From a bacterium (GTDB taxonomy: Bacteria; Oederibacteriota; JAAXVQ01; JAUVAV01): a stretch of 36,397 nucleotides of DNA. The DNA lies in NCBI GenBank assembly GCA_021108215.1, contig JAIORK010000047.1, forward strand, positions 1 to 36,397. The letters run 5' to 3'. Position numbers and translations under genes: made by a program. Positions 1 through 36,397 of this stretch are shown here, one piece after another. The notes beneath the pieces were generated by a model. That model worked only from the letters and a program-made list of their open reading frames with translations. It had not been told where the DNA came from and made no database searches. Within the stretch, counting starts at the first letter, position 1. The number at the start of each line of letters is the position of its first letter.

Positions 1-55
1 GCATCACGAAAGTAGCTTTACATGCGGCTTGAGGTCAAACTCGCTGAAATACTCC

Positions 56-110
56 TATTCTTCTTCTATTCTTCTTCTATTCTTCTTCTATTCTTCTTCT
101 ATTCTTCTTC
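56..110. repeat. Perfect 11-bp tandem repeat, five copies
   Basis: Five exact head-to-tail copies of TATTCTTCTTC fill positions 56-110; read on the minus strand the unit is GAAGAAGAATA, a pure purine-T tract. It lies 87 bases beyond the stop codon of the AlbA-type gene. Because 11 is not a multiple of 3, copy-number change would shift any frame running through it; plus-strand frames are free of stops across the array, while each minus-strand frame meets a TAG every three units. I see no gene in 1-196 apart from this array and an AT-rich stretch (111-196). A short minus-strand reading of 6-54 (starting EYFSEFDLKP) may be the end of something outside the window. Confidence 0.95.
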
Positions 111-196
111 ATTTAGGAATAGTCTTTATTTTAAAGCATTTTATTTTTTTGGCTTTTTTTCCCCAATAAATTATTTTTTATTTCATTTCTAAATTA

Positions 197-1876
197 CTAT
201 TTTCTATTCTTAATTTTATCGATTTTTGTTCGCTTCCACAGCGGTTTACTTTTTATTCCGCTATTTATAATCAACCTATTTTTTTTCATTTTGCTTAATA
301 AATTGCTGATTTTTTTAATCTTTTGCCCAGGTTCAAAAATTTCCGGCAATTTATTCAAAATGAGTTCATCAATTTCCCTTCGAGTGGCTGTCTTGAATTT
401 ATCCAAATATTTCAAAATCATCTTTTCATAATGTGCATCATGAAAACCCCGGTTTTTGATATAGCGAGCCTTATCCGAGGCAATTTCTGCCACGGCTGCG
501 GATATATAGACAGCCGGATATCGACCTTCAATAAGATTCCTTTTTTTCAGCCCCCGCGCTGCTTCACTGGATATTTTTTGTTTTTTCTGAATCCTGTCCA
601 ACGCCAGTACATCAGTCAGTTCCAAGTCTTTTTTCTCTATTAGGATGCGGGTGTAATTTTCATTGATAATCGTCCCGGGTATAATCATTTTCACATTATT
701 TCTGTCGCTCAAATCATATTCCGGCATGGGCATGAAGCGTTTCCTCTGCTCATGGAACATCCGCCTGATTCCCATACCCAGGGTGTCAATCATATCCAGG
801 CTGACCATGGCTTGCGCCAACAATGTATTGCGATATCGATACGGCGTGCGCTCGTGTAACAGATAATCCTCAACTTTCCCATCAAAAAAATTTCCTATGT
901 TTTGCAAAACCAATTTATCTCTATATTCCGTAACAATGATCCGGGCATTTTGGAAATAATCCTGATGGGCAATACAGTTATTGAGTGCTTCCAACACAAT
1001 ATTCGGATCGTATTTCGCGATTTCCACGGGCAGCAGACGGTTGAACGGCTGGATACGGTAATTGACATTGCGAATTTTGTTATAGATTTCTTCAATGTTC
1101 AATAAAAAGGGCGGGCCAAAATGTTCATAGCCCTCCTCTTCCCCCATCAACCGCCAAGTTATTTGGACAGGATGCGGGGATAGCCGGACAGAGGCTTCCG
1201 GTTTCCCGAGCAGAATAATGGCCGCTCTTGTCAATTGTCCATCCTGTAGTAACTTTATTTTTTCTAAAAAAACTTCATCTTTCCATTTTTTAATCACTGC
1301 TTTAAGCCTGGAGTTTTTCGATGCGACTTTTTTCCTGGCCAATTTTAAGGCATCCCGATCCAAGTCTTTGATTGATGCGTTTGGGCATAATTCAGTGCTC
1401 CAGTCTTTGGGCGCCTGATTGCGTATCTCATCTTGTTCAGGGAGGGATAGCGCACCCAGCGAGCTTCCATTTCTGCCATGATAATGCCCTTGCCAGGACG
1501 TAGGAATCCCCGGCAGCGCTGCCGGTATCTGCATCAAAATTACTCGTTTTTTATTCACCTCTACTTCATATATTTCCTGGAAGGTGATGCCATTGGTTTG
1601 TTGTGCAATCTCATGTTTCAGACTCTCCAAATCTTTCTTGCTTATCCGGTAGCGAGTCCCCACAATTGTCCTTGGTAGCTTGTCTTTAATCCCAAAAATC
1701 AGCCAACCAGATTGTTTCTTTTTTAGATTGGCTTCATTACTCAAGGCAGAAAAATATTTCCCGAGCTTTCTGGAATCAAAATCTTTTTTAGCCTCTTTAA
1801 ACTCAAGCCATTCTGTTTCTATAGGCATTGACCTAAACTCGGTTAGCTTTACTATTAATTGCTCTTCTGTAAACAT
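197..1876 (-). CDS. AlbA_2 (Schlafen-like) / ATP-binding transcriptional-regulator-like protein of a restriction locus
   Basis: This 559-residue protein has the layout of the COG2865 family. An N-terminal AlbA_2 (Schlafen AlbA_2) domain covers about residues 18-130 (LEFKEAK, then GWLIFGIKD and VILMQIPAA). A central GHKL-like ATP-binding part follows, with EALNNCIAHQDYF near residue 298 and an LGMGIRRM stretch near 370. The C-terminal 120 residues look like winged-helix segments (YEKMILKYLDKFKTATRREID). Family members are recurrent passengers of type I restriction loci; their biochemical role is not settled, so I do not assign one. The start is fixed by GGGGAGG six bases upstream of the ATG. 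That Shine-Dalgarno directly abuts the stop codon of a detached hsdM tail at 1887-1991, suggesting the gene once followed hsdM directly. Its nearest present promoter candidate is at 2033-2060. Confidence 0.85.
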   Translation of the reverse strand: MFTEEQLIVKLTEFRSMPIETEWLEFKEAKKDFDSRKLGKYFSALSNEANLKKKQSGWLIFGIKDKLPRTIVGTRYRISKKDLESLKHEIAQQTNGITFQEIYEVEVNKKRVILMQIPAALPGIPTSWQGHYHGRNGSSLGALSLPEQDEIRNQAPKDWSTELCPNASIKDLDRDALKLARKKVASKNSRLKAVIKKWKDEVFLEKIKLLQDGQLTRAAIILLGKPEASVRLSPHPVQITWRLMGEEEGYEHFGPPFLLNIEEIYNKIRNVNYRIQPFNRLLPVEIAKYDPNIVLEALNNCIAHQDYFQNARIIVTEYRDKLVLQNIGNFFDGKVEDYLLHERTPYRYRNTLLAQAMVSLDMIDTLGMGIRRMFHEQRKRFMPMPEYDLSDRNNVKMIIPGTIINENYTRILIEKKDLELTDVLALDRIQKKQKISSEAARGLKKRNLIEGRYPAVYISAAVAEIASDKARYIKNRGFHDAHYEKMILKYLDKFKTATRREIDELILNKLPEIFEPGQKIKKISNLLSKMKKNRLIINSGIKSKPLWKRTKIDKIKNRK

Positions 1877-1886
1877 AATGCCTCCC

Positions 1887-1991
1887 CTACACCAATCCCA
1901 ATTCTTTCAGATATTTATCCATTTCCTTGCGGACATACGCCTCCACCAGGGCACACTCTTTTTTATTTCTCTGAAAAACATTCGCCTTCAT
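1887..1991 (-). pseudogene. Detached hsdM 3'-end remnant
   Basis: Reading the minus strand from an ATG at 1989-1991 to a TAG at 1887-1889 gives 34 residues. The last 14 (RKEMDKYLKELGLV) are identical to the C-terminus of the intact hsdM at 3175-4701. The upstream 20 residues (ending ALVEAYV) differ from that HsdM. The frame is closed by a TAG directly above the ATG, and no Shine-Dalgarno is seen, so this is more likely the broken end of a second hsdM than a working peptide. It is followed after a few bases by the AlbA-type gene. It could instead be debris of a duplication that accompanied insertion of the abiF cassette. Confidence 0.7.
1889..1932. repeat. 44-bp direct repeat, copy A (hsdM tail)
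   Basis: This stretch matches 3177-3220 at 43 of 44 positions; the only difference is G at 1910 versus A at 3198. Both copies are in the same orientation and bracket the abiF cassette (promoter, RNA and gene). Similarity stops abruptly at GCGG on one side and at the stop codon region on the other. Confidence 0.9.
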
Positions 1992-2032
1992 CTAGCTGAA
2001 AATGCCGCTCAAAGTTATTATCTTGTTATCCT

Positions 2033-2060
2033 ATTATAGGAGCCAATATCAGTTTCTTAA
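2033..2060 (-). promoter_or_regulatory. Possible sigma70 promoter for the AlbA-type gene
   Basis: On the minus strand TTAAGA (2060-2055) and a perfect TATAAT (2038-2033) are separated by 16 bases. The -35 is weak and the site is about 160 bases ahead of the gene's ATG, with the hsdM remnant in between. It is the only -10-like site with any partner between abiF and the AlbA-type gene. Confidence 0.4.
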
Positions 2061-2110
2061 AAAATATTATACTTTTCTGCACCAATTTTTGAACACTGCG
2101 CGGCTTATAA

Positions 2111-3022
2111 TTACCCTTGTTGGTTTTTCCATATCGGGCATTCCTGCCAATCTTTCGGAAAACCCATAGGCTCCCATGGCAACTCTTTATAGCGATTCAG
2201 CAGATCCAAAAAACGCTCTTGCCAGCAACTTTTTGGTGCAATAATTCTCAACAAATACCGCAAAATGGTCAAAATGGAAAACATACGATTGGTTTTTCCA
2301 AAAACATCCACCGGTTCATACCATTCCGGTTGAATCCTTTTCTCCGGGATAAATGGTTTGATTGCCAATTCCCGGTCACGTAGCCGTCCATGATGGGCAC
2401 AGATGTTTCTGACATAATTCAAACTTCGGAGCCAGGAATTCAAGACCGGTCCTGGAATATCAAAGCACTTTGCGACCTTGACTTGAATGTGCTTCTCCAA
2501 TTCCTGATACAAGATGAGCATATTACCGAAAGTCATAAGCTCAGACGCCATCCACAATGGCAAATCATTATGCTCCAAATATTTCTGCTTAAAATGTTTT
2601 ACAAACTCTTCATGGCTTTTTTCCGCAGCATCCCGAAGGGTATTTTGCAATTTATTGATTTCATCAGATTTATTTTTCGAGCGCAAACAACTTGGGTTTA
2701 AATATACAAATGCATCTTGATGGTGAGTAGTAAATATCTCAGTCATTTTCGTTTTAACCGCAATTTCTATTCTTTCTATGGCATCAAGGACAATCAAACG
2801 CAGTTGGCGGTCAAAAGTATATCTTCTCCAGATTTTTTCAATAGTTATGTCCGGTTTAAACGTATTGTCAGGATTTCGAAAGGGATACCAATAGGTGCTA
2901 AGCCGGTAATAATTTACGCTACCTAAAATCGAGGTTAATAAGTCGCGGTCTGCTATTAATCCGCGTGAAATTAATTGGTCGGCTTGTTGTTCAAAGGTAA
3001 GTGAAGGTTTTTTATACTGCAT
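2111..3022 (-). CDS. abiF: AbiF/AbiD-family HEPN abortive-infection protein (Abi_2)
   Basis: The 303-residue product has the Abi_2 (COG4823) pattern: KKPSLTFEQQADQLISRGL at the N-terminus, then NYYRLSTYWYPFR around residues 37-49, a central helical region, and SLNYVRNICAHHGRLRDR near residues 200-216. The last segment holds the HEPN ribonuclease signature RNxxxH at R205-N206-H210, expected to cleave RNA as a dimer. I chose the ATG at 3020-3022 because AGGAGGG sits five bases upstream; an upstream ATG at 3062-3064 would run through a terminator hairpin. In this family the toxin is linked to a structured RNA encoded just upstream, and such an element is present here (3036-3096). It lies between hsdM and an hsdM-tail repeat. 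The likely role is phage defence by abortive infection or an RNA-antitoxin toxin; this is inferred from the family. Confidence 0.88.
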   Translation of the reverse strand: MQYKKPSLTFEQQADQLISRGLIADRDLLTSILGSVNYYRLSTYWYPFRNPDNTFKPDITIEKIWRRYTFDRQLRLIVLDAIERIEIAVKTKMTEIFTTHHQDAFVYLNPSCLRSKNKSDEINKLQNTLRDAAEKSHEEFVKHFKQKYLEHNDLPLWMASELMTFGNMLILYQELEKHIQVKVAKCFDIPGPVLNSWLRSLNYVRNICAHHGRLRDRELAIKPFIPEKRIQPEWYEPVDVFGKTNRMFSILTILRYLLRIIAPKSCWQERFLDLLNRYKELPWEPMGFPKDWQECPIWKNQQG

Positions 3023-3035
3023 AAAAACCCTCCTG

Positions 3036-3096
3036 AAAAAGAAAAACCCGCCACATTTTGGCATATCCTCGAAAGGACCTAGGCCTGGCGGGTACT
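3036..3096 (-). ncRNA. abiF-type structured RNA ending in an intrinsic terminator
   Basis: The predicted transcript starts near 3096, seven bases after a good -10. An outer stem ACCCGCCA (3093-3086) pairs with TGGCGGGT (3053-3046) perfectly. It encloses a GGC/GCC helix and an inner hairpin with arms GTCCT/AGGAT closed by a UUCG tetraloop (about 3079-3066). After the outer stem comes a U tract, TTTTTCTTTTT, at 3046-3036, giving an RNA of about 60 nt. The abiF start codon lies 14 bases further on. Position, size, terminator-like ending and the HEPN gene downstream agree with the abiF RNA motif known from comparative genomics. I propose it is the antitoxin or guide-like partner of AbiF; that function is inference. 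Confidence 0.75.
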
Positions 3097-3102
3097 AAAA
3101 TT

Positions 3103-3131
3103 AGTATCGTAGTATTCTGATAGTTCGTCAA
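3103..3131 (-). promoter_or_regulatory. Sigma70 promoter of the abiF RNA
   Basis: TTGACG (3131-3126) and GATACT (3108-3103) are spaced by exactly 17 bases on the minus strand. The predicted start at about 3096 falls just before the first stem of the structured RNA. The promoter lies wholly in the gap after hsdM, so the RNA can be made independently of the hsdS-hsdM operon. Confidence 0.75.
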
Positions 3132-3174
3132 GCAATTTATCCGGTTTTTAGTATTCATTCCGTTGCTCATTATT

Positions 3175-4701
3175 TCACACCAATCCCAATTCTTTCAAAT
3201 ATTTATCCATTTCCTTGCGGGTTTTTCCCAGTTCCCCTTCAATTTGCTTGATCTCCTGCTGTACGGCTTTGATGTCGATATCTTCCTCTTCTTCAAAGGT
3301 ATCCACATACCGCGGAATGTTGAGATTGAATTCCGCTTCTCTGATTTCATCGAGTGTAGTCAGATGAGAGTACTTTTCAATCTCTTTGAATCCTTTGTAG
3401 GTGTCGATTATTTTCTTGATATCCTGCCGGCGCAATTTGTTCTGCTTTTTGTTGTCATCAAATTCGCGGCTGGCATCAATAAAGAGGATGTGCTTATCCC
3501 GCTTGGTTTTGGCCTTGGTCCAGGACTTGCGACCCTTATTGAAGACCATGATGGCGGCCGGAATACCCGTTCCGAAAAACAATTGAGACGGCAGTCCGAT
3601 AACTGCTTCCAGAATATTTTCTTCTATAAATTGCCGGCGTATTTTCCCTTCTGCGCCACTGCGGAAAAGCACACCATGCGGGACAACCACCCCGACTTTG
3701 CCTTCGCCCTCCATGGCAATATCCACCATGTGGGTGATAAAAGCATAGTCCCCGCGGCTCTTGGGAGGCAAACCACGCCAAAAACGGTTGTATGGATCGC
3801 TTTCCGCTTCTTTGATCCCCCACTTATCCAGTGAGAATGGCGGATTGGCAACCACGATGTTGAATCGAATAAGATCATCTTTTTCCAAAAGCTTGGGATT
3901 GGTGATGGTATCACACCATTCTATCCGGGCATTATCCACATCGTGCAAAAACATATTCATCCTGCACAAAGCCCAGGTTGAGCCATTACTTTCCTGACCA
4001 GCCAGAAAATAGTTTGGTGACCCAATATGTTTCCCCACTTTGATCAGAAGCGATCCTGAACCACAGGCAGGATCACATATTTTATCCCCTTCTTTGGGGT
4101 CCATCAATTCTGCAATAAGTGTGGATACTTCCGGTGGCGTGTAAAATTCCCCGGCTTTTTTACCTGCTCCTGCCGCAAATCGTTCTATCAGGTATTCATA
4201 AACATCGCCAATCACATCCCGATTGCCTATATGGGATGGTCGCAGGTCCATCTTCTCTTCATCACCAAAATCTTCAAGCAGGTTTTTGAGACGTCTATTT
4301 CGTTCTTTTGCCAGTCCCAGATTCACGTCACTATTGAAATCAATGTTACGGAATACACCTTCCAGTTTGGTTTTATTAACATCTTCCATTTTTTCCAAAG
4401 CAATATTAATCAGTTCACCGATATTATCTACATCTCTTTTTTTAAACAGATAATCAAATTCAGCTGCTTTTGGTACAACAAAGCGTTCGCGACCGAGAGC
4501 ACGCTCAATCCGAGTTTTGTCACCTTTGTATTTTTCTGCATACTCTCTGCGTTTGTCTTTCCATATATCACTGGTATATTTGATAAAGAGCATGGTCAGA
4601 ATATAGTTTTTGTACTCTGCCGGATCAACCGACCCTCTAAAAGAATCACAGGCTTTCCAGGCTTGATCATTGACTGTTTTTTGATTGATCGGTGAATTCA
4701 T
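3175..4701 (-). CDS. hsdM: Type I restriction-modification system modification subunit HsdM
   Basis: The 508-residue protein is an N6-adenine DNA methyltransferase of the HsdM family. An N-terminal helical HsdM_N domain covers about residues 8-150. The catalytic domain carries the AdoMet-binding motif DPACGSGSL at 210-218 and the catalytic NPPF motif at 286-289. A charged coiled coil forms the C-terminus (EELGKTRKEMDKYLKELGLV region). It would act as the M2 part of an M2S complex that methylates the site chosen by HsdS. The ATG is preceded by AGGAGA, and the gene overlaps the end of hsdS by 35 bases, so the two are translationally coupled in an S-M order. Its last 44 bases recur at 1889-1932. 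HsdR was not found in the window; it may lie beyond position 1 or be absent. Confidence 0.95.
   Translation of the reverse strand: MNSPINQKTVNDQAWKACDSFRGSVDPAEYKNYILTMLFIKYTSDIWKDKRREYAEKYKGDKTRIERALGRERFVVPKAAEFDYLFKKRDVDNIGELINIALEKMEDVNKTKLEGVFRNIDFNSDVNLGLAKERNRRLKNLLEDFGDEEKMDLRPSHIGNRDVIGDVYEYLIERFAAGAGKKAGEFYTPPEVSTLIAELMDPKEGDKICDPACGSGSLLIKVGKHIGSPNYFLAGQESNGSTWALCRMNMFLHDVDNARIEWCDTITNPKLLEKDDLIRFNIVVANPPFSLDKWGIKEAESDPYNRFWRGLPPKSRGDYAFITHMVDIAMEGEGKVGVVVPHGVLFRSGAEGKIRRQFIEENILEAVIGLPSQLFFGTGIPAAIMVFNKGRKSWTKAKTKRDKHILFIDASREFDDNKKQNKLRRQDIKKIIDTYKGFKEIEKYSHLTTLDEIREAEFNLNIPRYVDTFEEEEDIDIKAVQQEIKQIEGELGKTRKEMDKYLKELGLV
3177..3220. repeat. 44-bp direct repeat, copy B (3' end of hsdM)
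   Basis: This is the intact 3' end of hsdM and the partner of copy A at 1889-1932 (43/44 identity). The two copies lie 1288 bases apart. Recombination between them would delete the abiF cassette and rejoin hsdM to the Shine-Dalgarno of the AlbA-type gene. Confidence 0.9.
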
Positions 4702-5287
4702 TGATATCTCCTGATTGGTAAATTTTATTGATGCAAAATTGGTTGATTAGTTTTTCTTTATTGTCTTTCAACTCATCCAACAATTGAATTTCTTTATTTT
4801 TCAGCTCGATTATTTTTTCAATCTTAGCTTGAATTTCAATCGGAGGCAATTCAATCCTTATATCTGCTAAAACTTTTATCGATACAAATGATAGATAACT
4901 GCTACCCGCTCTCTCCTGGAGCACATTTTGAATCGGCGCTTGATTAAGCCACCAGGCTAAGTATCCCGGTCTCGCTTTATCCGTTTTAAGTCTACAAACA
5001 TAAAAAGTACTTGCCGCTAATACATTACTATAATTTTCTTTAATATGAACAGACTGATGATTAAACCCTCTTGCCTGAAACAAAACGTTATCTTGTTTCA
5101 CTGCGTAGAGCTCCGGTTTACGCCTGGGACAAAACCTTATCAAATTGTTAAAATCTATTTTCTTGTCTTCCTTAATATCTTTTGCCTGAATAAGCCTGTA
5201 CGTGCCTTCTTTTTCAGAGATGATTTTTTCACTTGATTGATATCCTGCCTGTAGTTCAACGATATCTCTTAATAATAACCTCTCCAT
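4667..5287 (-). CDS. hsdS: Half-size type I restriction specificity subunit HsdS
   Basis: This 206-residue protein has one target-recognition domain (about residues 5-150, with YRLIQAKDI and an ELPPIEIQAKIEKI end) and a single conserved coiled-coil spacer (about 152-190, EKIIELKNKEIQLLDELKDNK). Ordinary HsdS subunits are about 400 residues with two recognition domains and two spacers. Half-size subunits can dimerise and then recognise a symmetric bipartite sequence; this is known for truncated type IC subunits and is inferred here. The ATG is preceded by GGAGG at four bases, and the gene is first in the operon behind a consensus promoter (5317-5345). Nothing suggests a frameshift: the stop is followed at once by coupled hsdM. 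Confidence 0.9.
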   Translation of the reverse strand: MERLLLRDIVELQAGYQSSEKIISEKEGTYRLIQAKDIKEDKKIDFNNLIRFCPRRKPELYAVKQDNVLFQARGFNHQSVHIKENYSNVLAASTFYVCRLKTDKARPGYLAWWLNQAPIQNVLQERAGSSYLSFVSIKVLADIRIELPPIEIQAKIEKIIELKNKEIQLLDELKDNKEKLINQFCINKIYQSGDINEFTDQSKNSQ

Positions 5288-5296
5288 ATTTCCTCC

Positions 5297-5375
5297 GTAA
5301 GTAACGCGCTATAATATTTATAACAGAACTCGTAATTATTGTCAATTTTTATTTTTCGTTTTTTCAGTTACTTAC
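5297..5375. promoter_or_regulatory. 9-bp inverted half-sites flanking the hsdS-hsdM promoter
   Basis: GTAAGTAAC at 5297-5305 and its exact reverse complement GTTACTTAC at 5367-5375 lie on either side of the promoter, 70 bp centre to centre. One arm sits just upstream of the hsdS Shine-Dalgarno, the other upstream of the -35. This is how a looping operator could be arranged. No obvious controller gene is adjacent except the small plus-strand ORF at 5451-5633, which has no recognisable helix-turn-helix. Confidence 0.45.
5317..5345 (-). promoter_or_regulatory. Sigma70 promoter of the hsdS-hsdM operon
   Basis: Minus-strand TTGACA (5345-5340) and TATAAA (5322-5317) are spaced by 17 bases. The hsdS start codon is about 30 bases downstream of the -10, leaving a short leader with GGAGG. 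Confidence 0.85.
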
Positions 5376-5450
5376 TTATTTCTGTTGATTTTAAGGGGGA
5401 TGTCAAGTACGATTCCAAACACAACAACACTTTCCCTGGAGGTTGAATTT

Positions 5451-5633
5451 ATGCAGCTACTCCGTTCATCGATTCCTATGGTCTTGGAAGTCGACCACAT
5501 CGACGTCAACGTCCTGCATCTTGCGTTGCATGAATACAAAGATCGCTTGAAACAAAATCGGACAACACGGTATAAGAAGGAACTCTATGAACGACTGAAC
5601 CGTATGATCGCACTGGTGGATTTGATGATGTAA
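5451..5633 (+). CDS. Small hypothetical protein (60 aa)
   Basis: This is the only convincing plus-strand gene. I chose the ATG at 5451 because CTGGAGG lies eight bases upstream; an in-frame ATG at 5385 exists but its own upstream GGGGG is directly adjacent. The product is a helical, charged protein (VLHLALHEYKDRLKQN, then KKELYERLNRMIALVDLMM) without signal peptide, cysteine motif or recognisable DNA-binding fold. I do not recognise the family. It is divergent from hsdS and shares the 163-base intergenic region with its promoter, so it may belong to the defence cluster or be an orphan between that cluster and the envelope genes. I see no clear promoter of its own. Confidence 0.6.
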   Translation: MQLLRSSIPMVLEVDHIDVNVLHLALHEYKDRLKQNRTTRYKKELYERLNRMIALVDLMM

Positions 5634-5699
5634 CTAGCCAACCCTAAAAAAGTCATACTACAATTTATTTCTTGTTGAAACCTGTGCGGACTATATTTT

Positions 5700-6854
5700 T
5701 TAAAAATCCACCACCGCTGCATCACGAAGCACAATATCAATGGTCCCGATAATAATGCCGCTTTTAATCAAAACCGGGACCCGGCGTTTATCATTGGTGA
5801 GCCAAATATGAATCTTCCCCTGATGTTTAAAAACACCCTCAAATTTTAAATAGGGTTCGACAACCAAACAATCAAACTCCCCTGCCGGTACGCGCACCTT
5901 TTCCCGGCGAATCACTTTGACCAGCACCTCATACTGCTTGCCGTCATCTGCCAGCACGGGAATCGTCGTCTCATCACCGATTTCTTGTTCCAATGTCCGG
6001 TAAAAATAAAATTCCGAGAGCACATCCTGCACCAGGGGAGGTGCATCAATGATCGTCCGCCCTTTGTCTTTAATCACCTTCCGATTAACCTGATCGTAAA
6101 TCATGTGGGAATCATTGGAATACTTACCTTCACGCAAATGCTTTTCATACCGCCAGGAAAATAAGCTCTGGGCGTCAAAAAAAGATTCAATGCGGTCACG
6201 TACCTTGAAAAACCATTCAAATGCCGGATGGGTACGCGCTTCCGCCACAATATGCAACGTCGGGCGTCCATTCATTTCAGGACCGGGATTTACGGACAGC
6301 GTTGCGTAACCCGCTGAAATTCCAAAATATTCTATGGAAAAATGCAGCCGCTCACCCGGACCGAAAGCTGCATTGGGCCGCAAAGGAAACAACACCGGCT
6401 CCGGTGTCACAACCGGCGTTGTCATTCGTACCGCTTTGGGAGATTGGACGGAAACTATTTTCAGCTTTGGGGTGATTTTCAGAGGCACGGGATGCCGGGC
6501 CGGGAGAGTCCCCAAGATAAGAACCTGCCCTGGTTCAATCCTATCCGGGTTTGTAATCTGATTGGTTTTTGCCAAGTGTTGATAGTGCCAAGGATCACCA
6601 TAAAATTTTTCACAAATATTCCAGAGACAGTCTCCTGCCACAACAATATAGGTTTCTTCTGATTGCCGCAAATGATTCCGAGGCTCAGGCGGACGACTTG
6701 GCGGTTGTGCTATTGGCGTGGCTGTTACGGTGACACGATTAACAGGTGTGGGTGTTGCCTGCATAACGTGAAATTCAGTTTTCCCGGTTGCACATCCCGT
6801 GAGTAATCCAGCCATCAAAAACAGGGTAAAATAAGTGAGATAATTTTTATACAT
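5700..6854 (-). CDS. LysM and DUF3108 domain lipoprotein
   Basis: The 384-residue protein begins with a lipoprotein signal peptide and lipobox LLTGC (Cys21). A proline/threonine-rich stretch follows, and then a LysM domain at about residues 68-113 (YIVVAGDCLWNICEKFYGD through PGQVLIL). After another linker comes a DUF3108 domain at about 165-375 (GERLHFSIEYFGISAGYATL to KRRVPVLIKSGI). LysM binds peptidoglycan; DUF3108 proteins are envelope proteins of unsettled function, sometimes placed with LPS or outer-membrane assembly. The ATG has AGGA nine bases upstream. It follows the heptosyltransferase gene by 18 bases and is probably last in the gmhB-heptosyltransferase operon, which supports a role in the envelope. 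Confidence 0.85.
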   Translation of the reverse strand: MYKNYLTYFTLFLMAGLLTGCATGKTEFHVMQATPTPVNRVTVTATPIAQPPSRPPEPRNHLRQSEETYIVVAGDCLWNICEKFYGDPWHYQHLAKTNQITNPDRIEPGQVLILGTLPARHPVPLKITPKLKIVSVQSPKAVRMTTPVVTPEPVLFPLRPNAAFGPGERLHFSIEYFGISAGYATLSVNPGPEMNGRPTLHIVAEARTHPAFEWFFKVRDRIESFFDAQSLFSWRYEKHLREGKYSNDSHMIYDQVNRKVIKDKGRTIIDAPPLVQDVLSEFYFYRTLEQEIGDETTIPVLADDGKQYEVLVKVIRREKVRVPAGEFDCLVVEPYLKFEGVFKHQGKIHIWLTNDKRRVPVLIKSGIIIGTIDIVLRDAAVVDF

Positions 6855-6872
6855 ACAGTCTATCCTGTCGGG

Positions 6873-7877
6873 CTATGAAATATACTGCCTTACCGCTTTT
6901 ACAACATCTTCAATCCGTATCTCTTGCACCGCAGTTGGGTCACCGGTTGTCGGCGGGGTCAACACACTCACGCGTCTTCCCAAAGGTCCCCAGCGTACCG
7001 GCCCGGTCACCCCTTGGGCGGGAAAAACCGTCACCACCGGAACATCCAGCGCGGCCGCCATATGCAGCGGCCCGGTATTGCCTGCAATAAAAAGATCGGC
7101 TTGCTTAATCAACGCCGCCAATTGCTGCAATGTAACGGTTGTTTCCAACACAGAAAGCTTCGGCTTGCAAGCCTTATCTGCTAAATGCAGAAGCGGTTGT
7201 TCATCTATAGACCCCGTGAGTAAAATTTTGCATTGATATTGTTGGATTAATTTTTCAGCCAGCCGGCCGTATTGCTCCGGACGCCAGTTGGAAGAAGAAC
7301 CATGCCCGCCCGGATGGATACCAATCCACATGTCACCCGGTTTGCGACCCAAAGATTGATAATAATCTTTTGCCCATTGCTCTGCCGAAGACAAAACTTC
7401 AAGCTTTGGGGGAGACAATACCACTTCCACACCCAGCGCACGCACCAAGTCAAGATTATACTCCGCTTCATGCCTTTGAGCTTTTGCCCGGCTATGTTTT
7501 ACTTTTTTGTTGAATAATACAGACCACCAGCGCCGGGCTGTACCGATCCGGAGCGGAATACGTGCGCGTAACAGACTCCAGGATATATGCTTGTCCGGAA
7601 AAACCGCCAAGGCGGCGTCATAATGACCCGCCCGCAAGATTGCGATTAATTTCTTCCGTCCCCGGCAGCCGCGATGCGCGCCTTGTTTATCATAAGCAAT
7701 CACAGTGTCTACTGCCGGATGGTTTTCAATCAGATCAGATGTGTACGCTGCCACCAACATATCCACGGCTGCCTGCGGAAATGCCTGTTTCAGTGCTTGG
7801 CAAACCGGCAAGGTGAGCAGGGTGTCCCCCAACGCATCCGTACGGCAAACCAATATTTTTTTTAGATTGGCATTCAC
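6873..7877 (-). CDS. Glycosyltransferase family 9, ADP-heptose--LPS heptosyltransferase-like
   Basis: This 334-residue GT9 protein has the two Rossmann-like halves of the family. KKILVCRTDALGDTLLTLPV is at the N-terminus, and a C-terminal donor-binding half contains IGIHPGGHGSSSNWRPEQYG, ILLTGS and LFIAGNTGPLHMAAALDVPVV. The family moves L-glycero-D-manno-heptose from ADP-heptose onto inner-core lipid A/KDO at the cytoplasmic membrane face. The start is GTG, and its GTGA overlaps the stop of gmhB by four bases, so the two genes are coupled; gmhB makes an intermediate of the donor sugar. Whether it is heptosyltransferase I, II or III cannot be told from sequence alone. Confidence 0.88.
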   Translation of the reverse strand: MNANLKKILVCRTDALGDTLLTLPVCQALKQAFPQAAVDMLVAAYTSDLIENHPAVDTVIAYDKQGAHRGCRGRKKLIAILRAGHYDAALAVFPDKHISWSLLRARIPLRIGTARRWWSVLFNKKVKHSRAKAQRHEAEYNLDLVRALGVEVVLSPPKLEVLSSAEQWAKDYYQSLGRKPGDMWIGIHPGGHGSSSNWRPEQYGRLAEKLIQQYQCKILLTGSIDEQPLLHLADKACKPKLSVLETTVTLQQLAALIKQADLFIAGNTGPLHMAAALDVPVVTVFPAQGVTGPVRWGPLGRRVSVLTPPTTGDPTAVQEIRIEDVVKAVRQYIS

Positions 7878-8467
7878 GGCATACTTTCCTGCGAAATATT
7901 TTTTTGCGAAAGTATTTTTCCTGCTGCATCCCCAAGGTCCGACGCTACAAAATCAGGCCGGTCCTTTTCTGAAAAACCTGTTTGCACAACCGTGCCGCCA
8001 TATCCGGTCAGCACCAAAATCGTCCCGAGCTGTTTTGATTTCCCAAACTGAATATCTGCCAGCTTATCTCCGATCACCCAGCTTCCGGACAGATCAATCT
8101 GCAAATCTTTTTGCGCATCTTCCAGCATGCCGGGTTGGGGTTTGCGGCAGCGGCACGCCAGGGTGTATTCAGGAACAGTTCCCTGCGAATGATGCGGGCA
8201 ATAATAAATGCCATCAAGTGTCACACCGTTTTCCGCCAGCATCGCTTGCAAGCGCGCGTTGACCGCATGCACGGTCTGTTCATTAAAATATCCGCGCGCA
8301 ACACCGGACTGATTGGTGGTCACGACCAACAGATAACCTGCCGCCTGAAGCTGCTTTAATCCTTCCACGGCGCCGGGCAGCAGTGCAACCCCTGCCGGAT
8401 CAGCCAGATATTCAGCATCACGAATGATTGTCCCGTCACGGTCTAAAAATACAGCTGATTTTTGCAT
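7874..8467 (-). CDS. gmhB: D-glycero-beta-D-manno-heptose 1,7-bisphosphate 7-phosphatase
   Basis: This 197-residue HAD-superfamily phosphatase has the catalytic motif DRDGT with Asp9 and Asp11, motif II TTNQSG at about residues 50-55, and VIGDKLADI for motif IV. The inserted zinc loop that marks GmhB is complete (Cys90, His92, Cys105, Cys107). GmhB removes the 7-phosphate in ADP-heptose synthesis. The gene starts at an ATG with AAGGA nine bases upstream and overlaps the heptosyltransferase gene. The kinase and epimerase genes of the pathway are not in this window. Confidence 0.92.
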   Translation of the reverse strand: MQKSAVFLDRDGTIIRDAEYLADPAGVALLPGAVEGLKQLQAAGYLLVVTTNQSGVARGYFNEQTVHAVNARLQAMLAENGVTLDGIYYCPHHSQGTVPEYTLACRCRKPQPGMLEDAQKDLQIDLSGSWVIGDKLADIQFGKSKQLGTILVLTGYGGTVVQTGFSEKDRPDFVASDLGDAAGKILSQKNISQESMP

Positions 8468-8492
8468 TTTAAAATTCCTTTATCTGTTTCAC

Positions 8493-8517
8493 CGCTGAGA
8501 CGCTAAGTACGCAGAGA
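8493..8517. repeat. Degenerate CGCnnAGA-type short tandem repeat
   Basis: Three imperfect units (CGCTGAGA, CGCTAAGTA, CGCAGAGA) lie in the gap between the msbA-like gene and gmhB. Similar CGC-AGAG intergenic tracts occur in several uncultured and environmental bacteria, from memory. The rest of 8468-8588 holds no gene or convincing terminator. Confidence 0.35.
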
Positions 8518-8588
8518 ATTTAAATCATATTTTTTATCATTACTGTCCAAGTTAATCGAGCATCCTGTTTTCTACTCGCCCTAAACAC

Positions 8589-10448
8589 TTATTTTTTTCT
8601 GACTTTCTTTTTTGCAGTTGCTGCTTTTTTCTTCACAACTTTCTTAGGTGCCGCCTTCCGGACCGTTTTTTTCGATTTGGATCTCACCGCCGGTTGAATA
8701 CCCGCCATGCTCCGGTTCATGCCGAACTGCATGCGGACCAATTTTTGATACAGACCCCGTTTGCGCAGTAAGTCCGAGTGCTTCCCCCGCTCCACAATGC
8801 GTCCGTTGTCTATTACAATAATTTGGCTGGCATGCTGGACCGTCGAGAGACGGTGCGCAATGACAAAGGTCGTCCGGTGCATCATCAGTTTTTCCAAAGC
8901 ACTCTGAATAAGACGCTCGGATTCGGTATCCAATGCCGAGGTCGCCTCATCCAATATTAAAATAGGCGGATTCTTCAAAATTGCCCTGGCAATGGCCAAC
9001 CGCTGACGCTGGCCGCCGGAGAGCTTGACTCCGCGCTCGCCGATCATGGTTTCGTAGCCTTGCCTGCTCTGTATAATAAACTCATGTGCATTGGCTGCCT
9101 GTGCCGCTTTTTCGATCTCCGCCATGGTTGCATCGGGTTTGCCATAGGCAATGTTATTCCGGATATTATCATTAAATAATATCGTGTCCTGGGTGACCAA
9201 CCCGATCATGGAGCGGAGCGACCGGATACTGATCTGACGCAAGTCCACTCCGTCAATTTTAATTTCTCCCTGACTCACATCAGAAAACCGGGGAATCAAA
9301 TCCACCAAAGTGGTTTTACCCGCACCCGACCGTCCCACAATGGCCAATACCTCGCCGGACTTGACCTTGAGGTCGATATCCTGCAAAACCATTTTGTCCG
9401 GTGTATATCCGAAGTCCACCTGCTTGAACTCAATCTTCGATTTCACGGTCTTCACATGCTTGGGATGTTTGACATCCTGAATCAGCGGGGCCTTGTCCAG
9501 CACCTCAAAAACACGCTGCGCAGCTGCCAAAGCCTGCTGAATCGTATTGTTGATCCCGGCAATGCTTTTCACCTGCGGATAGAGCGAGGCCAATCCGCCA
9601 AAAAAAGCAAAGAACGTTCCTGAGGTCGATTCGCCGCGAATGACTTGCGCCCCGGCCCAGGCAATCATAACGCAGATCCCGATCGAACCGATAAATTCCA
9701 TGAGCGGGCTGGAAATTGCGGTTTTGCGCAAAGCGCGCATGACCAGATCAAAATAATGCCGCAACTCTTGACCAAAGCGCTTGATTTCATAAGGCTGCAT
9801 GGAAAAAGCCTTCACCACCCGAATACCGGTGATGCTCTCGTGCAGGACTGACGTCACATCCGCCATCTTTGCTTGCGAGTCACGCGAAATGGAGCGCAGC
9901 GCTTTACCAATATAGATAATGGGATAAACCGCGACGGGAAATACAAATAGAGAAATAATCGCCAGTTTCCAATCGAGATAAAAAAGCAAGCTTACCAGTG
10001 CTGCGATATTCAGAAGCGATCCCATAAGACGCCCCAGCACGTTCGATACCGCAGACTGCATCAAGGTGGCGTCATGGGTAATCCGTGAAATCAAAAGACC
10101 GCTGCGCTGGCCATGAAAAAAAGCCAGTTCCTGCCCGAGCAGATGGGCATAAACCTGATTACGAATATCCATGACAATCCGATTCCCAATATTGTTGATC
10201 AGGTAATCCTGGCCGTAGGTGAAAAGGCCTTTAAATAAATAGGTCAATAAAATCGCCAATGGCACCAAGCGCAAATACACCAAAGCCTGGGCCTTGTCCG
10301 CATTCCCAAAAACCTGATCCAAAACCGGTTTTATCAGATACATCCCCAGTGCTGTGAGACCCGCAGTCATTGCCAAACAAACCAGTGCCACGAGGATGCG
10401 CGGTACATAGGGTTTGGCGTATTGCAGCAATCTTAAGTAGAGTTTCAT
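8589..10448 (-). CDS. msbA: MsbA-family lipid A / lipid exporter ABC half-transporter
   Basis: The 619-residue protein fuses an exporter-type membrane domain (six helices within about residues 15-310) to an ATPase domain. The latter has Walker A VGRSGAGKTT, signature LSGGQRQR and Walker B ILILDEATSALD. It matches MsbA-type half-transporters that dimerise and flip lipid A core across the inner membrane, which suits the adjacent heptose genes. The last 40 residues are an added tail rich in lysine and alanine (KKTVRKAAPKK, KKKAATAKKK), not usual for MsbA. The ATG has AAAGGA upstream at a long spacing. A strong terminator (10511-10554) separates it from the outer-membrane gene upstream. A peptide or other lipid substrate cannot be excluded. 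Confidence 0.85.
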   Translation of the reverse strand: MKLYLRLLQYAKPYVPRILVALVCLAMTAGLTALGMYLIKPVLDQVFGNADKAQALVYLRLVPLAILLTYLFKGLFTYGQDYLINNIGNRIVMDIRNQVYAHLLGQELAFFHGQRSGLLISRITHDATLMQSAVSNVLGRLMGSLLNIAALVSLLFYLDWKLAIISLFVFPVAVYPIIYIGKALRSISRDSQAKMADVTSVLHESITGIRVVKAFSMQPYEIKRFGQELRHYFDLVMRALRKTAISSPLMEFIGSIGICVMIAWAGAQVIRGESTSGTFFAFFGGLASLYPQVKSIAGINNTIQQALAAAQRVFEVLDKAPLIQDVKHPKHVKTVKSKIEFKQVDFGYTPDKMVLQDIDLKVKSGEVLAIVGRSGAGKTTLVDLIPRFSDVSQGEIKIDGVDLRQISIRSLRSMIGLVTQDTILFNDNIRNNIAYGKPDATMAEIEKAAQAANAHEFIIQSRQGYETMIGERGVKLSGGQRQRLAIARAILKNPPILILDEATSALDTESERLIQSALEKLMMHRTTFVIAHRLSTVQHASQIIVIDNGRIVERGKHSDLLRKRGLYQKLVRMQFGMNRSMAGIQPAVRSKSKKTVRKAAPKKVVKKKAATAKKKVRKK

Positions 10449-10510
10449 AGAGTGTAATTTCCTTTATTCATTTTGGGGTATTTTAGCATATTTCCCAACG
10501 CTTCCATGCT

Positions 10511-10554
10511 GTAAAAAAGCACGGCCCGCAGACCTGCGAGCCGTGCTTTTTTAC
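10511..10554. terminator. Bidirectional intrinsic terminator
   Basis: AAAAAAGCACGGC (10513-10525) pairs with GCCGTGCTTTTTT (10540-10552), with a further CGCA/TGCG helix inside. The symmetric A and T tracts allow it to work on both strands; in the reading direction of the local genes it ends the transcript of the PorV/OmpA-like gene. Confidence 0.92.
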
Positions 10555-10585
10555 CCTGTGATCTTGTCTGCCACCGTCTGTTTTA

Positions 10586-12817
10586 TTACTGTGGTATCCG
10601 AATAATAATTTCAACCCGCCGATTTTTCTTGCGCCCTGATTTAGTCCGGTTGGTGGCAATCGGTTTGGTCGGCCCCCAACCTTTGATCCCCAGCTGATAA
10701 TCCGGCACACCCTGCTGGTCCACCAGGAAACGTCTGGCCGACTCTGCACGCACCAGCGAAAGTTTCATATTCATTTTTTTTGATCCGGTCGAATCGGTAT
10801 GTCCTTCCAGTACACATTCACTATTGGTTTCATCCTGAACCAGATAAGCACCTTTGATGACCTTGTCAAACATTTCCGCAGTTAGATAAGCCTTGCCGGT
10901 ACTAAAGAGAATCCCCCCCACTTTCAGGGTTGTCCGGTTTTCATTGGGATATACCTGGCCTTTCACCGGCCGAATTTTATCCGCAATTAAAATTTGATTG
11001 TCATATTCATCAATATAGGTAAACTCATAACGATACGTGCCGTTATTGGGCACCACGGTCCCGTTTTCATCCTTGGAATCCCAGGCAAAGGCTTTAAACA
11101 TTTCCTCCTGGGTCTGGTAGGAGCGCACCATATTATTGGCCGCATCAAAAATATCCAACTTCCAGTTCTTGGTATTTTTCACAGGTCGACGAATCGAAAA
11201 ATAGACTTTGTCCGGATAAACCTCATAGTTTTTACTGGTATACAATTTAGGAATCGTATCCACAATCACAACCGTCCCTTTGACCACTTTGGAGCCTTCC
11301 GCGCTTTTCAGGGTCAGGGCATAGGGATACTGGCTCTTGGAAGAAACCCGTTTCTTTTTATACTTACCATTCCAGACAAAAGACTGGTCCGGGAATCCGC
11401 GGCCTCGATATGATTTTTTGATTTTACCGCGCCGGTCGGTGATCTTAAGGTTCCAAGATTGCACTTCACCGATATCATCCACCACTTTGGGAATAATGGT
11501 AATGGTCCCGGTAAAGCCGATAAACTTTCCGCGCAGCTTGGGAATCTTGCCTGTCAAGGTGGGCTGCGGTGTCGGCCGTTTGGTCGGTGTAACTGTCACG
11601 GTTGGCGTCACCGTCGCAGTCGCGGTCGGGGTCGCGGTCATGGTCGCCGGCGGCGCCACCAAGCCTCCGGTATGCCAGTCAATGGAAAGCTGATGGTTCC
11701 ACTCCGGGCTCTGCCCCGGGTAGCTCCCCAGTTCCTTGCCATAATATGCCCAATCAACATTGATAAAACTGGTGACCAGCGATATGCCGGCCGTTGGATA
11801 CCCTTGGTAAAGACCGCCGCGCAACGCAACTAAACCGGATAACAGAAATTCCACACCCACACGAAATTTCGAAAAATTAATCGCCGTCGCATTGTTGGCG
11901 GTATTTTTCCACTCATTGTCCCCCTGCCAGTTAAGCTCGACAACATCCACTGCCAAAACAGTTGCCAAGTCTTCAAAATTTAAATACCAGGGTTCATAAG
12001 CAAAACCAAGCTTGAAATTTGGAACCATGACTTCATCCAGCATGCGGGTGTAAATGTCCGCCACCACCAACGCAACGGAGATCTCATCGGTGGGTTGGTA
12101 CAGCATACCAATATCGAGTCCACCACCCCAGAGCTGTTCCGTCTCAATATCATCCATATCCAGCACATTACGATTTTCTTCATAGGAACGGATAAGTTGT
12201 GTCGCTTTAATGGTAAAACCACCCGCCAAATAACCGAACTTAGGAATATCCCATCCCCATCCCCAGGCAAACGTCTCAATGAGCCCGGCACGCAGGTTCC
12301 AGCTCGCCTCAGGTAATAAAATCGCGCCGGTCTCCAACGCCATATCCGTAAAAATCCAGATTCCCGAACCAAAATTAGGTTGGATATACTTAATACTGGT
12401 GTTGAGATTGAAATGCATACGCGTATTGGAGAGCTGATCAATCGCATCAATCGTCTCTGGCGACATCGTCCCGCCATCCATAAATTCAGTAAATGCTCCC
12501 GTATTTGAGAGAAGATACGATAGGTTGTCAAAAGACTTCGTATCCCAGCCCAACGCATAATCAGGAAAAGTAAAACGCCAATAATTCAGACGTGCCAAAC
12601 CGGCCGGATTGTAGAACATGGCATTTTCATCATTGGCAACCGCGATAAAGGCGCCGCCCATCCCCATGGGCCGGATGCCCTGAATAAAAATACGCTCTGT
12701 ATTGTCCCCCAGCTGATATTGCTGACGACGGGACTCACCTGCCATGCTCAGAAGCGGTAACAATAAAAAGGCAGTGGTTAAACAAATAATCAGATTTCGT
12801 TGTATGCGGTGTGACAT
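10586..12817 (-). CDS. Outer-membrane protein: PorV-like barrel fused to an OmpA peptidoglycan-binding domain
   Basis: The 743-residue protein has a signal peptide (residues 1-26, ending LLSMAG). A PorV/UPF0164-like barrel follows, marked by RPMGMGGAFIAVANDENAMFYNPAGL at about 50-75 and running to about 375. Then comes a linker of TAT/TPT repeats (about 384-414), two FlgD-like immunoglobulin segments (AFAWDSKDENGTVVPNNGTY is in the second), and an OmpA domain at about 640-740 with LEGHTDSTGSKKMN and GWGPTKPIATNRT. The OmpA part should grip peptidoglycan while the barrel sits in the outer membrane. GGGAGG lies before the ATG. It is in an operon behind the lipoprotein at 12836-13642 (18-base gap) and ends at the 10511 terminator. 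Confidence 0.85.
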   Translation of the reverse strand: MSHRIQRNLIICLTTAFLLLPLLSMAGESRRQQYQLGDNTERIFIQGIRPMGMGGAFIAVANDENAMFYNPAGLARLNYWRFTFPDYALGWDTKSFDNLSYLLSNTGAFTEFMDGGTMSPETIDAIDQLSNTRMHFNLNTSIKYIQPNFGSGIWIFTDMALETGAILLPEASWNLRAGLIETFAWGWGWDIPKFGYLAGGFTIKATQLIRSYEENRNVLDMDDIETEQLWGGGLDIGMLYQPTDEISVALVVADIYTRMLDEVMVPNFKLGFAYEPWYLNFEDLATVLAVDVVELNWQGDNEWKNTANNATAINFSKFRVGVEFLLSGLVALRGGLYQGYPTAGISLVTSFINVDWAYYGKELGSYPGQSPEWNHQLSIDWHTGGLVAPPATMTATPTATATVTPTVTVTPTKRPTPQPTLTGKIPKLRGKFIGFTGTITIIPKVVDDIGEVQSWNLKITDRRGKIKKSYRGRGFPDQSFVWNGKYKKKRVSSKSQYPYALTLKSAEGSKVVKGTVVIVDTIPKLYTSKNYEVYPDKVYFSIRRPVKNTKNWKLDIFDAANNMVRSYQTQEEMFKAFAWDSKDENGTVVPNNGTYRYEFTYIDEYDNQILIADKIRPVKGQVYPNENRTTLKVGGILFSTGKAYLTAEMFDKVIKGAYLVQDETNSECVLEGHTDSTGSKKMNMKLSLVRAESARRFLVDQQGVPDYQLGIKGWGPTKPIATNRTKSGRKKNRRVEIIIRIPQ

Positions 12818-12835
12818 TCCGTTCCTCCCTAAGGC

Positions 12836-13642
12836 TTACTGGTAAGCCAGCGTCTGCCAATCCTCAAACATAGTCATCACATCGGTAATCAACTCTTGCG
12901 TACCGCTCCCGCTATGTTCAGCAGCGGTCTGCAAACGCGCCATGGCACTGTCAATATCAATCTGCATATCCGTAATAAAACCAAGCGATGGTTGATTGTT
13001 GGCGCTGTCCAAGAGCCAATAAAAATCCTCCGGCAATTGCGCCAGCAATGCAGGTGAAAATAAACCGGCCAATAAAACGCTGTCAGTGGTTTTGTTCAAA
13101 GATGTAATTGCAAAATCAGTGGAAATGACCTCGATCTTAGCTGTAATCTTGAGAATGTAAAAAATCCCCAAGGTCAAATTAATAGTGGCATCTGTCGAGA
13201 CATAAGGACCTGATGTCTGACCCAGCGCAACCGGATCAAGCACCGCGATCAAGGTCCGGAGCATGACCTCCACCTCTGCCATCGTGGTAACCCCCCAATG
13301 GCTGGGAACCAGCAATTCTATGCTGTCGCCGCTGTCACTCTCCAATGCGGACATGAGCACATTGACAAACTCTCCCAAACTAAATCCCTGCGCCTTCATA
13401 TAGGCTTCTGCATAGCCGACGCGGGCTTCCGAACTGACCGAATCATGTTCACATGCCAGACGAAAATATTCCGCTGCCTTTACATAATCACCCTTGGACA
13501 TGGCCGCGTGACCATCAGCAACCAAAACACTGGCATTGGATTCTTTGCCGTCATTATGCATGGTGGTAAACAGGTTACAACCCGTCAAAGATGAAATGAA
13601 CAATACACCAATTACAAGATATAGCATTGGAGTCCTATGCAT
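12836..13642 (-). CDS. TPR-like lipoprotein of unknown function
   Basis: This 268-residue protein starts with a signal peptide and lipobox SSLTGC (Cys22). Residues 40-75 form one clear tetratricopeptide-like pair (ADGHAAMSKGDYVKAAEYF, then SSEARVGYAEAYMKAQG). The remainder, about 80-268, is acidic and helical, and I do not recognise it. The start has GAGGTGAGG just upstream and is the first gene behind a clean promoter (13669-13698). It is directly followed by the PorV/OmpA-like gene, so it may be an outer-membrane accessory lipoprotein of that system; this is inference from the operon only. Confidence 0.7.
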   Translation of the reverse strand: MHRTPMLYLVIGVLFISSLTGCNLFTTMHNDGKESNASVLVADGHAAMSKGDYVKAAEYFRLACEHDSVSSEARVGYAEAYMKAQGFSLGEFVNVLMSALESDSGDSIELLVPSHWGVTTMAEVEVMLRTLIAVLDPVALGQTSGPYVSTDATINLTLGIFYILKITAKIEVISTDFAITSLNKTTDSVLLAGLFSPALLAQLPEDFYWLLDSANNQPSLGFITDMQIDIDSAMARLQTAAEHSGSGTQELITDVMTMFEDWQTLAYQ

Positions 13643-13668
13643 GGAACCTCACCTCGTGTTTTTTTAAA

Positions 13669-13698
13669 ATTATAACGCAGATACACTTGCTGCGTCAA
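13669..13698 (-). promoter_or_regulatory. Sigma70 promoter of the lipoprotein-PorV/OmpA operon
   Basis: Minus-strand TTGACG (13698-13693) and TATAAT (13674-13669) with an 18-base spacer lie 27 bases ahead of the start codon. The rest of 13699-13890 is AT-rich and without a supported gene. Confidence 0.8.
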
Positions 13699-13890
13699 TT
13701 CTTTGATGCATTTATTTTGTAAAATATTTTAAAATGTATATACGCAAAAAAGTGTACACCACTCCAATAATAATTTGCATATTTTTTTATACCACTTCTT
13801 TTTTCATATCCCTCAAAAGAAACTGTTTTCTTTTCGTTGTGCTTACACATTTCATCAATATGCCTACGCCTATTGATGCTACATAATAAA

Positions 13891-13918
13891 AAAAGCCTGG
13901 AATTAATTCCAGGCTTTT
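13891..13918. terminator. Perfect 28-bp palindromic terminator
   Basis: AAAAGCCTGGAATT and its exact complement form a perfect palindrome ending in TTTT on either strand. It lies 17 bases after the stop codon of the barrel protein gene at 13936 and should end the metK-barrel transcript. Confidence 0.88.
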
Positions 13919-13935
13919 AGAATTAAAATTCTAAA

Positions 13936-14973
13936 TCAAAACATCCAGGCCAGACCGATATTCACTCCGTAATCATTACTAATGCGGCCGGCAATAATAT
14001 CCACAGCAAATTCCTCACGCGCATAGTACCGTACCCCTGCGTAATAATTTTCTATACCCAACCAGTCCGGCAAAGAATCATAAACCAGACTTAAATAAAG
14101 TATCTCCGGATCAATCTCAATTTCCAGGGCAGTCCGCGCCCCAAATTCAATCCCGGAATACTCGTCTTCCGCAGAATTTTTTCGTCCGCTCTGGTATTCC
14201 ATAAGTGCCGCGACATGAACGGAAAAATAATTGAAAAAATCCTCTATGGCGGATTTGGCATCCAGCGCCTTTGCCATGGAACCCAGCCACTTTGAAAATA
14301 TCACTGCGGTTCCGAATCGGTTTCCCCGAAAAACATTCAACCGCTCATCCGTGTTGGTCCTATGATTCATAAAACGCCAGCCCGCTTCCAAGGCAATCGC
14401 CGGACGGGTCTCAGCCGCCAGTTCAGAACGAAATGCATAACGAAATTTAATGCCCGAGGTATAACTTGCTCCTTGCACGGTAAGTTTGGCATTAACCATC
14501 ACCTGCTGCATGGCACCCCAATTCAACCCGGCCTCAATTCCCGGCGGCTCATGCAACAACAGTCCCAAATTGACTTCCGTGGCATCCAGCTCCGGAATAT
14601 AAGCTGAAAAAGAATACGGTAAAAACTGGCGAACATGCTGCGCAATCATTGTATTACTTCGAAACATTTCACTTTTTTGCGCCACCTTGGAAATGGACAT
14701 CTCAATTGGGGCCGGTTCCCCGATGGGATAAGGCTCTCCCGGCGGCATTGTTTCCGGTGTAAATGGGCTGATTTCCCGGTCAACCGGGATCGGGTCCATT
14801 AATAACGTATCCTCGTCCACCGGTGTTGCCTCTAATAGTTCATCACTTTGCTCCTGATAAATATCCGCAGGATCAGCAACCGTCCCGAATGCCTGCTCCG
14901 CTGCAAAAGCACCCCGGGATACCATCAGCCCAATAAAAATCATACTTATCGCATATTTTTTCAAATCCATCAT
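13936..14973 (-). CDS. Putative outer-membrane beta-barrel protein (DUF1207-like)
   Basis: The 345-residue protein has a signal peptide (about residues 1-24, ending GAFAAEQ) and a proline/acid-rich stretch (30-90). The region that follows has alternating hydrophobic strands (EAGLNWGAMQQVMVNAKL, EIEIDPEILYLSLVYD), and it ends in aromatic Phe, as barrel proteins do (NIGLAWMF). It resembles proteins annotated DUF1207, but this is recognition from memory and the assignment is tentative. It is 23 bases downstream of metK and has no promoter of its own, so it is probably transcribed from the metK promoter and ended by the 13891 palindrome. Why a surface protein follows metK is not clear from the sequence. 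Confidence 0.65.
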   Translation of the reverse strand: MMDLKKYAISMIFIGLMVSRGAFAAEQAFGTVADPADIYQEQSDELLEATPVDEDTLLMDPIPVDREISPFTPETMPPGEPYPIGEPAPIEMSISKVAQKSEMFRSNTMIAQHVRQFLPYSFSAYIPELDATEVNLGLLLHEPPGIEAGLNWGAMQQVMVNAKLTVQGASYTSGIKFRYAFRSELAAETRPAIALEAGWRFMNHRTNTDERLNVFRGNRFGTAVIFSKWLGSMAKALDAKSAIEDFFNYFSVHVAALMEYQSGRKNSAEDEYSGIEFGARTALEIEIDPEILYLSLVYDSLPDWLGIENYYAGVRYYAREEFAVDIIAGRISNDYGVNIGLAWMF

Positions 14974-14996
14974 TAAGCGCTTCTTTCCCTAATGGG

Positions 14997-16160
14997 TTAT
15001 TTCTTTTTTCTCAAAAAAGGTGCCGCACTTTTTTGTACCGCCGCGACTTTGTCCAATTTCTCCCAGGTAAATGCCGACTGACCAAAGTGGCCGTAGACCG
15101 CAGTCTTGCGGTAGCCCGGACGGCGCAATTTCAAATGCGCGATAATGCCCTTGGGTGTAAGTGAAAAATGCTTACGCACTATTTTTTCAATTTCTTTTTC
15201 CGGAATCGTATGTGTCCCAAATGTGTTGACCATCACCGAGGTAGGCTCCGCGACACCAATCGCATAAGACAACTGCACTTCACAGCGTTCCGCCAAACGG
15301 GCAGCCACAATATTTTTAGCCACATAGCGCGCCATATACGCCGCAGAGCGATCAACCTTGGACGGATCCTTGCCGGAAAAAGCACCTCCGCCGTGACGGC
15401 CCATACCACCATAGGTATCCACAATAATCTTCCGGCCGGTCAGACCGGTATCGCCATGCGGTCCGCCCACCACAAATTTCCCGGTCGGATTCACAAAATA
15501 CTTTGTTTTTTTATCCAACAGTTTTGCCGGAATCATAGGTTTGATCACATCGCGGAGCATGTCCTGCTTAATTTTCATCTGTGACACATTTTCTGCATGC
15601 TGGGTGGAAAGCACCACTGCTTCAACACGATAGGGTTTTCCGTTGCGATACTCGATCGAAACCTGCGATTTCCCGTCCGGCCGGAGGTATTTCAATTTTC
15701 CCTGCTTGCGGACATCCGCCAGCCGTTTGACCAGCTTATGACTCAACACAATCGGCAAGGGCATATATTCCGGTGTCTCCCGGCTGGCATAGCCAAACAT
15801 CATTCCCTGATCGCCGGCACCATCACGGTCAACCCCCATGGCGATATCCTCTGACTGAGTATGAATGGTCGAGAGCACCGCACAGGTATTGGCATCAAAC
15901 CCCGCACTGGTATCGTTGTAACCTATATCGGCAATCACTTTGCGAACAATCGGTTGCACATCCACCACCGCCTTAGTCGTTACCTCGCCGGACACCACCA
16001 CCAAACCGGTGGTAAGCAATGTTTCACAAGCCACGCGGCTTTTTGGGTCCTGGGCCAACACGGCATCCAAAATAGCATCTGAAATTTGGTCCGCCATTTT
16101 ATCGGGATGTCCCTCTGTAACTGATTCAGATGTAAAATAAAAATTTCCGTTGTAATCCAT
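14997..16160 (-). CDS. metK: S-adenosylmethionine synthetase
   Basis: The 387-residue enzyme makes AdoMet from methionine and ATP in the cytoplasm. The N-terminal [10 protein letters not shown] motif, the [12 protein letters not shown] hexapeptide region (residues about 115-126) and [19 protein letters not shown] (about 257-275) are all present, and the length is normal. An upstream in-frame start at 16265 is rejected: the codon sits in the -35 box of the metK promoter, while ATG 16158-16160 has AAGGA in front and matches the family start. The product supplies the methyl donor for HsdM among others. The leader carries a strong hairpin (16194-16225), which could be regulatory. Confidence 0.97.
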
Positions 16161-16193
16161 GATCGTCCTTCCTTCATTTATTTTCCCTATAAA

Positions 16194-16225
16194 TATGCCC
16201 GGACACATTCGCATGCCCGGGCATA
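16194..16225 (-). promoter_or_regulatory. Hairpin in the metK leader
   Basis: TATGCCCGG (16225-16217 read on the minus strand) pairs with CCGGGCATA (16202-16194) through nine bases across a 14-base loop, close to the predicted transcription start (about 16230). No U tract follows, so it is not a terminator; it may stabilise the 5' end or block early translation. It does not have the multi-helix shape of the known SAM-I riboswitch. Confidence 0.6.
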
Positions 16226-16236
16226 ACGTGGCTTGA

Positions 16237-16265
16237 ATTATAAAATTGACCGTTCGTGCTGTCAA
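16237..16265 (-). promoter_or_regulatory. Consensus sigma70 promoter of metK
   Basis: TTGACA (16265-16260) and TATAAT (16242-16237) are both perfect and exactly 17 bases apart on the minus strand. Confidence 0.93.
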
Positions 16266-16319
16266 GCCAAACCGACACTGAATAGCGTACGCCTTTGTTA
16301 AAAAAACGGTCCAGACGGA

Positions 16320-17765
16320 TTATTTTTCCGGTATTTTCATAACCATATAAATGGGATAATCCTGCCGCTCAATCTTAATCAATAACTCGTCTCCCGGTTT
16401 TAACTTGCCGTAGGCTTGTTCAAGCATCTGACGGTTTTTGACCACCTGCTGGTTAATCTCACGGATAATGTCCCCTGCCTGTATCCCCGCCCCTTCCGCC
16501 GGACTTCCCGCCTTGACGGATGTCACCAATACACCTTCCAGATTTTTAGTCCGCAATTGTTTGGCATCGTCTTTAGTAACATCCCTTCCCCGAAAGCCCA
16601 ACACATCCTTCTCCTGCTTCGGCGGTTTGGCAGCTTGCCTGCTCCCGGCTTTGAGCTTACCCGCAGTATTTGCCTGATCACCGATCTTTATTTTCAAACG
16701 CTTGCGGGAACCACTGCGCAGGACTGTCACCCAAATTTTTTCCTTCTTCCGGGTTTTGGCCACCAACCGTTGAAGTTCATTCGGTGTGGCAACCTTCCGC
16801 CCATTAAAGCTGACAATAATATCTTTCGGACGCATCCCGGCCCGGTCTGCCGGCCCATTCTCCACCACCGCACTGAGCAGGACCCCTTGGATCTTCCCGA
16901 CCTTAAACTGCCGCGCCAGTTGCGGGGTCAATTCCTGAATGTAGATACCCAACCACCCCCGCTGGGCTGCACCGGTATTTCGAATATCATTATAAATCCG
17001 CTTGGCCATATTGACCGGAATCGCAAATCCAATACCCAAAGACCCTCCCGAGCGACTCACTATCATAGTGTTGATTCCGATCACGTTGCCGGACATATCA
17101 ATTAACGGCCCGCCTGAATTTCCCGGATTGATCGAAGCATCGGTCTGAATAAACTCATCATAAGGTCCCCTGCCGATGGTACGCCCTTTGGCACTGATAA
17201 TCCCGGAAGTCACCGTCTGTTCCAGACCGAAAGGACTGCCCATGGCAATCACCCAGTCACCTACCCGGACTTTGTCCGAGTCCCCCATTTCAACCGAAGG
17301 CCATTTTTTTCTTCCACTGAGCTTCAGCACAGCCAAGTCCGTGCTGGCATCACTGCCCACCAGCTTAGCTTTATACTCCTTACCGTCCTTGAGCTTCACC
17401 AATATCTCATCCGCTTTTTCCACCACATGATTATTAGTCAGCACATAGCCCTCCTGCGCAACAATGACACCGGAACCTAAGCTGGTGCTTTTCTGCGGAG
17501 GGGCATTGCGGTAAACTTGCGGCCCAAAAAAATGTTCGAAAAATTCCTGCATCGAAGGATCGCCAAACATATTTTGCGGAGTGCTAAAAGGGCTTTGTAC
17601 AATCCGAACAGTACTGATATTCACCACTGCCGGACCGGCCTGCTCTGCGACATCGGCAAAACTGACCGGTACCATCTCCGGTGCCGCATGCAAAGTTGTC
17701 CGGCCTGCCATCAACACAGCAAACAGAACACCCAGCAGATAAAAAGGTTTCACTGTTTTTTTCAT
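16320..17765 (-). CDS. htrA: Periplasmic HtrA/DegP-family serine endoprotease
   Basis: The 481-residue protein has a signal peptide (about 1-27). A trypsin-like domain follows with its catalytic triad intact (His113 in NNHVV, Asp143 in STDLAVL, Ser217 in NPGNSGGP), and then two PDZ domains (about 275-360 and 390-475). This is the full Do/DegQ layout for degrading or holding misfolded envelope proteins. AGGAGGTGG lies six bases before the ATG. The gene has its own strong promoter (17818-17845). A short GTCTGGAC palindrome followed by seven T lies after the stop and may be a weak terminator before the metK promoter. Confidence 0.93.
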   Translation of the reverse strand: MKKTVKPFYLLGVLFAVLMAGRTTLHAAPEMVPVSFADVAEQAGPAVVNISTVRIVQSPFSTPQNMFGDPSMQEFFEHFFGPQVYRNAPPQKSTSLGSGVIVAQEGYVLTNNHVVEKADEILVKLKDGKEYKAKLVGSDASTDLAVLKLSGRKKWPSVEMGDSDKVRVGDWVIAMGSPFGLEQTVTSGIISAKGRTIGRGPYDEFIQTDASINPGNSGGPLIDMSGNVIGINTMIVSRSGGSLGIGFAIPVNMAKRIYNDIRNTGAAQRGWLGIYIQELTPQLARQFKVGKIQGVLLSAVVENGPADRAGMRPKDIIVSFNGRKVATPNELQRLVAKTRKKEKIWVTVLRSGSRKRLKIKIGDQANTAGKLKAGSRQAAKPPKQEKDVLGFRGRDVTKDDAKQLRTKNLEGVLVTSVKAGSPAEGAGIQAGDIIREINQQVVKNRQMLEQAYGKLKPGDELLIKIERQDYPIYMVMKIPEK

Positions 17766-17817
17766 GGGTTGCCACCTCCTGATATTTTGTCACTCTATAC
17801 TACCAAGTGACTCCGAG

Positions 17818-17845
17818 ATTATATAGTCGATCCTGAAAAAGTCAA
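17818..17845 (-). promoter_or_regulatory. Sigma70 promoter of htrA
   Basis: Minus-strand TTGACT (17845-17840) and a perfect TATAAT (17823-17818) are 16 bases apart. No sigma-E-like GAACTT box is seen. Confidence 0.85.
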
Positions 17846-17868
17846 ATTGGAACTCATTCCCCGATGAA

Positions 17869-17925
17869 GCCTGGTCAAACGATTGGCCAGGCGGCAGTAG
17901 GGAATGGTCGCGACCATCCCCTACT
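17869..17925. repeat. Two adjacent inverted repeats between htrA and dnaK
   Basis: GCCTGG (17869-17874) pairs with CCAGGC (17887-17892). Immediately beyond it, 17896-17910 and 17911-17925 form a 30-bp palindrome with 14 of 15 matched pairs around GGTCGCGACC. The two hairpins make a REP-like unit without an attached T tract. The surrounding gap 17926-18108 holds only a doubtful 36-codon frame and a GGGACAGCGTCCC mini-hairpin (18090-18102). Confidence 0.75.
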
Positions 17926-18034
17926 ATAGGTTAATACCTGTGCGCATTATTTCTTCAATATCCCCAATATTTTTTGTGCTTTTCAGGATCAATTTCACAT
18001 TCTTTTCTGACACCCGGCGCTTTATTTCGTTCAT
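17924..18034 (-). CDS. Doubtful small ORF (36 aa)
   Basis: An ATG at 18032-18034 opens a 36-residue frame of lysine-rich helix (EIKRRVSEKNVKLILKSTK), ending in a TAG inside the palindrome at 17896-17925. The composition looks coding-like, but there is no Shine-Dalgarno and no family I recognise. It could be the remnant of a longer gene. Confidence 0.2.
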   Translation of the reverse strand: MNEIKRRVSEKNVKLILKSTKNIGDIEEIMRTGINL

Positions 18035-18108
18035 AAAAATTTGCAGGTGCGGTGATATTTTACCTGCCAACCCCCTTGCGTCTAAACCGGGACAGCGTCC
18101 CTTGGCAC

Positions 18109-18146
18109 AAAAAAGCGCCTCCGCTAATTTTAACGAAGGCGCTTTT
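18109..18146. terminator. Intrinsic terminator after dnaK
   Basis: AAAAAAGCGCCT (18109-18120) pairs with AGGCGCTTTT (18137-18146), extended by CG/CG after one mismatch. It lies 16 bases beyond the dnaK stop codon and has a T tract on both strands. Confidence 0.88.
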
Positions 18147-18161
18147 GCTTAGAGGCACTGA

Positions 18162-20069
18162 TTATTTATCAACAACTTCATAATCAGCATCCACGGTCTT
18201 ATCCTCTTCCACCGGATCCGACCCGGCTGATGAGGCCGTGTCGGATGCCTGACCCATTCCCCCGTCCTGACCGGACGGTTGATGCATCTCAGAAGATATT
18301 TTCTGTATTTTTTTCTGCACATCCTCTGTGGCAGCTTGAATTGCTTGCGGATCATTGCCTTGAATGGCACTTTTCAAAACCGCCACAGCGCCTTCCACCT
18401 CCGCTTTATTTGCCGGACTGATTTTATCCCCACCCTCTTGCAGGGTCTTCTCAACCTGGTAAACCATCTGGTCCCCTTGGTTGCGGGCATCAATGAGCGT
18501 ACGCTGAACTTTGTCTTCATTGGCATGTGCTTCAGCATCTTTAACCATTTGATCAATATCACTTTGCTCAAGTCCGGAGCTGGCAGTGATCGTAATTTTT
18601 TGTTCCTTACCCGTACCCCGATCTTTGGCACTAACATGTAAAATACCATTGGCGTCAATATCAAATGTCACCTCAATCTGAGGGACGCCGCGCGGCGCCG
18701 GAGCGATCCCGTCTAAATGGAAATGTCCGATGGTTTTATTATCCCGCGCCATTTCACGCTCTCCCTGGAGCACATGTACCTCAACGGTTGATTGATTATC
18801 CGCTGCGGTGGAAAAAACCTCGCTCTTGCGCGTCGGAATGGTTGTATTGCGCTCAATCAACTTTGTCGAGACATTGCCCAATGTCTCGATCCCCAAAGAG
18901 AGGGGGGTGACATCAAGCAACAGCACATCTTTAACATCACCTTTTAAGACCCCGGCTTGAATCGCTGCGCCAATCGCAACCACTTCATCCGGATTCACAC
19001 CCTTATGCGGTTCCTGACTAAAAAACGCCTTGACCTTTTCCTGCACCAAAGGCATGCGGGTCTGGCCACCCACTAAAATAACTTCCTGAATTTCAGAAGT
19101 GGTAAGCCCGGCATCGTGCAGTGCCTTTTCCACCGGAATCATGGTCCGCGCCACCAAATCACCAACCAGCTGTTCCAACTTGGCCCGCGTCAAGGTAATA
19201 TTCAAATGTTTGGGTCCGCTGCTGTCTGCTGTTATAAACGGCAAATTGATCTCGGTTTGCATGGTTGAAGAAAGTTCACACTTTGCCTTTTCGGCACCTT
19301 CTTTCAGTCGCTGCAATGCCATTTTGTCTGTCCGAAGGTCCAACCCATTTTCTTTTTTAAATTCCCCGGCCAACCAATCAATAATGACCTGGTCGAAATC
19401 ATCCCCGCCAAGCTGGGTATCCCCATGGGTCGATTTGACCTCAAAGACCCCGTCACCCAGTTCAAGCACGGAAATATCAAACGTGCCGCCGCCTAAATCG
19501 TACACGGCAATTTTTTCATTTTTTTTCTTGTCCAGTCCATAGGCCAGCGAGGCTGCCGTCGGTTCATTGATAATACGCAGCACATCCAAACCGGCAATTT
19601 TACCCGCATCCTTGGTGGCCTGTCGCTGGCTGTCATTAAAATACGCCGGGACTGTAATCACGACCTCGGTAACTTTTTCCCCCAAATAACTCTCCGCATC
19701 GGTCTTTAATTTTTGCAAAATCATGGCTGAAATTTCCGGAGGGACATACTCCCGCCCCTGCGCAACAACTTGCACATCTCCGTTTTTTCCGGCCTTGGTT
19801 TTGTAGGGAACATTGTGTTCATCTTCCCGTGATTCAGCATACTTCCGGCCCATAACTCGTTTGATCGAAAACACCGTGTTCTCCGGATTGGTCACTGCCT
19901 GACGTTTGGCGCTTTGACCTACCAACCGCTCGCCGCTTTTCGTAAATCCCACAATCGACGAGGTGGTACGCCCGCCTTCAGCATTCGGAATAACGACCGC
20001 CTCGCCTCCCTGCATGACCGCCATACACGAATTGGTCGTTCCCAAATCAATTCCCAGTACTTTTCCCAT
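18162..20069 (-). CDS. dnaK: Chaperone protein DnaK (Hsp70)
   Basis: The 635-residue protein is a full-length DnaK. The nucleotide-binding domain begins [20 protein letters not shown] and contains [11 protein letters not shown] and VGGQTRMP. The substrate-binding domain (from about residue 385, [13 protein letters not shown]) and a lid follow, and the tail is acidic ([16 protein letters not shown]). It folds nascent and stress-damaged proteins with DnaJ and GrpE, neither of which is encoded nearby. GAGAGGAG precedes the ATG. The upstream region has no CIRCE element (the HrcA operator) but carries a near-consensus sigma54 promoter and a long palindrome, unusual for dnaK. Transcription ends at 18109-18146. 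Confidence 0.98.
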
Positions 20070-20132
20070 ATCAATCGTCTCCTCTCAAATAGCTTTTATA
20101 TTTGTTTGATAAAAAAACTCACAGTACTCTAA

Positions 20133-20148
20133 TGCAAAGGGCATGCCA
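20133..20148 (-). promoter_or_regulatory. Sigma54 (-24/-12) promoter upstream of dnaK
   Basis: The minus strand reads TGGCATGCCCTTTGCA, matching the sigma54 consensus TGGCAC-G-N4-TTGCA with the invariant GG and GC 12 bases apart. The predicted start near 20122 gives a leader of about 50 bases to dnaK. rpoN (32787-34241) and a sigma54 activator (20802-22151) are both in the window. Confidence 0.8.
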
Positions 20149-20225
20149 ATTTCACACACCAGCGCATTCCTGGAATATTATTTAAATAAAGGGTTTATTC
20201 GAAATAAGTTTTTTTGCATGTGAGG

Positions 20226-20254
20226 AATAGTGTTTCAACCCGTGAAACACTATT
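20226..20254. promoter_or_regulatory. Perfect palindrome, candidate enhancer (UAS) for the sigma54 activator
   Basis: AATAGTGTTTCA (20226-20237) and TGAAACACTATT (20243-20254) are exact complements around ACCCG. The centre is about 118 bases upstream of the predicted sigma54 start, in the range typical of activator sites. No T tract follows on the minus strand, so a terminator for the STAS gene is less likely. Between it and the promoter the DNA is AT-rich. Confidence 0.6.
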
Positions 20255-20273
20255 TAAAAATGAGACAATTTTT

Positions 20274-20621
20274 TTACTGCAGACTCTTGACAAGCTCTGT
20301 ACAGTACGCAATGGCCTCTTGCCGCTCATGATAAAAACGGAACACATTTTTAAACCCAAAAGTATTGAATACCTGGTCGACATTCTCACTGCAACCGCCG
20401 ATACAAATATCACCTTTTTTCTGCCGGACATCCTGAATCCGGGCAATGAGTATCCCCAGGCTGGCACTGTTGATGCTCCGCAGCTTGGAAAAATCCAGCA
20501 CACAGACCGGTGTCTCCATCGCGCAAATCTCATCCATCTTTTGCTCAAAATTATTTGTCTGGGTGATATCTAAAAAACCATCCAAAGCCAAAACAACAAT
20601 CCCGGCATCATGTTCAATCAT
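20274..20621 (-). CDS. STAS-domain protein (anti-sigma-factor-antagonist-like)
   Basis: The 115-residue protein is a single STAS domain: GIVVLALDGFLD at the N-terminus and CVLDFSKLRSINSASLGILI at about 40-59. Ser52 occupies the position phosphorylated in SpoIIAA-type antagonists, though the usual DSSG is NSAS here. I start at ATG 20619-20621 because it overlaps the stop of the small ORF upstream (ATGATTGA), suggesting coupled translation; ATG 20643-20645 or TTG 20682-20684 would lengthen it by 8 or 21 residues. No Shine-Dalgarno is seen for any of them. It sits between the sigma54 activator and dnaK. No partner kinase or sigma is in the window. Confidence 0.8.
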   Translation of the reverse strand: MIEHDAGIVVLALDGFLDITQTNNFEQKMDEICAMETPVCVLDFSKLRSINSASLGILIARIQDVRQKKGDICIGGCSENVDQVFNTFGFKNVFRFYHERQEAIAYCTELVKSLQ

Positions 20622-20784
20622 AAAATTCAAAAAGAGTTTTCTCATGGTTGGCAAACCCACCCGCTTCCTTAATTTCCAGGCCAAGCCGGCGACAGGCCCA
20701 TTTTTCAGACACCCGGCCCGGCATACCTATGATGAATACAGAACGAAAAATATTACATAAAATTTCACTAAAATCAATCTCCAT
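20614..20784 (-). CDS. Small ORF coupled to the STAS gene (56 aa)
   Basis: An ATG at 20782-20784, 17 bases after the activator gene's stop, opens a 56-codon frame ending in TGA at 20614-20616, which overlaps the STAS ATG. The product (MEIDFSEILCNIFRSVF at the start, EKTLFEFYD at the end) has three cysteines or more and no recognised domain. It has no Shine-Dalgarno. The exact overlap and lack of gaps support it, but it may be leader sequence only. Confidence 0.35.
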   Translation of the reverse strand: MEIDFSEILCNIFRSVFIIGMPGRVSEKWACRRLGLEIKEAGGFANHEKTLFEFYD

Positions 20785-20801
20785 TCCAAAGCGGGGAAAA
20801 A

Positions 20802-22151
20802 TTATTTAAAATTTTCGAGCTTATATACCTTGATTTTGCGCCAGAGCGTGGAACGGCTGATACCCAGACTTTTGGCCGTCTCTGTCTGGTTTCCTTCAAA
20901 ACGGGTCAGCGCCTGCTTGATCAAATCTTCTTCGGCCTGCTGGATATTAACGGTTTTTTCTTTCCGTGATCCTTCCAATGCCAATTGCCCCCGTTGATAC
21001 ACTTGCGGCGGCAGCGAGGTTTTCTCAATGATATTGCTATTTGCCAGAATCACACCATGTTGAATGATATTTTCCAATTCCCGGATATTGCCGGGATAAT
21101 CATATTTCATCAAACCAAAAAGTGCATCCCGCGTGATGGAAATAACGTTTTTCTTAAATCTTTTATTATACTTATTTAAAAAATATTTCACCAGCGGTGC
21201 AATATCCTCGACGCGTTCCCGCAAGGGCGGCACATGAATATTTACCACATTAATACGATAGTAAAGGTCCATTCTAAATCGCCCGGCTTCAATCTCTTCG
21301 AGCAAGTCACGATGGGTGGCGGCTAAAACCCTAATATTCACGCGGGTCTCCTCGGAGCTTCCCAAAGGCCGAATACTGCCATCCTCTAAAACCCGGAGCA
21401 ATTTGACTTGCAATGCCGGCGAGAGTTCCCCGATCTCATCAAGAAAAAAAGTTCCGCCATCGGCCTGTTCAAACAATCCCGGCCGATCAGCTGTCGCACC
21501 GGTAAACGCGCCTTTACGAAATCCAAACAGCTCCGACTCCAGCAGCGATTCCGGAATGGCACCACAATTCACCGCCACAAAGGTTTTATTGGCCCGCTCT
21601 GATAAACGATGCACACTGCGTGCCACGATCTCCTTGCCCACGCCGGTCTCACCGGTAATTAAAACCGGGGAATCCGTTGGTGCCACACGGGCCGCCAATA
21701 AAAAAGCATGCCGGACACCCGCGCTCTCTCCAACAATTTCGCCCTCGCTAAACTCCGGTAATATGCCGGCTGGTATCCAGCGCTGATGACCGTTGCCTGC
21801 CACCCGTTCCCATTCGCCCATCACTTGCTTTAGCGCGCTCTGGTTCAACGGTAAGGTTAAATAAAAATCTGCGCCGCGGCGAATGGCGTCTGCGGCATTG
21901 GCAATCGTATCTTCCGGGGTAAGCCAGAGGATGTGCTGCATACTTTGCTCGCGTAAAATAGAAACCAAATCCATATCACCGCCCACCGTCCGCGCATCCA
22001 GTACCACGAGTAAATAATTCTGGGAGCTAACCCGGTCAAGCAGCATCTCTTTTCCACGAATTTCGTCACAGATATATTTGGAACCACCCAAATCCTTCTT
22101 GAGCAAATCCTTCAGTTTCCGGTCATCTGAAAAAATCATTACTTTTTCCAT
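20802..22151 (-). CDS. Sigma54-dependent transcriptional activator with degenerate receiver domain
   Basis: The 449-residue protein has an NtrC-type layout. A receiver-like domain covers 1-118, an AAA+ domain 137-370 (Walker A GETGVGKE at 167-174, sigma54-contacting GAFTGA at 214-219, FLDEIGE at 237-243), and a Fis-type helix-turn-helix 405-445 (NQTETAKSLGISRSTLWRKI). The receiver keeps Asp9-Asp10, Asp52 and Thr78, but the invariant lysine before proline is leucine (Leu100), so phosphorylation may be lost or altered. An ATG start at 22149-22151 fits the receiver; an upstream frame start would lie inside the preceding gene. No histidine kinase adjoins it. The dnaK sigma54 promoter nearby is an obvious candidate target. 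Confidence 0.9.
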   Translation of the reverse strand: MEKVMIFSDDRKLKDLLKKDLGGSKYICDEIRGKEMLLDRVSSQNYLLVVLDARTVGGDMDLVSILREQSMQHILWLTPEDTIANAADAIRRGADFYLTLPLNQSALKQVMGEWERVAGNGHQRWIPAGILPEFSEGEIVGESAGVRHAFLLAARVAPTDSPVLITGETGVGKEIVARSVHRLSERANKTFVAVNCGAIPESLLESELFGFRKGAFTGATADRPGLFEQADGGTFFLDEIGELSPALQVKLLRVLEDGSIRPLGSSEETRVNIRVLAATHRDLLEEIEAGRFRMDLYYRINVVNIHVPPLRERVEDIAPLVKYFLNKYNKRFKKNVISITRDALFGLMKYDYPGNIRELENIIQHGVILANSNIIEKTSLPPQVYQRGQLALEGSRKEKTVNIQQAEEDLIKQALTRFEGNQTETAKSLGISRSTLWRKIKVYKLENFK

Positions 22152-22156
22152 ACAGC

Positions 22157-22813
22157 CTATGCTTTCTCTTGCTTTGGTTTCTTTGACGTAAAAAAAATAC
22201 GCCAGACAAATTCCACCAACCGGATCATTCGCGGTATCCGGCTGGGCTCCTGAATAACACGGAACACCCATTCCATCCCAACACGTTGCATCCAGCGCGG
22301 CGCCCGTTTCAGTGCGCCGGACAGAACATCAAAACTTCCGCCTACACCCATGGCCACACCGACTTGCAAGTCGTTGCGGTAGGTGTCTAAAAAAAATTCC
22401 TGCCTCGGCTGACCCAGCCCGACCAACAAAAGACCGGCACCCGAGTGATTGATCCGGTTGACAATTTCAGCATCCTGATCCGGCTCCCAAAACCCGGCAC
22501 AACTGCCCGCGATTGAAATCCCCGGAATCACCTGGCGTAATTTCTGAGCCGCTTTTTCCGCCACGCCGGGCCCGCTTCCCAGTAAAAAAACACTCTGCTT
22601 TTCCTTGGCGCAGATGCGGGATAAATCCAAAATCAAATCAACCCCGGGAACACGTTCAGCTTTTTTGCCGGTCAACCGGTGAATTGCCCAAACCGCACCA
22701 ACACCGTCCGCCAACAGAAGATTGCCGCGATACAATACCTGCGCATAATGCCTGTCTTTTTCAGCAGCCAGCAATGTCAATGCATTGATTGTATAAACGG
22801 TCTGGCATGCCAT
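22157..22813 (-). CDS. WecG/TagA/CpsF-family glycosyltransferase (GT26)
   Basis: The 218-residue protein matches the TagA/WecG fold: TVYTINALTLL, then LLLADGVGAVWA with the catalytic Asp, RVPGVDLILDL, VFLLGSGPGVAEKAAQ, LLVGLGQPRQEFFLD and AMGVGGSFDVLSG. The family adds N-acetylmannosamine or a related sugar to an undecaprenyl-linked acceptor. Compared with TagA (about 240 residues) roughly 30 N-terminal residues are missing. The ATG has GGAGAGAGG upstream, and an in-frame TAA lies 12 codons above it, so the short form is what is encoded. The C-terminal basic helices that hold TagA to the membrane are present (RIPRMIRLVEFVWRIFF). The 162-base gap to galU has a TCCTGG/CCAGGA hairpin (22853-22873) and no gene. 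Confidence 0.85.
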   Translation of the reverse strand: MACQTVYTINALTLLAAEKDRHYAQVLYRGNLLLADGVGAVWAIHRLTGKKAERVPGVDLILDLSRICAKEKQSVFLLGSGPGVAEKAAQKLRQVIPGISIAGSCAGFWEPDQDAEIVNRINHSGAGLLLVGLGQPRQEFFLDTYRNDLQVGVAMGVGGSFDVLSGALKRAPRWMQRVGMEWVFRVIQEPSRIPRMIRLVEFVWRIFFTSKKPKQEKA

Positions 22814-22975
22814 CCAATCCTCTCTCCGGGCTGCTTTAACTATTTTTTAATATCCTGGTCCATTTGTCCAGGAAACTTTCCTAAAAGACCCCTGCTGTCC
22901 TCATTCACAAAACACCCTATTGCCAAGCCGGTCGGAATGCTGTATTACTCAATTTGAACAAAACTACTAAAAGAC

Positions 22976-23863
22976 TTAGCCCTCGATTATTTCCCGCATA
23001 TATGCCAACAGGGATTCTCGTGCAGCCTTATCCTGCAACGCAAATGCCAGCGTTGCCTTAACAAATTCCAGTTTATTGCCAATATCATGCCGGACACCTT
23101 CAAACTGCCAGGCATAAATTTTCTGCAAACGGTTCAACCGGCGCAATGCATCGGTTAATTGAATTTCGCCGCCGGCACCCGGCCGGGTTTTCTCCAACAG
23201 GCTAAAAATTTCCGGGGTCAGAATATACCGTCCCACAATCCCTAAACGGGAAGGTGCCTTGGACGGTTCGGGTTTTTCCACCAGATCCCGGACATTAAAA
23301 AGACGGTTCCCGATTTTTCGCGGTTTAATAATGCCATAGGCTTTGGTCCTTGGCAAAGGAACTTCTTCAACCGCCAGTACAGATGATTGATATTTTTCCC
23401 ATACTGCCAGTAATTGTTGAATCGCCGGTTTGGGATGATCAATAATATCGTCCCCTAAAAAAACCGCAAAAGCATCATCCCCCACAAAACTCTTGGCACA
23501 TAATACCGCATGTCCCAAACCACGGGGTTCTTTTTGCCGGACATAGTGCAAGTTGACCATTGCGGAAATATCGCGAATGGATTTTAATTCACTTTTTTTC
23601 CCTTGCATCCGGAGGGTTTCTTCCAATTCGACCGACCGGTCAAAATGATTTTCAATCGCCTGTTTCCCCCTGCCGGTAATCACCAGGATGTCGGTAATCC
23701 CGGCGGCCACTGCTTCTTCCACAATATATTGAATTGCCGGCTTATCATAAATAGGCAGCATTTCCTTGGGCTGGGCCTTGGTGGCCGGTAAAAACCGCGT
23801 ACCCAATCCAGCGGCAGGCACCACGGCTTTGGTTATTTTTTTAATTTTAGACTTATGTGACAT
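22976..23863 (-). CDS. galU: UTP--glucose-1-phosphate uridylyltransferase
   Basis: The 295-residue enzyme makes UDP-glucose for surface sugars. The nucleotide-binding motif VPAAGLGTRFLPATKAQPKE is near the N-terminus, followed by EEAVAAGITDILVITGRGK, FAVFLGDDI and ALRRL/EGVRHDIGNK near the end. I start at ATG 23861-23863, where AAGGAAG is six bases upstream; the longer frame would overlap ptsI. It follows ptsI by 16 bases and precedes the WecG-like gene, so sugar-nucleotide supply lies in the same transcript as the PTS. Confidence 0.95.
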   Translation of the reverse strand: MSHKSKIKKITKAVVPAAGLGTRFLPATKAQPKEMLPIYDKPAIQYIVEEAVAAGITDILVITGRGKQAIENHFDRSVELEETLRMQGKKSELKSIRDISAMVNLHYVRQKEPRGLGHAVLCAKSFVGDDAFAVFLGDDIIDHPKPAIQQLLAVWEKYQSSVLAVEEVPLPRTKAYGIIKPRKIGNRLFNVRDLVEKPEPSKAPSRLGIVGRYILTPEIFSLLEKTRPGAGGEIQLTDALRRLNRLQKIYAWQFEGVRHDIGNKLEFVKATLAFALQDKAARESLLAYMREIIEG

Positions 23864-23879
23864 CGGTTGCTTCCTTGGT

Positions 23880-25631
23880 CTAGTCGTCATCCAGCACCTC
23901 GGTTTTTTCATTGATTTTCAACAACGCCTCAATATCCCGGCTGGTGGAACAGGCCAACGCTTTCTCTGCCAGCTCACGACATTCAGCAAAATAATTTTCC
24001 CGAATACTTTTTTTGATCTGCGGAATAAAAGACGGCTCGGTCGAAAACTCATCCAGCCCCATTCCAACCAGCAACGGTGTCAACAAGGGGTCCGCCGCCA
24101 TCTCACCACACATCCCAACCCACATCCGCTCATTGTGCGCCGCTTGCACCACCTGCTTAATAAGCCGTAAAATGGCGGGATGGAGCGGATTATATAAATA
24201 AGCCACCTTTTCATTAACCCGGTCGGCTGCGATCGTATATTGAATCAAATCATTGGTCCCGATGGAAAAAAAACTCGCTTCACGGGCTAAAAGATCAGCA
24301 GTCATCGCCGCCGCCGGCAGCTCAATCATGATGCCGACCTCCATATTGCGGTCAAAAGAAATTCGCTTCCGGGTCAATTCTTTCTGCGCCTCTTTAATCA
24401 GCGCCTTGGCTTGACGAACCTCTTCAATATCCGCAATCATGGGAAACATAATCTTGATCTTTCCGAAATGCGATGCCCGTAAAATCGCACGCAATTGAAG
24501 TTTAAAAAGATCAGGATGTGCCAAGCAAAGCCGGATGCCGCGCAATCCCAAAAAAGGATTCATCTCAGTCACGGTCCCCAACCGCGAGAAAAATTTATCC
24601 CCCCCCAGATCTAGGGTCCGAATAATAGTCGCGTAGGGCAGACTCTGCCGGGCCACCAATTGATATGCCTCAAATTGTTCGTCTTCACTGGGAAGATCGC
24701 GACGATTCAAATATAAAAATTCCGTTCTAAACAATCCAATTCCCTCAGCACCGTACTTTCTTGCCTGCCTGACATCTTCGGGCAGTTCCAGATTGGCCGC
24801 GACTGTCAATCGATACCCATCCTTGGTAACCGCGGTCATTCCCTTGAGTTTTTTTAATTTGCGCGACATCAACAGCATACGCTGCTGGGCCTGTCGATAT
24901 TTGGTTAAGGTCTTCGCATCCGGATTGATAATCACCTTACCGGCACTTCCATCCACCACCAGTGTATCGCCGTTTTGGACCAACTCGGTGATCGCTTGCA
25001 ATCCCACCACTGCCGGCAACTCCAAAGACCGGGCCATGATGGCAACATGCGAGGTCTTCCCTCCCATATCCGTAACAAAACCAATGACGCGCTCTTTGCG
25101 CATGGTGGTCGTCTGCGACGGGGTTAAATCTTTTGCCACCACAATAACATCCCGTTCAGAGTCGGATAATAATCCGGCCGGTTGGCCGGTCAGATTCCGC
25201 ATCAATCGCGCGCTGACATCATTCACATCGGTTGCCCGTTCTTGTAAATATTCGTCGGAAGATTCCTTGAATTGTGTGACCACCGTCTTGGTGATTTCCT
25301 GTAAAACAAACTCTGCATTATGGCGGCTCAGCCGGATTTCTTCCATCGCAGCCTGAATCAGCATGGGGTCTTGCAGGATATGCAGATAGGCGTTGAATAT
25401 TTCCGCCTCGCTGACCCCCACTTCCCGGGCCACCCGCTGCTTAATGGTCTCGATCTCCTTGCGCGTCGCATCCACCGCCGCCTGAAAGCGCACCAATTCC
25501 TTCTCCACCAGTGACTCAGCAACTCTGGCTTTTTTATACCGCACCTCTTTGGAACCGACCAAGTACGCTGTCCCGATGGTAATTCCCGGCGATGCCGCTA
25601 TCCCTGTATAATCCTTCATTGTCTGGCTCAA
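23880..25631 (-). CDS. ptsI: PTS enzyme I (phosphoenolpyruvate--protein phosphotransferase)
   Basis: The 583-residue protein is full length. An N-terminal HPr-binding and swivelling domain has the phosphorylated His195 in GGKTSHVAIMARSLELPAVVG. A C-terminal PEP-binding barrel carries LFRTEFLYL, IMIELPAA and the active-site MCGEMAADP. It passes phosphate from PEP to HPr. A TTG at 25629-25631 is supported by GGGAG nine bases upstream; ATG 25617-25619 is the alternative start. It follows ptsH by 18 bases. Confidence 0.97.
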   Translation of the reverse strand: MSQTMKDYTGIAASPGITIGTAYLVGSKEVRYKKARVAESLVEKELVRFQAAVDATRKEIETIKQRVAREVGVSEAEIFNAYLHILQDPMLIQAAMEEIRLSRHNAEFVLQEITKTVVTQFKESSDEYLQERATDVNDVSARLMRNLTGQPAGLLSDSERDVIVVAKDLTPSQTTTMRKERVIGFVTDMGGKTSHVAIMARSLELPAVVGLQAITELVQNGDTLVVDGSAGKVIINPDAKTLTKYRQAQQRMLLMSRKLKKLKGMTAVTKDGYRLTVAANLELPEDVRQARKYGAEGIGLFRTEFLYLNRRDLPSEDEQFEAYQLVARQSLPYATIIRTLDLGGDKFFSRLGTVTEMNPFLGLRGIRLCLAHPDLFKLQLRAILRASHFGKIKIMFPMIADIEEVRQAKALIKEAQKELTRKRISFDRNMEVGIMIELPAAAMTADLLAREASFFSIGTNDLIQYTIAADRVNEKVAYLYNPLHPAILRLIKQVVQAAHNERMWVGMCGEMAADPLLTPLLVGMGLDEFSTEPSFIPQIKKSIRENYFAECRELAEKALACSTSRDIEALLKINEKTEVLDDD

Positions 25632-25649
25632 CGTCTTTAACTCCCGTCG

Positions 25650-25919
25650 TTAGTCCTTCTCACCAAAGCGATCTTGAATCAGCGCTGCCAAAGCGTCCGA
25701 TGCCGCCTGTTCATCTGCGCCCTCTGTCACGACTGTGACCTTGGAACCGCATGCTGCGCCGAGCGTCATAAGCCCCATAATACTTTTTGCATTGACCAGG
25801 CGGTCCTCTTTGCGCAGATGGATCTGGCAGGAAAATCGGTTCCCGGTCTCGATAAAAACCGCTGCTGCGCGCAGATGCATTCCCAGCTTATTTTCAATAA
25901 CAACTTCTTTTTCTACCAT
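25650..25919 (-). CDS. ptsH: Phosphocarrier protein HPr
   Basis: This 89-residue protein carries the PEP-dependent phosphorylation site His15 (LGMHLRAAA) and the HprK-dependent regulatory site Ser46 (NAKSIMGL). It can therefore relay phosphate to the mannose-family EIIA and also be switched by HprK/P encoded at 30754-31692. GGAGTGAGG precedes the ATG. The gene lies between the EIID gene and ptsI. Confidence 0.97.
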   Translation of the reverse strand: MVEKEVVIENKLGMHLRAAAVFIETGNRFSCQIHLRKEDRLVNAKSIMGLMTLGAACGSKVTVVTEGADEQAASDALAALIQDRFGEKD

Positions 25920-25940
25920 GTCGCCTCACTCCAAAAAAAA

Positions 25941-26738
25941 TTAAATAACGCCGCTGTACGCGAGAACAACGGCCAGGCCCACCAAACCATAAAAAAGCAG
26001 CGCGGCCGGGATTCCCTTACGCAAACCCAAAAAAAACACACCGGTTGCAGCGGTCAATAACAATGCCCCCGCCCACTGTGCACTCATAAATTTTCCCGCC
26101 GTCAAAAAAACATACACCGCCGCAACCGAACCAAGCGCAACCATAATAAACAACGCAATCCGCTTGGCAATCAATTGCGGGTTAAAACGACGCAAGTCGC
26201 ATGCGATCTCTATCCCCCGCTGATATCCCAATTTCATCCCCCAAAAATGCAACCCAATATGAGGAATCGAAAAGATCGCTAAAAAAAACACCGGCCCCAA
26301 AATTGCCGGCCAAATTTGATTTTGCGGCGCTAAAAATACATACCCGACCCCCACCAGTGCTGCGGCCGGCTTTAGCATGGCCCAAAAAACCGTATCTCCC
26401 AATGCAGCCAAGGGCCCCATCATCCCGGTTTTAATCCGGTGAATGGCTTCTTTTTCAGCTTCGCTTTTTTCTGCGAGATCAACTTCCAACCGAACAATCA
26501 CACCTAAAATAATGGTCGCGCAGTACGGATGTGTATTAAAAAATTCCAGATGCCTTTTCAACATCGCAATCCGGGACTGTTTATCCTTGGCCAACATCCG
26601 CACCAAGGGCACCATGGCAAAAGCAAATCCAAGATTTTGCATTCTCTGAAAATTCCAGCAAGCCTGAAGAAAAAATGCGCGCCAGGCAATCCGTCCCAAT
26701 GGCACTTTTACTTTGTCGACTTGTCCGCTTTTTACCAT
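25941..26738 (-). CDS. PTS mannose/fructose/sorbose-family EIID
   Basis: The 265-residue membrane protein matches EIID. RAFFLQACWNFQRMQNLGFAF opens it, AIHRIKTGMMGPLAALGDTVFW lies mid-protein, and the C-terminus has several hydrophobic helices. It pairs with EIIC to form the sugar pore in the inner membrane. The ATG at 26736-26738 (GGAG seven bases upstream) overlaps the EIIC stop by seven bases; a longer in-frame start would lie inside EIIC. Sugar specificity cannot be read from it. Confidence 0.93.
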   Translation of the reverse strand: MVKSGQVDKVKVPLGRIAWRAFFLQACWNFQRMQNLGFAFAMVPLVRMLAKDKQSRIAMLKRHLEFFNTHPYCATIILGVIVRLEVDLAEKSEAEKEAIHRIKTGMMGPLAALGDTVFWAMLKPAAALVGVGYVFLAPQNQIWPAILGPVFFLAIFSIPHIGLHFWGMKLGYQRGIEIACDLRRFNPQLIAKRIALFIMVALGSVAAVYVFLTAGKFMSAQWAGALLLTAATGVFFLGLRKGIPAALLFYGLVGLAVVLAYSGVI

Positions 26739-27493
26739 GCCCGTCTCCGCCAAGCCAACCCAGCGCCAATGCCAAGAGCTGCCGTAAAAATCAACAACAC
26801 ATTCCCCGGCCATAACCATACCAATCCACCGACAACCAAAAAAGCCGCTCCAATCCACCAATGCGATTCTTCCTTCACAATCAAATCAAGCACCACGGCA
26901 AATGAAAGCATCGGCAAAAACCAAAAAACCCATCCCAGCGCATTCATTACTTTTACCGAAAGCAACGGTGTTAAGCTGCCCAACAAAACCGCCAAAGGCC
27001 CCAGCCACAGAAGATAGAGTAAAAAATTCCTTAAATAAGTACCGAGCAATCCCATCACATTGAGACGTGTCACCCCTGAGAGACCTTCGGATTCAACCAC
27101 CGCTTCGCTTCGCGCCGCCAACCGGCTGTTAAAGTGGCGGACCAAAATATCCAGCTTGCCTGATACAATCCCGGCCGGAATTGCCACACCAAGTGCCAGC
27201 ACCATGGCTGGACCGATGTTCATCGCTGCGGTTTGCATAAAAAAAACAGTCAACGCCGCTGTCATGCCGCCGGTAATCGTATAATCGGACGGTATATACG
27301 CCCCAACAGGAAGAACATTGATCCATAACAACTGGACCATCGCGCCGGCCAAAAGTCCGGTGGGCAAATCCCCCAGCAAGACGCCGAAAATACTGCCGAC
27401 CACCAATGGCTGCGCAAACATAAATTGCCCCACCATGGCATGATCCAATGCCAGCAATGCTCCCAATGCTGAAAGCCAAAGCACCTGCTCCAA
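26732..27493 (-). CDS. PTS mannose/fructose/sorbose-family EIIC
   Basis: The 253-residue integral membrane protein has the EIIC pattern: VVGSIFGVLLGDLPTGLLAGAMVQLLWIN near residue 31, LPVGAYIPSDYTITGGMTAA, and about seven further hydrophobic segments. It forms the substrate channel with EIID. It starts at TTG 27491-27493, preceded by AAGGAGG at five bases, and lies between the EIIB and EIID genes. Confidence 0.92.
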   Translation of the reverse strand: MEQVLWLSALGALLALDHAMVGQFMFAQPLVVGSIFGVLLGDLPTGLLAGAMVQLLWINVLPVGAYIPSDYTITGGMTAALTVFFMQTAAMNIGPAMVLALGVAIPAGIVSGKLDILVRHFNSRLAARSEAVVESEGLSGVTRLNVMGLLGTYLRNFLLYLLWLGPLAVLLGSLTPLLSVKVMNALGWVFWFLPMLSFAVVLDLIVKEESHWWIGAAFLVVGGLVWLWPGNVLLIFTAALGIGAGLAWRRRAW

Positions 27494-27524
27494 TAAAACC
27501 TCCTTACCGGCCTACCCGGCCGGT

Positions 27525-28010
27525 TTAGACTAAGAGAAACTTTTTAATATCTACCGGCTCATCGGTAGGGACCATCTGAATACTTATCGTCAACCCTTGT
27601 GAAAGCAGGTTTCTGAAATTTTCCTTGTCCTCATCATTGATGGCGACCGCCTGCATAATTTGTTTTTTTCCCGCACTATAACGCAGGCCGCCCACATTAA
27701 TTTTTTCCAATTTCAACCCGCTTTGCATGATGCGGACCACATCCTTGATTGAAGAAAGCAGCAGCAACACCCGTTTGCCCTGAAATTCCGGGGAGGCACA
27801 CCGCGCAACCGCTTCTTTGACCTTACAAATTTCCACGCCAAACGCCGGCGTCGCCGCCATCTCCATCAAACTCCGTTGTAGGGCATCCTCGGCCACAGTG
27901 TCATCCGCCACCATAATCACATCGGGAGAAACCACCTTGACCCAACCAACCGCCACCTGCCCGTGTATCAAGCGATCATCAATCCGCACCAAAACAAATT
28001 CAACCGACAT
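27525..28010 (-). CDS. PTS mannose/fructose/sorbose-family EIIB
   Basis: The 161-residue cytoplasmic protein has the family signature RIDDRLIHGQVAVGWVK with the phosphorylated His16, and KVKEAVARCASPEFQGKRVLLL in the middle. It accepts phosphate from EIIA and passes it to the sugar during transport through EIIC-EIID. AAGGAT lies before the ATG. Confidence 0.94.
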   Translation of the reverse strand: MSVEFVLVRIDDRLIHGQVAVGWVKVVSPDVIMVADDTVAEDALQRSLMEMAATPAFGVEICKVKEAVARCASPEFQGKRVLLLLSSIKDVVRIMQSGLKLEKINVGGLRYSAGKKQIMQAVAINDEDKENFRNLLSQGLTISIQMVPTDEPVDIKKFLLV

Positions 28011-28070
28011 ATCCAGATATCCTTTGTGTAAAAAAATTCACAAGCGCTATCGCAGCCCCGACCGGAGTCA

Positions 28071-28469
28071 CTATTTCAATAATTCATTCGCAACCAATAT
28101 GGCTTTTTTTCCTTTTTCGTTCACAAACGCGGTCAATTGCCCAAGACTCATCAACGAGCGGTGGGTGACCGCTTCAATCAACATCGGGAGATTCACGCCG
28201 GTGACAACAGTAAAATTCCATTTTTCAGAAAGTGCCAACGCCACATTGCTGGGTGTCCCGCCAAACATATCCACCAGAAGCAATGTCTCTTCACCCTCCT
28301 GCTGTGCAGGTAAAATAACCGCTTCCAATTTACCCACCAGATCCTCAATCCCTTCATGCATTTCCAGACAAACCGGTACCAAAGACGCTTGTTTGCCGAC
28401 AATTAATTCTGTGGTCGTCACAAGTTCCATGGCCAAATGCCCGTGTGTGGTGATGATAATTTGGATCAT
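28071..28469 (-). CDS. PTS mannose/fructose/sorbose-family EIIA
   Basis: The 132-residue protein has the EIIA-Man active site TTHGHLA with His9, VGKQASLVPVC, and the LLVDMFGGTPSNVAL motif at about 66-80. It accepts phosphate from HPr. In some diderms with an incomplete transporter this EIIA has a regulatory role, but here EIIB, EIIC and EIID are all present. It sits between yvcK and the EIIB gene, with GAAGGCGGG upstream of its ATG. Confidence 0.93.
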   Translation of the reverse strand: MIQIIITTHGHLAMELVTTTELIVGKQASLVPVCLEMHEGIEDLVGKLEAVILPAQQEGEETLLLVDMFGGTPSNVALALSEKWNFTVVTGVNLPMLIEAVTHRSLMSLGQLTAFVNEKGKKAILVANELLK

Positions 28470-28530
28470 GTGTGTCCCGCCTTCACAACTTCAGTTATGA
28501 ATAAACAATTTATCAAAAATCAGCATCATA

Positions 28531-29865
28531 TTAAATCACAATCAACTTTAAAATAACCCGGGCCAAACGCTGCGGATCATGCCGGAAATGATCTTTTCCC
28601 CGAGCCAGACGTGAACGAATCAACGTAACGCCCATCTCGTCCAACCGAGCGGCATCCTCTGCTCTGGCAAGCACCGGCTCCGCATTGCTTTGCCCGTATC
28701 GGCGCAGTATATCCTGACTCGGCACTTCCGTATTGGCCAATGCAAACTGGATAATATCCGGCCGCGTGTGTTCCCGGACAGCCTGGACATGGTCCACCAC
28801 GCTCATCTTGTCCGTCTCCCCCGGCTGGGTCATCACATTACAAACAAATAGCTTCACTGCCCGGGAACCGGCGATATCATCCGCCAATCCATCCATCAGA
28901 AGATTTGGCAGAATACTGGTATACAAACTTCCCGGCCCCATGATAATGGCATCCGCCTCCGCAATAGCCTCACGCACTTCCGCCGAAGGCTTCACCTTGG
29001 CCGGCACCAGCCGCAACCGCTTGATGGGCTGTCGGCTCCGGCCGATCTTCGACTCCCCTTTAACAATGCTGCCATCCAACAACTCCGCTTCCAGACCCAC
29101 CGAATCAAGTGTCACCGGCAATACCTGGCCGCTTACTGCCAAAACCTGGCTGGCTGCCTGAACACCGGTGGCAAAATCCCCGGTAATTTCACCCAGCGCG
29201 GTAATAAAAAGATTCCCAAACGAATGCCCTTCAATCCCGCTCCCCCGGCCTTTAAAGCGATGTTGAAAAAGCTGGCTCATGAGCGGGCTGGTCTCCGCCA
29301 TGGCGACGAGGCAGTTGCGCAGATCACCGGGCGGCAGTGTCTTATACTCCCGGCGCAACCTGCCGGAGCTGCCGCCATCATCCGCCATGGTGACGACCGC
29401 AGTAATATTCGCGCTAAACTCCTTTAATCCGGATAACAATGCCGGCAGACCGGTGCCGCCGCCGATCGCCACCAATTTGGGCCCGCGCTTAAGCCGCAGG
29501 CGTTTCAATGCCACGGTCGCATATTCTTTTTCCCGCGCCGGCATCAACACCGTCAGGATGGAATACAAACTGCGGCGGAAAGCCAGTACCGCGCCGGTCA
29601 CACCAAGCACCAATAACAAAAAATCAATAAAGCGCAGACTTTGAATCTGTTTGGCCAAAGGCCGGTAATCAATAACCCGGACCTCAAAATTTCTAAAAAC
29701 ATCCCCCATCATTCCCGAGACACCCACCCCGATAACCACTGCAGACAAAATAAGCAGGATAAGCCAGCGCTTTAAACGGACCCCGGGATAGAGCCAGCGC
29801 CAAGCCAGCCGCCGCTCCCAGCGCGGATTTAACTGTCGTTTTGCTTTTGAGGTTTTACGTGCCAT
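28531..29865 (-). CDS. yvcK: Membrane-anchored YvcK/CofD-family protein
   Basis: The 444-residue protein joins an N-terminal part with two hydrophobic helices (about 33-52 and 79-96) to a YvcK domain (about 128-440), with AIGGGTGLPALLSGLK at 133-148, TMADDGGSSGRLR and ILPNLLMDGLADDI. YvcK of firmicutes is about 320 residues, cytosolic, binds UDP-sugars and is tied to cell-wall and gluconeogenic growth; here it should be held at the membrane. ATG 29863-29865 follows GGGGAG and overlaps rapZ by 11 bases; rapZ-yvcK neighbours are common in firmicutes. Confidence 0.9.
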   Translation of the reverse strand: MARKTSKAKRQLNPRWERRLAWRWLYPGVRLKRWLILLILSAVVIGVGVSGMMGDVFRNFEVRVIDYRPLAKQIQSLRFIDFLLLVLGVTGAVLAFRRSLYSILTVLMPAREKEYATVALKRLRLKRGPKLVAIGGGTGLPALLSGLKEFSANITAVVTMADDGGSSGRLRREYKTLPPGDLRNCLVAMAETSPLMSQLFQHRFKGRGSGIEGHSFGNLFITALGEITGDFATGVQAASQVLAVSGQVLPVTLDSVGLEAELLDGSIVKGESKIGRSRQPIKRLRLVPAKVKPSAEVREAIAEADAIIMGPGSLYTSILPNLLMDGLADDIAGSRAVKLFVCNVMTQPGETDKMSVVDHVQAVREHTRPDIIQFALANTEVPSQDILRRYGQSNAEPVLARAEDAARLDEMGVTLIRSRLARGKDHFRHDPQRLARVILKLIVI

Positions 29866-30727
29866 GCGTCTCCCCGCATTTCCGTCCCAACTCACGATGA
29901 TAAACAAGTGTATCACCGGCCAAACGTTTTTTCAGTGCATTGGCCATCACCACGGAGCGATGCTGTCCGCCGGTACATCCAAATGCAAAATGCAAGGTTG
30001 CTTTTCCTTCACGGACATAGTGAGGAATCAATCGTTTCAGCATGCCGGCGATGCTCTCAAGTGTCTTGCCTGCTTCCGGTTGCTGCATAACATAATTTTG
30101 TACTTTACGCTGCATCCCGGTACTTTTTTTCAATGCCGTGACATAAAAGGGATTAGGCAAAAAGCGCACATCAAAAATAAAATCCGCATCCTGCGGAAGT
30201 CCGAATTTATAGCCAAAACTGCTGACCGTAACATGCATTTTTCTTTGTCCGCGATTCAACCAGGCGGCCAACTGTCGGCGCAATTCAGGCGGTGTCAAAC
30301 GCGTGGTATCAATAATCAGATCAGCGCTTTCCCGCAACCACGCCAATTGCCGGCGCTCAGAACGAATCCGATCATGAAATGTTTTCTTGCCGCGCAGTGG
30401 ATGAGGACGCCGGGTCTCGGCAAACCGGCGGATCAATTCATTCTCTGCGGCTTCCAGGAAAATGATGCCAAAACTGGTTTTCCCGGTACGCAATGTCTGC
30501 AACGCCTGTTGCAAATCTTCCATAAATATCTGAGAACGAACATCCACCCCGACCGCCAAGGATGCCGTCGCGCCATTACTTTTTTTCAACAGCGCGATCC
30601 CCTGGGTCAAGAGCGGTGCCGGCAAATTATCCACGCAAAAATATCCGAAATCTTCAAGTTGATACAGCACATGATGTTTGCCTGCACCGGAAAGCCCGGT
30701 GACCAAAAGCAGTTTCTTTTTTTGCAC
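29855..30727 (-). CDS. rapZ: RapZ family nucleotide-binding protein (RNase adapter)
   Basis: The 290-residue protein has the RapZ/YvcJ N-terminal kinase-like domain, with the loop TGLSGAGKHH at about 10-19, LEDFGYFCVDNLP at 24-36, and RRPHPL around 114. The C-terminal domain carries SFGYKFGLP, DVRFLPNPF and FAFGCTGGQHRSV. E. coli RapZ senses glucosamine-6-phosphate and delivers GlmZ RNA to RNase E. The P-loop is odd: His18 replaces the usual Ser/Thr after the lysine. I chose GTG 30725-30727 with TGAGG five bases ahead; an ATG at 30778 inside hprK gives 17 more, atypical residues. Confidence 0.9.
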   Translation of the reverse strand: MQKKKLLLVTGLSGAGKHHVLYQLEDFGYFCVDNLPAPLLTQGIALLKKSNGATASLAVGVDVRSQIFMEDLQQALQTLRTGKTSFGIIFLEAAENELIRRFAETRRPHPLRGKKTFHDRIRSERRQLAWLRESADLIIDTTRLTPPELRRQLAAWLNRGQRKMHVTVSSFGYKFGLPQDADFIFDVRFLPNPFYVTALKKSTGMQRKVQNYVMQQPEAGKTLESIAGMLKRLIPHYVREGKATLHFAFGCTGGQHRSVVMANALKKRLAGDTLVYHRELGRKCGETHGT

Positions 30728-30753
30728 ATTAGCCTCACAAGGGTGACGGCGCC

Positions 30754-31692
30754 TTAGCGCTCGTCGTTTTGCATCCATGAAATCAATGTTTTGTTGAATT
30801 CTTTCGCTGTGTGGTGGCCGCTCTTTTTCAACCGCTGGTTCATTGCAGCGACCTCGATGATAATTGAAAGGTTGCGTCCGGGACGGACCGGGATAATAAT
30901 ACGCGGCAAATCAGTGCCTATAATCGTGTAGGTTAATTCATCAAGACCCAAACGGTCGTATTCCTTTTTATCATCCCATTCCTCGATGGTGGTGACCAAT
31001 TCAATACGTTTCCGGTCGCGAATGGCCCCAATGCCAAATAAGTTTTTAATATTAATAATGCCCAAACCACGAATTTCCATATGATGGCGGATCAGCTCCG
31101 GACCGGATCCCATCAGAATTCTCTCAGCGGTTCGCTTGATGTCCACCAGATCATCCGCCACCAAACGATGTCCGCGCTCAACCAAATCAAGCGCACACTC
31201 GCTCTTGCCAATACCGCTTTTGCCTAAAATCAAAACGCCTATGCCGTAGACATCCACCAGCGTACCGTGCAATGACGTTTCCGGTGCCAATTTATCTTCC
31301 AGGTAAATGGTAAGTTCGGCAATCAGTTTTGTGGTAGGCATTTCCGATGTAAAAACCGGAACATTTTTCCCCTCAACCGCCAGTAACAATTCTTCAGGTG
31401 GTTCAAGCCCCTGGGTGATGACAAAACAGCAAACATCCCATTCCAACAATTTCCGGAAAAGCATTTTCACATGCTCTTTCCCCAGTCCCTGTAAAAAAGA
31501 AAGCTCCGTCCGTCCCAAAACCTGAATACGCTCAAAAGCAAAATAATCAAAATATCCGGCCAGGGCCAATCCGGGCCGGTTGATGTCCGGTACCATGATT
31601 TTACGGGAAAGACCTTCCCGGCCGGCGACAAGCTCCAAAGAAAGTCTGTCTTTTTGCTCTAAATAGAGTTCTTCAACAAGTAGGTTAATCAT
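30754..31692 (-). CDS. hprK: HPr kinase/phosphorylase
   Basis: The 312-residue protein is a complete HprK/P. An N-terminal domain covers 1-130, then HGTLVDVYGIGVLILGKSGIGKSECAL with the P-loop at 157-164, then DLVDIKR and the family signature EIRGLGIINIKNLFG. It phosphorylates or dephosphorylates HPr at Ser46, and the ptsH in this window has that Ser. It follows ptsN by 30 bases and the next gene is rapZ. Confidence 0.97.
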   Translation of the reverse strand: MINLLVEELYLEQKDRLSLELVAGREGLSRKIMVPDINRPGLALAGYFDYFAFERIQVLGRTELSFLQGLGKEHVKMLFRKLLEWDVCCFVITQGLEPPEELLLAVEGKNVPVFTSEMPTTKLIAELTIYLEDKLAPETSLHGTLVDVYGIGVLILGKSGIGKSECALDLVERGHRLVADDLVDIKRTAERILMGSGPELIRHHMEIRGLGIINIKNLFGIGAIRDRKRIELVTTIEEWDDKKEYDRLGLDELTYTIIGTDLPRIIIPVRPGRNLSIIIEVAAMNQRLKKSGHHTAKEFNKTLISWMQNDER

Positions 31693-31722
31693 AAGAAGAC
31701 CATCACCAGCCGTATGCCCGGC

Positions 31723-32187
31723 TTAGTGAGTGGCTTTCTCCTCCTCTTGAATAATCTTCACAACTTCTCCAGTACTTTGGGATGCCGTCAGTTTACGACG
31801 AATGTATTTATCCTTGAGCAGTCCTGAAATACGTGCGAGCGCTTTCAAGTGGGCACCGGCTGTTCCTTCCGGCGCAACCAACAGAAAGAAAATATAAACC
31901 GGTTCACCATCCAACGCCTCAAACGGGATGCCGGTTTTCGATAATCCAAATGCAGCCGTCAATTCCTTGACCGTATCGGATTTTCCGTGAGGAATGGCGA
32001 TTCCCTGGCCAATACCGGTTGACCCCAATTCTTCACGTTCCAACAAAATCTGAACCATTTTCTTTTTGTCGCTCACATTGCCGCCGTCGACCAAAACTTC
32101 GACCAACTCTTCAATGACCTCTTTTTTGTTCTTAGCCTTGAGATCGACGGTAATGTTTTTTTCAGACAAAAAATCCATAATACGCAT
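31723..32187 (-). CDS. ptsN: PTS EIIA-Ntr family regulator PtsN
   Basis: The 154-residue protein has the EIIA-fructose/nitrogen fold, with the phosphorylated His67 in GIGQGIAIPHGKSD and VYIFFLLVAPEGTAGAHLKALA. PtsN proteins regulate potassium uptake and nitrogen- and sigma54-linked functions by phosphorylation state. AAAGGAGG lies eight bases before the ATG. Its place between hpf and hprK is the classic rpoN-linked arrangement. Confidence 0.95.
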   Translation of the reverse strand: MRIMDFLSEKNITVDLKAKNKKEVIEELVEVLVDGGNVSDKKKMVQILLEREELGSTGIGQGIAIPHGKSDTVKELTAAFGLSKTGIPFEALDGEPVYIFFLLVAPEGTAGAHLKALARISGLLKDKYIRRKLTASQSTGEVVKIIQEEEKATH

Positions 32188-32221
32188 TTCGTGCGCCTCC
32201 TTTAAACTTAACCCTTACTGG

Positions 32222-32755
32222 TTATTCTTTTACAATCAATTTAAATGTGCCGTCTTTCTTTTTCGTCAAAACCGCCAACTGTTCGGTTTCGACATCTTCA
32301 AAAACCAGATACGTCGTACGCATGGCCTGTAGCTGCATCACAGCTTCTTCCTGTGTCATGGGTTTGCCCGCCACAGTATCCACTTCAATCACGGGTTCGC
32401 CGCCCGGCTCCGGTTTGCGTACCGGTTTTTTCGAAGAACGCTTTAGCGGATAGCGTGTCCCTGATGTTTTGACATCCGTTAATTTCTCATGCTGGCGCAT
32501 GAGTTGTCGACCAATTTTTTCCGCGATGAGGTCGACCGATTGATACATATCTTTGGTAATTTGCTTACCGGTGGCGGCATAGGGTCCGTCCTTGACGATA
32601 ACCTCAACCTGGTGGCGGTATCCTTCCACCGACAGGATGACATCCACCGTCGCATTGGCACCTAAAAAAGTCGACCATTTTTTAAACCGCTTCCTGACAT
32701 ATTGATTGAAGGCCTTGGTTATTTCAATATGTCGTCCCGTAATCAGCAGCTTCAT
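32222..32755 (-). CDS. hpf: Ribosome hibernation-promoting factor, long form
   Basis: The 177-residue protein has the S30AE/RaiA domain (about 1-100; KLLITGRHIEITKAFNQYV) and, after a short basic linker, a C-terminal dimerisation domain (about 122-177; PMTQEEAVMQLQAMRTTYLVFED). Long HPF joins 70S ribosomes into inactive 100S dimers in slow growth. AAGGAGG precedes the ATG. It is the second gene of the rpoN operon. Confidence 0.96.
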   Translation of the reverse strand: MKLLITGRHIEITKAFNQYVRKRFKKWSTFLGANATVDVILSVEGYRHQVEVIVKDGPYAATGKQITKDMYQSVDLIAEKIGRQLMRQHEKLTDVKTSGTRYPLKRSSKKPVRKPEPGGEPVIEVDTVAGKPMTQEEAVMQLQAMRTTYLVFEDVETEQLAVLTKKKDGTFKLIVKE

Positions 32756-32786
32756 GATGAATGCCTCCTTGAGTTTGGCTTAACCC

Positions 32787-34241
32787 CTATTCCAGTCGTC
32801 GACGCTGACTGGCCGGGAGAATCCGCATAACTTCCCGATACTTCGCCACCGTCCGGCGGGCGATTTGAAACCCTTTCTTTTTCAACATCTCCGTCAACCG
32901 CTGGTCGGAAAACGGACGCCGCGAATCCTCTACGGCGATCAATTCATTTAATGCCGCCTTTACACTGGTCGAAGAAACACCCGTCCCGTCATCGGTCTTG
33001 ATCTGACTGCTGAAAAAATATTTCAGCTCAAAAAAACCACGCGGGGTTTGAATATATTTTTGGCTGGTGACACGCGAGATGGTCGATTCATGCATATTAA
33101 CCTGTTCCGCAATCTCACGCAACGTCAACGGTTTTAAATGTTCAATCCCTTTTTCAAAAAAATCAAATTGCGCCTCAAGTATTGTTTCGACAACACGATA
33201 GAGGGTTTTTCGCCGCTGGTCAATATTTCTTATGAACCATTTGGCTTTTTCCAGTTTTTCTTCCAGAAACTGCCTGGTTTCCGCCGAAACGTCAGACCCC
33301 CGTTGCAAAAGCTTCCGGTACGTTTTATTCAGCTTTAACTCAGGCAATGAATCATCATTAATAATAATGATATACTGATCATCATGCTTCTCAATCACCA
33401 CATCCGGTGTTACATACTCAACTTGACCGGAAAACTGATGCCGGCCGGGATAGGGATCAAGTCCGGAAATAACCTTGGCCGCCTGAACAACCTGGCTGCG
33501 GTGAACTTTCTCAGCCCGGACAATCTGATCAATCTGGTGCCGCTCCAACGCCTCAAAATGGCGCTCAACAATCTTTTCCGCCAAAGCATTACGTTCGGGA
33601 AGATACCGCAATTGAATTAAAAGACTTTCTTTAACATCCCGGGCACCCACGCCGATTGGCTCAAGATTCTGGATGATTGCCAAAACATCTGCAACAGTGT
33701 CTGTATCCGCGCCCGCCTCTTCCGCGATTTCTTCCAGCGGCATGGTAAAAAAACCACGCTCATCCAAATTGCCTATAATCAATTCACTAATACGATACTC
33801 CGCATCATTCGAACACTCCTGCCTAAATTGCCAAAGCAAATGTTCTTCCAGGGTAGACTGTTTTGCAATCTGCGGTTCTCTATAATCCGCATACGTCTCC
33901 CGGTCATACTTGGGTATCGCATAATCTTCATTGGGCCAAAAATATTCAGACCAGCGGTCTGCTTCCACCTCAGCTTGTTTGTTCCCATCTTCATTGAGAT
34001 CAACTTCGCGGGTCATCTCACCTTCAGCCGCACTCCGCTCCTGGACCTCAGTGGCTGGTTTCAATTCATGGGCATCATCTTGAACACCCTCTTCTAAAAA
34101 AGGATTTTCCGACAACTCCTGATTTACCATATTGGCCAACTCAAGCGTTGGTAATTGCAGGACCTTTAACGCATGCTGTACCATGGGAGTTAAAATATGT
34201 CTTAGCTCTGGTCGAAGTATGGGTTTAAGCTCTAGTCCCAA
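32787..34241 (-). CDS. rpoN: RNA polymerase sigma54 factor RpoN
   Basis: The 484-residue protein has region I (TPMVQHALKVLQLPTLELANMV, about 19-40), an acidic region II, the core-binding region III (about 130-330), a helix-turn-helix (LTLREIAEQVNMHESTISRV) and the C-terminal RpoN box ARRTVAKYRE that reads the -24 element. It starts at TTG 34239-34241 with AAGGG seven bases upstream; no in-frame ATG fits. It is the first gene behind a perfect sigma70 promoter. It is needed for the dnaK sigma54 promoter proposed at 20133-20148. Confidence 0.97.
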   Translation of the reverse strand: MGLELKPILRPELRHILTPMVQHALKVLQLPTLELANMVNQELSENPFLEEGVQDDAHELKPATEVQERSAAEGEMTREVDLNEDGNKQAEVEADRWSEYFWPNEDYAIPKYDRETYADYREPQIAKQSTLEEHLLWQFRQECSNDAEYRISELIIGNLDERGFFTMPLEEIAEEAGADTDTVADVLAIIQNLEPIGVGARDVKESLLIQLRYLPERNALAEKIVERHFEALERHQIDQIVRAEKVHRSQVVQAAKVISGLDPYPGRHQFSGQVEYVTPDVVIEKHDDQYIIIINDDSLPELKLNKTYRKLLQRGSDVSAETRQFLEEKLEKAKWFIRNIDQRRKTLYRVVETILEAQFDFFEKGIEHLKPLTLREIAEQVNMHESTISRVTSQKYIQTPRGFFELKYFFSSQIKTDDGTGVSSTSVKAALNELIAVEDSRRPFSDQRLTEMLKKKGFQIARRTVAKYREVMRILPASQRRRLE

Positions 34242-34335
34242 AATAGATCCCTTCTCTCAACGGCAAAACCATCAACAAAACACATTAAATCCTGTTTTTT
34301 AAACCAAAGTTAGGGAATAAAATAACAGAGTGAGA

Positions 34336-34364
34336 ATTATAGAATCGTTTTTTTCTTTTGTCAA
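34336..34364 (-). promoter_or_regulatory. Consensus sigma70 promoter of the rpoN-PTS operon
   Basis: TTGACA (34364-34359) and TATAAT (34341-34336) are both perfect, 17 bases apart on the minus strand. It is 33 bases beyond the stop of the metallophosphoesterase gene. The leader to rpoN is about 90 bases, with no long inverted repeat. Confidence 0.93.
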
Positions 34365-34396
34365 GAATGCATGCCCTTAATTGTTGCATTTTGCGA

Positions 34397-35158
34397 CTAT
34401 TTTCCCAAGGCTATTCTCTCAAAAAGAAAATCCGGCAGACCGGCTGCGCGGATTTTTTCTTGAGCTTTTTCTATATTATAAGGCACTGCATGGATGCTGA
34501 CCCGAAACGGCTTACTTTCCAGGAGCATCCATCGCGCACGCGGGTCATTATCCCGGGGTTGTCCCACGCTTCCGGGGTTGAGTAATACACGGCACTTCGG
34601 GTTCAACGCAAGCGTCCTAACCGAGTGTGTTTTAAATTCAGATCCTTGCCCAACGCGATGTATACGCACTGTATTCTTTGCCACCTCTTCCGCCACCATG
34701 ATTTGGTGGGTGTGTCCAAAAACGCATATTCTTTCGTGAAAAGCTTCGAAGGTAACCTCAACATCAATCCGGTCGCGGATATAATGAAAAAACGCGGGTT
34801 GCCGGGGTGAACCATGTACCAAGCGTGCATCTTCACCGACTTTTACCATCGGCCATTGCCGAATAATATCCAGATGATCCGCCATGAGTTGATGACGTGT
34901 CCACCGGGCCGCCTGGTGGGCCCAATGATTCATCGGCATGTCTTGGACCGGCTGAAGCATGGCGGCTTCATGGTTCCCCAAAATCTTGACCCGACATTGT
35001 TTATCAATTTTTTCCAAACACGCTGCCGGGTCGGCGCCATATCCCACGACATCCCCCAAACAGTCAATGGCATCCGCGTGATATGCGGAAATATCCGCCA
35101 GCACAGCCTCCAGCGCTTCCAGATTACCGTGCACATCGGAAAAAACCGCAACCCGCAT
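34397..35158 (-). CDS. Calcineurin-like metallophosphoesterase (YfcE/MJ0936-like)
   Basis: The 253-residue protein has the full metal-site motif set: FSDVHGNLEAL (Asp8, His10), CLGDVVGYG, LGNHEAA, LVHGSPR and FGHTHQ. The substrate is not predictable; relatives are phosphodiesterases of nucleotides or other small esters. ATG 35156-35158 has GGAGG nine bases upstream. It lies between the ferredoxin terminator and the rpoN promoter. I saw no convincing promoter of its own, so it may be read through from the DUF116-ferredoxin unit. Confidence 0.9.
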   Translation of the reverse strand: MRVAVFSDVHGNLEALEAVLADISAYHADAIDCLGDVVGYGADPAACLEKIDKQCRVKILGNHEAAMLQPVQDMPMNHWAHQAARWTRHQLMADHLDIIRQWPMVKVGEDARLVHGSPRQPAFFHYIRDRIDVEVTFEAFHERICVFGHTHQIMVAEEVAKNTVRIHRVGQGSEFKTHSVRTLALNPKCRVLLNPGSVGQPRDNDPRARWMLLESKPFRVSIHAVPYNIEKAQEKIRAAGLPDFLFERIALGK

Positions 35159-35180
35159 TTTAAAAAACCTCCGCAACGCA

Positions 35181-35212
35181 AAACGGCACCGTCTCTATAA
35201 ACGATGCCGTTT
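35181..35212. terminator. Bidirectional intrinsic terminator after the ferredoxin gene
   Basis: AAACGGCA (35181-35188) pairs with TGCCGTTT (35205-35212), with an inner CGT/ACG helix; seven T follow on the plus strand and four on the minus strand. In the minus direction it would only partly stop transcription into the metallophosphoesterase gene. Confidence 0.75.
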
Positions 35213-35223
35213 TTTTAAATAAT

Positions 35224-35415
35224 TTACTCTTCAATAATAATTGCCGCCGCCGGGCAGGTCGGCGCAGTATCTTTTGCCCGGGCTGCCAAATCACCTTCCG
35301 GTGCCGCTACTTTCACTTTGGCCAGTCCATCATCACCCATTTCAAAGACCTCCGGTAAATCCGTTACGCACAGACTGCAACCCGTGCACAGGCCCTCATC
35401 AATTGTTACTTTCAT
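35224..35415 (-). CDS. Ferredoxin, single [4Fe-4S] cluster
   Basis: This 63-residue acidic protein has CTGCSLC at about 10-16 and a distant Cys in the TCPAAAI segment near 54, the four ligands of one [4Fe-4S] cluster as in Thermotoga-type monocluster ferredoxins. It overlaps the DUF116 gene by 17 bases, so the two proteins may work together in electron transfer; this is inferred from overlap. Confidence 0.92.
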   Translation of the reverse strand: MKVTIDEGLCTGCSLCVTDLPEVFEMGDDGLAKVKVAAPEGDLAARAKDTAPTCPAAAIIIEE

Positions 35416-36244
35416 TAGTCTTTCCTCCTTCTTTATTTATATGGATTGTACTATCCATAGCATTGCCTAAAAACCGATTCACCGCATGTTCGATCACTTG
35501 CAAATCAATCATGGTGTTTTTACACGGACCCTCCGGCCGGGAATTGGAAAATGCCAATATTGGAATACGGCCCCGGACATCACGAATACCCACCAACAAA
35601 TCCCTTTCACAGGCAACTGCAATAATCCCATAAGGACGTATCTGTCCAATCGCCTTGCGGGCCTCTGTGCCCCCAAATGCAACCACCTGTTCAAACCCAT
35701 ATTTTTCTTTTAAGGCCTTCAGTCCTAAAACACTCTCACGGCTCAAACAACGCGGGGCCAGCAAAAGCAACCGCCCGGGGTCTTTGATCGCGCGGGGCAA
35801 AACCTCGACCCGGTTATGTACCAAGACATAGGCATGACCGATCTGATCACGGGAAAACGCAAACAGCTTCCCGAACACCACCACCAGGGAAATCAACCAG
35901 CGGATGCCGCCCAACATCTTCAGCAAAGGCTTTAAAAAGCCGGCACCCCAATACACCAACACCAAAACAACAAAAAAGAACAATACATAAACGGTCCAGA
36001 TCAAGGCCAGCCACATATTTAAAAACGGTACGCCCCATTCAACCAGCCGGGGAGTAATCAGCCAAATAATCCCCAAACCGAAAACATCCAATAACCACAA
36101 TACCAATCCGGATAACAACAGAAAAACCCAGGCAGATACTTGCGTATCCTTGGCTTGCTGTGACCCGTCCCAATCAGCCCACTCATCACCCAATTTCCGA
36201 TCCTGGGATGCTTGTTTTGATTTGTCAGGCGCTTCAAAAGACAC
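35399..36244 (-). CDS. DUF116 membrane protein
   Basis: The 281-residue protein has two hydrophobic helical stretches (about 40-65 and 80-105), then a cytoplasmic DUF116 domain with RCLSRESVLGLK, VVAFGGTEARK, IAVACERDLLVGI and EGPCKN. The conserved cysteines suggest metal or cluster binding; the function of the family is unknown. GTG 36242-36244 with TAGGG eight bases upstream is chosen. The longer frame's TTG at 36316 coincides with the -35 box of the promoter, so it cannot start the protein. The overlap with ferredoxin is notable. Confidence 0.8.
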   Translation of the reverse strand: MSFEAPDKSKQASQDRKLGDEWADWDGSQQAKDTQVSAWVFLLLSGLVLWLLDVFGLGIIWLITPRLVEWGVPFLNMWLALIWTVYVLFFFVVLVLVYWGAGFLKPLLKMLGGIRWLISLVVVFGKLFAFSRDQIGHAYVLVHNRVEVLPRAIKDPGRLLLLAPRCLSRESVLGLKALKEKYGFEQVVAFGGTEARKAIGQIRPYGIIAVACERDLLVGIRDVRGRIPILAFSNSRPEGPCKNTMIDLQVIEHAVNRFLGNAMDSTIHINKEGGKTNESNN

Positions 36245-36287
36245 GCAATAAACCCTACTTTCATCAAATACCCTGCAACAGCCAAGC

Positions 36288-36316
36288 AGTATAACCTTCC
36301 CCCGAATGACCGTCAA
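36288..36316 (-). promoter_or_regulatory. Sigma70 promoter of the DUF116-ferredoxin unit
   Basis: TTGACG (36316-36311) and TATACT (36293-36288) are spaced by 17 bases on the minus strand, leaving about 40 bases to the GTG start. Confidence 0.8.
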
Positions 36317-36321
36317 GCGAA

Positions 36322-36354
36322 TTACAATCCCTTATCCTACAGGGTGAATTGTAA
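36322..36354. promoter_or_regulatory. Inverted repeat upstream of the DUF116 promoter
   Basis: TTACAAT (36322-36328) and ATTGTAA (36348-36354) flank CCCT/AGGG half-sites, forming an interrupted dyad just upstream of the -35. It may be an operator. No gene is seen in 36317-36397. Confidence 0.4.
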
Positions 36355-36397
36355 CTTATAGTGCGACACATTCAACTCAGAAGACCTTTTTGCGTAA

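Follow-up and report, generated by a model that had tools for sequence, protein, structure and literature searches.

An AbiF-type toxin gene with a predicted RNA antitoxin in a bacterial type I restriction locus, and solitary abiF-type RNAs of phages as candidate decoys

The abiF cassette and its restriction locus

The window analysed here is the whole of contig JAIORK010000047.1 (36,397 nt). Its minus strand carries a predicted promoter, a structured RNA, a Shine-Dalgarno sequence and an abiF gene, which follow each other from position 3131 down to 2111 in the order -35 box, 17-nt spacer, -10 box, RNA, AGGAGG and abiF start codon. The -35 box TTGACG (3126..3131, minus strand) and the -10 box GATACT (3103..3108, minus strand) are consensus matches only; they lie ahead of the hairpin RNA with the spacing that a first-pass annotation of this DNA had given without naming the strand, and together form a predicted sigma-70-type promoter with a 9/12 match to the consensus. 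The chance level of such sites is high (5 found versus 1.4 expected in 500 bp), and the promoter counts as evidence mainly because relatives of the locus have promoter-like sequence at the same place. The RNA sequence, UUUAGUACCCGCCAGGCCUAGGUCCUUUCGAGGAUAUGCCAAAAUGUGGCGGGUUUUUCUUUUU, is followed by the Shine-Dalgarno AGGAGG (3029..3034, minus strand) and by the ATG of a 303-codon Abi_2 gene (abiF, 2111..3022, minus strand) coding for a predicted HEPN RNase toxin.

The AbiF protein scores 185 bits with the Pfam model Abi_2 (cut-off 25.6) and 235 bits with the PADLOC model AbiD. The HEPN motif R205-N206-x3-H210 that had been read in this Abi_2 gene is present. A sequence search of the PDB returned one match, 8vz6 (PbAbiF, E 1e-38, about 28% identity), in which R210 and H215 align with R205 and H210 of the window protein; loss of R210 and H215 inactivates PbAbiF (PMC12373285). 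The AlphaFold2 model of the window protein, obtained from a five-sequence alignment (mean pLDDT 71), had the same entry, 'PbAbiF dimer bound to ncRNA', as its sole significant Foldseek match (E 1.2e-13, TM 0.78). Cas13 has been described as derived from AbiF, a HEPN protein family (PMC12373285, PMC12737573). The earlier suggestion of a relative of Cas13 ancestors holds for the AbiF family as a whole, given the match to 8vz6, and nothing special was seen in the window copy. The window has one Abi_2 domain in 303 aa, one copy of the RNA and no CRISPR array, and is thus set apart from Cas13 and type VI systems.

The restriction locus in which the cassette had been placed is borne out by two of its genes. 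Upstream of abiF and on the same strand lie hsdM, coding for a type I DNA methyltransferase subunit (3175..4701, minus strand; TIGR00497, 306 bits, above cut-off), and a half-length hsdS with one target-recognition domain (4667..5287, minus strand; 206 aa, Methylase_S), whose product may act as a dimer. Downstream of abiF, a gene codes for a protein with the Pfam domains Schlafen AlbA_2 and HATPase_c_4 (197..1876, minus strand). The type I parts in the window are hsdM and the half hsdS; no hsdR was identified in it, and the contig ends beyond the Schlafen gene. At this contig end, beside the Schlafen-AlbA gene, an 11-nt tandem repeat (CTTCTATTCTT) occurs four times at positions 52-110.

The abiF cassette is inserted between hsdM and the Schlafen-like gene, and its insertion is flanked by a direct repeat. 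The last hsdM codons (RKEMDKYLKELGLV-stop; copy A, 3177..3220, minus strand) recur, by repeat comparison, just before the Schlafen-AlbA gene (copy B, 1889..1932, minus strand), the two copies of 44 nt being 98% identical. This duplicated hsdM 3' end encloses promoter, RNA and abiF, and the repeat core is found in only two copies genome-wide. At 8 of 67 abiF loci the flanking direct repeats score at least 29, compared with 1 of 228 control placements in the same loci (p 3.7e-5 by Fisher's test, with no correction for relatedness among loci), and flanking repeats of 38-206 nt are also found at L023, L025, L035, L049, L071, L073 and L078. The hsdM 3'-end duplication around the cassette is new here, as is the excess of flanking repeats at abiF cassettes over control placements. 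The repeats could be the mark of an insertion by recombination that duplicates the end of the neighbouring gene.

The association with type I restriction recurs among relatives. Of 82 relatives, 19 have hsdM-like genes within 5 kb of abiF, in every case on the same strand as abiF. A type I subunit is encoded by the nearest downstream gene at up to 15 of 58 loci (10 HsdR, 3 HsdS and 2 HsdM) and by the nearest upstream gene at about 9 of 64; on an A. pittii plasmid the gene order is hsdS-abiF-hsdR. Since AbiF is often cargo of type I restriction operons, cells may combine DNA-cutting and RNA-cutting defence layers, the latter acting perhaps when DNA-cutting restriction fails.

The abiF-type RNA with and without its toxin

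The predicted antitoxin and terminator is an RNA of about 58 nt (3042..3099, minus strand, on which all its parts lie). Its outer stem P1, a perfect 8-bp helix, is formed by the arms ACCCGCCA (3086..3093) and UGGCGGGU (3046..3053). Inside it, the arm GGC of stem P2 (3083..3085) pairs with GCC (3060..3062), which is followed by an unpaired AAAAUG (3054-3059), and the hairpin P3 folds as GUCCU-UUCG-AGGAU (3065..3078). The U tract UUUUUCUUUUU (3036..3046) completes, by its sequence, an intrinsic terminator. The tight hairpin RNA of the first-pass annotation, with its outer stem, UUCG hairpin and U tract, is there as described. The predicted fold has a minimum free energy of -22.5 kcal/mol (z -2.7 to -3.1), equalled by 3/200 and 2/200 shuffled sequences in two sets.

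The annotation had further assigned this RNA to the abiF RNA motif. When the corresponding Rfam model RF03085 was run, it placed a match at the site (3046-3092), with 18.1 bits and an E of 0.97 for 301 nt; the gathering threshold of the model is 37, and Rfam at this threshold gives no match in the window. By Rfam's rule the RNA is therefore not filed in the family. Like RF03085 members, it lies upstream of abiF and has two nested stems with a conserved core, but its P3 hairpin is longer. Further Rfam matches in the region (ZEB2_AS1_4, snoU18, snoR41, Ms_IGR-2) had weak scores far below cut-off and were discarded as chance.

The 18.1-bit match being weak by itself, an independent covariance model was built, on which the homology of the RNA rests. 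A search with set A1, five AbiF proteins of the phylum to which the window belongs, retrieved 80 AbiF loci in GTDB genomes and 36 in viral contigs. From their upstream RNAs the 47 most clearly recognisable were taken, the window being left out, to make the alignment A2 and the model R1. R1 scores the window RNA at 43.8 bits (E 3.7e-10); this is its sole match in the 36-kb window and the only good one across the source genome, where the next has an E of 3.6. Among 82 scored AbiF loci (80 genomic and 2 viral) from many phyla, 78 carry an R1 RNA at most 76 nt upstream of the start codon, 47 of these 78 having trained the model. The sequence homology to a model from which the window was held out supports the window RNA as an abiF-type RNA. 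The assignment to the motif stands in this sense, and short of the Rfam threshold. L006, a relative of the window, passes the RF03085 gathering score; the current Rfam model misses members with a longer hairpin.

The structure is conserved by compensation. In A2, 98.3% of the cells are paired, and two-sided changes occur in 8 of 11 pairs, 0/500 shuffles reaching any of the measures. Seven of the eight P1 pairs show such changes among relatives. The outer P2 pair is AU, CG, GC, UA or GU, next to invariant GC and CG pairs, a pattern with which the GGC/GCC of the window is consistent, and the P3 hairpin varies in both sequence and length. The R1 alignment shows the window RNA to depart from the consensus at the P3 entry (CUAG, not CUCU) and by a two-base deletion in its leader.

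RNA and toxin are also met apart. In 43 genomes of the window's phylum, all five intact abiF genes have the RNA, and another four strong RNAs have no intact toxin gene behind them. The RNA lies ahead of an abiF cut after about 36 codons in G009:C158, precedes only the C-terminus of abiF in G018 and a broken abiF in G044, and stands with a promoter directly before hsdS-hsdR, where there is no abiF, in G013 (L143, 2158-2223). An RNA that protects against the toxin would be expected to show such an asymmetry. The G013 RNA is located behind small HicA/HicB-like genes and hsdM. Two weak matches of 23 bits, in G042 and G010, are without the inner core and were set aside as ordinary terminators.

In 195 genomes of the phylum of L034, R1 found 23 RNAs. 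Of these, 9 belong to 8 intact abiF genes, 3 stand ahead of an abiF damaged by truncation or by deletions that take away its HEPN motif region, and 11 have no recognisable abiF. At L179 (G228) and L184 (G132), in-frame internal deletions remove the HEPN motif region of abiF and the upstream RNA is intact. In these 195 genomes, 8 abiF genes had no strict R1 match; inspection revealed a recognisable RNA at 4 of them (L204, L209, L211, L212), no RNA at 3 and a doubtful one at 1. The proteins concerned are divergent, and these 4 AbiF genes without a clear upstream RNA indicate that pairing is not universal. Overall, the RNA is often found without the toxin, and the toxin less often without the RNA; an antitoxin would be expected to show this pattern, although it is not a clean rule.

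Proposed mechanism and alternative readings

An AbiF toxin-RNA pair is already experimentally established in other bacteria. The AbiF-linked RNA RCd22 of Clostridioides difficile shares its promoter with abiF and ends at a terminator before it; RCd22 lowers abiF expression and binds AbiF, which it neutralises both in cis and in trans, and the toxicity of this AbiF requires R202/H207 (PMC12373285). According to the summary in PMC12737573, PbAbiF, which cuts single-stranded RNA, is inhibited by the RNA AbiFr, and AbiF gave rise to Cas13. PbAbiF reportedly binds one RNA per monomer (Zilberzwige-Tal et al., as cited in PMC12373285 and PMC12737573).

The window locus has in common with AbiF-RCd22 of the C. 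difficile phage phi027 an Abi_2 HEPN toxin with RNxxxH, a structured upstream RNA, a terminator between RNA and toxin gene, a shared promoter and a Shine-Dalgarno before abiF (PMC12373285). RCd22 has two abiF motifs and a separate terminator and belongs to a prophage lysis module, whereas the window RNA has one motif that is itself the terminator and lies in a type I restriction locus. The comparison with PbAbiF-AbiFr from a Prevotellaceae bacterium (PDB 8vz6) concerns the protein alone, which matches in sequence and fold, with the two catalytic residues R and H in alignment. Type III toxin-antitoxin systems (ToxIN, AbiQ, CptNI) likewise have an RNA antitoxin ahead of the toxin gene with a terminator between, but their toxin fold and RNA are unrelated; tandem repeats of the antitoxin RNA are absent here, R1 finding a single copy in window and genome.

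The sequence, structure, conservation and position of the cassette were observed, as was the homology of both partners to studied ones. The window very probably encodes an AbiF HEPN RNase toxin and a cis-encoded RNA that terminates transcription and binds and inhibits this toxin. The pair, of the type ancestral to Cas13, would thereby be extended to a poorly known phylum. As the order of the parts is that of AbiF-RCd22, the same mechanism is proposed, with transcription, binding, neutralisation, RNase toxicity and an anti-phage role by analogy with the homologues. The single promoter would give rise to the RNA of about 58 nt, and P1 with the U tract would halt most transcription ahead of abiF, so that the RNA would be in excess over toxin mRNA. 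Read-through would yield a small amount of AbiF, whose homodimer would be bound by the RNA and its HEPN RNase site (R205/H210) blocked. Phage infection would upset the balance between RNA and toxin; free AbiF would then cut RNA and halt growth, thus protecting the population.

That the hairpin is a mere intrinsic terminator or attenuator of the abiF leader, acting only in cis, appears improbable. An 8-bp GC-rich stem and a U tract in a 5' leader are what such an element would look like, and RCd22 also represses through termination (PMC12373285), but a terminator has no need of the invariant core GC-C-U...GC-N-C-A or of covariation in P2, and the RNA is retained at many loci where there is no abiF to attenuate. 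A crRNA-like role, in which the RNA would guide AbiF to particular RNA targets instead of inhibiting it, draws on AbiF being the proposed source of Cas13 (PMC12737573). We find it scarcely credible: its variable part pairs with itself as a hairpin whose length changes, with no spacer-like segment, the invariant parts sit where protein contact is expected, and AbiF homologues are neutralised by their RNA.

The state of the cassette must also be considered, as broken abiF genes are common in relatives, the flanking duplication is a sign of recombination and the Rfam score of the window RNA is low. It could accordingly be a decaying passenger whose abiF or RNA no longer functions in the source genome. 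The abiF frame is intact with its catalytic motif, P1 is perfect, and promoter, Shine-Dalgarno and terminator are in place, which makes such decay very unlikely.

Solitary RNAs in phages

The main value of the window is to have led to abiF RNAs in phage genomes that have no AbiF. IMG/VR was scanned with the pattern CCCGCCAAGCCTCTN{4,24}GCTCAA, of which the 3' arm and the U tract are not part; 62 contigs matched, most with a complete RNA by R1, and the reversed pattern matched 0. The pattern GCCTCTCAACGATGCNCA gave mostly chance matches in viral contigs, with only 14/78 passing R1, and was rejected. Of 60 viral RNAs checked with the AbiF HMM, 48 have enough flanking sequence for a toxin gene, yet no AbiF, 2 have AbiF and 10 are too near a contig end. 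Loci with a solitary RNA include L244, L354 and L369, and terminase, portal, head, tail, endolysin and HNH proteins are among the products encoded around viral RNAs.

Named phages gave a similar picture. BLAST detected the RNA in the Aeromonas T7-like phages T7-Ah, PZL-Ah152, PZL-Ah8 and vB_AhaP_PT2, in Acinetobacter phage Acj61, Salicola phage CGphi29 and Synechococcus phages, and in 53 mycobacteriophage records; it is intergenic there, with no abiF nearby. AbiF protein occurs in 86 phage records, by tally none of them in these RNA-bearing genera. RF03085 scores the solitary RNAs of Acj61 at 58.0, Thibault at 54.9, T7-Ah at 50.7 and CGphi29 at 50.1 bits, so that their finding does not rest on R1. 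These loci are L520 (Acj61), L522 (Thibault), L519 (T7-Ah) and L521 (CGphi29), with the RNA near position 2500 of each. In 28 solitary RNAs aligned to R1, two-sided changes occur in 8 of 11 pairs (0/500 shuffles), the alignment being fitted to R1 and biased towards it. Compensated stems are also seen in phages not chosen by R1, as CCCGACA/UGUCGGG in T7-Ah and ACCAGCC/GGCUGGU in Acj61. In T7-Ah, a sequence of the T7 promoter type (ACTATAGGGA) closely precedes the RNA. The window RNA itself had no BLAST match in phages, and comparison by eye of the phage RNAs with AbiF RNAs from their host genus (Acinetobacter, and plasmids of Mycolicibacterium) revealed no closer likeness.

Very different lytic phages (T7-like, T4-like and mycobacteriophages) thus keep a structured RNA without AbiF. 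The closest analogues are the Racr RNA anti-CRISPRs, also solitary host-defence RNAs in phage genomes (PMC10651486); Racrs mimic CRISPR repeats, whereas solitary abiF RNAs would mimic the AbiF antitoxin. By this analogy, the solitary abiF RNAs of phages and other genomes are candidate decoys, with about an even chance of being produced in the course of infection so that they bind the AbiF of the host and silence it. For the cyanophage S-CREM1, an annotated abiF sRNA and three phages counted in Rfam are mentioned in the excerpt of PMC9964418, in which its authors do not propose an anti-AbiF role, and no such proposal for solitary phage RNAs was found in the literature searched. A DNA region from phage sk1 is reported to protect phage 712 from AbiF (Rince et al. 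2000, as cited in PMC12737573). R1 found no abiF RNA in sk1, which has only scattered 11-mers in common with the pNP40 abiF leader, and this case gives no support to the decoy idea. If solitary RNAs do disarm AbiF, a whole class of RNA counter-defence could be found by a simple motif search and tested in laboratory hosts.

Two or three abiF RNAs are arranged in tandem at L018 (45-300), L063 (4655-4963) and L371 (6645-6806) and in G214; at L018 and L063, each has its own terminator-like U tract.
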